Shown here piece by piece: positions 1-58,337 of a stretch of 58,337 nucleotides of DNA; within the stretch, counting starts at the first letter, position 1; every line of letters starts with the position of its first letter. Origin of the DNA: Paracoccaceae bacterium. GTDB taxonomy: Bacteria; Pseudomonadota; Alphaproteobacteria; Rhodobacterales; Rhodobacteraceae. A model generated the notes under the pieces. It did no database searches. It was given only the letters and a program-made list of their open reading frames with translations, and had not been told where the DNA came from. The position numbers and the translations under genes were made by a program. The stretch spans positions 1 through 58,337 of the forward strand of contig JAIXSA010000146.1 in NCBI GenBank assembly GCA_027484915.1, in the 5' to 3' direction.

Positions 1-1457
1 ATCCGCGTCCGCCGGATTTCCGCCACCCGGTTCATCGCCGCCGCCGCTGCTGCCACGCGCCGCAGAAGCGAGCTATCCAGCGTGGCCCCGGTGAACCCAC
101 CCTCATATTCCTCAGCGATGAAGGCCGTCGTGATGTTTCCGGAGGCAAAGCGCGGGTGGTCCATCACGGCGGAACAGAACGGCAGGTTGTGGCCAATCCC
201 TTCCACCTCGAACGTGTCCAGCGCCAACCGCATCTCTTCGATGGCATCGGCCCGCGTTGGCCCCCAGGTGCAGAGCTTCGCGATCATCGGGTCGTAGAAC
301 ATGCTGATTTCGCCGCCCTCGTAGACGCCGGTATCGTTGCGCACGATCCCGTCGCGCTCCGTCTTGCCTTCGACCGGGGGCCGGTAGCGGGTCAGACGGC
401 CGATGGAGGGCAGGAAGTTCCGGTACGGGTCCTCGGCATAGAGGCGGCTTTCCATCGCCCAGCCGTGGATTTTCAGGTCAGACTGCTTGAACGGGAGCGG
501 TTCTCCGTTGGCCACCCGGATCATCTGTTCGACAAGGTCAACGCCGGTGATCAGCTCCGTCACCGGGTGCTCGACCTGCAAACGCGTATTCATTTCAAGG
601 AAGTAGAAGTTGCGGTTGCCATCGACGATGAACTCCACCGTCCCCGCCGAGGTATAGCCCACGGCCTTGGCCAGAGCGCAGGCCTGTTCCCCCATCGCCT
701 TGCGTGTCGCCTCATCGAGGAACGGCGAGGGCGCCTCTTCGATGACTTTCTGGTTCCGCCGCTGGATCGAGCACTCGCGCTCATGCAGGTAGACGCAGTT
801 GCCGTGCTTGTCGGCGAGGACCTGGATTTCGATGTGGCGAGGCTGGGTGACGAACTTCTCGATGAAGATGCGGTCATCGCCGAAGCTGGCGGCCGCCTCG
901 TTCTTCGAGGACTGGAACCCCTCGCGAGCCTCGGCATCGTTCCATGCGATCCGCATCCCCTTGCCGCCACCGCCCGCGCTGGCCTTGATCATCACCGGAT
1001 AGCCGATCTGCGCCGAGATATTCACCGCCTCGTCCGCGTCGGCGATCAGGCCCATGTAGCCCGGCACCGTGGAAACCCCGGCTTCCTGAGCGATCTTCTT
1101 CGAGGTGATCTTGTCCCCCATCGCCTCGATGGCCGGGCTGGGAGGCCCCACGAACACAACCCCCGCCGCCTCCAAGGCCGCAGCGAAGTTGCGGTTCTCG
1201 GACAGGAAGCCATAGCCCGGATGCACGGCCTGCGCACCCGTCTGGCGGATGGCGTCCATGATCTTGTCGATCACGATGTAGGACTGGTTCGCCGGGGGCG
1301 GGCCGATATGCACCGCCTCGTCCGCCATCTGCACATGCAGCGCGTTGCGGTCGGCGTCGGAATAGACGGCCACCGTCTTGATCCCCATCTTGCGCGCGGT
1401 CTTGATCACGCGGCAGGCGATCTCGCCCCGGTTGGCGATCAGGATCTTGTCAAACAT
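1..1457 (-). CDS. pccA: Propionyl-CoA carboxylase alpha subunit (biotin carboxylase part), 3' end outside window
   Basis: Carries out the ATP-dependent carboxylation of biotin that feeds PccB, giving methylmalonyl-CoA from propionyl-CoA. About 485 N-terminal residues are visible; the C-terminal biotinyl region lies beyond base 1. Seen: the biotin-carboxylase start ([10 protein letters not shown], residues 7-16), the ATP-grasp glycine loop GGGGKGM (162-168) and the biotin-carboxylase signature [14 protein letters not shown] (288-301). The ATG at 1457 follows a strong GGGGGGAG ribosome site. The match to PccA rather than acetyl-CoA carboxylase AccC rests on overall similarity to Rhodobacter PccA and on pccB and pccR nearby. 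A strong hairpin lies only 20 bases upstream, so the gene either reads through from the lipoprotein gene or has a very short leader. Confidence 0.93.
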
Positions 1458-1476
1458 CGGCTCCCCCCTCGGAAAT

Positions 1477-1515
1477 GCAAAAGGACCACCCGGGAGCACG
1501 TCCCGGATGGTCCTT
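1477..1515 (-). terminator. Rho-independent terminator or attenuator just upstream of pccA
   Basis: Arms at 1481-1495 and 1501-1515 pair over 15 bp with one mismatch around the loop GCACG. On the minus strand the stem is followed by TTTTGCATTT. It closes the lipoprotein gene (stop at 1550) and leaves only 19 bases before the pccA start codon. Confidence 0.8.
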
Positions 1516-1549
1516 CATGTCAGTGTGAACCCGCCCGAAGGCGGTTAGC

Positions 1550-1768
1550 TCAGTAGCCCGTGTTGCAGGGCGGCAGGCCCAGCTCGATGCCGCAGGTGGC
1601 GAGACCCGCCATCCCGCCCAGCGCCGCGCCGGCCAGCATGTTTTCGTCCAAAGCGTCAGCGACAAGGGCGCCAGCCGCCGCGCCGGCCATGCCGCGCGAC
1701 GCCGGGTCCTGCATGCAGCCGGCCAGGGACGTGGAAAGGAGAGCGAAGACGATAAGCGACTTGCGCAT
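1550..1768 (-). CDS. Small glycine-zipper lipoprotein
   Basis: 72 residues. It has a basic N-terminus, a hydrophobic signal stretch and a lipobox LAGC with the acylated Cys at residue 18, so it should be exported and lipid-anchored. The mature part is rich in Gly and Ala (GMAGAAAGALVADAL, then AGAALGGMAGLA), as in glycine-zipper outer-membrane proteins. Two more Cys sit near the C-terminus. It lies between the pccB and pccA genes, as small lipoprotein genes do in related Rhodobacteraceae, but nothing in it points to propionate metabolism. Function unknown. Confidence 0.75.
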   Translation of the reverse strand: MRKSLIVFALLSTSLAGCMQDPASRGMAGAAAGALVADALDENMLAGAALGGMAGLATCGIELGLPPCNTGY

Positions 1769-2090
1769 GGGGTACTGCCTCTTTCGTTTGTTGTTATTGC
1801 GCGAGATTCTACCGCAACATCACGGATTTGGAAGCAATTATTATGCCGACCCCCGCAATCGTCACCTGGTGCGCGACCAGCGCGCATAAGGATCGGTCCG
1901 GCCTGGGACGGGCCGGACCGAAGGGAAGGGGAAGGGTAACAACGTTGACTGCGCGTGCCATGACCTGACTGCCATTGACCCGCACAGAAAGAATGGCGCG
2001 GCGAGGCCCCCATTGCAAATGCGTTGCAAACGACGCCAAGGCCGTGGGCAAATCCATGCCAAAACAGGCCAGGCGTCGGCAATTTCATGC
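1769..2090. other. Intergenic stretch without a convincing gene
   Basis: About 320 bases. It holds a perfect 9-bp hairpin (1895-1903 with 1911-1919) without a clear T-run, and a tandem TTGCAA pair near 2012-2031 (entered separately). Short open frames here lack ribosome sites and family resemblance. It presumably carries the promoter of the lipoprotein gene that reads leftward from 1768. Confidence 0.5.
2012..2031. promoter_or_regulatory. Possible degenerate PccR site
   Basis: Two TTGCAAA cores (2013-2019 and 2024-2030) in tandem, 11 bases centre to centre. This resembles the TTTGCAAA pair before pccB, whose centre spacing is 12. It lies 244 bases upstream of the lipoprotein start, in the region that could supply a promoter towards pccA. 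Weak: the spacing is one base short and it is far from any start. Confidence 0.25.
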
Positions 2091-2486
2091 CTAGTCCTCC
2101 TCACCGTCCCAGTCGTCGGCCAATGCGTCAGGCGCATCCGGTGCGAAGACCTGGGGGAATGCCGCCTCGGCCCGTTTCACGTCGATCTTCAGCAATGCCT
2201 CGTAAGAGCACGGATCAAACGGATCCTCGGCCACAACCACCTCGCGGCCGAAAAGCCACGACAGGCGCCCGGCGTCCAGGTTGCCCCGTTCGAACGGTTC
2301 CTCGCCGAAATACTGCCAAAGCGCGGCCATGAAGGCCGCATCCGCCATCCGGTCGACGTGCTTGCGGTCCTTGTACCGCTCGCGCTTGATCAGCTTGGTC
2401 GCGCCGTCCTTCACGTTGGCGCGGCGGATGGTGAACTGGAAATCGGTGCCAGGCATCCGGCCTGGGAAACCGCGGTGCTTCAGCAT
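2091..2486 (-). CDS. Hypothetical protein of the pcc region
   Basis: 131 residues, preceded by AGGAGA eight bases before the ATG. No signal peptide or membrane segment. The N-terminal half is basic (RRANVKDGATKLIKRERYKDRK), the C-terminus strongly acidic (ends ADDWDGEED). I do not recognise a domain. Genes of this kind sit between pccB and pccA in related Rhodobacteraceae, which supports it being real, but a role in propionyl-CoA metabolism would be guesswork. Confidence 0.7.
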   Translation of the reverse strand: MLKHRGFPGRMPGTDFQFTIRRANVKDGATKLIKRERYKDRKHVDRMADAAFMAALWQYFGEEPFERGNLDAGRLSWLFGREVVVAEDPFDPCSYEALLKIDVKRAEAAFPQVFAPDAPDALADDWDGEED

Positions 2487-2627
2487 CTGGTTTGTCTCCT
2501 GTCATGGCAGTCGACAGCACGGATAGGCGAAAGCATCGGCGTGGCCCAGAGGGACCGGATCAGATCATCTGTGTGCGAAAGGGTCTGCCTGCAAACCGCG
2601 CCCAGGCGCAGGAGGCAAAGGATTGGC

Positions 2628-2660
2628 GCGGGCCTGGCCTGCCGAGGCAGGCAGGCCCGC
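2628..2660 (-). terminator. GC-rich hairpin after the 42-residue lipoprotein gene
   Basis: Arms 2628-2643 and 2646-2660 pair over about 15 bp with one bulged base, starting 10 bases after the stop codon of the small lipoprotein gene. The T-run is poor (AATCCTTT further on), so it may be a processing or pausing hairpin rather than a full terminator. Confidence 0.55.
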
Positions 2661-2669
2661 TCCGAAAGG

Positions 2670-2798
2670 TTACTTGTACTTGCCGGTGTCTGCGACTTCC
2701 GGGGTGACCGGATCGACAGCAACTTCTTCTTTTTTGGCGCAGGCGGCGATTGCCGAAACCATAGCCAGAACCAGAACGAGACGTGCGCTCTTCGACAT
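2670..2798 (-). CDS. Very small lipoprotein (42 residues)
   Basis: Short open frame with a clear signal: hydrophobic stretch LVLVLAMVSAI followed by the lipobox IAAC (Cys 20). The mature peptide of about 22 residues starts CAKKEEVAVDP and ends TGKYK. The ATG is preceded by AAGGATGGAGTAGAGG, a good ribosome site, and a hairpin follows the stop. The organisation is that of entericidin-like or other tiny lipoproteins common in alphaproteobacteria, but it lacks the Gly-rich entericidin pattern. Function unknown. Confidence 0.72.
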   Translation of the reverse strand: MSKSARLVLVLAMVSAIAACAKKEEVAVDPVTPEVADTGKYK

Positions 2799-3015
2799 CC
2801 TCTACTCCATCCTTCTTGTGGTGCTTCGGATCCCTCGCGGGTACCCGGCACCTGTTCGCTGTTGAAGGCCGATTTGGCCCGGCCCGTCGCCACCCTAACC
2901 GAAAAGATTTCGGTTTGGTATGTCGGCCAGACCAAGTTCTCGACCTGTGATGTTCCTACATCAGCCAATTGTGTATGGCCAGAAGGAAAATCCACATTTG
3001 GCGGTTGGGCCGGCA

Positions 3016-3432
3016 TCAGAAAACCTCCCAAACGCAGACGCCATTCTCGATCCGGTAGGATTCGAAGAACTGCAAAACGTCCGGCGCGGCCTCGCCGAAG
3101 GGGACGGCGGCGCTCATGAAGGTGATGATGATCTGCTGGGGTTCGGGCACCATTCCGGCGACCCGCTCCAGCGCAAAACTGTCGCACAGGACCTGCATGT
3201 CGGCGGCCGAAGATTCCACGTCGTCGGCCGAAAGGTCGGGCGCCAGGAAGCGGAAGCGCGCGGCCGCGCCCTCCGGCCCCGGGGCGTTGGTGATCACGTC
3301 GATCAGCGAAAGGGTGCGGCCGGAAGGCACCTCGACCGTCGGTCCCGCGGCAGGCTCTTCATTGCACCCGGCGGCAAGCGCCAGGGCAGCAAGAAGCAGC
3401 GCAGAACGGATCGGGGCGGGGCGCATCGGCAT
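3016..3432 (-). CDS. DUF6497-type lipoprotein next to pccB
   Basis: 138 residues from the ATG at 3432, which shares its A with the pccB stop (TGATG). There is no good ribosome site, so translation is probably coupled to pccB; a second ATG six bases on is also possible. The N-terminus has a signal sequence (SALLLAALALAAGC) with a lipobox Cys. The mature domain ends in an invariant-looking YRIENGVCVWEVF. I recall this family as DUF6497 of Rhodobacterales, but I cannot confirm the number here. The position after pccB is typical; the function is unknown. Confidence 0.75.
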   Translation of the reverse strand: MPMRPAPIRSALLLAALALAAGCNEEPAAGPTVEVPSGRTLSLIDVITNAPGPEGAAARFRFLAPDLSADDVESSAADMQVLCDSFALERVAGMVPEPQQIIITFMSAAVPFGEAAPDVLQFFESYRIENGVCVWEVF

Positions 3433-4964
3433 CACAGCGGAATATTGTCGTGCTTTTTCCAAGGCATAGCGGATTTCTTTCCGCGCAACGCCGCGAAGGC
3501 CCGCGCCACCCGGCGGCGGGTGGAATGCGGCATGATCACCTCGTCGATGAAGCCCTTCTCGGCTGCGACGAAAGGATTGGCGAAGCGGTCCTCATAGTCC
3601 TTCACCCGCGCGGCGATCTTCTCGGGCTCGCTCAGCTCGCTGCGATACAGGATCTCGACCGCGCCCTTCGCGCCCATCACCGCAACCTCGGCCGTGGGCC
3701 AGGCATAGTTGAAATCGGCCTTCAGGTGCTTGGACGCCATCACCACATAAGCCCCGCCATAGGTCTTGCGCGTCAGCACCGTGACCTTCGGAACCGTCGC
3801 CTCGCCATAGGCAAACAGCAGCTTTGCGCCGTGCTTGATGACCCCACCATACTCCTGCCCCGTGCCCGGCAAAAAGCCAGGAACATCAACGAAAGTTAGG
3901 ATTGGAATCTCGAATGCGTCACAGAACCGCACAAAGCGAGCGGCCTTGCGGCTAGCGTCGATGTCCAGGCACCCGGCCAGGACCATCGGTTGGTTCGCCA
4001 CCACGCCCACTGTCTGGCCTTCCAGCCGGATGAAGCCGATGATGATGTTGGCCGCGAAGTCCTTTTGCACCTCGAAGAAGTCGCCTTCGTCCGCGACTTT
4101 TGTGATCAGCTCCTTCATGTCGTAGGGCTGGTTCGGGTTGTCAGGCACAAGCGTGTCCAGGCTGGATTCGATCCGCGACGGATCGTCGAAGAAGGGCCGC
4201 ACCGGGGCCTTCTGCCGGTTGTTCAGCGGCAGGAAATCGAACAGCCGCCGGATTTCCGCCAGCGCCTCGACGTCGTTCTCGAACGCTCCGTCCGCCACGC
4301 TGGACTTCCGGGTGTGGGTCGAGGCACCGCCGAGTTCTTCAGCCGTCACCACCTCGTTCGTGACCGTCTTCACCACATCGGGGCCAGTGACGAACATGTA
4401 GCTGGAATCCTTCACCATGAAGATGAAGTCGGTCATCGCCGGGGAATAGACCGCGCCCCCCGCGCACGGACCCATGATCAGGCTGATCTGCGGCACCACG
4501 CCACTGGCCTCGATATTGCGCTGGAACACTTCCCCATAGGCCGCGAGCGAGGCCACGCCTTCCTGAATCCGCGCCCCGCCGGAATCGTTGATCCCGATCA
4601 CCGGCGCGCCGTTCTGCATCGCCATATCCATGATCTTGCAGATCTTCGCGCCGTGGGTTTCCGACACCGACCCACCCATGACGGTGAAGTCCTGGCTAAA
4701 GACATAGACCTGCCGCCCGTTGATCGTGCCCCAGCCGGTGACAACGCCATCACCCGCAGGCCTGTCCTTCTCCATCCCGAAGTCGGTGCAGCGGTGGGCG
4801 ACGAACATGTCAAACTCTTCGAACGAGCCTTCGTCCAAAAGAAGTTCCACCCGCTCTCGCGCCGTCAGCTTGCCCTTGGCGTGCTGCGCGGCCACCCGGC
4901 GCTCGCCCCCTCCAGATCGCGCGGCGGCACGACGGACCTCAAGCTCACCCAGGATATCCTTCAT
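3432..4964 (-). CDS. pccB: Propionyl-CoA carboxylase beta subunit (carboxyltransferase)
   Basis: 510 residues, full length for PccB. Transfers the carboxyl group from biotin on PccA to propionyl-CoA. Crotonase-fold oxyanion segments are visible: [13 protein letters not shown] (124-136) and [12 protein letters not shown] (165-176) in the N half, and the [13 protein letters not shown] and [10 protein letters not shown] segments in the C half. The ATG at 4964 follows GGGGGAG; the frame continues upstream only because the opposite strand encodes the exporter. A PccR-type operator lies 77 bases upstream. First gene of a unit that continues into the DUF6497 gene. Confidence 0.97.
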
Positions 4965-5040
4965 CGCGCGCTCCCCCACGGTTGATGGCTTGCTGCAATC
5001 TAGGGGAACGCTGGGGCGGCGAGAAGCACGAATGAGAAAA

Positions 5041-5060
5041 TTTGCAAACTCCTTTGAAAG
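5041..5060. promoter_or_regulatory. PccR-type operator upstream of pccB
   Basis: TTTGCAAA (5041-5048), CTCC, then TTTGAAAG (5053-5060). This matches, with two changes in the second half, the motif TTTGCAAA-N4-TTTGCAAA that I recall for the short-chain fatty acyl-CoA regulator PccR of Rhodobacter sphaeroides. Further partial half sites follow at 5073-5089 (ATTGCGAA, CAAAGC). It lies between pccB (starts 4964, leftward) and the DUF486 gene (starts 5148, rightward). Confidence 0.7.
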
Positions 5061-5147
5061 CATCTGCGTCAAATTGCGAAACAGCAAAGCATTGGCCTGA
5101 CCAGGCGGCTGGGCTAAGCCGTTCCGCACCCGGTTCCCGAGGATATC

Positions 5148-5501
5148 ATGCCCAACCTTCCCATCCCCGTCGTTACCATCGGCCTCCTTCTGGCCTCGAA
5201 TATCTTTATGACCTTCGCCTGGTACGGGCACCTCAAGTTCAAGGAAAGCGCGCTGATCACCGTGATCCTTGTGTCCTGGGGGATCGCCTTCTTCGAATAC
5301 GTCCTGCAGGTCCCCGCCAATCGCATCGGCCACGGCTACTTTTCCGCTGCCGAGCTGAAGACGATCCAGGAGGTGATCACCCTGTCGGTCTTCGCCGTCT
5401 TTTCGGTCCTCTACCTGAAAGAGCCGCTGCACTGGAACCATCTGGTCGGCTTCGCATTCATCGCGGCAGGGGCCTTCTTCATCTTCCACAAATGGGCGTG
5501 A
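5148..5501 (+). CDS. DUF486 family small membrane protein
   Basis: 117 residues with four hydrophobic segments (about 8-26, 36-52, 72-90, 98-114). The motif [19 protein letters not shown] near the N-terminus and the end [22 protein letters not shown] are typical of DUF486, four-helix relatives of DMT transporters. Transport activity has not been shown for the family as far as I know. It lies between pccB and the exporter, and could be under the operator at 5041. Confidence 0.9.
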
Positions 5502-5564
5502 CATCAGGTTTCCCCACCCGGCGGCCTGTGGACAAAGCCAGCACGCAGGGGTAGCCCTTCCCAA

Positions 5565-6773
5565 ATGCAAGACGCCGTATTCCTCGACCGGACGACCCCC
5601 CCGAAGATCGTCACGCTGATCCTCATGGCCGGGCTTTCGGCCCTGACCATGAACATCTTCCTGCCGTCCCTGCCCGGCATGGCCGCCTACTACGGCGTGC
5701 CCTACGGCGTGATGCAGCAGTCCGTGGCGCTCTATCTCCTCCTCTCCGCCCTCCTCCAGATCGTGATCGGCCCGATCTCCGACCGCTACGGCCGCCGTGC
5801 CGTCCTGCTGGGGTCGCTCGTCCTGTTCCTCCTTGCCACCATCGGCACCCTCCTCGCCCCTACCGCCACCTGGTTTCTGATCTTCCGCATGGCCCAGGCC
5901 GTCATCGCCGCCGGGATGGTCCTGAGCCGAGCCGTCGTCCGCGACATGGTCGCCGACGCGCAAGCCGCCAGCATGATCGGCTACGTCACGATGGGGATGA
6001 GCCTTGTGCCCATGATCGGCCCGGTGATCGGCGGCGTCCTTGACGACCTCTACGGCTGGAAGGCCAACTTCGCCCTCCTCCTGGTCCTGGGCCTCGCCAC
6101 TCTCGCCCTCGTCTGGGCCGACCTCGGCGAAACTGCCACCCTTCGCCGGGTCTCGCTGATGGAGCAGATCCGCACCTACCCCGCCCTCCTCGCCTCGCAG
6201 AGGTTCTGGGGCTACACCCTCTCCGCCGCCTTCGCTTCGGGCTGCTTCTTCGCCTACCTCGGCGGCGCGCCCTACGTCGGAGACCACATCTTCGGCCTCT
6301 CCTCCACCCATGTCGGAGCACTTTTCGCTCTGACGGCAATCGGTTACGCGGCAGGCAACTTCTTCGCCGGGCGCTACTCCGTCCGCATCGGCATGAACCG
6401 GATGATCCTGATCGGCTGCATGGTCACCTCCCTGGGCCTGGCGCTCCTGACCCTCCTGACCCTCGCCGGCCTCTCCGGCCCGACCGTGTTCTTCGGCCTC
6501 ACCGTCTTCATGGGCCTTGGGAATGGCATCTGCCTGCCCAACGCCAATGCCGGCATGCTCTCGGTCCGCCCCGACCTCGCCGGCACCGCCTCGGGCCTCG
6601 GTGGAGCCATCCTGATCGGCGGCGGCGCGGGCCTTGCCGCCTTTGCCGGTGTCCTCCTTGGCCCCGGCTCCTCGGAAATGCCACTCATCCTGCTCATGCT
6701 GGCGTCCTCCGCCGCCTCGGTGGTCGCGATCCTTTTCGTCATCCGCCGCGCGCGCCAGATCGGCATCGCCTGA
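5565..6773 (+). CDS. Bcr/CflA-type MFS exporter
   Basis: 402 residues with twelve predicted membrane segments. The MFS loop motif [16 protein letters not shown] follows helix 2, and the segment [18 protein letters not shown] is typical of the Bcr/CflA drug-resistance subfamily (DHA1). Probable proton-driven efflux of small molecules at the inner membrane; the substrate cannot be read from sequence. The start at 5565 has only a moderate ribosome site. It sits 55 bases before the pccR operator region and runs in the same direction as pccR. Confidence 0.88.
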
Positions 6774-6790
6774 CCTCCCCATTGACGTCT

Positions 6791-6820
6791 CTTTGCAAAG
6801 CGCTGCATAGCTTTGCAAAG
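6791..6820. promoter_or_regulatory. Tandem CTTTGCAAAG palindromes before pccR
   Basis: Two identical 10-bp palindromes, CTTTGCAAAG, at 6791-6800 and 6811-6820, exactly 20 bases centre to centre. The second ends eight bases before the pccR start codon and covers the ribosome-site area. They contain the TTTGCAAA half site seen before pccB, so autoregulation by PccR, probably repression, is the simplest reading. Confidence 0.75.
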
Positions 6821-6828
6821 AGGTCCCC

Positions 6829-8223
6829 ATGCCCACCCAGAAACTCTACGCCGGCGTCAAACTCCGGGAAATCCGCGGTCGGCTGTCGCTGACCCAGAAG
6901 TCCTTCGCCGACAAGCTGAACGTCTCGCTCCCCTACCTGAACCAGATGGAGAACAACCACCGGCCCGTCAGCGCCGCCGTGGTCCTTGCCCTCGCCCAGG
7001 AATTCGGCCTCGACGTCACCGAACTGACGGTCGGCGAAAGCGAACGCCTGGTGACCGACATGCGCGAGGCCTTGGCCGACCCGGTCTTCACCACCGCCAC
7101 GCCGCCTCTCGCCGACCTGCGCCTGACCGCCTCGAACGCACCGGCCCTTGCCCGCGCTTTCCTCGACCTCCACCGCGCCTACCGCCAGACCCACGAACGA
7201 CTTGCCTCACTGGACGAAGCCCTCGGCCGCGAAGACGCCTCCCTTCGCCCCTCGGCCTGGGAAGAGGTGCGCGACTTCTTTCACTATTGCGACAATTACC
7301 TTGATGCCATCGACCGCGCGGCAGAGCATTTCGCGACCTCGGCATCCAATGGAAAACCCATAGAAATTCAAGCCCAGGACCTACTGAAGCGCGCCGGGAT
7401 CAGCCTGCACTATTCGAACACCGCGCCCTTGCGACACTACGACCCGCAAGCCAAGCGCCTCGACATCTCTGCCCGCGCCTCCGGCCCCTCGCAGCGCTTC
7501 CAGCTTCTGCACCAGGTCGCCCTTCTCACCCAGAATGAACTTCTGGAAGCAACCCTTGATCTCGCAAGGTTTTCCACCTCGGAAGCCCGCGACATCGCCA
7601 AGATCGGTCTTGCAAATTACTTCGCCGGGGCCGCGCTCCTGCCCTACCGCGCCTTCCTCACTGCCGCGCAAGAGGTGCGTCACGACCTCGAACGCCTGGC
7701 CGACATCTTCGGGGCAAGTATCGAACAGGTCGGCCATCGGCTTTCGACGATGCAACGCCCCGGCGCCAAGGGCATCCCCTTCTTCTTCGTCCGCGTCGAC
7801 CAGGCGGGCACGATCACGAAACGCCACTCCTCGACACGCCTGCAGTTTGCCCGCTTCGGCGGCGCCTGCCCCCTGTGGAACGTCCACCAGGCCTTTGAAA
7901 CCCCAGGACAATTCCTGCGCCAACTGGCCGAGACGCCCGACGGCGTGCGCTACCTGTGCCTGGCCCGCGATGTGTCAAAACCCGCCGGGGCCTTCCTCGC
8001 GCCGGTCCGCCGCTATGCCATCGGCCTTGGGTGCGAGGTGCAGCACGCGCCTCAACTCGTCTATTCCGACGGGCTCGACCTCAAGGGAAGGTTCGAGCCC
8101 ATCGGTATTTCCTGCCGAATCTGCGAAAGGGTGAACTGCCACCAGCGCAGCGTTCCACCGCTGGAAGGCCGCTTGAAGATCAACCCGAACGCCCGCGACG
8201 TCCTGCCTTACGAGATTGGCTGA
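6829..8223 (+). CDS. pccR: Short-chain fatty acyl-CoA regulator (ScfR family), PccR
   Basis: 464 residues. The N-terminal XRE-type helix-turn-helix is at about 10-65 ([21 protein letters not shown]). A middle IrrE/M78-like domain follows, but its HExxH motif is degenerate: LLHQVALL has Gln for Glu and Leu for the second His, so it should bind rather than cut. A C-terminal domain (DUF2083 type) carries [21 protein letters not shown] with conserved Cys. In R. sphaeroides PccR activates propionyl-CoA carboxylase expression in response to propionyl-CoA. Here pccB lies less than 2 kb away and both genes carry TTTGCAAA-type sites. The start at 6829 gives the usual N-terminus. Confidence 0.93.
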
Positions 8224-8226
8224 CCC

Positions 8227-8288
8227 CTCGTCGTTCACTTCGTGTCCTCCTCGGAACCGTAGCGAGGAGTGGCGAAGCCATCGACGAG
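8227..8288. repeat. Convergent-gene palindrome, copy 1
   Basis: Arms at 8227-8253 and 8263-8288. Each arm reads, in its own 5'-3' sense, CTCGTCG, four variable bases, CTTCG, four variable bases, then (C)TCCTCG. The fixed blocks pair; the variable ones mostly do not. It starts three bases after the pccR stop and ends four bases before the stop of the convergent DUF465 gene, so it probably acts as a two-way terminator. Copies 2 and 3 lie at 13796 and 35173. Confidence 0.75.
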
Positions 8289-8292
8289 CGGA

Positions 8293-8529
8293 CTACTTGC
8301 GCAACGCCGCCGCGATCTGGTCCTTCAGCCGCGAGCGCACCTTGCGCAGCGTTTCCTCCTCGACCTCGGTCAGAAGGTCCAGCCGCGCTTCCGACCGATG
8401 CACCTTGTCGTTGACCGCGTCGTATTCGACCAAGAGCCCGGCAAAATGCGGGTCCGAGGCCTTCAACGCACTGATCTTCTGCGCTTCCGCCGGGAATTCC
8501 TCATGCAGCGTGTGCGGGGTGTTCGACAT
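8293..8529 (-). CDS. YdcH family (DUF465) small protein
   Basis: 78 residues, an all-helical protein typical of DUF465. The core (residues about 12-70) reads as a helical hairpin with PHFAGLLVEYDAVNDKVHRSEA and a charged second half ending RSRLKDQIAAALRK. No signal peptide. The ribosome site AAGGAGAC precedes the ATG. Function unknown in the family. An FNR-like box sits about 63 bases upstream, at a distance that suits an activated promoter, so it may be induced by low oxygen. Confidence 0.88.
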   Translation of the reverse strand: MSNTPHTLHEEFPAEAQKISALKASDPHFAGLLVEYDAVNDKVHRSEARLDLLTEVEEETLRKVRSRLKDQIAAALRK

Positions 8530-8585
8530 GCCTGTCTCCTTCTTGACTGTCCTGTCCAGTCTAGAAGGTCCATCCCCGCCCCGCC

Positions 8586-8599
8586 TTGACCCGGATCAA
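8586..8599. promoter_or_regulatory. FNR/FnrL-like box upstream of the DUF465 gene
   Basis: TTGAC-CCGG-ATCAA, one base away from the FNR consensus TTGAT-N4-ATCAA. Its centre is 63 bases upstream of the start codon at 8529; with a centre at -41.5 the transcript would begin near 8551. It also lies directly at the 3' end of betA (stop at 8601), so chance is possible. Confidence 0.5.
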
Positions 8600-8600
8600 G

Positions 8601-10250
8601 CTACCGCTGCGACACGCGCCAGTTCGGGTTGATCCAGGGCTCCAGGTTTGACGCGGGCAAGGGCGTCCGCCCCAGGATATGATCCGCCGCCTTCTCGCCC
8701 GTCATGATCGACGGGCCGTTCAGGTTGCCGTTCGTCACCTGCGGGAAGATCGACGAATCGGCAACCCGCAGGCCGTCGACCCCGATGACCCGGCACTCCG
8801 GATCGACCACCGCCATCGGGTCGGACGCCCGCCCCATCCGGCAGGTACCGCAGGGATGATAGGCGCTTTCGACATGCTCGCGCAGGAAGTCGTCCAGCTG
8901 CGCGTCCGTCTCGACCCCCGGCCCCGGCTGCAATTCGGCCTTGAGATAGGGCTTGAACGCCTCCTGCCCGAAGATCTCCCGCGTCAGGCGGATGCAGGTG
9001 CGGAAGTCCTCCCAATCCGAAGGGTCGGACATGTAGTTGAACCGGATCACCGGCGCGTCCGTCGGGTTGCCCGACCGCAAGCTGATCGACCCGCGCGACT
9101 TCGACCGCATCGGCCCGACATGGGCCTGGAAGCCGTGCCCTGCGGCAACTGCCTTGCCGTCGTAGCGCACCGCGAGCGGCAGGAAATGGTACTGAATGTC
9201 GGGGTATTCGACGCCCGCCTTGGATCGGATGAAGGCGCAAGCTTCGAACTGGTTCGACGCGCCGGGGCCCTTGCCGGTCAGCAGCCATTGCGCCCCGACC
9301 CAGGCCTTTCCCCAGAGATTCCAGTATTTATAAAGGGTTATCGGCTGGCTTGCCGAGAACTGCATGTAGATTTCCAGATGGTCCTGCAGGTTCGCACCCA
9401 CGCCCGGACGGTCCGCGACGACCTCGATCCCATGCTCGCGCAGATGCGCGGCAGGCCCGATCCCGGACAGCAGCAGAAGCTTGGGCGAGTTGATCGAGGA
9501 CGCCGCGATGATCACCTCGCGCCCCGCCCGGATCACCTGCCGCCCCGCGCGGGTATCGACCTCGACCCCAACGGCACGCTTGCCCTCCATGACGACGCGG
9601 CGGGCAAAGCCCCGGACGACCTGCACGTTCCCTCCCGCCATCGCGGGCTTGAGGTAGGCATTCGCCGCCGACCAGCGCCGCCCCTTGTGGATCGTCGCCT
9701 CGAAGGGCCCGAAGCCTTCCTGCTGCTGCCCGTTGTAATCGGTCGTGACCGGATAGCCCGCCTGTTCACCCGCCTTGATGAAGGCGTCGAAAAGCGGGTT
9801 CTCCCGCGTCCCCCGGCTCACATGCAGCGGCCCGTCGGTCCCCCGGAACTCCGCCCCCGACCCACCGTGCGATTGCTCCATTCGCTTGAAATACGGGAGA
9901 ACGTCCGCATAGCCCCAGCCGTCCGCCCCCAACGCTGCCCAGGTGTCGAAATCCTTCGCGTGGCCACGGACATAGACCATCCCGTTGATGCTGGACGACC
10001 CCCCGATGACCTTCCCCCGCGGCGTCGCAAGCCTGCGCCCGCCCAGATGGGGCTCGGGCTCCGTGGCAAAGCCCCAGTCGTAGATCCCCATGTTCATCGG
10101 GTAGCTCAAGGCCCCCGGCATCTGGATGAACGGGCCGGCATCCGACCCGCCATGCTCGATCACCGTCACCCGCCGACCCGCCTCGGCCAGTCGGTAGGCC
10201 ATCGCGCAGCCTGCCGACCCTGCCCCAACGATCACGTAATCCGCGTGCAT
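8601..10250 (-). CDS. betA: Choline dehydrogenase (GMC oxidoreductase)
   Basis: 549 residues. FAD enzyme oxidising choline to betaine aldehyde. Seen: dinucleotide-binding GAGSAG (9-14), GMC signature region [19 protein letters not shown] (79-97), catalytic-site [12 protein letters not shown] with His at about 465, and TNGNLNGPS near the C-terminus. Length is right for BetA. The ATG at 10250 comes one base after the betI stop (TGAGATG), so it is co-translated with betI. No betaine-aldehyde dehydrogenase (betB) lies in the window. Assignment as choline rather than another alcohol dehydrogenase is supported by betI and choXWV alongside. Confidence 0.93.
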
Positions 10251-10251
10251 C

Positions 10252-10833
10252 TCAGGCCCCCCGCGCCAACTCGGCTTCCAGGTGACGCAAGGCCAGCGCC
10301 ACAGCCACCGCTCCATCCGGAGCCCCCGATTTCAACACTTCGCGCAAGTAGAGCCCGTCGATCAGCGCGCCGAGCGAATCAGCGATTCCTTCCGCCCGCG
10401 CGCCCGCCAGCGGCCGCAGGCCCGCCAACAGGTTCGACCGCAGCCGCTTCTGGTAGACCGCCAGAAGCCGCTTCGCCTCGGGCACCGTCTGCGCAAGCAC
10501 CCAGAAGTTCAGCCAGGCCCCCACCGCCTCGCGCCGGAAGTTGCCGGGGCTGAACGACGCGCGCAGCACCGCCCGGATCCGCCCCTCCGGCCCCTCGGCA
10601 GCCGCCAGCGCACCCCGCACTTCGGCCCCGTACAGCGTCATGATGTGGCGCATCGCAGCCAGGAACATCTCTTCCTTCGACCCGAAGTAATGATGCGCCA
10701 GGGCCGAGGACATCCCCGCCCGCTTGGCGATCTGGCTGACGGTCACGTCCAGCGATCCCACCCTGCCGATCTCGACAATGGTGGCTTTTACCAGCGCTTC
10801 CTTGCGGATAGGCTCCATCCCAAGCTTCGGCAT
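10252..10833 (-). CDS. betI: Choline-responsive TetR repressor BetI
   Basis: 193 residues from the ATG at 10833 (start [14 protein letters not shown], the usual BetI N-terminus); an in-frame start 30 bases upstream is less likely. The TetR helix-turn-helix is [21 protein letters not shown] (about 31-51), followed by the ligand/dimer domain. In other bacteria BetI represses the bet genes and choline releases it. It lies head to head with choX, with a short palindrome between them, so it probably controls both transcripts. Confidence 0.92.
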
Positions 10834-10883
10834 ATCGGTCTGGCCCCAGAAAACTCTTGCCAAACCGAATAAGGGCGAAGTTT

Positions 10884-10897
10884 ATTGACTCGTCAAT
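10884..10897. promoter_or_regulatory. Candidate BetI operator between betI and choX
   Basis: ATTGAC-TC-GTCAAT, a perfect 6-bp inverted repeat with a 2-base centre, in the 87-base gap between the divergent betI (starts 10833) and choX (starts 10921). Position and symmetry suit a TetR-family operator for both promoters. Confidence 0.6.
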
Positions 10898-10920
10898 CAA
10901 CAAAAACACGGGGAGCTTCC

Positions 10921-11856
10921 TTGTCTATCAGATCCACCCTCCTCACGACTGTCGTGACTTTCGCATTGGCCGGATCGGCCTTTGCCGAAGGCTGCGACAA
11001 GATCGTGTTCTCCGACGTCGGCTGGACCGACATCACCGCCACCACCGCCGCGACCGCCCTGGTCCTGCAGGCGCTGGGATATGAGACCGAGACCCAGATG
11101 CTTGCCGTCCCCGTGACCTACGAGGCGATGGCCTCGGGCGATGTCGATGTCTTCCTCGGCAACTGGATGCCCACGATGGAATCGAACATCGCGCCCTACC
11201 GCGATGCCAAGACCGTCGACGTGGTCCGTGCCAACCTGGAAGGCGCCAAGTACACGCTGGCCACCAACGCCAAGGGGGCCGAGCTTGGCATCAAGGACTT
11301 TGCCGACATCGCCACCCATGCCGCCGATCTCGACAACAAGATCTTCGGGATCGAGGCAGGAAACGACGGCAACAAGTTGATCCTCGACATGATCGACACC
11401 GACAAGTTCGGCCTGAAGACCGCGGGCATCGAACTCGTCGAATCCTCCGAACAGGGGATGCTGGCCGAAGTCACCCGTGCCGACAACGAGGGCAAGGCCA
11501 TCATTTTCCTCGGCTGGGAACCCCACCCGATGAACGCCAACTACAAGATGACCTACCTGACCGGCGGCGATGACGTGTTCGGCCCGAACTTCGGGGGTGC
11601 CACCGTCTTCACCAACACCCGCGCGGGCTATGTCGCGGAATGCCCGAACCAGGGCAAGCTTCTGCAGAACCTCTCCTTCTCCCTGGCGATGGAGAACGAG
11701 ATCATGGGTGCTATCCTGAACGACGGGACCGACCCGGCCGAGGCCGCCAAGACCTGGCTGGCCGCCAACCCCGATGCCTGGAAGCCCTGGCTCGACGGCG
11801 TGACCACCAAGGATGGTGGCGATGCCGTCGCGGCGGTGGAAGCCGCGCTGAAGTAA
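10921..11856 (+). CDS. choX: Choline ABC transporter, periplasmic choline-binding protein
   Basis: 311 residues from a TTG start at 10921, five bases after GGGGAG (10910-10915). An upstream in-frame TTG at 10885 lies inside the operator palindrome and has no ribosome site. Signal peptide MSIRSTLLTT...GSAFA, cut near residue 22. The mature protein matches the OpuAC/ChoX family, with Trp 35 (VGWTD), Trp 82 (GNWMP) and a later LGWEPHP supplying the aromatic cage that binds the choline headgroup. First gene of choXWV; a hairpin after it probably raises its yield over the permease. Confidence 0.93.
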   Translation: MSIRSTLLTTVVTFALAGSAFAEGCDKIVFSDVGWTDITATTAATALVLQALGYETETQMLAVPVTYEAMASGDVDVFLGNWMPTMESNIAPYRDAKTVDVVRANLEGAKYTLATNAKGAELGIKDFADIATHAADLDNKIFGIEAGNDGNKLILDMIDTDKFGLKTAGIELVESSEQGMLAEVTRADNEGKAIIFLGWEPHPMNANYKMTYLTGGDDVFGPNFGGATVFTNTRAGYVAECPNQGKLLQNLSFSLAMENEIMGAILNDGTDPAEAAKTWLAANPDAWKPWLDGVTTKDGGDAVAAVEAALK

Positions 11857-11864
11857 GACGCTAC

Positions 11865-11888
11865 GGCCCCGGGAGCCAACCCGGGGCC
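11865..11888 (+). terminator. Intercistronic hairpin between choX and choW
   Basis: Perfect 9-bp stem (11865-11873 with 11880-11888) around AGCCAA, nine bases after the choX stop, with no proper T-run (CATTACTTTGG). A partial terminator or a 3' stabiliser of choX mRNA is more likely than a full stop, because choW follows 24 bases later. Confidence 0.6.
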
Positions 11889-11912
11889 CATTACTTTGGA
11901 CGGGGGGTAAAG

Positions 11913-12761
11913 ATGCTTTGGCTTACTTACTTGTTGGAACTGTTTCAGCAGAAAATTCCGGTCGGAAAATACTCGAAAATCCTCTTCGACTGGATGAAGA
12001 CGCACCTGACCGCCTTCTTCGACGGAATTTCCTATGTGTTGGAAGGTCTGATCGGCGGCATCCTCTGGCTCTTGCAGGCCCCCCCCGCCCTGGTGATCGT
12101 GGCCCTCTTCGTCGCACTCACCTGGTATCTGCAGCGGAACTGGAAGGTCTGCCTCGGCATCGCGCTTGGCTGGCTTTTCGTGATCAACCAGGGCTACTGG
12201 AAGGAAACCACCGAAAGCCTGACCCTGATCATCGCCTCTTGCGTCGTCTGCCTGGGGATCGGAATCCCGATCGGCATCGCCGCCGCGCATCGGCCGAAAC
12301 TCTACGCTGCGATCAGTCCGATCCTCGACCTGATGCAGACCCTGCCGACCTTCGTCTACCTGATCCCGGCCATCGTCTTCTTCGGCACCGGCCTTGTCCC
12401 AGGCCTGATCGCCACCGTGATCTTCGTCCTGCCCGCACCCATCCGACTGACCCATCTTGGCGTCGTCTCGACCCCCACCGCGCTCTTGGAGGCCGCAACG
12501 GCCTTTGGGGCGACACCCCGGCAGCGACTTTGGAAAGTCGAACTTCCCTGGGCGCGGCCGCAGATCATGGCCGGGCTGACCCAAACCATCATGCTCTCGC
12601 TGTCGATGGTCGTCATCGCCTCGATGGTGGGGGCCAAGGGCCTTGGCAACCCCGTGATGCGCGCCCTTGCCAACGTCGACGCCGCCAAAGGCTTTGAATC
12701 GGGCTTCGTCATCGTCGTCGTCGCCATCGCGCTTGACCGCATGCTGAGGGTTTCGAAATGA
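11913..12761 (+). CDS. choW: Choline ABC transporter permease
   Basis: 282 residues from the ATG at 11913, after a GGGGGG tract eight bases upstream. An upstream in-frame extension would run through choX and is rejected. Five to six membrane segments; the binding-protein-dependent permease loop is seen as GATPRQRLWKVELPWARPQI, where the permease touches the ATPase. C-terminus MVGAKGLGNPVMRALANVDAAKGFESG is typical of ProW/ChoW. Stop overlaps the choV start (ATGA). Confidence 0.94.
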   Translation: MLWLTYLLELFQQKIPVGKYSKILFDWMKTHLTAFFDGISYVLEGLIGGILWLLQAPPALVIVALFVALTWYLQRNWKVCLGIALGWLFVINQGYWKETTESLTLIIASCVVCLGIGIPIGIAAAHRPKLYAAISPILDLMQTLPTFVYLIPAIVFFGTGLVPGLIATVIFVLPAPIRLTHLGVVSTPTALLEAATAFGATPRQRLWKVELPWARPQIMAGLTQTIMLSLSMVVIASMVGAKGLGNPVMRALANVDAAKGFESGFVIVVVAIALDRMLRVSK

Positions 12762-13789
12762 GCCGCCCTGCCGTCATCTTCGACCGTGTCTCCATTGTCT
12801 TCGGCGACAACCCCGACCGCGCCCTGCCCCTGATGGACCAGGGCAAGACCAGGCAAGAGGTGCAGCAGGCCTGCGGCCAGGTGCTTGGCGTGCATGATTG
12901 CTCCTTGACCGTGGCCGAGGGCGAAATCCTTGTTCTCATGGGCCTTTCCGGCTCGGGGAAATCCACACTCCTCCGCGGGGTCAACGCGCTGAACCCGGTC
13001 GTCCGGGGCGAGGTTCAGATCCTTGACGGCGACAAGATGGCTTCGGTGACGAAGGCCAGCCCCGAAACACTTCGCCGCCTGCGCGCGACCCGCGTCGCGA
13101 TGGTCTTTCAGCAGTTTGGCCTCCTGCCCTGGCGCACGGTCCGCGAAAACGTGGGCCTGGGGCTGGAGCTTGCGGGCATGTCACCCGAAGCGCGCAAGCC
13201 CAAGGTCGACGCCCAGCTGGAACTGGTGAACCTAAGCCAATGGGCCGAACGCAAGGTCGGCGACCTGTCCGGCGGCATGCAGCAGCGTGTCGGGCTGGCG
13301 CGGGCCTTCGCCACCGAAGCGCCAATCCTGCTGATGGACGAACCTTTCTCGGCCCTCGACCCGCTGATCCGCACCAAGCTGCAGGACGAACTTCTGGACC
13401 TGCAAAGGAAGCTGAAGCGCACCATCGTCTTCGTCAGCCACGACCTGGACGAGGCGTTCAAGATCGGCAACCGCATTGCCCTCATGGAAGGCGGACGCAT
13501 CGTGCAGTGCGGCACGGCGCGGGAGATCATCGCAAACCCGGTGTCCGACTATGTCGCGGATTTCGTCGCCCACATGAACCCGCTTGGCGTGTTGACCGCG
13601 CGCGACGTGATGGAGCACGGCGAAGCCTCCGCGACCGCCCGCTCCCTCGATGCGGAAACGCCGGTCAAACACATCATGGACCTGATGAGCCAAGGCGTGG
13701 CCGAACTGGTGGTGACGGAAAACGGCCGGAACCTCGGCATGATCCGCACCGCCGGGCTAATGGCCAAACTGATCAACCCACGGGGCTAG
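12758..13789 (+). CDS. choV: Choline ABC transporter ATP-binding protein
   Basis: 343 residues. Walker A GLSGSGKST (62-70), ABC signature LSGGMQQRVGLARA, Walker B ILLMDEPFSALDP and the switch His in VFVSHDLDEA. The N-terminal extension before the ABC core (residues 1-50) and the C-terminal CBS-like tail (ETPVKHIMDLMSQGVAELVV) are as in the ProV/ChoV subfamily. Translationally coupled to choW by a 4-base overlap. Ends seven bases before the palindromic element at 13796. Confidence 0.95.
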   Translation: MSRPAVIFDRVSIVFGDNPDRALPLMDQGKTRQEVQQACGQVLGVHDCSLTVAEGEILVLMGLSGSGKSTLLRGVNALNPVVRGEVQILDGDKMASVTKASPETLRRLRATRVAMVFQQFGLLPWRTVRENVGLGLELAGMSPEARKPKVDAQLELVNLSQWAERKVGDLSGGMQQRVGLARAFATEAPILLMDEPFSALDPLIRTKLQDELLDLQRKLKRTIVFVSHDLDEAFKIGNRIALMEGGRIVQCGTAREIIANPVSDYVADFVAHMNPLGVLTARDVMEHGEASATARSLDAETPVKHIMDLMSQGVAELVVTENGRNLGMIRTAGLMAKLINPRG

Positions 13790-13795
13790 GGGGAC

Positions 13796-13868
13796 CTCCT
13801 CGAGCACCTCGTGCACTCGTCGGAAGGGTCGCGCCACCCCGCGAGGAGTGCACGAAGTGCTCGACGAG
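13796..13868. repeat. Convergent-gene palindrome, copy 2
   Basis: Arms at 13796-13822 and 13842-13868, 27 bases each, pairing at all but three positions. Blocks CTCGTCG, CTTCG and CTCCTCG are again separated by four bases, here AGCA and TGCA, so each arm can also fold on itself (GCAC..GTGC). It begins six bases after the choV stop; the convergent topA stop is at 13966. Confidence 0.8.
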
Positions 13869-13965
13869 CCGCCCCGAAAAGCCACGCCAAAGGTTAAACC
13901 TGGGTAAACGACCGCACCCAACCCCTTGATTTCATGTGCATCGAAAACCACGCCGCGCGCGGCGC

Positions 13966-16551
13966 TCACTCCGCCTTTGCCGCCGTCTTCTTCGGGGCAG
14001 CCTTCTTCGCCCCCGCCTTTGCCGGGGCCTTCTTCGCCGCAGGCTTGGCCGCCGCCGCCTTCTTTGGGGCCGCCTTCTTCTTCCCGCCCGACTTCCCCGC
14101 CTTCTCCGCGATCAGGACCAGGGCCTCCTCCAGGGTGACCGACTCCGGCTCCACCCCCTTCGGCAAGGTCGCGTTGACCTTCTCCCACTTCACATAGGGC
14201 CCATACTTGCCCGGCATCACCTGGACCTCACCCCCATCCGGATGCGCCCCCAGCACCTTCAACGGCCCCGCCTTCGTCGCCCCACCGCGCCGCCCGGCAA
14301 GTTTCTGTGCCAGCACTTCCACCGCCCTGTTCATCCCGATGGAGAACACCTCCTCCACCTCGGGCAGGTTCGCATAGACCGACCCATGCTTCACATAAGG
14401 CCCGAACCGCCCGATCCCCGCCTCGACCAGTACCCCGTCCTCCGGATGCTTGCCCACCTCGCGTGGCAGGGACAGCAGCGCCAGCGCCCGCTCAAGGGTC
14501 AGCCCATCGGGTGTCCACCCTTTCGGAAGGCTCGCCCGGTCGGGCTTGGGATTGGCCTCGCTTGCTTCCCCCCGCTGGACATACGGCCCGAAGCGCCCCG
14601 CCCGCAGGCTGACCTCGATCCCGTTCTCGTCCTGCCCCAGGATGCGCCCGTCCGACGCAGCCGACTCAGCATCCCCCGCCAGAGGCCGGGTATACCGGCA
14701 CTCCGGGTAGTTGCCGCAACCGATGAATGCCCCGCCCGACCGGGCGGTCTTCAAGTGCAGGCGTCCCGAACCACAAGTCGGGCAGACCCGGGGATCGCTG
14801 CCATCCGCCCTTGCAGGATAGAGGTGCGGCGCGAGGAACTCATCCAGCTTTTCCAGCACCTCACCGATCCGAAGGTCCGCCGTTTCCGCCACAGCAGCCG
14901 AGAAATCACGCCAGAACCGCGCCAGCACGTCCTTGTATTCGCGGTCCCCGGCCGAGACATCGTCCAGCTCCGCCTCCAGGTCGGCGGTGAAATCATACTC
15001 CACATAGCGGTGGAAGAAGTTCGACAGGAAGGCCGTCACCAGCCGCCCCTTGTCCTCGGGGAAAAGCCGGTTCTTGTCCTTCCGGACGTATTCGCGGTCG
15101 ACAATCGTAGTCAGGATGGAGGCGTACGTTGAGGGCCGACCGATCCCAAGTTCTTCCATCCGCTTGACCAGCGTCGCCTCGGTATAGCGCGGCGGGGGCT
15201 GGGTGAAGTGCTGCTCGGGCGTCACGCCACCCTTGTCGACCTTCTCGCCCTGCATGACCTGCGGCAGACGGCCTTCCTCGTCATCCTCGTCGTCGCGGCC
15301 CTGGTCGTAGACCTTGAGGTAGCCGTCGAACAGCACCACCTGCCCGTTTGCCCGGAACCCCACCTCGCCGTCCGGCGAGACCACGTCAACCGCCGTCCGC
15401 TCCAGCCGCGCCGCCGCCATCTGGCTGCTGATCGTGCGCTTCCAAATCAGGTCGTACAGTTTGCGCTGGTCCTCTTCGACGCGGATCTTTTCCGGCCCCA
15501 AGCCCATATCTGTCGGCCGGATGCATTCATGCGCTTCCTGAGCGTTCTTGGCCTTGTTCTTGTACATGCGGGGAGAGTCCGGGACATAGGCCTTGCCGAA
15601 GCGCTTTTCGATCTCGCCGCGCGTCGCCATCACCGCTTCGGGGGCCATGTCGATGCCGTCGGTCCGCATGTACGTGATGTAGCCCGCTTCATACAGCCGC
15701 TGCGCCGCATTCATACACTGCTTGGCACCCATACCGTACTTGCGGGACGCCTCCTGCTGCAGGGTGGAGGTCATGAAGGGCGGCCAGGGGTTGCGGGTGG
15801 CGGGTTTGGATTCGACCGCCGAAACCGAGAATGTTCGAGAAGTGCAAGCCGAAACGGCCAGTTCCGCCGCAGTGGCAGTTGGAATGTCGAATTTCTGCAG
15901 TTTCTTGCCGCCAAGGGTGACAAGACCCGCTTCGAATTCCTGGCCGCGCGGGGTGCGGAAGACGGCCTTGACGGTCCAGTATTCCTGGGCCTTGAAGGCC
16001 TCGATCTCCATCTCGCGCTCGACGATCAGGCGGAGGCAGACCGATTGAACGCGGCCTGCGGATTTCGCCCCCGGCAGCTTGCGCCAGAGGACCGGCGACA
16101 GGGTGAAGCCCACCAGATAGTCCAGAGCGCGGCGGGCGAGGTAGGCCTCGACCAGCGGTGTGTCGATGTCGCGGGGTTCCTTCATCGCCTTCGTCACCGC
16201 GTCCTTGGTGATGGCGTTGAAGGTCACGCGGGCGACCTTTTTCCCTTTCTTCAGGCTTGACTGCAGGGCTTCCTTCAGGTGCCAGCTGATCGCCTCGCCC
16301 TCGCGATCCGGGTCGGTAGCAAGGATCAGCGTATCGTCGGTCTTCAACGCCTCGGTGATCGCGCGGATGTGCTTCTTCGACTCGGGAGCAACCTCCCACA
16401 GCATGTCGAATCCATGCTCTGGGTCGACCGAACCGTCCTTTGCGGGCAGGTCGCGGACGTGGCCATATGAGGCCAGGACGGTGAAGTCCGGGCCCAGATA
16501 TTTGTTGATTGTCTTGGCCTTGGCGGGGGATTCCACGACGACGACTGGCAT
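13966..16551 (-). CDS. topA: DNA topoisomerase I
   Basis: 861 residues from the ATG at 16551 (start MPVVVVESPAKAKT). Relaxes negative supercoils. Toprim domain at the N-terminus (ESPAKAKTINKYLG; ATDPDREGE), active-site Tyr in GYITYMRTDG, one C4 zinc finger (CPTCGSG...IGCGNYPEC), then three TopoI C-terminal repeats with GRFGPYV / GKYGPYVKW, and a lysine-alanine tail (AAPKKAAAAKPAAKKAP) like histone H1, common in alphaproteobacteria. The 159 bases upstream, to the dprA stop, hold nothing else I can support. Confidence 0.97.
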   Translation of the reverse strand: MPVVVVESPAKAKTINKYLGPDFTVLASYGHVRDLPAKDGSVDPEHGFDMLWEVAPESKKHIRAITEALKTDDTLILATDPDREGEAISWHLKEALQSSLKKGKKVARVTFNAITKDAVTKAMKEPRDIDTPLVEAYLARRALDYLVGFTLSPVLWRKLPGAKSAGRVQSVCLRLIVEREMEIEAFKAQEYWTVKAVFRTPRGQEFEAGLVTLGGKKLQKFDIPTATAAELAVSACTSRTFSVSAVESKPATRNPWPPFMTSTLQQEASRKYGMGAKQCMNAAQRLYEAGYITYMRTDGIDMAPEAVMATRGEIEKRFGKAYVPDSPRMYKNKAKNAQEAHECIRPTDMGLGPEKIRVEEDQRKLYDLIWKRTISSQMAAARLERTAVDVVSPDGEVGFRANGQVVLFDGYLKVYDQGRDDEDDEEGRLPQVMQGEKVDKGGVTPEQHFTQPPPRYTEATLVKRMEELGIGRPSTYASILTTIVDREYVRKDKNRLFPEDKGRLVTAFLSNFFHRYVEYDFTADLEAELDDVSAGDREYKDVLARFWRDFSAAVAETADLRIGEVLEKLDEFLAPHLYPARADGSDPRVCPTCGSGRLHLKTARSGGAFIGCGNYPECRYTRPLAGDAESAASDGRILGQDENGIEVSLRAGRFGPYVQRGEASEANPKPDRASLPKGWTPDGLTLERALALLSLPREVGKHPEDGVLVEAGIGRFGPYVKHGSVYANLPEVEEVFSIGMNRAVEVLAQKLAGRRGGATKAGPLKVLGAHPDGGEVQVMPGKYGPYVKWEKVNATLPKGVEPESVTLEEALVLIAEKAGKSGGKKKAAPKKAAAAKPAAKKAPAKAGAKKAAPKKTAAKAE

Positions 16552-16710
16552 GTGTTCCTGAAACTCCCGGGCCGGCAAATGGCGGCGCAACATGTGGGCG
16601 AAGCTGCGCGGTTGTCAACCGGGGGTGCCTTGGCGGCGGCTTGGCACTTCCCTGCGGTCGCTTCTCGCAGATGCAAGCGAAGACCGACCGAAGGAAGGGA
16701 TGAGCGTCGG

Positions 16711-17859
16711 TCAGTCGACCCGTGCCAGCAGGCCGCCGGGCTGGCGGGCGATGCGGCCGTCAAGTTCCAGCGTCAGAAGTTCGGGCGCAAGCTGAGCGGG
16801 CGTCACGTTCAGATCGCGCATCAGCTGGTCCTCGGCCAGGGGGCTGGGGCCAAGGCGGTTCAGGATCATCGAGTGGAGTAGCGCCACTTCTTTCAGCGGG
16901 CGCTGCGGGGTCTGGGGGCCGGGAAGCGGGGGTAGGCGCGATTCCGGCTCGGGCGTCCCGTCGGTGGGGGCACCAAGCGCCTCCATCACGTCCTGCGGGC
17001 CACGGATCAAGAGTGCGCCATCGCGGATCAGCATGTTGCAGCCCGAGGCGCGGGCGTCGAAGGGGTGGCCGGGGACGGCCATTACCTCACGGCCATATTC
17101 CAGCGCGGCCTTGGCGGTGATCAGGCTGCCGGATTTTGCGGCGGCCTCCACCACCACAACGGCGCGAGACAGCCCGGCGACAATGCGGTTTCGAAGCGGG
17201 AAGTGCCGCGCCTGGGGTTCCAGGCCGGGAGGATGTTCGCTGATCCGGCAGCCGGCTGCGTCGATTGCGGCGGCGAGGGCCGCGTTCTCGGGCGGGTAGA
17301 TCGCGTCGATGCCGCCCGCCATGACGGCAACGGTGCGGCCCTGTCCTTCCAATGCGGCCTCGTGCGCGGCGGCGTCGATGCCGCGGGCCAGGCCAGAGAT
17401 GACGGTGAACCCAGCCTCGGACAGGCCAGCCCCCAGCCGTCGCGCCATGCGGGTGCCAAGCGAGGACGCATTGCGGGCACCCACCATGCCGACAGAGGGG
17501 TGGTTCAGAAGCGCCACATCGCCGATCGCCCAAAGGACCGGGGGAGCGTCCGGGATTTCGGCCAGTGCCCGGGGATAGTCCGGCTCACCATGCATCAGAA
17601 GCCGTGCGCCCAGGGCCTGGCCCTTCTTAAATTCGGCCTGGACCACGCCCAGGGGACAGACCTCATACTCCTCGACTCCGGCAGCCTTGGCGATGCCAGG
17701 CAAAGCCTCCAGCGCGGCTTTCGCCGTCCCATGCTCGGCCAGCAGCCGGTGATAGGTCACGGCTCCGACGCGGCGCGAGCGAACGAGGCGGAGCCGGTCG
17801 AGACGGTCCTCCTTAAGGGGTGTGGGGTGTGTGGGGTTCGAAAGCTGCCCGTCCGCCAT
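16711..17859 (-). CDS. dprA: DNA-processing protein DprA (Smf)
   Basis: 382 residues. Loads RecA on incoming single-stranded DNA during transformation. An N-terminal SAM-like helical region (about 18-90) is followed by the Rossmann-like DprA core: VGMVGARNASSLG, SGLARGIDAAAHEAAL, AVMAGGIDAIYPPENAAL, FPLRNRIVAGLSRAVVVVEA and KSGSLITAKAALEYGREVMAVPG. The C-terminal winged-helix domain (about 310-382) ends in LDGRIARQPGGLLARVD. Precedes topA in the same direction, a frequent dprA-topA order. No other competence gene is in the window. Confidence 0.96.
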   Translation of the reverse strand: MADGQLSNPTHPTPLKEDRLDRLRLVRSRRVGAVTYHRLLAEHGTAKAALEALPGIAKAAGVEEYEVCPLGVVQAEFKKGQALGARLLMHGEPDYPRALAEIPDAPPVLWAIGDVALLNHPSVGMVGARNASSLGTRMARRLGAGLSEAGFTVISGLARGIDAAAHEAALEGQGRTVAVMAGGIDAIYPPENAALAAAIDAAGCRISEHPPGLEPQARHFPLRNRIVAGLSRAVVVVEAAAKSGSLITAKAALEYGREVMAVPGHPFDARASGCNMLIRDGALLIRGPQDVMEALGAPTDGTPEPESRLPPLPGPQTPQRPLKEVALLHSMILNRLGPSPLAEDQLMRDLNVTPAQLAPELLTLELDGRIARQPGGLLARVD

Positions 17860-18030
17860 CCGTTGCCTCGCCTCGTTCGCACGGGCACTCTGCGCCGCAG
17901 GTGGTTAAGGAAGTCTGAACACGGACCCGACTCCTCCAGCCTTGAACCTGCTCGGGTTATTTGATCAAATGGACGCAACGCGACCCCCGTGGCCGTTGAT
18001 GAGTCTCGGGGTCCATCAGGGAGCACGATC

Positions 18031-19305
18031 ATGTTGAACGCCGAAGTAGCCAAGCGCCGCGATGATGCCATCTCGCGCGGGGTGGGGATGATGACCCAGA
18101 TCTATGCGGATCGGGCGCTGAACTCCGAGGTCTGGGACATCGAGGGCAACCGCTACATTGACTTTGCGGCGGGCATCGCGGTGGTGAATACCGGGCATTG
18201 CCATCCGAAGGTAATGGCGGCGGTGGCGAACCAGATGACCAAGTTCACCCACACCTGCCATCAGGTGATGCCCTACGAGAACTACATCCGCCTGGCCGAG
18301 CGTCTGAACGAAAAGGTTCCGGGGCCGTGGAAGAAGAAGACGATCTTCGTGACCACGGGGGCCGAGGCTTGCGAGAACGCGATCAAGATCGCCCGCATCG
18401 CCACGGGCCGGAACGCAGTGATCGCCTTCGGCGGCGGCTTCCACGGCCGGACCTTCATGGGCATGTCGCTGACCGGCAAGGTCGAGCCCTACAAGAAGGG
18501 GTTCGGGTCGATGATGCCGGACGTCTTCCACGTTCCCTTCCCGATGGACGTGCACAACATCTCGACCAAGGACGCGATGGCGGGGATCGAGAAGCTGTTC
18601 AAGGCTGACCTCGACCCAGCCCGCGTCGCCGCGATCATCTTTGAACCGGTGCAGGGCGAGGGTGGGTTCTACCCGGCGCCGACCGACCTCGTGAAGGCGA
18701 TCCGCGCGCTTTGCGACCAGCATGGCATCGTGATGATCGCCGACGAGGTGCAGACGGGCTTTGCGCGGACCGGGAACCTCTTCGCGATGGAGATGCATGG
18801 GGTGGCCGCCGACCTGACGACGATGGCCAAGGGCCTTGCAGGCGGGCTGCCGCTGGCGGCCGTCACCGGCAAGGCCGAGCTGATGGACGCAGCCAACCCC
18901 GGCGGCCTGGGCGGCACCTATGCCGGCAACCCGCTGGGGATCGCGGCGGCGAACGCTGTGCTCGACGTGATCGAGGAGGAAGACCTCTGCGCCCGCGCCA
19001 ATGAACTGGGCAGCCGCCTGAAGCAGCGGTTGGAGGCGATCCGCGCCACCGCGCCCGAGATCGTTGACATCCGTGGACCGGGTTTCATGGTGGCCGTGGA
19101 ATTCGCCAATCCGGGCACCAAGGAGCCTGACGCGGGCTTCACCGGACGGGTACGGCTTGAGGCGCTGAAGCGCGGGCTGTTGCTGTTGACGTGCGGCGTC
19201 TACGGCAACGTTGTTCGCTTTCTTGCGCCAATCACCATCCCGGACGCACACTTTGCCGAGGCGATGGACATTCTGGAGGCCTCGATCGCAGCAGCGCGGC
19301 AGTAA
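18031..19305 (+). CDS. gabT: 4-aminobutyrate aminotransferase
   Basis: 424 residues from the ATG at 18031, preceded by AGGGAG. Class III PLP aminotransferase; probably moves the amino group of GABA to 2-oxoglutarate. PLP Lys 267 in TTMAKGLAGGLP, cofactor Asp 238 in IADEVQTGFARTG, and the glycine-rich GGGFHGRTFMGMSL. The overall sequence fits GabT rather than ornithine or acetylornithine enzymes. No gabD lies alongside. An upstream frame extension to 17989 lacks a ribosome site. Confidence 0.92.
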   Translation: MLNAEVAKRRDDAISRGVGMMTQIYADRALNSEVWDIEGNRYIDFAAGIAVVNTGHCHPKVMAAVANQMTKFTHTCHQVMPYENYIRLAERLNEKVPGPWKKKTIFVTTGAEACENAIKIARIATGRNAVIAFGGGFHGRTFMGMSLTGKVEPYKKGFGSMMPDVFHVPFPMDVHNISTKDAMAGIEKLFKADLDPARVAAIIFEPVQGEGGFYPAPTDLVKAIRALCDQHGIVMIADEVQTGFARTGNLFAMEMHGVAADLTTMAKGLAGGLPLAAVTGKAELMDAANPGGLGGTYAGNPLGIAAANAVLDVIEEEDLCARANELGSRLKQRLEAIRATAPEIVDIRGPGFMVAVEFANPGTKEPDAGFTGRVRLEALKRGLLLLTCGVYGNVVRFLAPITIPDAHFAEAMDILEASIAAARQ

Positions 19306-19452
19306 GGGGTACAACGGAACCCTTTGGCCCCTGCCGGGTTGTAGGCCTAGCAACGGATCGGTCGGTTTCCGCGCATCGTGCCAGAATATGGGCGCACGGC
19401 GAGGGTCAGACAGGTACTGTCCGTCCGCAAGACTCATAACTGGAGTAGACTC

Positions 19453-19716
19453 ATGAAACGCATTCTTCTGACCCTTCCCCTGCTGGCCCTGCCGATTGCC
19501 GCCTGTACGCCTGCCGAACAGAACGCGGCCCTGGGCGCCGTCGGCGGTGCTGCCGTCGGCGCTGCGGTCTCGTCGGACAGCGACCGCGAAAAGGGTGCCG
19601 TCGTCGGTGCCATCGTCGGCGTTGCCGCTTCGCAGCTGCTTGGCCCGGCACCGCAGACCGGCAAGTGCTACTACCGCGACCAGTACGGCAACCGCTTCAT
19701 CGCGGACTGCCGCTGA
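19453..19716 (+). CDS. Glycine-zipper lipoprotein
   Basis: 87 residues from the ATG at 19453. Signal sequence and lipobox: MKRILLTLPLLALPIAAC. Then two glycine-zipper stretches, LGAVGGAAVGAAV and GAVVGAIVGVAASQ, split by a charged loop (SSDSDREK). The C-terminus GKCYYRDQYGNRFIADCR has a Cys pair that may form a disulphide. Such proteins are usually outer-membrane associated; the role is unknown. The upstream ribosome site is weak. Confidence 0.82.
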   Translation: MKRILLTLPLLALPIAACTPAEQNAALGAVGGAAVGAAVSSDSDREKGAVVGAIVGVAASQLLGPAPQTGKCYYRDQYGNRFIADCR

Positions 19717-19811
19717 TCCATCCGCCCCGGCCCAATCGCGGGCCGGGGCAACCCCTTTCGGACAGGGGGGGAAGCGGCTAGAACGGCGGGCATTCCGCCC
19801 GCAGGCCCAGC

Positions 19812-20543
19812 ATGTCCGACCTTTCCCACGGCATCGACCTTTCCTCCGCCAGCGTTCGTCTGGGCGGCCGCAAGGTGCTGGATGGCCTCAGCTTGCGGCT
19901 GACCGAGGCGCGGATCGGCATCCTGGGGCGAAACGGGTCCGGCAAGACCACGTTCCTGCGGCTTGTCGCAGGGCTGATTCCTCCGGATTCTGGGACAGTG
20001 CGGGTGGACGGCCACGATCCCTTTGCCGATCGCAGGGCCGCGCTGGCATCGCTTGGCATCCTGTTCCAGAACCCGGACCATCAGATCCTGTTCCCCACCG
20101 TCGAAGAGGAACTTGCCTTCGGCCTTCGCCAGCAAGGCGCATCGATGGTGGATGCATCGGCACGGGTAGCGGGGCTGCTGCAGGCAGAGGGCCGGCTGCA
20201 TTGGGCGAAAGCTCCGGTCTCGACCCTCAGCCAGGGCCAACGCCATTATCTGTGCCTTTTGTCGGTACTGCTCATGCATCCGCGGACGATCCTTCTGGAT
20301 GAGCCCCTTGCAGGGCTTGACTTGCCGACCCAGGCGCGTCTGGCCCGGCGTTTTGCGGCCCTGCCGCAGCGGCTGGTCACCATCACCCATGACCCTGCGG
20401 TTCTGGCGGATGCGGATCGGGTGCTGTGGCTGGACGCGGGCCGGGTGATCGCCGATGGGCCACCGTCCGAAGTCCTGCCCGCCTACACCGCCGAGATGAC
20501 CCTGATCGGAGAGCGCGATGCTGACGCTGACCTCGCCGGTTGA
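19812..20543 (+). CDS. bioM: Biotin ECF transporter ATPase
   Basis: 243 residues. ABC ATPase: Walker A GRNGSGKTT (39-47), Q-loop FQNPDHQILFPTV typical of ECF/CbiO-type ATPases, signature LSQGQRHYLC, Walker B TILLDEPLAGLD and switch His TITHDP. With BioN it energises biotin uptake by BioY. Overlaps bioN by 26 bases, which suggests tight coupling. First gene of bioMNY, the order known from Rhodobacter capsulatus. Confidence 0.95.
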   Translation: MSDLSHGIDLSSASVRLGGRKVLDGLSLRLTEARIGILGRNGSGKTTFLRLVAGLIPPDSGTVRVDGHDPFADRRAALASLGILFQNPDHQILFPTVEEELAFGLRQQGASMVDASARVAGLLQAEGRLHWAKAPVSTLSQGQRHYLCLLSVLLMHPRTILLDEPLAGLDLPTQARLARRFAALPQRLVTITHDPAVLADADRVLWLDAGRVIADGPPSEVLPAYTAEMTLIGERDADADLAG

Positions 20544-21114
20544 GACCTGGGCGCATCGGCTGCCCGCAGCGGGGAAGCTTGCAGCGCTGGCCGCAGGGAC
20601 CACGGTTCTGTTCGTCGTGGACGCGTCTTGGATACTGGCAGTGGCCCTTGCGGCTGCAGGGGCGCTTTACCTTTCCGGCGGGATGCGCTTTGCTGCGGCG
20701 GGGCTGCGGCAGCTTTACCCGCTATGGCCCTTCGTGGTGATCGTCGTGCTCTGGCACCTCTGGACCGCCGAGGTTGCGGCGGGCATTGCCATCCTTCTGC
20801 GGATGGTGACGGCGGTGGCCCTTGCGAACTTCCTCACGATGACGACGCGACTGTCCGACATGCTGGTGGTCTTCGAGCGGCTGGCACGGCCCCTGTCGCC
20901 CGTCTTGCCGCCGCGTCGCCTGGCGCTGGCCTTCGCGCTGGTGATCCGCTTCATTCCGGTCATGCTCGACCGGATGGGACTGATCCGTCAATCCTGGTCG
21001 GCCCGGTCCCCCCGCCCTTCGCGCTGGCGGGTGATGGTCCCGGCAACGCTTGCCGCGCTGGACGATGCGGATCGCGTCGCCGAGGCCTTGCGGGCGCGGG
21101 GCGGGGCAGAGTAA
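20518..21114 (+). CDS. bioN: Biotin ECF transporter transmembrane subunit
   Basis: 198 residues; four or five membrane segments followed by a cytoplasmic end. CbiQ/EcfT-type coupling segment RLSDMLVVFERLARPLSPVLPPRRLALAFALVIRF and the Arg-containing stretch ALDDADRVAEALRARGG that contacts the ATPases. Shorter than group-II EcfT proteins, as expected for BioN. The ATG at 20518 lies inside the end of bioM. Confidence 0.94.
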   Translation: MLTLTSPVETWAHRLPAAGKLAALAAGTTVLFVVDASWILAVALAAAGALYLSGGMRFAAAGLRQLYPLWPFVVIVVLWHLWTAEVAAGIAILLRMVTAVALANFLTMTTRLSDMLVVFERLARPLSPVLPPRRLALAFALVIRFIPVMLDRMGLIRQSWSARSPRPSRWRVMVPATLAALDDADRVAEALRARGGAE

Positions 21115-21142
21115 GGGGGCGGAAGCCATTGGAGGACCCAAG

Positions 21143-21685
21143 ATGGAACGCAGCCTGACCCACATCGCCCTTTTCGCCGCGCTGATCGCCGTCCTGGGCC
21201 TGGTTCCGAAGATCGACCTCGCCGCCGGTGTCCCGATCACGGCGCAGTCGCTGGGTATCATGCTGTGCGGCACGGTCCTCGGTGCCAAGCGGGGCGCGTT
21301 GGCGGTGATCCTGTTCCTCGCGCTGGTTGCGGCCGGCCTGCCGCTTCTGTCGGGCGGGCGCGGCGGGATCGGCGTCTTCGCCGGGCCTTCGGTCGGCTTC
21401 CTCGTTGGTTTCCCCATCGCGGCCTTCGTCGCGGGCTGGGTGATGGAGCGGACGACCCTCTCCCCCGCCGTGGCGGCCACCGCAGCCTCGGTCATCGGCG
21501 GGATCGGGGTGCTCTATGTGTTCGGCATCGCGGGCATGGCGCTGGTGCTGGGCAAGACGCTGTCCGAGGCGGCCTTCCTGTCCTTCGCCTTTCTGCCCGG
21601 CGATGTCGTCAAGGCGGTCATCGCGGGCCTCGTGACGCAAAGCCTGTCGCGGATGCGCCCAGCCTCGCTTCTGTCACGCGCCTGA
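21143..21685 (+). CDS. bioY: Biotin-binding S component BioY
   Basis: 180 residues from the ATG at 21143, nine bases after GGAGGA. Six membrane segments. BioY hallmarks: VPITAQSLGIMLCGTVLGAKRGALAV and LPLLSGGRGGIGVFAGPSVGFLVGFPIAAFVAG, the latter a conserved loop of the biotin pocket. Last gene of bioMNY. Its last 12 bases overlap the convergent thiolase-like gene, so there is no room for a terminator between them. Confidence 0.95.
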   Translation: MERSLTHIALFAALIAVLGLVPKIDLAAGVPITAQSLGIMLCGTVLGAKRGALAVILFLALVAAGLPLLSGGRGGIGVFAGPSVGFLVGFPIAAFVAGWVMERTTLSPAVAATAASVIGGIGVLYVFGIAGMALVLGKTLSEAAFLSFAFLPGDVVKAVIAGLVTQSLSRMRPASLLSRA

Positions 21686-22747
21686 CAGTTCCACCAACAT
21701 CGCGGTGCCAATTCCCCCCGCAGCCGCGATGGCAGCAAGACCTTTGCCACGTTGCAGCCCGTGGAAAAGCCGCACGGCAAGGATGGCCCCCGACGCCCCG
21801 ATCGGGTGCCCGCGCGCAAGCCCGCCGCCAGCGGGATTGACGATCTGCGGATCAAGCCCGGCGCCGTCGATCACGGCAAGCGCCTGCACGGCGTAGGCTT
21901 CCATGATCTCGGCCTGGGCAAGCGCCTCGCCCGTCCAGACGCGCCGGATTGCAGCGATGGGGGCAAGGCCGGGGTCTTCCGGCGTGCCGCCCAAAGTTGC
22001 TCCGGCAAGCAGGGCAAGGCCCCTGCCCTGCGCAATACGGTCGCTGACGACCAGGCAGACGGCGGCAGCATCGGCGGCGACGGCAGCCGTGGCGACAGTC
22101 AGGTCGCCGGTCAGCGCAGGCGCCTTGGCCAGCAGACGCGGGCTCAGGACGCGCGGGAAGGCGTCGCGCGTAACACCGTTCAGGGCAACGACTTCTGCGC
22201 TTTGGTCGGCAACCAGCGCCTTTGCATGGCTATCTGCGGCCCAAAGCTCTTGCCGGGCGCGGGAAATGCCCAGTCGGCGGGCAAGCGTTTCGGCCGCCTC
22301 GGCCATGTCAGGGTCGCGGTCCGGCCAGGGGGTGAAGGGCGCCTGGTCGTAGGGCTGGGGCGCACCGCCGTCCGGATCAGTGCGCAGACGCAGGGGGCGC
22401 CGGGAATAGCTTTCAACACCCCCGGCCAGGACGATCTCGGCCGCACCAGAGTCGATCAATGCCCTGGCAAGCAGGATGGCATCCAGCCCGCCCGCGCATT
22501 GCCGGTCGGTGGTCAGGCCGGCAACGGTTTCCGGCAGGCCAGCCGCCAGTGCCACCCGCCGTGCCGGGTTGCCGCCGCCTCCCAGAGCGTTGGAGAGGAT
22601 GACTTCGTCGACTTGCGATGGCACGATCTCCGCGTCGGCAAGGCAGGCCAGCAGGACAGGTGCCGCAAGGTCCTCGATCCTCAGTCGTGCAAAGGCACCT
22701 CCCCGCGGAACCACGGCGGTGCGACGGGCGGCGATCAGTCGGGCCAT
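21674..22747 (-). CDS. Thiolase-like acyltransferase lacking the second catalytic Cys
   Basis: 357 residues, short for a thiolase (about 390). The nucleophile Cys 84 (TDRQCAGGLDA) and the His of GGGLARGHPIGASG (His 314) are kept. The second cysteine, usually in CIGGG(M/Q)G, is replaced: the segment reads AIAAAGGIG, with Ala 341 at the Cys position. The usual NEAF motif reads MEAY. Ordinary thiolysis or Claisen chemistry therefore seems impaired or altered. It is the last gene of an aroQ - ligase-like - thiolase-like operon, starting 13 bases inside the ligase-like gene. I do not know a named homologue; acyl transfer or hydrolysis on a CoA ester is possible. Confidence 0.8.
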   Translation of the reverse strand: MARLIAARRTAVVPRGGAFARLRIEDLAAPVLLACLADAEIVPSQVDEVILSNALGGGGNPARRVALAAGLPETVAGLTTDRQCAGGLDAILLARALIDSGAAEIVLAGGVESYSRRPLRLRTDPDGGAPQPYDQAPFTPWPDRDPDMAEAAETLARRLGISRARQELWAADSHAKALVADQSAEVVALNGVTRDAFPRVLSPRLLAKAPALTGDLTVATAAVAADAAAVCLVVSDRIAQGRGLALLAGATLGGTPEDPGLAPIAAIRRVWTGEALAQAEIMEAYAVQALAVIDGAGLDPQIVNPAGGGLARGHPIGASGAILAVRLFHGLQRGKGLAAIAAAGGIGTAMLVELSGA

Positions 22748-23922
22748 GTCGCCCTCAGAGCCGTGAGGTCGGTCTTGCCAGAGGGAAGCGTGGGCCAATC
22801 CTTTCGCCAGATCAGCGCCTTGGGGGATTTCAGCGGTCCAAGCTCCCGGCGAAGGGCCGGGCGGATGGCAGCCTCCCGCGTCGGGTCGCCTTGCAGGACG
22901 GCGATCAGGGTGTGGCCGCGCTTGGGGTCCGGCACGGGCAGGACGGCTGCACGGGTGATGCCGGGAAGGGTGTGGAGGAAGGCTTCGATTTCCTCGGGAA
23001 AGACGTTCTGGTCGGCCACGGTGACCATGCGCCCAGCACGGCCTTTCAGAACCAGGAAACCGTCCCTCAGGTCGCCGATTTCCCCGACAGAGAGCCAGCC
23101 GTCGCGCCATCTGGTTCCGGCGGGGGTTGGGGTGAGGGGCGTGGCGGCCTGATCGCTGGCGTAACCGAGAAAAAGGTAGGGGCTTCTGACCCAGACTTCT
23201 CCGCCAGGATCGAGGTGAAGATCGACGCCCGGATAGGGGCGGCCGACCGAAGTCTCTGGCGTGGTCGCGTCAGCCAGCGTGATGAAGCTTGTCTCGGCAG
23301 CACCGTAGAACTCGCGCAGTTGGGCGTTGGGCGCGAGGGTCAGGAGGGCGGCGCGCAGCCCGGGGTCAAGCTTGGACCCGCCGACAAGGATCAGGCCCAG
23401 GTCCGGAAGCAGGCCGGGGCCGAGGATCAAGCGAAGCTGCGCCGGGGTGGCATAAAGATGGGTGACCTTTCGACGGGCAATAGCCTCGCGCTGTCGGTCC
23501 GGGCGCAGGTCACTTAGAAGGTGGACATCCGCACCCAGATGCAGCCCCTCGACCGCGCCATATAGCGAGAGAGAGTGGATCAGCCGGCCAAGCGTCGCGA
23601 TGCGGGCACCGGGGCCGATCCCCAGGGCCGCATTGACGGCGAAGCTGGCGGTCCACGAGGCTTGTGTTCGGCGGATGCGACGGGGCCGGCCGGTGGAGCC
23701 AGAAGTGAGGGTTTCCAGGATGGGCGTATCGTGGGGGTCTGGCAAACTCTGGTCGCCTGCGCCAATCCGGAAGGCAGGGTGGCCAATGGCTGCGGCAAGG
23801 CCCTGTGGGCTGTCGGGGAAGATGGCTCCTTCCAGGGGTGGGCGGCTCCCATCCGGCAGGACTTCATCCCCCGTGCTGTCGAAAAGCCGGGCTTCGGGGT
23901 GCCAGCGGAAGCCTTCGGTCAT
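22735..23922 (-). CDS. Short AMP-forming acyl-CoA ligase-like protein
   Basis: 395 residues of the ANL superfamily (normal length about 500; the N-terminal 80-100 residues are missing). Seen: A3/P-loop [15 protein letters not shown], the A5-like FYGAAETSF, the hinge region [18 protein letters not shown] and the catalytic C-terminal Lys in [11 protein letters not shown]. Activates a carboxylic acid as acyl-AMP, probably followed by CoA. Overlaps aroQ by 4 bases and the thiolase-like gene by 13, so the three are co-translated. The partner thiolase-like protein and the bioMNY neighbour invite a link to pimelate or biotin, but that is only inference. Confidence 0.82.
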
Positions 23923-24359
23923 GCCTTCAGCAGCGTCGCCATCCGGCGGAGCGCCAAGAGATAGCCCTCGGTGCCGAAGCCGGCGATCACCCCGTCAGCG
24001 CGGGCGGACACGTAGGAATGATGCCGGAAGGCCTCACGCTTGTGGATGTTGGAGATGTGGACCTCCAGCACCGGCCCGTCATAGGCGTTGAGCGCATCAA
24101 GGATCGCCACCGACGTGTGGGAATAGGCGCCCGGGTTCAGGATGATCCCCGCCGAAGTGGTCCGCGCCTCCTGGATCCAGTCGACAAGCTGGCCTTCGTG
24201 GTTCGATTGCAAGGCGCGCAGAGCCAGCCCGAGCTCCTCGGCCAAGTCTGCCACGCGGGCGACCACATCGTCCAGCGTCTCGCGCCCGTAGATCTCGGGC
24301 TGGCGCAGGCCCAGGAGATTGAGGTTCGGGCCGTTCAGAAGGGTGACAAGCTTCGGCAT
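23919..24359 (-). CDS. aroQ: 3-dehydroquinate dehydratase, type II
   Basis: 146 residues, full length. Shikimate pathway: trans-dehydration of 3-dehydroquinate. Seen: [18 protein letters not shown] at the start, with catalytic Tyr and the flexible loop Arg; [23 protein letters not shown] with the substrate-binding Asn and catalytic His; and [19 protein letters not shown]. Its stop overlaps the ligase-like gene (ATGA), an unusual downstream partner for aroQ. Confidence 0.97.
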
Positions 24360-24419
24360 GGGATCGTCCGCACTAAGGGTCGCGCGAGATTAGCCGATAT
24401 GCCCGGGGCGGCAACGGGC

Positions 24420-24472
24420 AAAAAAGGTGGCGGCTTTCCGGGGTACTGTGGGGACAGTCCGGAAAGCCGCCC
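24420..24472 (-). terminator. Strong terminator of metF
   Basis: Long hairpin: outer 13-bp perfect stem (24429-24441 with 24460-24472) and an inner ACTGT/ACAGT stem around GGGG. On the minus strand it is followed by ACCTTTTTTG, a T6 run. It lies 33 bases after the metF stop codon and before aroQ. Confidence 0.93.
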
Positions 24473-24504
24473 AGGGAGACGACGGCTGCCCCGTGGGGAG
24501 GATT

Positions 24505-25374
24505 TCAGGCCACTTTCTCCAGCACCACTTGCGGCTGGATCCCAAGCGCGCGGACGACTTCGCGGGTAAGGTGCGGACGGTTCAGGGTGTAGAAGTGAAG
24601 ATCCTCAACCCCACCCTGGATCAGCTTGTCGCATAGCGCGGTGCATTGGGTGAGCGCCAGGAGGTCCTCACGCCCGTCGCGGGTGGCGGTGGCAAAAGCC
24701 TCGTCCAGCTTCTGCGGGACCGAGGTGCCACAGCGGCGGGCAAATTTCTTGGCACCGTCCCAAGAGGTGATCGGCAGGATGCCGGGGATGATCGGGGCTG
24801 TAATCCCCGCCTTGGCGCAGGCATCGCGGAACCGGAAGAACGTGTCGGCGTCGAAGAAGAACTGCGTTATCGCAGACGAAGCCCCCGCGTCGATCTTGCG
24901 CTTCAGCCATGTCACGTCGGCAGAACTGTCGGCTGCGTCCGGGTGGGGTTCGGGATAGGCGCCGACGCGGATCTTGAACTTGCCGGTTTTCGCCAGCTTC
25001 TCCACCAGCTCGACCGAATTGGCAAAGCCCAGGGGGTGCGGGACAAACCGCTGGGCACCCTTGGGTGCGTCGCCGCGCAAGGCCACGATCTCGGTCACCC
25101 CGGCGGCGGCGTAGGCCTCGGCGATGGCAAGCGTCTCGGTCCGGGTCGCATCGACACAGGTCAGGTGTGCGGCAACCGGCAGGCCATAGTTGCGGTGAAT
25201 GGTCGAGACCGCCTCGTGCGTCAGGGTCCGGGTCGTCCCGCCCGCGCCGTAGGTGACCGAGACAAACGACGGCTGCATCGGGGCCAGCGTCTGCACCGTT
25301 TCCCACAGGCGGAACGAGGCGTCCAGCGACTGGGGCGGGAAGAATTCAAAGCTGATGCGGGGCGCGTTGGTCAT
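24505..25374 (-). CDS. metF: 5,10-methylenetetrahydrofolate reductase
   Basis: 289 residues from the ATG at 25374 (MTNAPRISFEFFPPQ). FAD enzyme making 5-methyltetrahydrofolate for methionine synthesis. Conserved SFEFFPP (catalytic Glu), SVTYGAGGTTR, HLTCVDATR, ALRGDAP and QFFFDADTFFRF. Divergent from metR with a shared 86-base control region; the strong terminator at 24420 closes the gene as a single-gene unit. No SAM or cobalamin riboswitch is visible upstream. Confidence 0.97.
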   Translation of the reverse strand: MTNAPRISFEFFPPQSLDASFRLWETVQTLAPMQPSFVSVTYGAGGTTRTLTHEAVSTIHRNYGLPVAAHLTCVDATRTETLAIAEAYAAAGVTEIVALRGDAPKGAQRFVPHPLGFANSVELVEKLAKTGKFKIRVGAYPEPHPDAADSSADVTWLKRKIDAGASSAITQFFFDADTFFRFRDACAKAGITAPIIPGILPITSWDGAKKFARRCGTSVPQKLDEAFATATRDGREDLLALTQCTALCDKLIQGGVEDLHFYTLNRPHLTREVVRALGIQPQVVLEKVA

Positions 25375-25416
25375 GGCGGTCTCCTTCAATGACCCTCTTG
25401 TCGCAGATTGCGGCAT

Positions 25417-25440
25417 GTGAGAACAATTCATAATTCTCAC
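25417..25440. promoter_or_regulatory. Candidate MetR operator between metF and metR
   Basis: GTGAGAA (25417-25423) and TTCTCAC (25434-25440), a perfect 7-bp inverted repeat with 10 bases between, in the metF/metR divergent region. LysR-type sites are interrupted palindromes of this kind, so control of metF by MetR and homocysteine is likely. Confidence 0.6.
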
Positions 25441-25460
25441 CATCTTGATGAGTTTCATTC

Positions 25461-26366
25461 ATGTACATCGAGCTCCGCCACTTGCGCACGATCCGCGCGA
25501 TCCAGCAGGCCGGGGGCCTTGCCCGGGCAGCAGACATGCTGAACATGACGCAATCGGCGCTGTCGCATCAGGTGAAAGGGCTGGAGGATCAGGCCGGGAT
25601 GGAGCTCTTCGTCCGCCGGTCCAAGCCGATGCGCCTATCGGCGGCGGGGGTGCGGATGCTGCGCGCGGCGGAACGTATCCTGCCCGAGATCGACGCGATG
25701 GAAGAGGAGTTCCGCGCGCTTCGGGCGGGACGGACCGGACGGCTGCATATCGCCATCGAGTGCCACGCCTGCTTCGACTGGCTCTTCCCGGTGCTGGAGA
25801 TGTTCCGTCACGCTTGGCCCGAGATCGACGTCGACATCCGGGCCGGTCTGGCTTTCGAGGCCCTTCCCGCGCTGAACCGCGAGGATGTGGACCTTGTGAT
25901 CTCTTCCGACCGCGAACCGCCGCCGGGGATCGTGTTCAACCCCCTGTTCGACTACCATCCGACCTTTGTGGGATCCTCACAGAACCCCTTGGCGGAAAGG
26001 GCGTTCATCACCGCCGAGGACTTCCGCGACCAGGTCCTCATCACCTACCCGGTCAGCCGCGACAAGCTGGATGTGTTCACCGAAATCCTGACCCCCGCCA
26101 AGGTCGAACCCCGCGCGCAAAGGACGGCGGAATTGACGGCGGTGATCCTGATGCTGGTCGGCTCGAACCGTGGGGTCGCGGTGCTGCCGGACTGGGTGAT
26201 GCGCGAGGTGAAGACCAACGCCGACTACATCACGCGGCCCCTCGGGCCAGAGGTGGTGACGAAACGGATGTACGCGGCGACGCGGGAAGAAGACGCGGCC
26301 AAGCCCTACATCGCGCATTTCCTCCGACTGGCGCGAAGCGAGCCGATGAAACTGCAGCGCGCGTGA
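25461..26366 (+). CDS. metR: LysR-type regulator MetR
   Basis: 301 residues. N-terminal winged helix (LRTIRAIQQAGGLARAADMLNMTQSALSHQVKGLE, about 8-42), then the LysR substrate-binding domain. IAIECHACFDWLFPVLEMF is the pattern of MetR proteins, and the divergent metF is the classical target. In other bacteria it responds to homocysteine. The start at 25461 gives the typical N-terminus MYIELRHLR. A GTGAGAA/TTCTCAC palindrome sits 21 bases upstream of it. Confidence 0.9.
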   Translation: MYIELRHLRTIRAIQQAGGLARAADMLNMTQSALSHQVKGLEDQAGMELFVRRSKPMRLSAAGVRMLRAAERILPEIDAMEEEFRALRAGRTGRLHIAIECHACFDWLFPVLEMFRHAWPEIDVDIRAGLAFEALPALNREDVDLVISSDREPPPGIVFNPLFDYHPTFVGSSQNPLAERAFITAEDFRDQVLITYPVSRDKLDVFTEILTPAKVEPRAQRTAELTAVILMLVGSNRGVAVLPDWVMREVKTNADYITRPLGPEVVTKRMYAATREEDAAKPYIAHFLRLARSEPMKLQRA

Positions 26367-26377
26367 CGGGCAGGGGG

Positions 26378-26441
26378 CCGGAATTCTCGAAAATTCCGGT
26401 TCGGAGCCTTTGAAGGCTCCGGTCCGACTTCTTCGAAGAAA
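26378..26441. repeat. Triple stem-loop element (terminator-like), copy A
   Basis: Three hairpins in a row between convergent metR and suhB: CCGGAATT/AATTCCGG (26378-26399), CGGAGCCTT/AAGGCTCCG (26402-26421) and the palindrome TTCTTCGAAGAA (26429-26440). The first and third resemble the two hairpins of the element at 45060-45103 read on the opposite strand, so this is a repeated module. It likely ends both transcripts. Confidence 0.75.
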
Positions 26442-26447
26442 TGGTTC

Positions 26448-27233
26448 TCAGGCTCGTATCGTGTCGGCCATCGCCTTGAAAAGCCCATCGTTTGCCGCGA
26501 TCAGCGCGCCGTCCAGGGGATCGGTTCCCGTGCGCAGGCCCTCAACCAGGCCGCCGGCTTCCTTGACCAGCAGGACCCCGGCGGCGATGTCCCAGACCGA
26601 CAGCTCCCGCTCCCAGTAGCCGTCGAAGCGGCCGGCGGCGACATAAGCCAGATCCAGCGAGGCCGCGCCCCAGCGCCGGACACCGGCGCAGGCGGGCATC
26701 AGGCGGCCAAGGTCCTTCAGCATCGCGGGGAGCGTGGACTTCGCGCCGAAAGGCACGCCGGTCGCGAACACTGCCTCGTGCATCGCCCGGCGGCCGGACA
26801 CCCGCAGTCGGCGGTTGTCGTTCAGCCAGCAGCCTGCGCCCTTCTCGGCCCAGAACATCTCGTCCTTGGCGGGATCGTAGACGACAGCACTGACAATCTC
26901 GCCCTTGTGCTCCAGCGCGATCGATACCGCCCAGTGCGGCATCCCGTGCAAAAAGTTCGTGGTTCCGTCCAGGGGATCGACGATCCACCGCCGTGTAGGG
27001 TCGGCACCGGCGGTAACGCCGGTCTCTTCGCCGATCCAGCCATAGGTCGGGCGACCGCCGAGCAGTTCTTCCTTGATCAGGCGTTCCGCCTCACGGTCGG
27101 CTTTCGAGACGAAATCCCCCGGCCCCTTGGTCGACACCTGCAGGTTTTCGACCTCGCGGAAGTCCTTGACCAACGAGCGCCCCGCTTTGCGCGCGGCCTT
27201 GATCATCAGGTTGAGGTTGGCCGAGCCCTGCAT
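26448..27233 (-). CDS. suhB: Inositol monophosphatase family protein SuhB
   Basis: 261 residues from the second of two adjacent ATGs (27233), which is six bases from GGAG. Metal-dependent phosphatase motifs: WIGEETG, WIVDPLDGTTNFLHGMP with Asp ligands and Thr, and the late WDIAAG with the third-metal Asp. The start MQGSANLNLMIKAARKAGRSL is the alphaproteobacterial SuhB form. Acts on inositol-1-phosphate and related phosphates; in other bacteria SuhB also helps rRNA antitermination, which cannot be judged here. Confidence 0.92.
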   Translation of the reverse strand: MQGSANLNLMIKAARKAGRSLVKDFREVENLQVSTKGPGDFVSKADREAERLIKEELLGGRPTYGWIGEETGVTAGADPTRRWIVDPLDGTTNFLHGMPHWAVSIALEHKGEIVSAVVYDPAKDEMFWAEKGAGCWLNDNRRLRVSGRRAMHEAVFATGVPFGAKSTLPAMLKDLGRLMPACAGVRRWGAASLDLAYVAAGRFDGYWERELSVWDIAAGVLLVKEAGGLVEGLRTGTDPLDGALIAANDGLFKAMADTIRA

Positions 27234-27303
27234 CATCCGCTCCAACAGCTTTTCAAGCCCGGCGCTATAGCGGGTCGGGGGCCGGAAAGAAAGGGGTGGA
27301 CGG

Positions 27304-27723
27304 TTACTGGACGATTACCACGCGGGTGTTCTCCATCCCCTCGGCCTTCACCATCTCGAACAGGATCTTCGCGTTCTTCGGATCCAGCCGGACGCAGCCG
27401 TGGCTGGCGGGCTTGCCCAGGCGCTTGATCTGGTCGGTGCCGTGGATCGCGTAGTTGCCGTCGTAGAAGATCGCGAAGGGCATCGGCGCGTTGTTGTAGC
27501 GGCGCGAGCGGTGGTTGCGCGACAGGAACTCCGGCTCGAAGGTCCCGGCCGGCGTGATTTTTCCGGCCTTCGCGGTTGACACGGGCCAGGTGAAGAGCAG
27601 GCGGCCTTCGTGATAGACCTTCATCTCCTGAGAGGTGATCGAAACGTGGGCCACGACACGCTCGGCCGAGGCAGCGGCGGGCAGAAGCAGGGCAAGCAGC
27701 AGCGCGGCAAAATGGCGGCGCAT
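27304..27723 (-). CDS. L,D-transpeptidase (YkuD domain)
   Basis: 139 residues. Signal peptide MRRHFAALLLALLLPAAASA, then a single YkuD domain with the catalytic motif HGTDQIKRLGKPASHGCVRL (His, then Ser-His-Gly-Cys). Periplasmic; makes 3-3 crosslinks in peptidoglycan or attaches proteins to it. A minimal version with no LysM or other binding domain. Not part of an obvious operon; suhB ends 70 bases upstream on the map and runs the same way. Confidence 0.92.
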   Translation of the reverse strand: MRRHFAALLLALLLPAAASAERVVAHVSITSQEMKVYHEGRLLFTWPVSTAKAGKITPAGTFEPEFLSRNHRSRRYNNAPMPFAIFYDGNYAIHGTDQIKRLGKPASHGCVRLDPKNAKILFEMVKAEGMENTRVVIVQ

Positions 27724-27837
27724 GGAAACCTCCGAATGCGTAGATCAAATACGGGAAGAATTCCCGTCGGGCGCCAGTAGTCAACGGAAAACCGGCGGAA
27801 TTCGGGTCGGGATTTCCGCAATCGTGGCCTTTGCCGG

Positions 27838-28524
27838 TCAACCCTTCGACGGATGCGCCGAAAGTCCGCCGATCATCGGTCCCTGCAGCTCGCGCAGAAG
27901 CTTGCGGCGCAGCGCGTCCGGATAGTCCGTCTGCCGGGGTGCCGTCTCGACAAAGGCGCCGGGACCGCGGATCACCTCGTTCGCGTAGTAGTCCAGGATG
28001 TCCGCCTCATGCTCGCCCACCGCCAGGCCGTTCACCGTGATGCCGGTGAAGTCCTCGCGCTCGTAGGTGCGGGCGACCGAAATGCCGTCGTTGTTGCGCC
28101 CGTCCCCCGCGACGTCGATCACCCTGCGCTCGCACTCGGGCGCATCGCCCATCAGGTCCAGGCCGTAGCTCAACGCATCGCCCAGTGCCGTGGCCAGCGG
28201 GGCGGCGGGGCGCGGGGTGCGGCGGACCTCCCAGATCGCGGTATCCAGCGTCTCGGGGCTGTCCAGGATCACCCAGTCCTGCACGAGGTCTTGATAGCCA
28301 CGTCCCGACCAGTAGTAGATCGCCAGAGCCACCCTGCCCTCAGGCCCGAAGATCGCCGCCCGCACATCGGGGTCGGACAGCGCCAGCGCCATGCCGTCGG
28401 TCTGGATGACGTAGTCCTGCGAATCGATGGACCGCGAGACATCGACGGCCAGTGCCAACGCCAGCCGACACTCGGCTGCGGCGGGCGGGCTGAGGCACAG
28501 GACATCGAGAGCAGCGCGAAGCAT
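27838..28524 (-). CDS. DUF1194 protein with a von Willebrand A-like fold
   Basis: 228 residues from the ATG at 28524. After a short, poor signal-like N-terminus (MLRAALDVLCLSPPAAA) comes a MIDAS-type metal motif, AVDVSRSID (DxSxS), then IYYWSGRG, APLATALGDALSYG and VIDVAGDGRNNDG, the pattern of the DUF1194 family. Probably exported. The upstream frame (to 28839) is an extension through the rhomboid 3' end and is not used. Function unknown. Confidence 0.82.
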   Translation of the reverse strand: MLRAALDVLCLSPPAAAECRLALALAVDVSRSIDSQDYVIQTDGMALALSDPDVRAAIFGPEGRVALAIYYWSGRGYQDLVQDWVILDSPETLDTAIWEVRRTPRPAAPLATALGDALSYGLDLMGDAPECERRVIDVAGDGRNNDGISVARTYEREDFTGITVNGLAVGEHEADILDYYANEVIRGPGAFVETAPRQTDYPDALRRKLLRELQGPMIGGLSAHPSKG

Positions 28525-28576
28525 CTGGGGCCTCCCGGGCGCAATGGTAGGCCGGGATAGCCGCTCTGCAAAGCGC

Positions 28577-29320
28577 TCAGCGCTTGCGACGGACCAGCGG
28601 GACGTTCGACCGCGCAGCTTCGAACTGCGTCCCGGGATGCGGTGGATGGCCGTCCGTCCGTTGCCAGAAGTCTTGCGCACCTCGCCGAAGCCAGACGGGC
28701 AAGGCCAGGGCCAGACCAGCGACGAAACCGCCGACATGGGCCCAATAGGCGACCCCGCCGGCATCGCCGGGGGTCGACACGCCCGAGAATATCTGGATGG
28801 CCAGCCAGATGCCCAGCACGACCCAAGCTGGGATCGCAAAGATGCGGAAGAAGATGACGAAGATGAACAGGACGTCGACCTTGGCCTTCGGGAACAGCAG
28901 GAGATACCCCCCCATCACCCCCGCGATGGCGCCCGAGGCCCCGACCATCGGGATCATCGACTTGGGATCGGGCAGCGCCTGGGCCAGCCCCGCCGCGATC
29001 CCGGCCGCCAGGTAGAAAAGCAGGAAACCGACGTGCCCCATCTCTTCTTCAAGGTTGTCGCCGTAGATCCACAGGAACAGCATGTTGCCCGCCAGGTGGA
29101 ACCAGCCGCCGTGCAGGAACATCGAGGTGAAGATGGTCACCTCCCCCTCGCCGGACAGGAAACGCGCGGGGATAAGGCCCCAGGTCCAGAAGAACTCAGC
29201 CAGCTGATATTCGTTCATGCTGACGAAATAGCCAAGGAAGACCAGCACGTTGATCACGATCAGCGCGATGGTGACAAAGGGAGTCTGGCCGGAAGGATTG
29301 TGGTCGCGGATCGGGAACAT
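28577..29320 (-). CDS. Rhomboid family intramembrane serine protease
   Basis: 247 residues with six or seven membrane segments. Catalytic Ser in GASGAIAGVMGG and catalytic His in WAHVGGFVAG. The N-terminal loop has SMFLHGGWFHLAGNMLFLWIYG with the conserved HxxxN oxyanion residues. Cuts membrane proteins inside the bilayer; the substrate is unknown. Ends in a cytoplasmic basic tail (SNVPLVRRKR). DUF1194 follows downstream. Confidence 0.94.
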   Translation of the reverse strand: MFPIRDHNPSGQTPFVTIALIVINVLVFLGYFVSMNEYQLAEFFWTWGLIPARFLSGEGEVTIFTSMFLHGGWFHLAGNMLFLWIYGDNLEEEMGHVGFLLFYLAAGIAAGLAQALPDPKSMIPMVGASGAIAGVMGGYLLLFPKAKVDVLFIFVIFFRIFAIPAWVVLGIWLAIQIFSGVSTPGDAGGVAYWAHVGGFVAGLALALPVWLRRGAQDFWQRTDGHPPHPGTQFEAARSNVPLVRRKR

Positions 29321-29351
29321 GGGCTGACCCTTCCCGATCCGTTGCCTTTGG

Positions 29352-32300
29352 TCAAGCGTAGGCCACTTCCGAAAGCAGCTGCGCATTGCCGCCCGACGCC
29401 GTGGTGTCGATGCAGAGGTGGCGCTCCAGAAATGCGTGGCCCGCGTCGGGCGCAGCGACCAGCGGAAGGATCGGGCCCTGGCGCTGCGCCAGCGCCACGG
29501 CATAGGGCCGCCCCGCGTCAGCTTCGCCCCACCAGAGCGCACCCGAAAAGCCTTGCAGTGTCGCAAGCGCCTCAGGAGCCAGCCCCGGAGCCTCGACCGC
29601 ATGGCCGCCAAGCTTGCGGATCGCTTCAGCCTGGGCCAGCGCCGTTGCCCGGCCGGGGCCCAGACACAGCAAGGGGGCACGGGGCGTCAGCGCAAGGCGG
29701 TTCGATTCCCCTGTTGGACCAGGCATGTCCTCAGCCTGCGGTGCCGCGGCGGGCAAGGGGGCGGCAAGTGCCCTGGTTACCTCGGCGACGGTGGTCTTCG
29801 CAGTGTCGGGTGTGGCGTCCGGCGCAATCGCCTTTGTGAACCGTGCCAGATAGTGCGGCCCGCCTGCCTTGGGCCCGGTGCCCGACAGCCCCTCGCCCCC
29901 GAAGGGCTGACTGCCCACGACCGCACCGATCTGGTTGCGGTTTACGTAGGTGTTGCCGACCCGGATGCCGTCGACGATGTGCTGCACCCGGTCGTCGATG
30001 CGGGAATGCAGGCCGAAGGTCAGCCCGTATCCGGTGGTGTTGATTGCAGCGATGACCGTGTCGATCTCGGAGGCCTTGAAGGTGGCGATGTGCAGAACCG
30101 GCCCGAAGATCTCGCGCGGCATGTCCTGGATGCCCTTCACCGACAGGACGGTCGGAGCGATGAAGGTGCCCTGCCCCGGCGGCGTCAGTTCCTTCAGAAC
30201 ACGCCCCTCGGCCCGCGCCGCATCGACATAGGCGCGGATGCCTGCCTGCGCCTCGGCGTCGATCACCGGGCCGATGTCGGTGGACAGGTGCCACGGATCG
30301 CCCAGCGACAGGTCCTCCATCGCGCCGAACAGCATCTCGGTGGCGGTGTGGGCGATGTCTTCCTGGACATAGAGGCACCGCAGGGCGCTGCACCGCTGCC
30401 CAGCCGACTGGAAGCTGGAGGCGATGATGTCCCGCACTGCCTGTTCCGGCAGAGCGGTGGAATCGACCAGCATGGCGTTGAGGCCGCCGGTCTCGGCAAT
30501 CAGGGGGGCGGTGGGGTCAAGATGCTCGGCCATACTGCGCCGGATCGCCTGCGCCGTCGCGGTGGAACCGGTGAAGGCCACTCCGTTGACACGCGGGTCG
30601 CGGGTCAGCGCCGCGCCGACCGCACCATCGCCGGGCAGAAGTTGCAGCGCGGTCGGGGGTACTCCGGCGGCTAGGAGGTGATCGACGGCAAGGGCGGCGA
30701 TCAGCGGTGTCTGCTCGGCAGGTTTCGCCAGGACGGCGTTCCCGGCGGCCAAGGCGGCGCTGATCTGGCCGCAGAAGATGGCGAGTGGAAAGTTCCAGGG
30801 GCTGATGCAGGCGAAGACTCCGCGTGCGGGATTCGGTTGGGCGGCTTGGCTGGCGTAGTAGCGCAGGAAATCCACCGCCTCGCGCAGCTCTGACACGGCG
30901 TCGGCCAGGGTCTTGCCCGCCTCGCGCGCCAGCAGCGCGAAGATGCGGCCAAAGTCGGCCTCCATCCGGTCCGCGGCGCGGTTCAGCACAAGGCTGCGTT
31001 CCGCAGGCGCTGCGGACCAAGGCTCGGCCAAGCGCACGGCCGTATCGACGTCCGGCAGGCCCGCCGTGGTGACATGACCGATGAGCGCGCCCGAGGCAGG
31101 GTTCAGGACCGCCAGTTGCGGACCTCCCGCCACCCGACCGGCCACGCGCGGGGCAGCATCTATCCGGGCTTCGACAAAGGGGGCGCGAGCAGCCTCGATG
31201 GCCTGAAGATCGGCGGCATCGGTCAGGTCCCAGCCCTGGGAGTTCTTCCGCCCGCCGAACAGGGCCGGTCCGGTCTTCAACGCCGGGCTAGGGATCGCCG
31301 TCAATGCTTCGACCGCCGTCAACGGACAGGCGGCAACCGTTTCCGGCGGCACCTCCTCATCGACGATCTGGTTGACGAAGCTGGAATTCGCCCCGTTCTC
31401 CAGCAGACGCCGGACGAGGTAGGCCAGCAAATCCCGATGCGCGCCGACGGGGGCATAGATGCGGCAGCGGGTGGCGTTGTCGGTCAGCACGATGTCGTGC
31501 AACCGCTCGCCCATCCCGTGCAGGCGCTGGAATTCATAATCCATCGGTGTCAGCCCCTGCGACTCGGCAACATGCAGAATCGCCGCGACAGTATGGGCGT
31601 TGTGGGTGGCAAACTGGGGATAGATGCGGTCGGTCAGCGACAGAAGCTTCCGCGCATTGGCGATGTAGCTGACATCGGTCGACTGCTTGCGGGTGAAGAC
31701 CGGGAAGCTCTCAAGCCCCATGACCTGCGCCCGCTTCACCTCGGCATCCCAATAGGCGCCCTTCACCAACCGCACCATGATCTTGCGGTCCAGCTTCACC
31801 GCCAGAGCATGCAGCCAGTCGATCACCGCCCCGGCACGACGGCCATAGGCCTGCACCACAACGCCGAACCCGTCCCAGTCCTTCAGCGCCGGGTCCGACA
31901 GCGTGGCCTCGATCACCTCCAGCGACAGGGCCAGACGGTCGGCTTCCTCGGCGTCGATGTTGAACCCAAGCCCCGCCGCCTTGGCCAGTGTGGCCAGCGC
32001 CCGGACGCGCGGGACCAACTCTTCCATCACCCTCTCACGCTTCGCCACCTCATAGCGCGGATGCAGCGCCGAAAGCTTGACCGAAATCCCCGGATTGGTG
32101 CGGATGTCGTTGCCCTTGGCGGCGCGCGCGATGGCAGTGATCGCACGGGAATAGGACAGGTGATAGCGCCGCGCATCGGCCTCGGTCCGCGCTGCCTCAC
32201 CCAGCATGTCGTAGCTGTAGGTGTAGCCCTTGGCCTCCAGCTCCTCGGCCCGGTCCATCGCCTTGTCGATGGTCTCGCCCAGGACGAAGTTGCGTCCCAT

Positions 32301-32801
32301 CTCCTTCATCGCGCGGCTGACGGCCGTCCGGATCACCGGCTCGCCCAGCCGACGCACCGCGCCCCGCAGCGCGCCCGCGATCCCGCCCTCGCGGTCGTCC
32401 AGCACCTTGCCCGTCAGCATCAAGGCCCAGGTGGAGGCGTTGACCAGCGACGAGGCCGACTTCCCCAGATGCCGGCCCCAGTCGCTGGGTGCAATCTTGT
32501 CCTCGATCAGCGCATCCATCGTCTCGGCATCCGGCACCCGCAACAGCGCCTCGGCCAGACACATCAGCGCGATTCCCTCGTCGGTCGAAAGTCCGTATTC
32601 GGCCAGGAAGACTTCCATCAGCCCCGGCCGGGAACTCGCCCGGATTCGCTTAACAAGATCCGCGCCCTGCGCCACGATGCTGGCCCGCGCGGGGGCGTCA
32701 AGCGCCGCCTCCGCCACCAGGCGCTGGACCAGCGCCCTCTCGTCGGTCAGCGTGCCGGTGGTGATGACGGACCAAGCGGCGGGGGCGGTTTCGGATTTCA
32801 T
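29352..32801 (-). CDS. putA: Bifunctional proline dehydrogenase / pyrroline-5-carboxylate dehydrogenase
   Basis: 1149 residues from the ATG at 32801. Proline to glutamate in two steps. The FAD-containing proline dehydrogenase barrel occupies about 150-470 (SVKLSALHPRYE, MVRLVKGAYWDAEVK, ATHNAHTV, YEFQRLHGMGE). The aldehyde dehydrogenase domain follows, with Glu in AETGGLNAM and Cys in SAGQRCSALRCLYV. A C-terminal domain of about 130 residues closes it. There is no ribbon-helix-helix DNA-binding domain at the N-terminus, so it is not an autorepressor; the divergent Lrp-type gene takes that role. Confidence 0.97.
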   Translation of the reverse strand: MKSETAPAAWSVITTGTLTDERALVQRLVAEAALDAPARASIVAQGADLVKRIRASSRPGLMEVFLAEYGLSTDEGIALMCLAEALLRVPDAETMDALIEDKIAPSDWGRHLGKSASSLVNASTWALMLTGKVLDDREGGIAGALRGAVRRLGEPVIRTAVSRAMKEMGRNFVLGETIDKAMDRAEELEAKGYTYSYDMLGEAARTEADARRYHLSYSRAITAIARAAKGNDIRTNPGISVKLSALHPRYEVAKRERVMEELVPRVRALATLAKAAGLGFNIDAEEADRLALSLEVIEATLSDPALKDWDGFGVVVQAYGRRAGAVIDWLHALAVKLDRKIMVRLVKGAYWDAEVKRAQVMGLESFPVFTRKQSTDVSYIANARKLLSLTDRIYPQFATHNAHTVAAILHVAESQGLTPMDYEFQRLHGMGERLHDIVLTDNATRCRIYAPVGAHRDLLAYLVRRLLENGANSSFVNQIVDEEVPPETVAACPLTAVEALTAIPSPALKTGPALFGGRKNSQGWDLTDAADLQAIEAARAPFVEARIDAAPRVAGRVAGGPQLAVLNPASGALIGHVTTAGLPDVDTAVRLAEPWSAAPAERSLVLNRAADRMEADFGRIFALLAREAGKTLADAVSELREAVDFLRYYASQAAQPNPARGVFACISPWNFPLAIFCGQISAALAAGNAVLAKPAEQTPLIAALAVDHLLAAGVPPTALQLLPGDGAVGAALTRDPRVNGVAFTGSTATAQAIRRSMAEHLDPTAPLIAETGGLNAMLVDSTALPEQAVRDIIASSFQSAGQRCSALRCLYVQEDIAHTATEMLFGAMEDLSLGDPWHLSTDIGPVIDAEAQAGIRAYVDAARAEGRVLKELTPPGQGTFIAPTVLSVKGIQDMPREIFGPVLHIATFKASEIDTVIAAINTTGYGLTFGLHSRIDDRVQHIVDGIRVGNTYVNRNQIGAVVGSQPFGGEGLSGTGPKAGGPHYLARFTKAIAPDATPDTAKTTVAEVTRALAAPLPAAAPQAEDMPGPTGESNRLALTPRAPLLCLGPGRATALAQAEAIRKLGGHAVEAPGLAPEALATLQGFSGALWWGEADAGRPYAVALAQRQGPILPLVAAPDAGHAFLERHLCIDTTASGGNAQLLSEVAYA

Positions 32802-32906
32802 GGCAGGCACCTTTCTTTCCGCCCAGCATAACGCGAAAATCGCAGGCTGTTTTCCCGAAGATCGTGGTATATGCAGGCCGCATAACTTCGAAATCAGGGA
32901 AAAACC

Positions 32907-33368
32907 ATGCCGAATGACCGCCTTGATCTGGACCGTTTTGACCTGGCGATCTTGCGGGTGCTGCAGACCGAGGGGCGCATAGCCGCCGTCGAACTTGCCC
33001 GCCGGATCGGCCTGTCGAAATCGCCGACCCAGGCGCGGATGAAGCGGCTGGAGGAGGCGGGTATCATCACCGGATACCGCGCGATCCTGGACCCGATCAA
33101 GATGGGCCAGGCCCATGTCGCCTTCGTCGAAGTGCGCCTTTCGGACACCCGCGAGGCGGCGCTGACGGCCTTCAACAAGGCCGTGCTCCTGGTTCCCGAG
33201 GTAGAGCAGTGCCACATGATGGCGTCCTCGTTCGACTACCTCCTCAAGGTCCGCACTGCCGATATCCAATCCTACCGCAGGGTCCTGGGTGAGGTGATCT
33301 CTGCGCTCCCCCATGTCGCCTCAACGTCGACCTATGTCGCGATGGAGGCGGTGAAGGAGGTCTTCTGA
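32907..33368 (+). CDS. putR: Lrp/AsnC-type regulator of putA
   Basis: 153 residues. N-terminal helix-turn-helix (LRVLQTEGRIAAVELARRIGLSKSPTQARMKRLEEAGII) and the C-terminal RAM ligand-binding domain (VAFVEVRLS...CHMMASSFDYLLKVRT). Head to head with putA over 105 bases, the arrangement of the proline-responsive PutR activators of alphaproteobacteria. The gap holds TTCCC (32850) and GGGAA (32899) in inverted order and AT-rich stretches that could serve as sites; I cannot place the site exactly. Confidence 0.9.
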   Translation: MPNDRLDLDRFDLAILRVLQTEGRIAAVELARRIGLSKSPTQARMKRLEEAGIITGYRAILDPIKMGQAHVAFVEVRLSDTREAALTAFNKAVLLVPEVEQCHMMASSFDYLLKVRTADIQSYRRVLGEVISALPHVASTSTYVAMEAVKEVF

Positions 33369-33373
33369 CGCAA

Positions 33374-33392
33374 GGTGGGCGTATCGCCCACC
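33374..33392. terminator. Hairpin after putR
   Basis: GGTGGGCG-TAT-CGCCCACC, a perfect 8-bp stem five bases after the putR stop, without a T-run. GGTGGGC palindromes of this type are frequent between genes in Rhodobacteraceae; probably a transcript end or a REP-like unit. Confidence 0.55.
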
Positions 33393-33446
33393 CAATGCGG
33401 CAACTTTCCGACCGTCTGTGCGTAGCTTCCGGAAACGGAGGCGAAG

Positions 33447-33782
33447 ATGAACCTTGTCGGACGTATCCTGCTGGCGGGCCTGTTCCTGTCCGGCGCGGTC
33501 CAGAAAGCCCTGGACCCGGCGGTGGTTCAGGGCCTGCTGGCGGGCGTCGGCCTGCCCGGCTGGCTCGTCTGGCCCGCACTGGCGGCCAACCTTGCCCTGG
33601 CGCTTGGGCTCATCCTACGCCGGACGGTCTGGCCCGCGGCCCTTGCGGCAGCCGCCTATTGCGCCGTCACCAGCCTCTTCCACCTGCAGCCGCAGGACGG
33701 CTGGCAGATGTCGATCTTCGTCAAGAACTGGGCGATTGCGGGCGGGCTTCTGACGCTCGCCGCCGCGTACCGGGTCCGCTAG
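33447..33782 (+). CDS. DoxX family small membrane protein
   Basis: 111 residues with four hydrophobic segments. Start MNLVGRILLAGLFLSGAVQKALDP and the later VGLPGWLVWPALAANLALALGLIL follow the DoxX pattern. Good ribosome site (GGAGGCGAAG). Function of such small DoxX proteins is not settled. Its stop overlaps the stop of the convergent small basic protein gene by three bases. Confidence 0.85.
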   Translation: MNLVGRILLAGLFLSGAVQKALDPAVVQGLLAGVGLPGWLVWPALAANLALALGLILRRTVWPAALAAAAYCAVTSLFHLQPQDGWQMSIFVKNWAIAGGLLTLAAAYRVR

Positions 33783-33904
33783 TCCTTCGGCTTGCCCGCC
33801 GAGATCGTCACCTTCGCATTGGTCGAGGACACCGACACCGGGGCCTTCGCGGCCTCCTTCTTCGGCTTCTTCACTTCCTTGCGCTTGTTCATGCCCTTGG
33901 CCAT
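33779..33904 (-). CDS. Small lysine-rich protein (41 residues)
   Basis: Start MAKGMNKRKEVKKPKKEAAK, then APVSVSSTNAKVTISAGKPKD. The lysine-rich N-terminus with KKPKK is a pattern I recognise from short conserved proteins of alphaproteobacteria, of unknown role; nucleic-acid binding is possible from charge alone. A GGGGG tract stands ten bases before the ATG. Codon use is normal for the region. Convergent with the DoxX gene, their stops overlapping. Confidence 0.7.
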   Translation of the reverse strand: MAKGMNKRKEVKKPKKEAAKAPVSVSSTNAKVTISAGKPKD

Positions 33905-34046
33905 GCCCACATCCCCCTGCGACCCCGATGGCCGCCCGTGACCCTAGGCCCCCTGCCCCCGGATTGCACGGACCAAATGCGTGCCGGTCTTGCCAGCCCG
34001 CTCCCGTCACAGCACACTGCCCCCAAAGGGAAACCGGGAGTGTCCG

Positions 34047-35165
34047 ATGAGCCTTGACCGCGCCGAGATCGCAGCCGCCACCCAACCCCTGAACCGCGCG
34101 CGGTCGATGCCCGCCGGGTTCTATACCGACCCCGCGATCTTCAAGGCGGAACGCGAGAAGCTTTTCCTGAAGCACTGGCTCTTCCTTTGCCGCGCCGAGG
34201 AACTCCCCAACCCCGGCGACTACCGCGCCTTTGACAACCCCGGCGGGCCTATCGTCCTGATCCGCGGCAATGACGGCCAGCTCCGATGCTTCGCCAACTA
34301 CTGCCGCCACCGCGGCTCGATCCTGCTGGAGGGGTCGGGGAACGTCGGCGGCCGCATCACCTGCCCCTACCATGCATGGAGCTACCTGAACGACGGCCGC
34401 CTCTACGGTTGCCCCGACATGAAGGACGCCGAGGGCTTCGACAAGGTCGAGAACGGGATGGTGGCGCTGGACCTCGACAGTTGGGAGGGCTTCGTCTTCG
34501 CCCGTTTCACCAGGGAGGGACCGTCCCTGCGCGAGCACTTGGGCGATTTCCCCGACCGGATGGCGACCCACAAACTGGGGAACATGCGCTGCACCTGGCG
34601 GGTCACGCTGGACGTCGCCTGCAACTGGAAACTGATCCTGGAAAACGCGGTCGAGACCTACCACACCGGCATCGTCCACCGCGACACTGTCGGCGCACAG
34701 CAGTCGCGATCCCCCGCCACCAAGGGAAACTGGATCACGATCCAGGTCATCTCGGGCCGCTCCATCGCCACGCTCGGCACCGATCAGCCGCCCTTCCCGC
34801 CCATCGACGGCCTCGACGATGACGCGCGGATGGGCACCTATTTCACCGTCATCTTTCCCACCGTCCAATTCGCCGTGGCGCAGGATTGCCTGTGGTGGCT
34901 GAACACGATCCCCGTCTCCGAGAACCGCACGATCCTGGAGGTCGGCGGCTGCTTCCCCGAGGACCGGCTTTCCCTCCCCGACTTCCAGGCCCGGGCCGAG
35001 CCCTACTACGACCGCTGGGAGCGGGTGGCAAAAGAGGACGTGGGCATCCTGGAGAAGCAGCAGCGCGCCTTGGGCTCGGCGCTCTACCGGCCCGGGCCGC
35101 TGTCCTGGCGCGACGACATCGTGCAGGCGATGGGCCTCTGGGTGGTCGACCGACTGGGGCTTTGA
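34047..35165 (+). CDS. Rieske non-heme iron oxygenase, alpha subunit
   Basis: 372 residues from the ATG at 34047 (ribosome site CGGGAG). Rieske 2Fe-2S ligands C86-x-H88 and C106-xx-H109 (NYCRHRGS, CPYHAWSY). Mononuclear iron site in ENAVETYHTGIVH with His 206 and His 211. The sequence is of the choline-monooxygenase / betaine-demethylase type rather than a two-subunit aromatic dioxygenase: no beta subunit or reductase gene lies beside it. Next to putA/putR, a role in demethylating proline betaine (feeding proline to PutA) is an attractive but unproved idea; other quaternary amines or aromatic ethers are alternatives. Confidence 0.85.
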   Translation: MSLDRAEIAAATQPLNRARSMPAGFYTDPAIFKAEREKLFLKHWLFLCRAEELPNPGDYRAFDNPGGPIVLIRGNDGQLRCFANYCRHRGSILLEGSGNVGGRITCPYHAWSYLNDGRLYGCPDMKDAEGFDKVENGMVALDLDSWEGFVFARFTREGPSLREHLGDFPDRMATHKLGNMRCTWRVTLDVACNWKLILENAVETYHTGIVHRDTVGAQQSRSPATKGNWITIQVISGRSIATLGTDQPPFPPIDGLDDDARMGTYFTVIFPTVQFAVAQDCLWWLNTIPVSENRTILEVGGCFPEDRLSLPDFQARAEPYYDRWERVAKEDVGILEKQQRALGSALYRPGPLSWRDDIVQAMGLWVVDRLGL

Positions 35166-35172
35166 TGGACCG

Positions 35173-35245
35173 CTCGCCGTGCGCCTTCGGCGTCTCCTCG
35201 CCAAGGCGCGCCCCAAGCGAGGCGTGCCCGCAGGGCTTCGACGGG
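35173..35245. repeat. Convergent-gene palindrome, copy 3
   Basis: Arms at 35173-35200 and 35218-35245 with blocks CTCGCCG, CTTCG, CTCCTCG against (read from the other strand) CCCGTCG, CTGCG, CGCCTCG. More diverged than the other two copies but with the same spacing plan. It begins seven bases after the Rieske stop and ends seven bases before the convergent EamA stop. Confidence 0.65.
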
Positions 35246-35252
35246 CGGCCCG

Positions 35253-36212
35253 TCACCCCTGCGGCGTCATCGCCTTTCTCTGCCGCGCCCGCTCCAGACC
35301 CAGCTTCCGCTCGCGCCAGATTATCAGGATGCCCGCCGTCATGATCAGCGCTGCGCCTCCCAGCATCGGCCAGGTCGGCACTTCGCTGAACACGAAGTAG
35401 CCGATCCCCAATGCGAAGATCATCGAGGCATAGTCGAAGGGCGCGACCAGCGACGCATCCGCCTCGCGGTAGCTTGATGTCAGCAGGATTTGCCCCAGAC
35501 CGCCAAGCAACCCGGCGCTTACCAAAATCGCCGCTTCCGTCGGCGTGGGCCAGACCCAGCCGAAGGGTAATGTGATCAGTGACAGCGCGGTTGCCGTGAC
35601 CGAGAACCAGAAGACGATGGCCGAGGTCTGCTCGGTGTTCACAAGCTTGCGGACAAAGACCTGTGCCAGGGCTGCAAAGACCGTCCCGCCCAAAACCAGC
35701 GTCGCCCCCAACGCTTCGGCCACGCCGGCGGCTCCGGGATCGATGGACAGGCGCGGGGCCAACACGATCATCACGCCGACCATCCCCAAAATGACTGCCG
35801 CGATCCGGAATGCACGAACCTCCTCGCCCAGGAACATCGCCGCGAAGACCACGGTCAACAGCGGCGCGGCATAGCCGATGGCCGTGACCTCGGGCAGCGG
35901 CAGATAGCCAAGGCCTGCAAAGCCCAGGACCATCGCCATTGTGCCGACCACACCGCGCCAGATGTGGCCCAGGGGCTGCCCGGTCTTGAGGCCCGTCGAC
36001 AGCTCCTTTCGCCAGGCAAGCCAGGCCACGATCACCGGGATGGCGAAGAAGGACCGGAAAAACACCGCCTGCCCCGCGGGAACGTGCTGGGCCGTCGACT
36101 TGACCAGCGAGGCCATGACGATGAACACCATGACCGAGGCGAGTTTCAGGGCAATGCCGCGCAGGGGGCGCATGGAGGGGTCCGCTTCAGCCACGGCCAC
36201 TAGACGCCGCAT
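35253..36212 (-). CDS. EamA/DMT family transporter
   Basis: 319 residues from the ATG at 36212 (an alternative ATG at 36173 is possible). Ten membrane segments in two EamA repeats: the first ends around YLPLPEVTAIGYAAPLLTVV, the second around SLVAPFDYASMIFALGIGYF. The C-terminal tail is basic (WRERKLGLERARQRK). Inner-membrane carrier or exporter for an unknown small metabolite. Divergent from adenine deaminase with only 36 bases between starts. Confidence 0.88.
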   Translation of the reverse strand: MRRLVAVAEADPSMRPLRGIALKLASVMVFIVMASLVKSTAQHVPAGQAVFFRSFFAIPVIVAWLAWRKELSTGLKTGQPLGHIWRGVVGTMAMVLGFAGLGYLPLPEVTAIGYAAPLLTVVFAAMFLGEEVRAFRIAAVILGMVGVMIVLAPRLSIDPGAAGVAEALGATLVLGGTVFAALAQVFVRKLVNTEQTSAIVFWFSVTATALSLITLPFGWVWPTPTEAAILVSAGLLGGLGQILLTSSYREADASLVAPFDYASMIFALGIGYFVFSEVPTWPMLGGAALIMTAGILIIWRERKLGLERARQRKAMTPQG

Positions 36213-36248
36213 CGGCTTTGAGGTTCCCTGATTGGGAAGGAGAATGCC

Positions 36249-37949
36249 ATGCCGAAAGCGCCTCTTGCCGACAGAATTGATCAGGGCCGCGGGATCGTTC
36301 CTGCCGACCTGGTGCTGAAGGGGGGCCGCGTCTTCGACCTGATCACGGGCGATCTGGTCAAGACGGATGTGGCGATCTGCGGCGATACCATTGTGGGGGT
36401 GTTCGGGTCCTACTCCGGCAGTCGGGAGATCGACGTCTCTGGAAAGGTGCTGGTGCCGGGCTTCATCGACACGCATCTGCACGTTGAATCATCGCTGGTA
36501 ACACCGCACGAATTTGATCGCTGCGTGACGCCCCGCGGTGTAACGACCGCAATCTGCGACCCGCACGAGATCGCGAATGTCTGCGGGATCAAGGGCATCC
36601 GCTTCTTCCTTGAATCCGCGTCGCAGCTGGTGATGGACCTGCGGGTGCAGCTCTCTTCCTGCGTGCCCTCGACCCACATGGAGACGACCGGGGCGCGCCT
36701 TTCCGCCGCCGACCTGGTGCCCTTCATGGACCACCCCAAGGTGATCGGCCTGGCTGAGTTCATGAACTACCCCGGCGTGTTGATGAAAGACCCGGAGTGC
36801 CTGGAGAAGCTGCAGGCCTTCCAGGGCCGCCACATCGACGGGCACGCGCCGCTTTTGCGCGGGAACGACCTGAACGGCTATATCTCTGCGGGCATCCGGA
36901 CGGAGCATGAGGCCACGACCTTTGAAGAAGGGCTGGAGAAGCTCCGCAAGGGGATGCGAGTGCTGATCCGGGAGGGGTCGGTGTCGAAGGACCTCCACGC
37001 GCTGGCGGGGCTGCTGACGGAACGGTTCTCGCCCTACCTCTGCCTCTGCACCGACGATCGGAACCCGCTCGACATCGGGGAGCATGGGCATCTGGACTAC
37101 ATGATCCGGACTGCCATCGAACTTGGCGCGCCGCCGCTGGCGGTCTACCGGGCGGCCTCGCTGTCAGCCGCCGAGGCCTTCGGGCTGAAGGACCGCGGGC
37201 TGATCGCTCCCGGCAAGCGGGCGGATATTGCGGTGATCGACACGCTGGAGGGCTGCCATGCCTCGCTGGTGCTGGCGGGCGGTGTGGTGGCGGATGATGC
37301 GGCCTTTGCGGTGCGGGGGGGAACCGAACCTGTCGCGCGGGGGTCGGTGAAGTCGGCGCGGATCGAGGCCTCGCACTTCCGGACCGGCGGCAACCGGGTC
37401 GAGACGCCGGTGATCGGCATCCTGCCGGGGAAGATCATCACGGAACACCTCAGCTTCGAGATCGCCCCACAGGATGGGGACAAGAAGCCGGACCTTTCCC
37501 GCGACCTGGTGAAGATCGCGGTGATCGAGCGGCATGGGGTCAACGGGAACCGGGCGACGGGGTTCGTGAAGGGGTTCGGGTTGCAAAGGGGGGCCATCGG
37601 GTCGACGGTCTGCCACGACCACCACAACATCGCCGTGGTTGGGGCGGACTATCAGGACATGGCCATCGCCGCGAACCGGCTGGTGGAGATCGAGGGGGGC
37701 TTCGTCGTCGTCGAGGGGGGCCTGGTGCTGGCGGAGTTGGCGCTGCCGGTGGCGGGGTTGATGAGCCTCCTGTCCTTCGAGGAGGTGCGGGAGAAGCTGG
37801 TCCTCCTCAGGGCGGCGGCGACCTCCTTGGGGGTCACGCTGGAGGAGCCGTTCCTGCAGCTGGCCTTCCTGGCCCTGCCGGTGATCCCGCATCTGAAGAT
37901 CACCGATATGGGGATGGTCGACGTGGACCGGTTCGAGATCATCCCCTGA
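36249..37949 (+). CDS. ade: Adenine deaminase
   Basis: 566 residues, full length. Amidohydrolase converting adenine to hypoxanthine. Metal-site motifs: [21 protein letters not shown] (HxH), [11 protein letters not shown] (metal-bridging Glu), [15 protein letters not shown] and the late Asp in [10 protein letters not shown]. The C-terminal domain of Ade-type enzymes ([38 protein letters not shown]) separates it from other amidohydrolases. Ribosome site GGAAGGAG before the ATG. Confidence 0.96.
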
Positions 37950-38349
37950 TCTGCCCACGCGTGGACAGATTTTCGACCCTTTGGAATCAAGGGGTTATTT
38001 TTGAACGTTAGGGATCGCTTAACTTTTGACGGGTTGTGAGTCGACCTGCGCCCCCAAAGGACGGAGGGCGCGGAACGACCCACCCTACGGTTGCGTCCAG
38101 CCGATCAGCTGGCGGCAGGCTGTAGACGGAATCTGTCAAAAGATCAGACAGCAGTTCTTTAGGCCGTCTGTTCCAAATTTTGGCACACCAGCCACTCATC
38201 TTTGATTTCTTGCTTGCCCGCAGGTGGCCGCAGTACCCGTGCAGTGGCCCATACGAAAGCCTGTGTTCGTATCGTTCCGGCTGGCAGCCGCGCGGCGGAG
38301 CATCTTTCTTCCTGTTGGGTCGTTGACTTAGCGTTCATGAGGAACTCGA
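37950..38349. other. 400-base gap before the repeat protein, lower in GC
   Basis: No coding frame I can support. It is visibly more AT-rich than the surroundings (for example 37970-38035 and 38155-38215). It contains a CTGTC/GACAG inverted repeat around 38137-38155, a fragment ACCCACCCTACGG (about 38080) like the GTAGGGTGGG repeats common in this family, and TTGACT near 38322. It presumably carries a long leader and the promoter of the repeat protein. Confidence 0.4.
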
Positions 38350-39792
38350 ATGATCAAGACCACGAAACCCAAGAATGCTCTGGGCCTCGCAACCGTTTCG
38401 ACCATCGCACTGCTGGCAGGCCTCGCGTGGGCTTCTGAGGGCGCGGGGATGCTGGATGCGTCCTTCGGCGCTGGCGAAGATGACGGCACCCCGGCTGGTG
38501 TTGTGTCCACGTCGCTTGGCAATGGCGATGACATGGCAGAAGATCTGTCTGTTGATGCAGACGGCCATGTCGTTGTCGTCGGCAACCGCCACAACGGCGA
38601 AAGCAACGACATCGTGCTTGTGCGGTACACCGCTGACGGCTCGTTCGATGCAAGCTTTGGCGTGGGCGAGGATGACGGCACCCCGAACGGAGTGGTGAAC
38701 ATCTCGCTGGGCGAAGGCAACGATTTCGGGACTGCGGTTGCTCAACAGGCAGACGGCAAGGTGGTCGTTGCGGGCTACCACGAAGAAGGCAGCTCGACCA
38801 ATATGGTCGTCCTGCGGGTGAATGCTGACGGCACCTTGGATCAAACCTTTGGCACCGCAGATGACGGAACCGAAAACGGCATCGTCAACATTTCGCTGGG
38901 GGATGGGAACGATGTGGCCCGCGACCTTGCTGTGCAGGCAGATGGCAAGATTGTCGTCGTGGGCGATAGCGTTACCGCTGATGGGTCGTCCAACATCGTC
39001 GTGGCAAGACTTAATGCGGACGGAAGCGTCGACGAGGCTTTCGGTCAATCCGAAGATGGAACGCCCAACGGCTTTGTTGCCACCTCGCTGGGCAATGGCG
39101 ATGACAAGGCCAATGCGCTTGCACTGCAGGCAGATGGCAAGATCGTCGTCGCCGGCAACCGGATCGCGGAAGATGGTTCGAGCAACATCATTGTCGCCCG
39201 CTACGACGCGGCAGGTGTTCCCGATGCAACGTTCGGCGCCTCGGGCGACGACGGCACCCCTGAGGGTTTCGTGAACCTCTCGCTGGGCGAAGGGGATGAC
39301 GTTGCTCGCGACGTCGCGCTTCAAGCTGATGGCAAGGTCGTTGTGGCAGGTGACAGCGTGACGGCTGATGGTTCCAGCAACTTTGTTCTGGCCCGCCTGA
39401 ACGCAGACGGCACACCGGACGAAGGCTTCGGCGTATCTGAAGATGGCACCCCGAACGGCTTTGTTTCCACCTCGCTGGGCGAAGGCAACGACTATGCAAC
39501 CGGTCTGGCAATCCAGACTGATGGCAAGCTGGTTGTGGCCGGCTATCATCAGGAAGGCGAAAGCACCAACATTGCCGTAGCCCGTTATGAAACCAACGGT
39601 GACCTTGACCAGTCTTTCGGCACCGCAGATGACGGCACTGAAAATGGCATCGTCAACATCTCTCTCGGCGATGGCGATGACATGGCGAATGCTGTTGCTG
39701 TGCAGGGCGACAAGCTTGTCGTCGTCGCGGGCACGACCACTGCGACAGATGGCAGCAAGAACATTGCTGTGCTGCGTCTGACGGCGCAGTAA
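38350..39792 (+). CDS. Secreted protein of seven delta-60-like repeats
   Basis: 480 residues. Signal peptide ending near LLAGLAWA, then seven repeats of about 63 residues starting near 37, 101, 165, 229, 293, 358 and 421. Each runs D-x-x-FG - (E)DDGTPxG - SLGxGxDxA - QADGKxVVAG - GSSNxxVARxNADG. This is the delta-60 type beta-propeller repeat; seven units suggest a closed seven-bladed propeller. Very acidic (Asp-rich turns, perhaps calcium binding) with no Cys in the mature part. Repeats 2-3 resemble 6-7, and 3-4 resemble 5-6, so it grew by duplication. No anchor or sorting signal seen. Ribosome site GAGGA. Function unknown; GC is lower than in its neighbours. Confidence 0.85.
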   Translation: MIKTTKPKNALGLATVSTIALLAGLAWASEGAGMLDASFGAGEDDGTPAGVVSTSLGNGDDMAEDLSVDADGHVVVVGNRHNGESNDIVLVRYTADGSFDASFGVGEDDGTPNGVVNISLGEGNDFGTAVAQQADGKVVVAGYHEEGSSTNMVVLRVNADGTLDQTFGTADDGTENGIVNISLGDGNDVARDLAVQADGKIVVVGDSVTADGSSNIVVARLNADGSVDEAFGQSEDGTPNGFVATSLGNGDDKANALALQADGKIVVAGNRIAEDGSSNIIVARYDAAGVPDATFGASGDDGTPEGFVNLSLGEGDDVARDVALQADGKVVVAGDSVTADGSSNFVLARLNADGTPDEGFGVSEDGTPNGFVSTSLGEGNDYATGLAIQTDGKLVVAGYHQEGESTNIAVARYETNGDLDQSFGTADDGTENGIVNISLGDGDDMANAVAVQGDKLVVVAGTTTATDGSKNIAVLRLTAQ

Positions 39793-39801
39793 AGCGTTTT
39801 G

Positions 39802-39829
39802 CCGGGGGCGCCAGCCTTGGCGCCCCCGG
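39802..39829 (+). terminator. Terminator of the repeat protein gene
   Basis: Perfect 11-bp stem CCGGGGGCGCC / GGCGCCCCCGG around AGCCTT, nine bases after the stop. Followed by TAAATTCG rather than a T-run. Confidence 0.75.
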
Positions 39830-39886
39830 TAAATTCGACAAGGCACCCGTCGCACCTTCCGAATGCCAAACACGGCGGCGGGCAAG

Positions 39887-40591
39887 CTAACGCCAGCGCA
39901 GCTCGGCCAGAAGCGGCAGGTGGTCGGAGGGCTGGTGGCCCCTGGTGGCGGGGGGGCTGAGGGGGGTCAGCTCGAGGTCAGGCGAATGCACCATCCGGTC
40001 GAGCGGCAGGAAGGGCCGGCGCGACGGGAAAGTGGGGGCGGTGGGCAGGATCACGAAGGGCGTCGCGATGCGGCCCAGCCCCACGCGGCGGGAATGTTCG
40101 TTGAAATCGCCAAGGATCACCGTCGGCCGCAGCGGATGGCGGCCCAGCGCGGCCTTGATCGCGTCCAGCTGCAAGCGCCGCGCGGCACGAAGAAGGCCCA
40201 GATGCACCGCGACGATCCGCAGGGGCGCGGGCGTGTCGAGGTCGACGATCACCGCCCCGCGCGGCTCATGCCCCGGCAGGTCCAGGTGGTCCAGCCCGCA
40301 CAGCCTTATGCCCGGACGCGCCAGAAGCGCATTGCCGTGCCAGCCGAGGCTGACGGCGTTGCGGCCGATGGGCAGCGGCTCCAGCCCGGTCGCCTGGCCG
40401 ATCCGGTCGCGCGGCAGGGCCGAGGGCCGGTCGCCCAGGCGAAAGTCGGCCTCTTGCAGCGCCACGATGTCGGCATCCAGCCCGGCGATCCCGGACAGCA
40501 CGCGGTCGGCATCGCGGCGACGGTCGGTGCCGACCGCCTTGTGGATGTTCCAGGAGGCAAGGCGCAGGCTGGGCTTGGACTCGGGGCTCAT
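39887..40591 (-). CDS. Endonuclease/exonuclease/phosphatase (EEP) family protein
   Basis: 234 residues, no signal peptide. EEP motifs in order: SWNIHKAVG (metal/substrate Asn), ALQEAD (metal Glu), VILGDFNEH (catalytic Asp and Asn) and PSDHLPLLAEL (catalytic Asp-His pair). A DNA/RNA nuclease or a phosphodiesterase is possible; the family does not settle it. Stands alone, divergent from the membrane protein at 40633 with 41 bases between the starts. Confidence 0.9.
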   Translation of the reverse strand: MSPESKPSLRLASWNIHKAVGTDRRRDADRVLSGIAGLDADIVALQEADFRLGDRPSALPRDRIGQATGLEPLPIGRNAVSLGWHGNALLARPGIRLCGLDHLDLPGHEPRGAVIVDLDTPAPLRIVAVHLGLLRAARRLQLDAIKAALGRHPLRPTVILGDFNEHSRRVGLGRIATPFVILPTAPTFPSRRPFLPLDRMVHSPDLELTPLSPPATRGHQPSDHLPLLAELRWR

Positions 40592-40632
40592 CCGCCCAAT
40601 ATAGGATCTATCGGCGGGAAACGGAGACAGGA

Positions 40633-41280
40633 TTGCCTGGAACCTCGGCCATCGTCCTGAACGGCATCCGGCTTTTGCTGGCGGTAGAGGCTTTGGTCGC
40701 CGCCTGGCGCGAGGTCTGGCCTGCGGTCTTCGTCACCTCGGCCGCCCTGGCCTTGACCTTCCTGCCGGGGCAGTTGGCCAACCGGGTCGGCCTGCGGCTG
40801 CCGCCCAGCTTTCTGGCGGCCATCGCGCTGTTCATCCTGGCGACGCTGTATCTGGGCGAGGTGCAGGATTTCTACGACCGGTTCTGGTGGTGGGACCTGG
40901 CGCTGCATTTCGGGTCCGCCATGGGCTTCGGCATCCTGGGGTTCCTGCTGGTCTTCATGCTGTTCCAGGGCGACCGCTATGCCGCCCCGCCCTGGGCAGT
41001 AGGGGTATTGTCGTTTTGTCTTGCGATGACCGTGGGCGCGCTGTGGGAGATCTTCGAATATGCGATGGACACGCTGTTCGGCTTCAACATGATGAAGTCG
41101 GGACTACCGGACACGATGGGGGATTTCATCGTCAACACGCTCGGAGCGGCGCTGGCGGCGGGTGCGGGGGTCATCTACCTGCTGGGCCGCGCGGGGCGGC
41201 TTGGCGCGCCGTTCGACCTGTTCATCGAGACGAACCGGGCGCGGTTCCGCAAGGTCTTTTCCCGGAAGAAGCGGGGGTAG
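40633..41280 (+). CDS. Multi-pass membrane protein, YjdF/DUF2238-like
   Basis: 215 residues from a TTG start at 40633, six bases after GGAG. Five or six membrane segments. The segments FYDRFWWWDLALHFGSAMGFGILGF, ALWEIFEYAMDTLFG and LPDTMGDFIVNTLGA carry charged residues in or near membrane helices and resemble the YjdF (DUF2238) family. The basic C-terminus (NRARFRKVFSRKKRG) should be cytoplasmic. Function unknown. Confidence 0.78.
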   Translation: MPGTSAIVLNGIRLLLAVEALVAAWREVWPAVFVTSAALALTFLPGQLANRVGLRLPPSFLAAIALFILATLYLGEVQDFYDRFWWWDLALHFGSAMGFGILGFLLVFMLFQGDRYAAPPWAVGVLSFCLAMTVGALWEIFEYAMDTLFGFNMMKSGLPDTMGDFIVNTLGAALAAGAGVIYLLGRAGRLGAPFDLFIETNRARFRKVFSRKKRG

Positions 41281-41310
41281 GCAGGTGGTCTGCGCCCCCT
41301 GCCCTGTCTG

Positions 41311-42141
41311 TCACAACGCCGCTGCGATGGTCTTCGCGATGGGTGTCGTCGGCCGGCCGATCAGACGCGAGAGCGTGTGGCTGTCGTCGGCCAGAGCGCC
41401 CTCACCCGATCGGGCATCGCTGTCGGCCAGGACCTGGGCAAAGCCCTCCGGCAGGCCGAAACCGATCAGCGCCTTGGCATAGTCGCCCTGTGACATCGGC
41501 ATATAGGCCACGGGTTTGCCTGCGACCTTGGCGACAGCGGCCGCAAAATCGGCGCCGCTGTGCGCGGTGTCGCCCGCCAATTCATAGGTCTTTCCGGCAT
41601 GGGCGTTGTCCAGCGCGGTCACGGCGATAGCCTCGGCATAGTCCTTGCGGGCGGCGGAGTTCACCCGGCCCTCGCCCGCCGCGCCGATGATCGCGCCGTG
41701 CTGCAGGGCGGCACCCAGAGAGCCGGTGTAGTTCTCGGTATACCAGCCGTTGCGCAGGAACGTCGCCGGAATGCCGGAGTCGCGGATCGCGGCTTCGGTG
41801 CCGTTATGGTCCTGGGCCAGGATCATCGGGTTCTGGTCGCCCTTGAGGATCGAGGTGTAGAGGATGCGCTTGACCCCGGCGGCCTTGGCAGCGGCGATGA
41901 CCTTGCGGTGCTGTCCGACGCGGTCGTTGAAGTCGTTCGAGGAGATCAGGACCAGCGTGTCGACGCCTTTCAGCGCGGCGGGATCGGCAGTGGTGTAGTC
42001 GAAGGCGCGGGCTTCGACGCCCAGGTCGGCGGCCTTGGCCGGGTCGCGAGCGAGCGCGATGGGTTTTGCGCCGCGGTCTTTCAGGGCGGCGATGGCAAGG
42101 CGGCCGAGGTGGCCGGTCGATCCGGTGATGGCGATGGTCAT
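41311..42141 (-). CDS. NAD(P)H-dependent quinone reductase-like protein (QorB/YtfG type)
   Basis: 276 residues, NmrA-type atypical SDR. Rossmann motif TGSTGHLG (6-13), then LALARDPAKA-like cofactor region, LVLISSND and SILKGDQNP, GIPATFLRNGWYTENY, as in E. coli QorB/YtfG, which reduces quinones with NADPH. Divergent from an HxlR regulator exactly as ytfG/ytfH are in enterobacteria, which supports the assignment. Confidence 0.85.
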   Translation of the reverse strand: MTIAITGSTGHLGRLAIAALKDRGAKPIALARDPAKAADLGVEARAFDYTTADPAALKGVDTLVLISSNDFNDRVGQHRKVIAAAKAAGVKRILYTSILKGDQNPMILAQDHNGTEAAIRDSGIPATFLRNGWYTENYTGSLGAALQHGAIIGAAGEGRVNSAARKDYAEAIAVTALDNAHAGKTYELAGDTAHSGADFAAAVAKVAGKPVAYMPMSQGDYAKALIGFGLPEGFAQVLADSDARSGEGALADDSHTLSRLIGRPTTPIAKTIAAAL

Positions 42142-42182
42142 TTGGTCTCTCCCGTTGGTTGACAGGGGGAGAGATACGGGTT

Positions 42183-42201
42183 TACTTACGAAAAGGAAGT
42201 A
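42183..42201. promoter_or_regulatory. Candidate HxlR (QorR-like) operator
   Basis: TACTT (42183-42187) and AAGTA (42197-42201) as an inverted repeat with nine bases between, in the 100-base gap between the divergent reductase (starts 42141) and HxlR gene (starts 42242). Suited to a dimeric HxlR protein controlling both. Confidence 0.45.
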
Positions 42202-42241
42202 CGCACAAATTTGTTAGTATACCGAAAGGGCGCACAGGATC

Positions 42242-42631
42242 ATGGATCGGGTTGCACAGGGCCTGTTGGACGGCTGGCAGTTGGGGAACGTGCTGGCGGC
42301 GGACTGCCCGTCGCGGGGGATATTGAGCCACCTGACCAACCGCTGGGGCACGCTGGTGATGGTGGCGCTGACGACGGGGCCGCACCGCTTTGCGGAGCTG
42401 CGGCGGAAGGTCGGCGGGGTCAGCGAGCGGATGCTGAGCCAGACCCTGAAGGACCTGGAGGCGGACGGGTTCGTGCTGCGGACGGCGCATCAGGTCGTGC
42501 CGCCGCATGTGGATTACGAGCTGACGCCCCTGGGCCGCGAGGCGGCGGCGCATGTGGTGGCGCTGGTCGGCTGGATCGAGGGGGCGCTGCCGGAGATCAT
42601 GGCGGGGAAGGTGCAACTTGCTGCGGAGTGA
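42242..42631 (+). CDS. HxlR family transcriptional regulator (QorR/YtfH type)
   Basis: 129 residues. Winged helix of the HxlR type: ILSHLTNRWGTLVMVALTTGPHRFAELRRKVGGVSERMLSQTLKDLEADGFVLR, then the wing YELTPLGREAAAHV. A Cys at residue 22 (AADCPSRG) corresponds to the N-terminal Cys that several HxlR proteins use to sense oxidants or quinones. The partner reductase is divergent. Confidence 0.9.
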   Translation: MDRVAQGLLDGWQLGNVLAADCPSRGILSHLTNRWGTLVMVALTTGPHRFAELRRKVGGVSERMLSQTLKDLEADGFVLRTAHQVVPPHVDYELTPLGREAAAHVVALVGWIEGALPEIMAGKVQLAAE

Positions 42632-42634
42632 CGG

Positions 42635-43099
42635 TTAGGGCTTTGGCTCTTCCGTCGGCGGGCCGAACCGCTCCAGCATCCGCGTCTTGATCTGGTCGCG
42701 CGCCTGGCGGTAGGCGGCGAGTTTGGCGTCCCGTGTCTCACCCAGGCCGGTGGGGTCGAGGATCGGCCAGTACTCGATCTCCAAATGGTGGAAGCGGGTC
42801 AGTTCCAGGGCCATCCGCTGGGAGGCGGGGCTGAGCGCGATGATCAGATCGAATTGCGAAAGGTCGTCGCCCCAGTCCTGCATCTCGTCGAAAGACCGGG
42901 ACCGGTGGCGGGACAGCTCAATCCCCAGCTCCTTGCAGACAGCGACGGAAAAGCCGTCGATCTCCATGTCGTTCTTCACGCCGGCCGACTGCACATAGGC
43001 GCGCTGACCGTACATTTGCTTCATCAGCCCCTCGGCCATCGGGGACCGCACGGCATTGTGGTCGCAGCAGAAGAGTACCGATTGGGGAAAATCGCCCAA
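42635..43099 (-). CDS. Low-molecular-weight phosphotyrosine phosphatase / arsenate-reductase-like protein
   Basis: 154 residues from a TTG start at 43099, three bases after the UPF0262 stop (TGAATTTG), so probably coupled. The CX5R loop CDHNAVRS (Cys 12, Arg 18) near the N-terminus and the late DPTGL with the acid Asp are those of LMW protein phosphatases. Lacks the extra Cys pair of thioredoxin-coupled ArsC, so phosphatase activity is more likely than arsenate reduction. Last gene of the murA-hisD group. Confidence 0.87.
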   Translation of the reverse strand: MGDFPQSVLFCCDHNAVRSPMAEGLMKQMYGQRAYVQSAGVKNDMEIDGFSVAVCKELGIELSRHRSRSFDEMQDWGDDLSQFDLIIALSPASQRMALELTRFHHLEIEYWPILDPTGLGETRDAKLAAYRQARDQIKTRMLERFGPPTEEPKP

Positions 43100-43101
43100 A
43101 T

Positions 43102-43581
43102 TCAGCCCCAGTGCAGGACGCAGATCAGGGTGAAAAGCCGCCGCGCGGTGTCGGTGTCGACCTCGGCCTTGCCGTCCAGCCGTTCGCGCAGGATCGAGGC
43201 GCCCTCGTTGTGGATGCCGCGGCGGGCCATGTCGATGGCCTCGATCTGGCTGGGCGGCAGGCGCTTCACCGCGTCGAAATAGGACTCGCAGATCTGGAAG
43301 TAGTCCTTGACCACTTGGCGGAACGGGCCGAGCGAGAGGTGGAACTCCACCGCCTTCTCGCCGGTCTCGGTGGCGATGTCGAACACGAGTCGGCCCTCGC
43401 GGATCGCCAGAAGGACGCGGTAAGGGCCTTCGGGCATTTCGCGATCGGGACGACGGGCGGGGGTGAAGGAGTTCTCCTCCAGAAGATCGTAAATCGCGAC
43501 GCGGCGTTCCTGTTCGATCTCGGGCGTGGGGCGCGCAAGGCCCTTTTCGTCGATGTCGATCTGGCAGATGCGGTTGGTCAT
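43102..43581 (-). CDS. UPF0262 family protein
   Basis: 159 residues from the ATG at 43581 (MTNRICQIDIDE). All-alpha/beta protein conserved in alphaproteobacteria: EGPYRVLLAIREGRLVFDI, FHLSLGPFRQVVKDYFQICESYFDAVKRLPPSQIEAIDMARRG. It always lies by hisD and the LMW phosphatase in this group, but no function is known. The longer frame to 43635 lacks a ribosome site. Confidence 0.92.
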   Translation of the reverse strand: MTNRICQIDIDEKGLARPTPEIEQERRVAIYDLLEENSFTPARRPDREMPEGPYRVLLAIREGRLVFDIATETGEKAVEFHLSLGPFRQVVKDYFQICESYFDAVKRLPPSQIEAIDMARRGIHNEGASILRERLDGKAEVDTDTARRLFTLICVLHWG

Positions 43582-43689
43582 GGGTGCTTCCCGAGGAGTC
43601 AGCCCGTGATGCCCGACCTTGGGGTTTGGGGTCAAGCGGGGATGGCGACGGCCAGACCGCAGGTCAGGCGCGCGGCACCCTGCGCCGGA

Positions 43690-44991
43690 TCACCCGTTCA
43701 GCCGGTCCAGCCGCGCGCGCACCGACAAGCCGTGCGCCTCAAGGCTTTCCGACTTCGCAAGGCGTTCCGCTGCCGGGCCGATGGCCTTCAGCGCCTCGGG
43801 CGTCATCCGGGCCAGCGTCGTGCGCTTCATGAAATCGAGGACCGAGAGGCCGGAGGAAAACCGCGCGGACCGGGCCGTCGGCAACACATGGTTCGGCCCG
43901 CCGATGTAATCGCCGATGGCCTCGGGTGTGTACTGGCCCAGGAAGATCGCGCCAGCGTGGGTGATCTCACGCGACAGCGCCTCGGGGTCGGCCACACAAA
44001 GCTCAAGATGCTCGGGTGCGACGCGGTTCGACAGGGTCGCCGCTTCGGACAGGTTGCGGGCGACGATCACTGCCCCGTTCTGCGCCCAGGAGGCCCCGGC
44101 GATGGCACGGCGTTCCAGCGTTTCCAGACGTCTGGCCACGGCCTCCGCGACCGCCTGCCCAAAGGCCGCATCCGTGGTGATCAGGATCGACTGCGCGCTT
44201 TCGTCGTGCTCGGCCTGGCTGAGAAGGTCCAGCGCGATCCAGTCAGGGTCGTTGTCCCCGTCCGCGATCACCAAGATTTCCGACGGCCCCGCGATCATGT
44301 CGATGCCGACACGCCCGAAGACCCGGCGCTTGGCAGCGGCGACGAAGGCGTTGCCCGGGCCGGTGATCTTGTCGACCGGCGCGATGGTCTGGGTCCCGTA
44401 AGCCAGGGCCGCAATCGCCTGCGCCCCACCGATCCGGTAGACGTGGTCGACGCCGGCGATCTGCGCGGCAAGGAGGACAAGCGGGTTCACCTTGCCGTCC
44501 GGCGTGGGGCAGGCGATGACCAATCGCCCGACACCCGCGACCTTGGCCGGAATGGCGTTCATCAGCACGCTGGAGGGATAGGAGGCCAGCCCCCCCGGCA
44601 CATAAAGCCCTGCCGCGCTGACGGGCGTCCAGCGCCAGCCCAGCGTCGCCCCCGCGCTGTCGGTCCAGCTTTCGTCCTGCGGCTTTTGGCGGGCGTGATA
44701 GGCGCGGATACGCTCGGCGGCAAGATCCAGGGCGGCGCGGTCCTCGGGGCTGACCTTGGCAATCTCGGCTTCGATCTCTGTGTCCGAAAAAGCGAGTGTC
44801 TCGGACGTCAGCGCCAGCCGGTCGAACCGGGCGGTCAGGTCGATGACCGCTTGATCGCCCCGGCCGCGGACATCGGCGATGATTTCGGCGACGGCCTGGT
44901 CGACGTCCTCGGCTTCCTCGCGCTTCTGGCCGAGCAATGCCTGAAAGGCAGCCTCGAAGTCCGGGTCGGTGGTGGTCAGGAAGACGGGCAT
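43690..44991 (-). CDS. hisD: Histidinol dehydrogenase
   Basis: 433 residues from the ATG at 44991, five bases after GGAGG. Last two steps of histidine synthesis, histidinol to histidine. Conserved YVPGGLASYPSSVLMNAIPAKVAGV, GGAQAIAALAYGT, KITGPGN, IDMIAGPSE (metal/substrate site), and GQYTPEAIGDYIGGPNHVLPT. Comes after a stem-loop element in the murA - DUF2948 - hisD - UPF0262 series; no other his gene is here. Confidence 0.97.
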   Translation of the reverse strand: MPVFLTTTDPDFEAAFQALLGQKREEAEDVDQAVAEIIADVRGRGDQAVIDLTARFDRLALTSETLAFSDTEIEAEIAKVSPEDRAALDLAAERIRAYHARQKPQDESWTDSAGATLGWRWTPVSAAGLYVPGGLASYPSSVLMNAIPAKVAGVGRLVIACPTPDGKVNPLVLLAAQIAGVDHVYRIGGAQAIAALAYGTQTIAPVDKITGPGNAFVAAAKRRVFGRVGIDMIAGPSEILVIADGDNDPDWIALDLLSQAEHDESAQSILITTDAAFGQAVAEAVARRLETLERRAIAGASWAQNGAVIVARNLSEAATLSNRVAPEHLELCVADPEALSREITHAGAIFLGQYTPEAIGDYIGGPNHVLPTARSARFSSGLSVLDFMKRTTLARMTPEALKAIGPAAERLAKSESLEAHGLSVRARLDRLNG

Positions 44992-45059
44992 CAAGGCCTC
45001 CGGCTGGTCGCGGGTCAGATAGCGCGGGGCGGGACCGGGCTCAAGTTCGGATCGGGGCG

Positions 45060-45103
45060 CGATTTCTTCAAAGAAATCGGACCGGAGTTTTCGAAAACTC
45101 CGG
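45060..45103. repeat. Double stem-loop element, copy B
   Basis: CGATTTCTT/AAGAAATCG around CA (45060-45079) followed by a 22-bp perfect palindrome (45082-45103: CCGGAGTTTT then CG then AAAACTCCGG). On the minus strand it follows the DUF2948 stop by eight bases and precedes hisD by 68. Same design as the element at 26378-26441. Being inside a gene series, it may process or attenuate the transcript. Confidence 0.75.
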
Positions 45104-45111
45104 CGCCCGGC

Positions 45112-45585
45112 CTACTCGTGGCGCGGAACCTTGCCCGACGGCGCGCGGTAGGGGCGGGTCACGTCGTCCAGCCGGACCTCCAGCGCCTCGACATCCAGCG
45201 CGATGGCGCCGTCGCCGGCAAGGACCAGGGTCAAGCGGCCGGTTCCATCTTCGCCCGGTTCGAACGACATGGACAAAAGCGACAATACCAAGTCCTGATC
45301 CGTGCGATCAAAGCCCAGAGTTTGCACTTTTCGCACATCTTCCACCACCAGCACGGATCGGACGCGCTCATAGGCGCGACCCACCCTCTCGGCCTCGACC
45401 CGGTCCTCCCAACGGAAGCGGTTGATCAGCGCGGCGAACCGCCGGCGCTTGGCGTCATACTTCAGCTCGGTGACAGGCAGGACGGCATCCTGAACCAGGG
45501 ACGAGATGACTTTCAAATCCTCGGCATCCTGGGCCACAAGCCGCAGAGGTTCCTCCCCGCCGTCCTGGAACCGGGCGTCGGTCAT
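45112..45585 (-). CDS. DUF2948 family protein
   Basis: 157 residues, soluble. Pattern [48 protein letters not shown] is that of DUF2948 of alphaproteobacteria, always next to murA. Its start overlaps the murA stop (ATGA), so the two are co-translated. Function unknown. Confidence 0.92.
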
Positions 45586-46850
45586 GCGCTGATCCGCTCG
45601 ATATGCGCCCCGCAGGCGCGCAGTTTCTCTTCCACCCGCTCGTAGCCGCGGTCGAGGTGATAGACGCGGGACACGACCGTCTCACCTTCCGCAGCAAGCC
45701 CGGCCAGGATCAGCGACACGCTGGCGCGCAGGTCGGTCGCCATCACCGGAGCGCCGCGCAGTTTCTCGACGCCCGTAACGGTGGCCGTCCCGCCGTGCAC
45801 GTCGATCCGTGCGCCCATCCGCATCAGTTCCGGGGCATGCATGAAGCGGTTCTCGAAGATCTTCTCTTCCAGCACAGAAACCCCTTCTGCCGTGCAGAGA
45901 AGCGCCATCATCTGCGCCTGCAGGTCCGTGGGGAAACCCGGGAAGGGTTCCGTCATGACGTTCACCGCCTTGACCCGCCCATTCTTGCGGCTGACCTTCA
46001 GCCCCCGGTTGGTCTGCGTGACCGACACGCCCGCCGCATCCAGCTTTTCTGCAAAGCTGGCGACAAGGTCCAGCGTCCCGCCGATGCATTCGACCTCGCC
46101 GCCGCAGATCGCGGGGACGAGCATGTAGGTCCCAAGCTCGATCCGGTCGGTGACGACCTGGTGCGTTGCCCCGCCCAGCCGATCGGTGCCCTCGATGGTG
46201 ATGGTGCTGGTCCCCTCGCCGTCGATCTTCGCGCCCATCTTCCGCAGGCAACGGGCAAGATCGACGATCTCGGGCTCGCGCGCCGCGTTCTTGATGACCG
46301 TGGTCCCCTTCGCCAGCGTCGCCGCCATCAGCGCGTTTTCGGTCGCACCGACGGACACGAACGGAAACTCGACCACCGCGCCCTTGAGCCGCCCGCCGGG
46401 GGCCTTGGCGTGGACATAGCCGTCGCGCAGGTCAAGCTCGGCCCCCATCGCCTCAAGCGCCTTGAGGTGCAGGTCCACGGGCCGCGCGCCAATGGCACAG
46501 CCGCCGGGCAATGAAACCGTGGCGGCACCGTAGCGCGCCAGCATCGGGCCCAGCACCAGGATCGAGGCGCGCATCTTCCGGACGATGTCGTAGTCGGCCT
46601 TGAAGTTGGTGATCGAATGCGACGACAGCGCCAGCACCAGCCCATCCTGCAGGCTGGCAACTTCCGCACCCAGCGACTGCAGAAGCTGCGTCATCGTGCG
46701 GATGTCCGACAGGCGCGGCGCGTTGGTCAGCGTCAGCGGCTCGTCCGACAGCAATGTGGCGGGCATCAGCGTCAGGCAGGCGTTCTTCGCCCCCGCGATC
46801 GGGATCGCCCCCGACAGGGCCCCATTGCCGCGCACCAGAATCGAATCCAT
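45582..46850 (-). CDS. murA: UDP-N-acetylglucosamine 1-carboxyvinyltransferase
   Basis: 422 residues. First committed step of peptidoglycan synthesis, adding enolpyruvate from PEP. Seen: AGAKNA (Lys 22-Asn 23), the catalytic Cys 118 in [15 protein letters not shown] (the fosfomycin target, so a sensitive-type enzyme), and the Asp/Arg-rich [21 protein letters not shown] at the end. Preceded by a small gene with a gap of five bases. Confidence 0.97.
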
Positions 46851-46855
46851 CTGCC

Positions 46856-47029
46856 CTAGTCCTTTTCCTCGGTTCCGCCCGGCGCATCTTCGGCGCTTCG
46901 AGCCTTTGCCTGTGCCTTCCGGCGCGCCATGTTGGCCTTGAGCGCCGCCTTCAGCCGGTCTTCCCGGGAAGCTGGGCGATCAGGTTTCCGGGCCTTGTCG
47001 CCAGGCGAGGGGTCCGAGGGGCTGCGCAT
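46856..47029 (-). CDS. Small charged protein upstream of murA (57 residues)
   Basis: Start [20 protein letters not shown]; central helix [23 protein letters not shown]; acidic tail [11 protein letters not shown]. The stop is five bases before the murA ATG. The helix [17 protein letters not shown] is a pattern I recognise from short proteins before murA in alphaproteobacteria, which makes it likely real. Ribosome site is moderate. Function unknown. Confidence 0.7.
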
Positions 47030-47141
47030 GGGGATGGCTTCTACCCCAAGGGCGCGGGTGGGTCCAGAGAGGGAGGGAATTCCCGCCCTTTCCCCCTTGC
47101 GCGCCGTTTCGATTGCGTCTAATCACCCGCCCACCGACGGC

Positions 47142-47216
<75 letters not shown>

Positions 47217-47226
47217 TTCTATCCTA

Positions 47227-47295
47227 TTGATCTGAAAGAAAACCCTTGATCTGAAGGGCTTCATGTCATTTCTGGTGCCAGAACAGGTGCCAGAA
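47227..47295 (+). repeat. Paired direct repeats between tRNA-Thr and the integrase stub
   Basis: TTGATCTGAA occurs at 47227-47236 and 47246-47255 (19-base period); GGTGCCAGAA at 47274-47283 and 47286-47295 (12-base period). Short direct repeats between an attachment site and an integrase gene often are arm-type integrase or excisionase sites; this is inference. Confidence 0.55.
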
Positions 47296-47308
47296 TGGGA
47301 AGATCCAC

Positions 47309-47758
47309 ATGGCCGCCAAGCGTCGTCATTGGAAGGAGAAGGATGGTCGTTTCTGGGCCAGATTGGCGATACCCTTGGCCTTGCGCCCTTTCTTCGACAA
47401 CAAGACTCAGCTGACCGAACCCCTTGGCGGTGACCTCAGGGAGGCAGATCGCAACCATGCCGCGGCCGTTGCTCGTCTGCAGGCGATGATTGATGCTGCT
47501 AGAGCGATGCAACGGATTGAAGTCGGAGAGGCAAGCCCTGACAAAGGGTTTACCGCCCCGTTCAACGATGCCACGGACTACGAACTGAAGGCTGGTACGT
47601 GCCACCCTGATCGCAGCTTGCGCACCTGTCGCCATTCTGCCTTGCGGGCCGCGCCAGCAACGCCGACCGGCCGAAAGGGGCGGAAAGCGCACGGCAAGAC
47701 CGACGACATTCGTCGCAGCGCCCAGTGTCGCAAAGCTATCACTAAGTCGAAGGCGTAG
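47309..47758 (+). pseudogene. Tyrosine integrase, N-terminal remnant
   Basis: The open frame has 149 codons, but only about the first 70-90 read as the N-terminus of a phage-type integrase: MAAKRRHWKEKDGRFWARLAI-type start, then NKTQLTEPLGGDLREADRNHAAAVARLQAMID, the arm-binding and early core-binding region (DUF6538-like). After about residue 95 the sequence becomes unlike integrases (basic, no helices) and the catalytic R-H-R-Y core is absent. Start 93 bases after tRNA-Thr, same direction, as for integrases that use this tRNA. A deletion has joined its 5' end to unrelated DNA. Confidence 0.7.
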
Positions 47759-48251
47759 CCTTTGCCTTTCCCTCGGGCTTAAGAGCCGGGCGCGGTCGAC
47801 TTGCCAATTCGACGGCGGAATTCACGCCGATGCCCGTCATGCACAGCAACCGCACGATAATCTGGTCGGATGCGCTGCCGGGAACCTGCCCCGTGGTGAT
47901 GGCAAAGCTGGCCCCGATGAGGGCATGGGTCGTCAGACGCCACACCGGTTCCGCATTCGACATCTCGAACCGCCCAGCCTGCGAGGCGAGTCGCAGGTCC
48001 CGGATGGCAAAGGGTCCCATCATGCGGAACATGGCGTCGGCGATGACCTCGGACCGGTTCAACATCTGCGCCCAGCGCACGTCGTTCGTCGCCGTGTCCA
48101 GCACCTTGCGGATCCCAAAGGCATAGACCTGCGCAGGGTCCTCGAAGGTGTCCGTCACTTCCTGAATCCGCAAGGCTAAATCGTGCATCAGCGTCTCGCG
48201 GACGGCGATTGCGAGCGGCGGCTGCTCGCGGGGAAGGAATCCGTTACCGCC
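47742..48251 (-). pseudogene. TetR/AcrR-type regulator, C-terminal remnant
   Basis: Frame with a coherent helical, TetR-type ligand domain (GFLPREQPPLAIAVRETLMHDL..., RWAQMLNRSEVIADAMFRMMGPFAIRDLRLASQAGRF, LIGASFAITTG). The N-terminal helix-turn-helix is missing: upstream of about 48251 the sequence is unrelated and an in-frame stop occurs near 48280. An ATG at 48188 could give 148 residues, but without a DNA-binding domain. It overlaps the end of the integrase frame, so both were trimmed by the same rearrangement. Confidence 0.6.
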
Positions 48252-48773
48252 ATGGCACGCCCCTGGTCGCGGACGGCTTCAAGCGGATGGCAATTGATCT
48301 TTCGGATTTCCTGGTTCGGCGTGCATTGCGCCGTTAGCGTACAAGTTCCGAAGTCCAAGGCAGGTATGCTCATCCGCTACAGGATCAAAGCCGACGGGGC
48401 GGACCGACCTACTGGCCTCGACATCGCCGAAACCCGAGTTGTCGGCGTCGATCAAATAGTTGACAGAACAGGGGAATATCGCCGGTCCGTTCATCGCCGC
48501 CGCCCATTGGTGTGATGGATCGCCAAAGGAAATGAACTTGGGGCGCGCTCATCGGTTGCTGCTCCAACAGCGGCACCATTAAGTGTCTCAAGATATTTGC
48601 AGACCGCACAGGGCGCGGCCTTCCTTTCGATTCGACCGTCGCAGCACCTCCCCGTCATGACAGCAAGGCAATCAGCAGAACCGGCGTGGAACGGAGTGCT
48701 TCCACACAAACGACCGTTTGCCATCATCCGGAATGCATAGACCTCGCGTTCGGCAGACACCCCTTCTGTCCAG
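48252..48773. other. Degenerate interval without an intact gene
   Basis: About 520 bases downstream of the Hsp70-like gene. Short frames exist on the minus strand (for example 48279-48494, 48188-48373 and 48491-48829, the last with several Cys) but they have no ribosome sites, overlap each other and match nothing I know. Composition is lower in GC than the flanks. I read it as decayed remains of the element that entered at tRNA-Thr. Confidence 0.5.
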
Positions 48774-50042
48774 TCAGACTCCCTGGAACGGCCTCGCATC
48801 GTTTGCGGCGATGGCGAGCCCGTCCGCAACAGCAGTGAAAACTTCGCTGAACGAATGGACAGCCTTTGGGAACTGTTCCTTCATGGTCTCCGATACCATC
48901 GACATCAGGCTGGAGCCTCCGACATAGACCACTTTCTCGACGCAGGAGACCTCCAGGCCCGCGATCCGCAGCGTTTCGCGTGCGCCTTCGGCCAAAGCGT
49001 CTGCATGACGAGCAAGGCTTTCGGTCAGCGCCTCCGCAGAGAGCGGAACAGATAGGCCAGGCTCGATCTGATCCAGCAGGATGAAGGCCCTCTCCGCCCC
49101 GCCATTTGCCGCGATCTTGCCCCGCTCCACGGCAAAGCTCATATCATGCCCCAGTTCTTCATCCAGCACCTTTGCCAGACGGCCCAGCTTTTCCGGCTGG
49201 TGCGCCAGGCGCACCATCTCGGCCGCAAGGCGGCGGTTCTGCGGCGTGTAGAGGAACGGGATCATCTCCCAGGTGGCCAGGTCGTTGAAGATGGCAATCG
49301 GGGTAGGCGTGCTGCCGGGTCCCAGAAGCTTGCGCAGGTCAGTCCCCTTGCCGAGCTGCGGCATCACCCGGTCGATGCTGATCGAGCGGTCGAAATCCGT
49401 CCCGCCGATGCGCACCCCGTGATTGGCCAGGATCGTCACCCCGTCCGGGCCGGAGCGGAACAGCGAGAAGTCCGAGGTGCCGCCGCCCACATCGACGATC
49501 AGGGCGACTTCCCCCGCGTTCCCCAGCGCGCCACTGGCGATGGCGGCCGCCTCCGGCTCGGGCATGAAATCCACCTCCCGGAAGCCCGCCGCCAGATAGC
49601 AGGCGCGCAGGTCTGCCTCGGCAGCGGCTTCTCGCGGGTCGCCTGTGCCGTGGAACACAACGGGCCGCCCCGAAAGCACGCGATCGAAGGTCACGCCCGC
49701 CTGAGCCTCGGCCCGGGCTTTCACCTCGGACAGGAATCGCGAGATGATGTCGACGAAGGTCACCCGTTCGTTGAGGATTTGCCGGCGCTCGTGCATCAGG
49801 CTGGTGCCGAGGACGCGCTTCAGGGCCCGCATGAAGCGCCCTTCCGCACCCTCAATCAAAGCCTGGTTGGCATGGTCTCCGATCAGTGTCCTGCGGGTAT
49901 CGTAGTCGAAGAAGAAGGTCGTCGGGATCGTCATCCGACCCGGGGCGAACTCGATGAGCTTCGGCCGCCCGTCGGCCATGTATCCGGCCGCCGTATTCGA
50001 CGTGCCGAAGTCAACCCCAAGCCCAAGCGCTGCCTGCGCCAT
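48774..50042 (-). CDS. Hsp70-like actin-ATPase fold protein (YegD type)
   Basis: 422 residues from the ATG at 50042. Phosphate-binding loops GVDFGTSNTAAGY (about 8-20) and VDVGGGTSDFSLF, and the adenosine motif VVYVGGSSLMS. It has the Hsp70 nucleotide-binding domain but no peptide-binding or lid domain, as in E. coli YegD. In between is an alpha-helical region (FLYTPQNRRLAAEMVRLAHQPEKLGRL). Lone gene, 129 bases downstream of the thioesterase that ends the carboxylase operon; whether it belongs to that operon is not clear. The role of these short Hsp70 proteins is unknown. Confidence 0.88.
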   Translation of the reverse strand: MAQAALGLGVDFGTSNTAAGYMADGRPKLIEFAPGRMTIPTTFFFDYDTRRTLIGDHANQALIEGAEGRFMRALKRVLGTSLMHERRQILNERVTFVDIISRFLSEVKARAEAQAGVTFDRVLSGRPVVFHGTGDPREAAAEADLRACYLAAGFREVDFMPEPEAAAIASGALGNAGEVALIVDVGGGTSDFSLFRSGPDGVTILANHGVRIGGTDFDRSISIDRVMPQLGKGTDLRKLLGPGSTPTPIAIFNDLATWEMIPFLYTPQNRRLAAEMVRLAHQPEKLGRLAKVLDEELGHDMSFAVERGKIAANGGAERAFILLDQIEPGLSVPLSAEALTESLARHADALAEGARETLRIAGLEVSCVEKVVYVGGSSLMSMVSETMKEQFPKAVHSFSEVFTAVADGLAIAANDARPFQGV

Positions 50043-50171
50043 GTCGCTGTTCCTCGCGCCTGCAAAGCGGTCGTCGATAGGGGAGGGGCAACAGGGTGTC
50101 AAGCGGAGGGCTTGGTTCTACGAACCATGATCGCTTGTCTGGGTCTCCGCGCCGCGCGCCAACGCCAACAG

Positions 50172-50588
50172 TCAAGAATCTTTCGCCTGGATCATCACTT
50201 TCAGGGGCTCGACCTCCGCCGCCGTCAAGCGACCGCCTTGCATGACGAAAATCCCGCGCTTTTCGTGGCCCTCGAACACCGTCCGGCCATCCGTTTCGGC
50301 CTCATATCGCAGGGTCAGGCTGCGACTGCCCCAGTCGATGCCCGTCAATCGCAACTGGATGCGCTGCCCCTCCCGGACGGGCATTCGGAAGTTCATGCCC
50401 ACATCCATCAGCCCGATCCCAACGGCATCCAGATCGCGGCACAGGCGGGCGTGACCGCCCGCCCTTTCCTGCAGCAGCCGGTGAAACGTCGCGTCCATCC
50501 AACGGAAGTAATTGGGATAAAAGACGATCCCCGCGGGATCGCAATCCCCGAAAGACACGTCTACCGCATGTTCCACCAGCGCCATCAT
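50172..50588 (-). CDS. Hot-dog acyl-CoA thioesterase (4-hydroxybenzoyl-CoA thioesterase type)
   Basis: 138 residues, single hot-dog domain. The motif FGDCDPAGIVFYPNYFRWMD carries Asp 17, the catalytic Asp of the 4HBT class. Hydrolyses a CoA ester in the cytoplasm. It starts two bases after the BKACE stop (TGA CG ATG) and is the last gene of the operon, so it probably releases the acid or recycles CoA from the acyl-CoA that the operon makes. Confidence 0.9.
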   Translation of the reverse strand: MMALVEHAVDVSFGDCDPAGIVFYPNYFRWMDATFHRLLQERAGGHARLCRDLDAVGIGLMDVGMNFRMPVREGQRIQLRLTGIDWGSRSLTLRYEAETDGRTVFEGHEKRGIFVMQGGRLTAAEVEPLKVMIQAKDS

Positions 50589-50590
50589 CG

Positions 50591-51481
50591 TCAGGCCCCC
50601 AGTTGCGGCAGGCCAAGCATCTCGCGCGCCTCGGTAGGGGTTGCAGGCTCATAACCCAGTTCGCGGATGATGCGGACCATCTTTGCCACCAACCGCTCGT
50701 TCGTGGCCAACTCGCCCGGCGCGATGTAAAGATTGTCCTCAAGCCCAACCCGGACATGGCCACCCGCCAGAACCGCGTGGGTCGTCGCAGGGAATTGCGC
50801 TTTGCCGATGCCCGAGACGCAGAACAGTGCGCCCGTTGGCAAATGCGCGACCAGATGGTCAAGGACTTCCGGCGTATAGGGAGAGGCGTTCTGGAAGCCC
50901 CGTTCGCCGCCAAGAACGAAGTTGATCCAGTAAGGCGGCTTGTCGAACCCGCCGTTGATCAGGCGCAACGGATCTTGCATCAGATGCGGCAGGCAAAAGC
51001 ACTCCCATTCCGGTTTGATGCCGGTTTCGATGAACTTCGCCGCCATCGCATCGCAGCGCCGCGGCGACGTGTTCACAAGGATCTCGCGCCCGCCGAAGGA
51101 GGCAAGCACGGTATGGGCGTCGAAGGTCGCCATTTCGGCACCGGCATCCAGCCCCTTCATCCGCTCGGCGAACATGATCTCGTGCAGGCCCGGTTCAATC
51201 TCGCGCGTCATGTCGCCATCGACGCCGCCGCCGGTGGAGTTGTTGATGATGATGTCCGACACCGCGCGGATGCGGGCGTTGATGTCGCGGTAGATCGCGG
51301 CATCGCAGGTCGCCTGATCGTCAGGGCGGCGGGCGTGGACGGCGACGATGCTTGCACCTTCATCCGCGCAACGCTTCACACAGGCCGCGATTTCGTCGGG
51401 CTGGGTCGGCAGGTTCAGGTTCTGCGACTTCTTCGCCATGCCGCCGGTCGGGGCGACCGTGATGATGACCTTGTTTTTCAT
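50591..51481 (-). CDS. Beta-keto acid cleavage enzyme (BKACE/DUF849) with altered metal site
   Basis: 296 residues. BKACE enzymes condense a beta-keto acid with acetyl-CoA and give acetoacetate plus a new acyl-CoA. Family pattern present: ITVAPTGG at the start, IIINNSTGGG, EWECF, IGKAQFPATTHAVLAGGHVRVGLEDNLY with the metal Glu. The metal site is changed: the usual HLHARDP reads AVHARRP, so the first zinc His is Ala and the Asp is Arg. The GIGR Arg is Lys. Either metal binding differs or the substrate does. The next gene, two bases on, is a thioesterase. Confidence 0.88.
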   Translation of the reverse strand: MKNKVIITVAPTGGMAKKSQNLNLPTQPDEIAACVKRCADEGASIVAVHARRPDDQATCDAAIYRDINARIRAVSDIIINNSTGGGVDGDMTREIEPGLHEIMFAERMKGLDAGAEMATFDAHTVLASFGGREILVNTSPRRCDAMAAKFIETGIKPEWECFCLPHLMQDPLRLINGGFDKPPYWINFVLGGERGFQNASPYTPEVLDHLVAHLPTGALFCVSGIGKAQFPATTHAVLAGGHVRVGLEDNLYIAPGELATNERLVAKMVRIIRELGYEPATPTEAREMLGLPQLGA

Positions 51482-51491
51482 GTTCTATCCC

Positions 51492-52268
51492 TCATTTCGC
51501 CATGCAGCCGCCGTCGATCACGATGCAGGCACCGGTGACGAAAGACGAAGCCGAGGAAGCGAGGTAAAGCGCCGTGCCCTTCATCTCGGACGGTTGGGCG
51601 AGGCGTTTCATCGGGGTGAAGTTGGTGGTCACTTCGACGAATTCGTTCTCGTCATAGGGGCCAAGCTTGGTGACGAAGAAGCCGGGGCAGATTGCATTGA
51701 CCTGAATGTTCTTCTCTGCATATTGCAGCGCCAGCTCACGCGTCAGGTTGACGACCGCGCCCTTGGTGGCGGTGTAACCCGGCATCGGAAAGACGCTGGA
51801 TGACCCCGCCAGGCCCCACATCGAAGCGGCGTTGATGATCTTGCCCGACCCCTGCCGCACCATGATGCGCAAGGCCGCGCGGGCAAAGTAGAACACGCCG
51901 TTCATGTTGATATCGACGACCTTGCGCCAGTTTTCGGTCAGGCAGTCATGCATTAGGGTCGGGACCGGATCGCCGATCCCGGCGTTGTTGAACAGGATGT
52001 CGAGGCGTCCGAAGCGCCGGTCGATCTCGGCCACGGCGGCGTCGACGGCGGCCTCGTCGGTGATATCGCCAGTCATCGTCTCGCAAGGCAGGCCGCGGGC
52101 GTGCATGGCTGCGGCGGTTTCCGCCAGGCCCGCCGCGTCGCGGTCAAAGCAGACCGGGGTGGCGCCCGCCTCGGCAACCGCTTCGGCCATTGCGCGGCCA
52201 AGGCCCGAACCGCCGCCGGTGATCAGTGCAACCTTGCCTGAAAGGCCGAATATGTCCTGAAGGCTCAT
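51492..52268 (-). CDS. Short-chain dehydrogenase/reductase
   Basis: 258 residues from the ATG at 52268. Classical SDR: cofactor motif TGGGSGLGRA (about 14-23), an Asp at the end of strand 2 (CFDRD), pointing to NAD(H), NNAGIGD, catalytic Ser in INAASMWG, YTATK with Tyr and Lys, and CPGFF. Probably oxidises a secondary alcohol to a ketone or the reverse. Separated by 10 bases from the dikinase subunit before it and from the BKACE after it, so part of the operon. Confidence 0.92.
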   Translation of the reverse strand: MSLQDIFGLSGKVALITGGGSGLGRAMAEAVAEAGATPVCFDRDAAGLAETAAAMHARGLPCETMTGDITDEAAVDAAVAEIDRRFGRLDILFNNAGIGDPVPTLMHDCLTENWRKVVDINMNGVFYFARAALRIMVRQGSGKIINAASMWGLAGSSSVFPMPGYTATKGAVVNLTRELALQYAEKNIQVNAICPGFFVTKLGPYDENEFVEVTTNFTPMKRLAQPSEMKGTALYLASSASSFVTGACIVIDGGCMAK

Positions 52269-52278
52269 GCTGGTCTCC

Positions 52279-53325
52279 TTAAGCTTTTGCGCTGCGCAGG
52301 GTGTTGGCAAGCACGGCCTGCGCCGCGTCGAGGATGGGCGCCGCCGATGCCGCCGCGTGGCGGCCCGACCAATAGGTTTCGGGGCGGCATTGAAGCAGGA
52401 TCAGATTGCTGCCCGATGGCAGATCGCGGTCGATTGCAAATTCGATGTCGACCGGATGGCCGTGCTGCCGTTCAAGCGCCTTGCCCAGTTTGGCAAGTGC
52501 CGTGACCTCGTCATCGGTCAGGCAAAAGAGGGCGCGGCGGTCGGGCGATACATCGGCCACGGTGGCACCGTCGACGTATTCGATTGCCTTTTCGCCCAGC
52601 ACCTTTTCGACCAGTCCCAGCCCGATCTTGTTCACCACGAAGCGGTCCGGCGTCACCTCGCCACCGACGACCGACAGGCCAAGGCCGTAGGCAGCCTCGA
52701 TGGCAATGCGCGACCGGTCGCCCGTCAACGGTGACAGGGTGAACATCACCCCCGCCGCCCGTGCGTTGACGGTCTTTTGCACGACCACGGCCATTTCCAC
52801 CTCGGTCGGCTGGATGCCGTTCTTCCAGGCATAGGACATGGACCGCGCGGTATAGGCACTGGCCCAGCAGCGCCGGACGTAAAGCGCCACCTCGTCGATC
52901 CCGCGCATGCCGACGAAGGTGTCATATTCGCCTGCGAAACTGGCCCCTTCGGCATCTTCCGCCGTAGCGCTCGACCGCACGGCGACCGATACGTCCGGCC
53001 CGCAGACGGCGCAAAGCGCGTCATAGGCGCGGGCGATTTCGGCGCGGATCGCGGGGGGGAAATCCCCCTCGTCGAACATCGCGCGAATTTGCATCTCGGC
53101 GGCCTCAAGACCCTCGATCTTCTCGTGATCCACACCCGCCAGCAGATCGACGATGCGCGTGCGGATGCCACTGTCTTCCAGATGCTGATGATAAGCGGCA
53201 GTCGACACGGTGAACCCCGGAGCAACCGGCAGCCCCGCCTGGGCCATCTGGGCAAGGCCAAGCGCCTTGCCCCCGACCAGCCTGGCATCCAGGCTGGCCT
53301 TGTCCGCGAACGGAATGGTGAACAT
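52279..53325 (-). CDS. ATP-grasp subunit of a split PEP-synthase-like dikinase
   Basis: 348 residues. Corresponds to the N-terminal ATP-binding domain of PEP synthase: GGKALGLAQMAQAGLPVAPGF, VAVRSSATAEDAEGASFAGEYDTFVG, MAVVVQKTVNARAAGVMFT, and the end HPVDIEFAIDRD...LILLQCRPET. Splits ATP to phosphorylate the His of its partner. Size matches subunit 2 of phenylphosphate synthase (about 40 kDa) and the ATP domain of rifampin phosphotransferase. Follows the His subunit gene by eight bases. Confidence 0.9.
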   Translation of the reverse strand: MFTIPFADKASLDARLVGGKALGLAQMAQAGLPVAPGFTVSTAAYHQHLEDSGIRTRIVDLLAGVDHEKIEGLEAAEMQIRAMFDEGDFPPAIRAEIARAYDALCAVCGPDVSVAVRSSATAEDAEGASFAGEYDTFVGMRGIDEVALYVRRCWASAYTARSMSYAWKNGIQPTEVEMAVVVQKTVNARAAGVMFTLSPLTGDRSRIAIEAAYGLGLSVVGGEVTPDRFVVNKIGLGLVEKVLGEKAIEYVDGATVADVSPDRRALFCLTDDEVTALAKLGKALERQHGHPVDIEFAIDRDLPSGSNLILLQCRPETYWSGRHAAASAAPILDAAQAVLANTLRSAKA

Positions 53326-53333
53326 CTCTGGCC

Positions 53334-55145
53334 TCACAGCACTTCGACAAGGCCGGTGCGCCCGTCGATGCGCACCCGCTGGCCGGTTTTCAGGCGCGCC
53401 GAGGCGAAGCCCGTCGAAACCACGGCCGGCATCCCGTATTCGCGGCAGACGATGGCTGCGTGGCTCATCATGCCGCCGATGTCGGTGACAACGCCCGCCA
53501 CCACCGAAAAAGCCGAGGCCCATGACGGGGCGGTGATCGGAGCCACGAGGATTTCGCCGGGCTGAAGATCGGCGATTTCGCTTTCATGCCGGATCACACG
53601 CACCGGCCCTTCGGCAACACCGGGGGAAGCGGGAATTCCCTTGAAGGTCAGCCCGTCCGCCGTGGTGGCCCCCAGCCATTCCTTCACCCGCTCGGTCGTG
53701 ACGCCATAGTTCATCACGGCAAAGGGATCGTTCACCTCGGCAGGCGGCAGGCCATAGGCGGGCGTGATCGACGCCGACCGCAATGCCGCCATGATGCCCT
53801 TGCGGCGACCGATCTCGGCCTGCCAATGCGCCACACCCCGCGCCGGAACGCCGATGGCCCAGGACTGGAACGCGTCTGCCAGTGCCTGATCCAACTCGAA
53901 GCGGTTCAGGTGGTAAAGGTCTTCCTCGTCCTTGAAGAAGCCGATCTTGACCAGCATCCGCGACAGTTCGCGCACCTTTTGCCAGAACACCGCATGGGTC
54001 CAGTGTTCGACATAGATGTTGTGCTCTTCGATATAGGGGAACACGGCCCGCGACAGGTTCAGCGCGTCATCGAAACGCTTGGCCTCGGTCGGGTTCAGCA
54101 ACGCACGGTATTCACCGGCAAGCTCGTCCTGTTCGGCGGCAAGCTGCTCGACGGGGCGGTCGATGTTTTCGCCCGCAAGCAGCCGTTCGGCATAGCGCGC
54201 AATCCCCTGCAGCGGGACCGACAGATCGTCGTTCCAGGTCTTCTGGTCATGCAGGAAGCCATATTCCGAAAAATAGTTGAACCATGGATCGCGGGTCGCC
54301 TCGAAATCGGCGTGCCAAGCCTTGCCGGCTTCGGTTTGCGCCAATGCCGCAAAGACCGTCTCGGGCGAACCGCCCGCCGTCAGGACCGGGCCGATACCCG
54401 CGGCAACACCCGCCTTGGCAAGCCGGCGCAGCTCTTCGTCGGGGCGGAACATGATGCCCTTGATGCCTGCCACCATGCGGGCGACCGTCTGGTCCTCGAT
54501 CTCGGGGAAGGCGTCCTTGCAGAATTGGAAGAACACCATGTAGGCGCCGTAGCCCAGGCCCAGCATCTCGAAGTGATACTGCCAGATCAGGAAGAATTCA
54601 TCGACCAGCCGGTGATAGTTCTCGATCACCTGCCAGCTTGCCGACTTGCCCCAGCCTTTCGTGACCACTTCTTCCGGCTCGAATTCGGGGAAGGAATCGA
54701 AGCTCAGACCCTTCATCACCTTGATCGAGGCGAGCATCTTCTCTTTCCACTGGGCGTAAAGCTGGGGCCAGTTCTGGAAGTAATGCCCCGCACGCAGCCC
54801 GAACAGTTCGGCCCGCTTGCCGATCTCGGCAGAGTCGGTCACCGGCAGCGGGCAGATATAGACGAACCCGTTGACCATGCGCACGTCGAGACCGAGAGAG
54901 GTCGGAAGCGCGATGGAACGGGTCGAGTTCACCCCCACGCCCAGATAGACCGCCTCGGCGCCAATGCTGTCGAACGGATGCACGGCGCGCGACCAGTGCA
55001 TGCTGTCGGCAAACCAGAAGCGGCTGTCCTCGGTCCCGCGCCCTTCGGGCTGCGAGACGAGGTAGTAGGGATACATCTTTTCCCAACCCTCGGCCCCTTT
55101 GGGCGCTGCAGCTTCGTGAAAGAATTCAAAGCGTTCGTTCTTCAT
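53334..55145 (-). CDS. Phosphohistidine and substrate subunit of a split dikinase
   Basis: 603 residues. The C-terminal swivelling domain has GGMMSHAAIVCREYGMPAVV with the phosphorylatable His at about 562, near the His 569 I recall for phenylphosphate synthase. The protein ends 41 residues later, so the PEP/pyruvate TIM barrel that follows this domain in PEP synthase is absent. The first 480 residues are a helical substrate domain, as in phenylphosphate synthase subunit 1 or the middle domain of rifampin phosphotransferase. It should therefore phosphorylate a hydroxyl or enol other than pyruvate; the substrate is unknown. Its start overlaps the HAD stop (ATGA). Confidence 0.87.
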   Translation of the reverse strand: MKNERFEFFHEAAAPKGAEGWEKMYPYYLVSQPEGRGTEDSRFWFADSMHWSRAVHPFDSIGAEAVYLGVGVNSTRSIALPTSLGLDVRMVNGFVYICPLPVTDSAEIGKRAELFGLRAGHYFQNWPQLYAQWKEKMLASIKVMKGLSFDSFPEFEPEEVVTKGWGKSASWQVIENYHRLVDEFFLIWQYHFEMLGLGYGAYMVFFQFCKDAFPEIEDQTVARMVAGIKGIMFRPDEELRRLAKAGVAAGIGPVLTAGGSPETVFAALAQTEAGKAWHADFEATRDPWFNYFSEYGFLHDQKTWNDDLSVPLQGIARYAERLLAGENIDRPVEQLAAEQDELAGEYRALLNPTEAKRFDDALNLSRAVFPYIEEHNIYVEHWTHAVFWQKVRELSRMLVKIGFFKDEEDLYHLNRFELDQALADAFQSWAIGVPARGVAHWQAEIGRRKGIMAALRSASITPAYGLPPAEVNDPFAVMNYGVTTERVKEWLGATTADGLTFKGIPASPGVAEGPVRVIRHESEIADLQPGEILVAPITAPSWASAFSVVAGVVTDIGGMMSHAAIVCREYGMPAVVSTGFASARLKTGQRVRIDGRTGLVEVL

Positions 55146-56017
55146 CTGGTGTCTCCTCCCAAGAGATTTCGTGTGTTGGCAAGCAGGCGCAGCAGGTGCG
55201 CCGCGTCCTGCGCCACGAGATGCGGTTGATCCGTCGGTGGCAGTTGGGGCAGTTCGGCTTCGGTGGTCCCACCCGACAGGACAAGCACGCCAAGCCCCGC
55301 CATCTCGCGGGCCATGCGGACCTCGATCGAAGCCATGTCGCCCATGATGACGAGGTCGCCGCCACCAAGCCTTGCGCGCAAAACGCCTGCGAGTGCTGCC
55401 GAGGGTTTGCCGCAGACCAGGGGGGCCACGCCGGTGATGCCATGAATCGCGCGGGCGATTGCGGTCGAGCTTGAAACCGCCCGCCCTGCCCCGCCGTGGA
55501 ACCACGGCGTATCGACCGTCAGGTAGAACACCGCGCCATGATCCGCGATGGCAAGGCATGCTGCGTTGATATCGCGCGAGGCATAGGTATCGGCGGCCCC
55601 CACAACCACGGCGACCGGCACTTCGCCCGGGCCGGCGATGCGCACCCCCGCCTCCGCCAGCGCCTGGAACATGCCGTCCTCGCCAAGCGCCACGACAGGC
55701 CCCGCGCCATGCACTGCCGCGATATGGTCGGCTGATGCCGTGGCAGCGGTGATCATGTCGGCGTCGGCCACATCTAGGCCGATCTTGCGCAGATGCGCCG
55801 CATAATGCGCGACGGGCCGCTGCGAGGCATTGGTGCAGACGATCACCTGCTTGCCAGTCGCCTTCAGCCAGCCAAGGAACTCGACCGCGCCGTCGATCGG
55901 AACGCCGCCCGCCCCGCCCGCCTTGGCGGTGCGAACGATGCAGCCGTCGACATCCAGCACCCATGCGGGGGCTGCCGCGATGCGGGCGACCATTTCGGGA
56001 TCATTGGTAAAGCTCAT
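55142..56017 (-). CDS. HAD-superfamily phosphatase, NagD-like
   Basis: 291 residues. HAD motif I VLDVDGCIVRT (Asp 22 nucleophile, Asp 24 acid), motif II CTNASQRP, motif III Lys in CGKPSAA, motif IV LVIMGDMASIE. The C2-type cap in the middle places it with NagD / phosphoglycolate phosphatases. Motif I has DGC where DGT is usual. Overlaps both neighbours by four bases, so it is made together with the carboxylase and the dikinase; it might remove phosphate from a phosphorylated intermediate or side product. Confidence 0.88.
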   Translation of the reverse strand: MSFTNDPEMVARIAAAPAWVLDVDGCIVRTAKAGGAGGVPIDGAVEFLGWLKATGKQVIVCTNASQRPVAHYAAHLRKIGLDVADADMITAATASADHIAAVHGAGPVVALGEDGMFQALAEAGVRIAGPGEVPVAVVVGAADTYASRDINAACLAIADHGAVFYLTVDTPWFHGGAGRAVSSSTAIARAIHGITGVAPLVCGKPSAALAGVLRARLGGGDLVIMGDMASIEVRMAREMAGLGVLVLSGGTTEAELPQLPPTDQPHLVAQDAAHLLRLLANTRNLLGGDTR

Positions 56018-57474
56018 TTCGCGCCACCTTTCGCGCCGGTCATGGCCATTGCGCCCGAACCCGCCTTGATGCTGACCGACCAAGGCCGGTCCTGATCGGA
56101 AAGCTGCGCCAGCAGCGCCGCCATGCCGCCATCGGCCCGACCGCGCCGCGCCGCCATCGCGTCCACCTGCTCGGCGGGCATCACCGCCCGAAGCAGCAGG
56201 TCCTCGTCGGATATCCCCGCGCCAAAACGGGCCCGCACCTCGGCCAGCGTCGGCTCTTCGCGGGGCTTGCGCTGCTTGGCGCGGGGGGTCGCTATCGCGC
56301 GGTCCAACAGGTTCTGGTCCACCTGTCCGGGCATCGGCCCGAACTCTCCAAGCAGCAGGTCCACCACCTCGTCCGACAGGCGGCCATACCGCTCGCCGGT
56401 CACCAGGTTCAGCGTGGCCTGCGCCACGATGTATTGCGCGAAGGGCGTCACCACGATGGGCCAACCCAGATCCTCGCGCACCCGCACCGCCTCGTCGGTG
56501 ATGCGCGGAGCAAGGTCGGGGCGGCCCATCTCGGCCAGTTGGCGGCGGGTGGTCGTCAAGACCCCGCCCGCCAATGTGTGGCGGTAGTAATCCTCGTCAT
56601 ATTCCACGGGCGCGGCCTCTGGCAGGTCCATCAACCGCGCTTCGCGGCGCAAACGGTCGGACGCTGCCTGCATCGCCTGCGCGTCGACGGAAACAGAATG
56701 GCCTCGCGCGATCAGGTTCTTTACCAGTTGCAGGGCGTTGCTGTGCGACGACCCGTTGGCAACCGGCGGCAGGGCGCAATGCAGCTTCGACATCCCCAGA
56801 TCGGCCGCCGCAAGCAGCGTCAGGGGGGCGATGCCGGTATTGCAATGGGTGTGGATTTCATCGATGGCCAGCCGCTTCAACCGCGCCCGCAGCTTGGGGA
56901 TCAGGCGGTGCAGCCGCTCGGGCGTAAGAAGGCCGGAAGGGTCCTTGAGATAGATCGAATCGATATCGGTGCACCCGTCCAGTTCCGCGATCCGGTCGGC
57001 GTAGAAGTCATCCGTGTGCACGGGACTGAGGGTGAAGCAGATGCCCGCCACCACCTCCTCGAACCCCGCCTGTTTCGCCATACGGGCGTTCTCGCGGGTC
57101 GAGGCCATGTCGGACATCGGATCGACAACCCACATCCGGGTCACGCCATGACGGCGCAGCAGGTCATAGGCCAGTTGCAGCACCGATTTCGGGGTCTGGC
57201 CAAAGCTGATGAAGCGCCGCCCCGTGGTCAGGAAGCCCAGCTTCGCCCGCGGGGCCAGTCGCCGCGCCAGGTCGAGCCGCGCAAACGGGTCTTCTTTCTG
57301 GTAGCGCACCGCCACCGCAAGGATCGTGCTGGTCAAAAGCTCGATCGCTTCATAGCCGCACTGGTCCAGAAGGGGCATCACCTGCCGCACCATGCGGTCG
57401 GTCACGCCGGTAGCCCCCCAGACGCTCTGGTTGCCGTCCCGCAGCGAGACGTCGATCAGTTTCACATCGGTCAT
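56014..57474 (-). CDS. Biotin-dependent carboxyltransferase (pyruvate carboxylase B / OadA type)
   Basis: 486 residues. TIM-barrel carboxyltransferase: LRDGNQS (11-17), metal His in EIHTHCNTG (His 208, His 210), carbamylated-Lys position Lys 177 in YLKDPSGLL, and the C-terminal PYC/OADA domain with LGWPIVVTPFAQYIVAQATLNLVTGERYG. No biotinyl domain follows: there is no AMKM, and the tail ends KAGSGAMAMTGAKGGAK. The biotin carrier must be encoded elsewhere, perhaps upstream of the window. Carboxylates a keto compound, usually at the carbon next to C=O; the true substrate is unknown. Confidence 0.9.
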   Translation of the reverse strand: MTDVKLIDVSLRDGNQSVWGATGVTDRMVRQVMPLLDQCGYEAIELLTSTILAVAVRYQKEDPFARLDLARRLAPRAKLGFLTTGRRFISFGQTPKSVLQLAYDLLRRHGVTRMWVVDPMSDMASTRENARMAKQAGFEEVVAGICFTLSPVHTDDFYADRIAELDGCTDIDSIYLKDPSGLLTPERLHRLIPKLRARLKRLAIDEIHTHCNTGIAPLTLLAAADLGMSKLHCALPPVANGSSHSNALQLVKNLIARGHSVSVDAQAMQAASDRLRREARLMDLPEAAPVEYDEDYYRHTLAGGVLTTTRRQLAEMGRPDLAPRITDEAVRVREDLGWPIVVTPFAQYIVAQATLNLVTGERYGRLSDEVVDLLLGEFGPMPGQVDQNLLDRAIATPRAKQRKPREEPTLAEVRARFGAGISDEDLLLRAVMPAEQVDAMAARRGRADGGMAALLAQLSDQDRPWSVSIKAGSGAMAMTGAKGGAK

Positions 57475-58337
57475 GGCAGGCGTCCTTCGGCAAATTCCTC
57501 TTCCAGCCAGCGCGTCGTGATCGTGTTGGCGACCACATCGGGATGCGCCAGAAGACGGGCGAGAAGCGCGCGGTTGGTGATGGGCCCTTCGACCTCAAGC
57601 CGGTCGATGGCGCGAGCCGCGAGGGCAAGCGCCGCCGGTCGGTCAACTCCCGTGGCGATGACCTTGGCCATCAGCGCGTCGTAATGGGGCGGGAACAGAT
57701 AGCCTTCGTAGACATGGCTATCGAGCCGCACACCACCCACAGGCGCAGGGCGCCAGCGCGTCAGACGGCCCGGTGTCGGACGCAGCCCCTGGTCCGGGTC
57801 CTGCGCGGTCAGGCGCAGTTCGATCGCGTGGCCTTCCAGGCGGATGTCATCCTGCGCAAAGGGCAGCGCACCGCCAAAGGCCACAAGGATCTGTTCGCGC
57901 ACCAGATCAACGCCCGTGACCGCCTCGGTCACCGGGTGTTCGACCTGCACGCGGGGGTTCACTTCAAGAAAGCAGATATCCCGAGTTTCGACGTCATAGA
58001 GGAACTCGACAGTGCCAAGGCCCTGATAGGCCAGCCCGCGTCCGATCAGCAGCGCGTAGTCATGCAGGCGCTTGCGATCTTCGGGGTGAAGGGCTGCCGA
58101 AGGCGCTTCTTCAAGGATCTTCTGGTAGCGGAACTGCAAGGTGCATTCGCGTTCCCCCAGATGAACGCAGTTCCCGTGCGCATCGCCAAGGATCTGCACC
58201 TCGATATGTTTTGCCGCCCGCACGAAGCGTTCCAGGAACACCGTCCCGTCCCCAAAGGCCGCAGCTGCCTCTGATGATGCGACCGACCACGCCTGCGCAA
58301 GTTCTTCGATCGCGGTGACAAGCTTCATGCCGCGACC
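57471..58337 (-). CDS. Biotin carboxylase subunit, 5' end outside window
   Basis: The last 289 residues of an AccC/PycA-type biotin carboxylase. The visible part starts in the glycine-rich ATP loop (GRGMKLV), then [44 protein letters not shown] and the C-terminal subdomain with GRLTRWRPAP and VYEGYLFPPHYDALMAKVIATG. It ends after about 450 residues' worth of biotin carboxylase, with no biotinyl domain. Its stop overlaps the carboxyltransferase start (ATGA). The operon therefore begins at or beyond this gene. Confidence 0.92.
   Translation of the reverse strand, partial: GRGMKLVTAIEELAQAWSVASSEAAAAFGDGTVFLERFVRAAKHIEVQILGDAHGNCVHLGERECTLQFRYQKILEEAPSAALHPEDRKRLHDYALLIGRGLAYQGLGTVEFLYDVETRDICFLEVNPRVQVEHPVTEAVTGVDLVREQILVAFGGALPFAQDDIRLEGHAIELRLTAQDPDQGLRPTPGRLTRWRPAPVGGVRLDSHVYEGYLFPPHYDALMAKVIATGVDRPAALALAARAIDRLEVEGPITNRALLARLLAHPDVVANTITTRWLEEEFAEGRLP

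Follow-up and report, generated by a model that had tools for sequence, protein, structure and literature searches.

A predicted pathway for 4-hydroxyphenyl methyl ketones with a BKACE/thioesterase ending in a Paracoccaceae operon

An eight-gene operon at the end of a contig of a Paracoccaceae bacterium brings together a split dikinase, a biotin-dependent carboxylase and a BKACE protein, and raises the question of which substrate these enzymes would phosphorylate, carboxylate and cleave. The operon occupies positions 50172–58337 on the minus strand of the window, which is the whole stretch of 58,337 nucleotides analysed and an entire contig (G000:C104). The layout originally noted, eight genes on one strand that overlap at ATGA or lie at most 10 bases apart, was confirmed; all eight frames are open, three pairs of neighbours overlap by 4 bases and the other four are separated by 2, 10, 10 and 8 bases. 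The family names of the proteins were upheld by Pfam and NCBIfam profiles. Judging from sequence, the operon is likely to encode a pathway, with a BKACE/thioesterase ending, that attacks the side chain of 4-hydroxyphenyl methyl ketones; 4-hydroxyacetophenone is the most probable of these. The window also contains a tRNA-Thr gene (47142–47216) followed by a DUF6538 fragment (47309–47758); a search of the window for a possible island did not find the final 14 bases of this tRNA repeated exactly elsewhere.

An identical gene set in the same order is present in a Devosia MAG, divided between the end of contig L037 and the start of L125. The proteins share 64–90% amino-acid identity with those of the window, and dN/dS values of 0.05–0.27 for all eight genes are indicative of purifying selection. 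By this synteny and these ratios, the gene set is more than a chance arrangement. The expectation that the set is conserved elsewhere was borne out in part: all eight genes occur together in one other genome, whereas the core occurs in many.

The shared core and the proposed pathway

Five of the genes correspond to the core of the Hpe/Acv pathway, which has been published for 4-hydroxyacetophenone and acetovanillone (PMC9618137): the two dikinase genes, the genes of a biotin carboxylase (BC) and a carboxyltransferase (CT), and a NagD-type phosphatase gene. The statement in the original prediction that no pathway with this gene set was known is thus superseded as regards the core. The kinase, carboxylase and phosphatase encoded by hpeHICBAD have been assayed (PMC9618137; PMC12167813); HpeCBA acts on the aryl phosphate, and the phosphate stays through carboxylation and is then removed by HpeD (PMC9618137). 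The Hpe operon of Rhodococcus rhodochrous GD02 (hpeHICBADEF) resembles the window operon in its two-component phenol dikinase, its NagD-type phosphatase and its tight packing with 4-base overlaps. The gene order differs, being BC-CT-HAD-H-I in the window, and the HpeE ligase and HpeF hydrolase are absent among the window operon's eight genes, which include an SDR, BKACE and thioesterase instead. The Acv system of Sphingobium lignivorans SYK-6 (acvABCDEF, with VceA/VceB) has the same six-gene core.

The HpeA-type BC (57471–58337, Pfam CPSase_L_D2 and Biotin_carb_C) is cut by the contig end, so that its N-terminus is lost and only the C-terminal 288 aa are left; across these 288 codons it is 90% identical to a 452-aa Devosia protein. 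The HpeB-type CT (56014–57474, 486 aa, Pfam HMGL-like and PYC_OADA) is 58–85% identical to 13 loci from a genome scan. An ordinary pyruvate carboxylase, which would have refuted the original prediction, is not supported: the CT scores 243.7 bits against the PycB model PRK09282, under the cut-off of 402, and the genome has a separate pyruvate carboxylase-like frame (1157 aa, contig C155) that matches PYC_OADA, Biotin_carb_N and Biotin_lipoyl. Neither a biotin carrier for the operon nor the N-terminal part of the BC was found in the assembly. Its seven Biotin_lipoyl matches lie on C89, C100, C137, C155, C35 (two) and C144; those on C89, C100 and C137 were read and rejected as the hpe carrier, being by eye sucB-like, accB/accC and pdh-like genes, and the C155 match sits inside the pyruvate carboxylase-like frame. 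The GD02 carboxylase has three components; in the window CT and BC are seen, and we infer the third, the carrier, from the syntenic Devosia locus, where a biotin carrier gene is present. The HpeD-type HAD-IIA phosphatase (55142–56017, 291 aa) matches Pfam Hydrolase_6 above the cut-off and NCBIfam HAD-SF-IIA at 79 bits, under the cut-off of 100; a HAD match was found at 57 of 80 related CT loci. The first reading gave this protein no role; its Hpe counterpart removes the phosphate after carboxylation.

The pathway may begin with the SDR (51492–52268, 258 aa, Pfam adh_short), which would convert a 1-aryl-ethanol to the ketone. Its prediction as a 1-(4-hydroxyphenyl)ethanol-type alcohol dehydrogenase is the weakest assignment; the nearest models are gluconate 5-dehydrogenases, the syntenic Devosia gene is 85% identical, and a relative (56%) occurs in the hpe cluster L071. 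By analogy with steps shown for homologues, the HpeHI-type dikinase would use ATP to phosphorylate the phenol oxygen via phosphohistidine, the biotin carboxylase would attach CO2 at the methyl carbon of the resulting aryl-phosphate ketone, and the HAD phosphatase would strip the phosphate, giving 4-hydroxybenzoylacetate; homology thus supports the biotin-dependent carboxylation to a beta-keto acid proposed earlier. BKACE would then convert 4-hydroxybenzoylacetate and acetyl-CoA to 4-hydroxybenzoyl-CoA and acetoacetate, and the thioesterase would release 4-hydroxybenzoate, the likely substrate of a 4-hydroxybenzoate 3-monooxygenase encoded elsewhere in the genome (above the NF006091 cut-off). 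These last two operon steps would replace the AMP-forming ligase HpeE and the hydrolase HpeF of the published pathway, and the BKACE/thioesterase pair probably does the same job.

The same chemistry may act on another ring, with acetovanillone, acetosyringone or a longer 4-hydroxyphenyl ketone leading to vanillate or syringate. GD02 and SYK-6 enzymes accept several such ketones (PMC9618137; PMC13101465), and the genome contains three VanA_C matches, of which the best scores 68 bits and lies in a frame truncated where its contig stops. The presence of 4-hydroxybenzoate 3-monooxygenase and the resemblance of the thioesterase to 4-hydroxybenzoyl-CoA thioesterases, neither of them decisive, point the other way, and a different ring seems possible but rather unlikely.

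BKACE and the thioesterase

The route through 4-hydroxybenzoylacetate would use BKACE (50591–51481, 296 aa), a predicted aroylacetate and acetyl-CoA cleavage enzyme matching the Pfam BKACE profile PF05853 at 1.3e-76 (258 bits, cut-off 24.8). This family is shared with its founder, Kce of lysine fermentation (PDB 2y7d), and acetyl-CoA-dependent cleavage of a beta-keto acid is expected. The protein is 57–87% identical to a clade in which some members adjoin Hpe carboxylases or aromatic-acid genes; other clade genes are found at loci without a nearby carboxylase, for example L129 and L134. Metal-ligand roles are taken here from the Kce structure, in which the first zinc His is presumably H46. The ligand set His-x-His plus Glu is incomplete in the clade: the first His, present in the five PDB relatives that were aligned and in 5/5 outgroup rows, is replaced by Ala in all 19 clade rows aligned (18 distinct genes). 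The second His, the Glu and an Asp/Arg pair are retained, and an ATC motif is invariant. A single-sequence AlphaFold2 model had a mean pLDDT of 40 and was not used, and a scan of viral_contigs found no BKACE relatives among viral contigs.

The thioesterase (50172–50588, 138 aa, Pfam 4HBT_2/4HBT) is predicted to act on 4-hydroxybenzoyl-CoA or another aroyl-CoA. Its three best solved relatives, headed by PDB 5wh9 and 1bvq, are all 4-hydroxybenzoyl-CoA thioesterases, with low overall similarity (2.5e-15 and 1.6e-9, respectively). It shares GDCDPAGIVxYPNY with 1bvq and holds the Asp of GDCDPAGI, which we take to be catalytic in the Pseudomonas-type enzyme.

The altered metal site might suggest that the BKACE-like protein hydrolyses or decarboxylates the beta-keto acid rather than serving as a cleavage enzyme; according to PMC4922564, some groups of the family only decarboxylate or had no activity found. 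The remaining ligands and the Asp/Arg pair argue against this change of function, as does the thioesterase gene adjoining BKACE at 7 of 18 distinct clade loci, which is best fitted by an acyl-CoA product, and we regard it as improbable. As far as homology tells, the acetyl-CoA-dependent cleavage and thioesterase release originally proposed are supported. A few BKACE enzymes are reported to be active in vitro on 4-hydroxybenzoylacetate (Bastard 2014, as cited in PMC4922564).

The site of phosphorylation

The phenol dikinase has an HpeH-type substrate/His-swivel subunit (53334–55145, 603 aa) with a PEP-utilizers domain; this subunit matches NCBIfam PRK08296.1-5 at 881 bits (cut-off 578) and shows full-length homology to HpeH and PpsA-type proteins. 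It contains TDIGGMMSH, matching the T/SxxGGxxxH motif of such dikinases (PMC12167813), and adjoins its HpeI-type ATP-grasp partner (52279–53325, 348 aa, Pfam PPDK_N 6.7e-98), as an ATP-grasp relative does in many related loci. Phosphorylation by a split dikinase, as first proposed, is therefore supported by homology.

PEP synthase-related dikinases can form enol phosphates, and the original prediction had the enol of an aliphatic or aryl ketone phosphorylated and then carboxylated. On homology, the phenol or ketone substrate stands, but the enol very probably does not: the homologues HpeH and PpsA-type proteins phosphorylate phenol oxygens, and the HpeCBA substrate is an aryl phosphate that keeps its phosphate until the HpeD step. 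Since the core matches Hpe/Acv, the phosphate is most likely carried on the phenol oxygen, and the enol route is very improbable. A phenol (phenylphosphate) or 4-cresol pathway is equally hard to credit: the split kinases PpsAB and CreHI are homologous (PMC12167813) and CreH-like (L180) and PpsA-like (L181) rows, not the SYK-6 Acv kinase, lie nearest outside the window's clade in the His-subunit tree (weakly supported, 90/78 and 89/78, on long branches), but the eight genes lack the phenylphosphate carboxylase (ppc) and CBS-domain third genes annotated in L181 and the P450 system of L180, and have a biotin carboxylase and BKACE instead.

Occurrence and significance of the ending

The BKACE clade and thioesterase adjoin Hpe carboxylases on sphingomonad plasmids and in one further sphingomonad genome. 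On pBAR1 of Sphingomonas bisphenolicum AO1 (L035), a BKACE 60% identical to that of the window and a 4HBT thioesterase lie beside Hpe-type BCCP-BC-CT-HAD genes, with a UPF0261/Tm-1-like protein in place of the two-gene kinase; sphingomonad G370 has the same BKACE, thioesterase and carboxylase neighbourhood. An aldehyde dehydrogenase gene and a lignostilbene dioxygenase-like gene (550 bits, model cut-off 800) are also near on pBAR1, and the dioxygenase-like enzyme is expected to form 4-hydroxyacetophenone from 4,4'-dihydroxy-alpha-methylstilbene, a bisphenol A intermediate. PMC6366072 reports this conversion in a bisphenol A community, assigns Sphingomonas genomes there a 4-hydroxyacetophenone monooxygenase route and describes slow use of 4-hydroxyacetophenone by an isolate. 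Within Sphingomonadaceae, CT was found in 5/7 BKACE-clade genomes versus 31/249 overall (P = 3.9e-4). In genome G395, presumably SYK-6, locus L174 is an acv-type operon and locus L173 holds a single gene of the BKACE clade. The last steps in SYK-6 are encoded apart from the acv operon (PMC13101465), and VceB is described as a vanilloyl-CoA/syringoyl-CoA thioesterase (PMC11837543).

Across the 80 related CT loci, no BKACE was found in the examined flanks and HpeE- or HpeF-type genes were near 37; the BKACE clade was present in 9 of 78 searched genomes holding such loci. Gene types were equated with HpeE and HpeF on our assumed identities of AcsA2 and CouO. Acetoacetyl-CoA-synthetase-type genes were scored as HpeE and amidohydrolase-type genes as HpeF via homologues in Table 1 of PMC9618137. 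BKACE-clade genomes had been expected to lack HpeE, and this was refuted: 5/9 (Georgenia thermotolerans, two Pusillimonas, Xenophilus and Neopusillimonas) have a gene of the HpeE type next to their carboxylase genes, which shows that one ending does not preclude the other.

The BKACE clade may be a distinct cleavage enzyme, specific for aroylacetates, whose metal site has been rebuilt (Ala for the first zinc His plus the ATC motif). With the 4HBT thioesterase it may form a portable ending that was recruited to Hpe carboxylase operons on several occasions and is able to take the place of the ligase/hydrolase ending, which consumes ATP; we put this forward tentatively, the chances being somewhat against it. 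If it is true and acetoacetate is activated by CoA transfer, about one ATP equivalent would be saved. The published route for lignin- and bisphenol-derived 4-hydroxyphenyl ketones would gain a second possible ending in which no ATP-dependent ligase is needed; work on SYK-6 may already cover this ending. Aroylacetates are pointed to as the physiological substrate class of a BKACE clade with an unusual metal site, and the window would provide a candidate near-complete operon for engineering, the predicted substrates of which are lignin- and plastic-related phenolic ketones.

The operon and its counterpart in Devosia

The eight-gene operon predicted from the sequence, located at 50172–58337 on the minus strand, was borne out: at three of its junctions neighbouring genes overlap by 4 bases, and the other four junctions are gaps of 2, 8, 10 and 10 bases. 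According to Pfam and NCBIfam, its products, all encoded on the minus strand, are a biotin carboxylase (biotin carboxylase family), a carboxyltransferase (CT; HMGL-like/PYC_OADA), a HAD protein (HAD-IIA), an HpeH-type His protein (PEP-utilizers; NCBIfam PRK08296, 'hypothetical protein'), an HpeI-type ATP-grasp protein (PPDK_N), an SDR, a BKACE and a 4HBT thioesterase. The SDR is a generic member of its family, the nearest models being those of gluconate 5-dehydrogenase; a relative 56% identical to it is present in one hpe cluster (L071). The biotin carboxylase gene is interrupted by the contig end, since the window is the entire contig C104 of a 3.84 Mb assembly of 173 contigs. A gene of the Hsp70 family (48774–50102) directly follows the operon on the same strand; its best NCBIfam match, PRK11678, is under the cut-off of that model. 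The region 47142–48188 contains tRNA-Thr(GGT) and, after it, a 149-aa DUF6538 fragment and a frame with a TetR C-terminal domain only. DUF6538 is of the integrase N-terminal type, and this stretch, 2–3 kb from the operon, is possibly the scar of an integrated element.

One proposed check was to look upstream for a biotin carrier, a transporter and a regulator. All three are present in a syntenic Devosia MAG, but neither the hpe carrier nor the missing N-terminus of the biotin carboxylase was found among the seven Biotin_lipoyl and three Biotin_carb_N matches of the window genome, on the contigs read (matches on C35 and C144 excluded); both are therefore probably located in an assembly gap. The Devosia operon is split into two contig pieces. 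The first, at a contig end (L037), comprises branched-chain-type ABC transporter genes, a LuxR/MalT-type regulator, the carrier, a full biotin carboxylase and CT; the second, at a contig start (L125), comprises HAD, HpeH, HpeI, SDR, BKACE and thioesterase. Across the two pieces the gene order is syntenic with the window. All eight genes are 64–90% identical, with dN/dS of 0.05–0.27; truncation of the Devosia gene limits the comparison to 183 codons for HAD, and truncation of the window gene limits it to 288 codons for the biotin carboxylase.

Relationship to the Hpe pathway

The Hpe (hydroxyphenylethanone) pathway is known from Rhodococcus rhodochrous GD02. As described in PMC9618137, 4-hydroxyacetophenone or acetovanillone first receives a phosphate on its phenol oxygen from the two-gene dikinase HpeHI. 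The phosphorylated ketone is then carboxylated by HpeCBA, for which no activity on the free ketone was detected, and HpeD takes the phosphate off again. The ligase HpeE and the hydrolase HpeF are the proposed enzymes for activating and cleaving the beta-keto acid. A homologous Acv system operates in SYK-6, and a similar pathway of N. aromaticivorans employs the single-component kinase MarK as its first step (PMC13101465). The kinase subunits, carboxylase parts and phosphatase of the window agree with the GD02 core by family, the GD02 protein sequences being outside the comparison. The window His subunit contains TDIGGMMSH, conforming to the motif T/SxxGGxxxH given for this subunit in PMC12167813.

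In the HpeH tree, the window and Devosia proteins grouped with those of Aromatoleum toluclasticum and Eoetvoesiella (100/99), nested in a clade of 13 rows supported at 100/100. Closest to this clade are CreH-like L180 (so labelled from its neighbour genes) and PpsA-like L181, which have long branches (support 90/78 and 89/78); the SYK-6 Acv kinase is more distant than both. It is thus the carboxylase and the phosphatase that point to acetophenones in particular, which the kinase tree by itself does not.

An alignment scan of the species-genome collection revealed 383 loci encoding CT relatives, and the best 80 were taken. Thirteen of them (L037–L049), from the Devosia MAG, Aromatoleum, Eoetvoesiella, one Burkholderiales MAG and nine actinobacteria, are 58–85% identical to the window CT; the remaining 67 are 39–49% identical. 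Neighbour genes were mapped by tblastn, with thresholds of at least 40% identity for HpeH-type proteins and at least 50%, measured against the protein of plasmid pBAR1, for Tm-1-like/UPF0261 proteins. Among these best 80 loci, 45 have an HpeH-type protein only and 16 a Tm-1-like protein only (L060, L062–L065, L074, L076, L079, L080, L092, L098, L100, L103 and L114–L116), and none has both; further Tm-1-like loci are L033–L035 and L172. Several of the 19 loci with neither are short contigs; two of the 19 show an HpeI-type match alone, and four encode a highly divergent HpeH-like protein. Such proteins (24–30% identical) are found near CT at L067, L073, L097 and L107, in Chloroflexota, Myxococcota and Dethiobacter MAGs, and form their own group in the HpeH tree. 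HAD is present at 57 of the 80 loci, an HpeE- or HpeF-type gene at 37, and BKACE at none within the flanking sequence examined. The UPF0261 family is still uncharacterised in Pfam; the Tm-1-like protein may be of the MarK single-component kinase type named in PMC13101465.

Three other loci showed peculiarities. L104, titled a Klebsiella pneumoniae MAG, contains an hpe-type cluster with a kinase very similar to the one in gammaproteobacterial MAG L089; the record is probably mislabelled or mis-binned. In Aromatoleum toluclasticum (L038), the region upstream of the hpe-type carboxylase–phosphatase–kinase cluster contains genes of molybdopterin and ethylbenzene-dehydrogenase type together with an SDR match, as if a Mo enzyme hydroxylated an alkylphenol to supply it. 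Rhodococcus oxybenzonivorans pRB98 (L179, 1139–11175) is annotated with an AMP-binding protein, a single-chain 'pyruvate, phosphate dikinase', a biotin carrier (BCCP), biotin carboxylase (BC), CT, an OB-fold protein, a thiolase and a tyrosine-protein phosphatase, and looks like a further kinase–carboxylase pathway with a thiolase ending.

BKACE and thioesterase beside Hpe carboxylases

In the proposed route, BKACE and acetyl-CoA would convert 4-hydroxybenzoylacetate to acetoacetate and 4-hydroxybenzoyl-CoA, which the thioesterase would hydrolyse to 4-hydroxybenzoate. A few BKACE-family members are reported as active on 4-hydroxybenzoylacetate in PMC4922564. Among proteins of solved structure, the three best matches to the window thioesterase are all 4-hydroxybenzoyl-CoA thioesterases, and the genome contains a 4-hydroxybenzoate 3-monooxygenase (NF006091, 443 bits against 351; under the stricter TIGR02360 cut-off).

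In the plasmid collection, 609 records match the window BKACE, 11 of them at 60% identity or above. Plasmid pBAR1 of S. bisphenolicum AO1 has 4HBT thioesterase and BKACE genes directly upstream of Tm-1-like, BCCP, BC, CT and HAD genes, with aldehyde dehydrogenase and lignostilbene-dioxygenase-like genes (the latter at 550 bits, under the cut-off of 800) as neighbours; two S. yanoikuyae plasmids have the same BKACE–CT spacing and probably carry the same element. In sphingomonad G370, Tm-1-like, BCCP, BC, CT, HAD and BKACE genes follow one another, and a thioesterase gene in divergent orientation completes the row. Of 249 Sphingomonadaceae genomes, a sample of a larger group, CT (E ≤1e-90) was found in 31, the BKACE clade (E ≤1e-60) in seven and both in five (hypergeometric P = 3.9e-4, a guide only because related genomes are not independent). 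Genome G395, which we take to be SYK-6, has a six-gene acv-type operon and, far from it, one BKACE-clade gene, near which there was no thioesterase match.

Of the 18 distinct loci of the clade, seven have a thioesterase gene immediately next to BKACE (window, L125, L035, L172, L175, L129 and L134), adjacency at L128, L130 and L132 being assessed from annotation alone. Some other clade neighbourhoods can fit aromatic beta-keto acids, as in Variovorax L129, with a ligase, acyl-CoA dehydrogenase, hydratase, hydroxyacyl-CoA dehydrogenase, thioesterase and gentisate dioxygenase; the neighbourhoods of L128, L130 and L132 show no clear link of this kind. The clade occurs in nine of the 78 searched genomes holding the 80 best CT loci (L044 genome excluded). 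In five of these nine the carboxylase has an HpeE-type gene as its neighbour, and the idea that BKACE and HpeE endings are mutually exclusive was rejected.

With residue roles that we take from Kce, the first metal-site histidine is replaced by alanine in all 19 aligned clade rows (18 distinct genes, L130 and L137 being one RW1 gene); histidine stands there in Kce, in the four further PDB relatives shown and in five outgroup rows. The clade retains the second histidine, the glutamate and the Asp/Arg pair, and has an invariant ATC motif. The altered site leaves room for a changed mechanism.

A probable variant of a known pathway

Besides the overlap with the HpeE ending, several observations count against the BKACE-pathway reading. 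Devosia is the one genome other than that of the window in which the full predicted gene set was seen together; the SDR is generic, nearest to gluconate 5-dehydrogenase models; and a bisphenol A community study assigns Sphingomonas genomes a monooxygenase route for 4-hydroxyacetophenone and describes slow degradation of this compound by an isolate (PMC6366072). A full-text literature search, with most subscription papers outside its reach, found no paper pairing BKACE with this carboxylase, and work on the SYK-6 enzymes VceA and VceB, mentioned in PMC11837543, may already describe the same chemistry. The gene set is therefore best regarded as a variant of a known pathway, not a new one. If VceA is the SYK-6 BKACE, the novelty is confined to the operon form, the chemistry of BKACE plus thioesterase having been published before. 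The altered BKACE metal site is the part most worth testing. A ligase and hydrolase ending would spend ATP to AMP; BKACE and thioesterase would spend an acetyl-CoA thioester, regained if succinyl-CoA activates acetoacetate by CoA transfer, in which case the BKACE ending would be cheaper by about one ATP equivalent.
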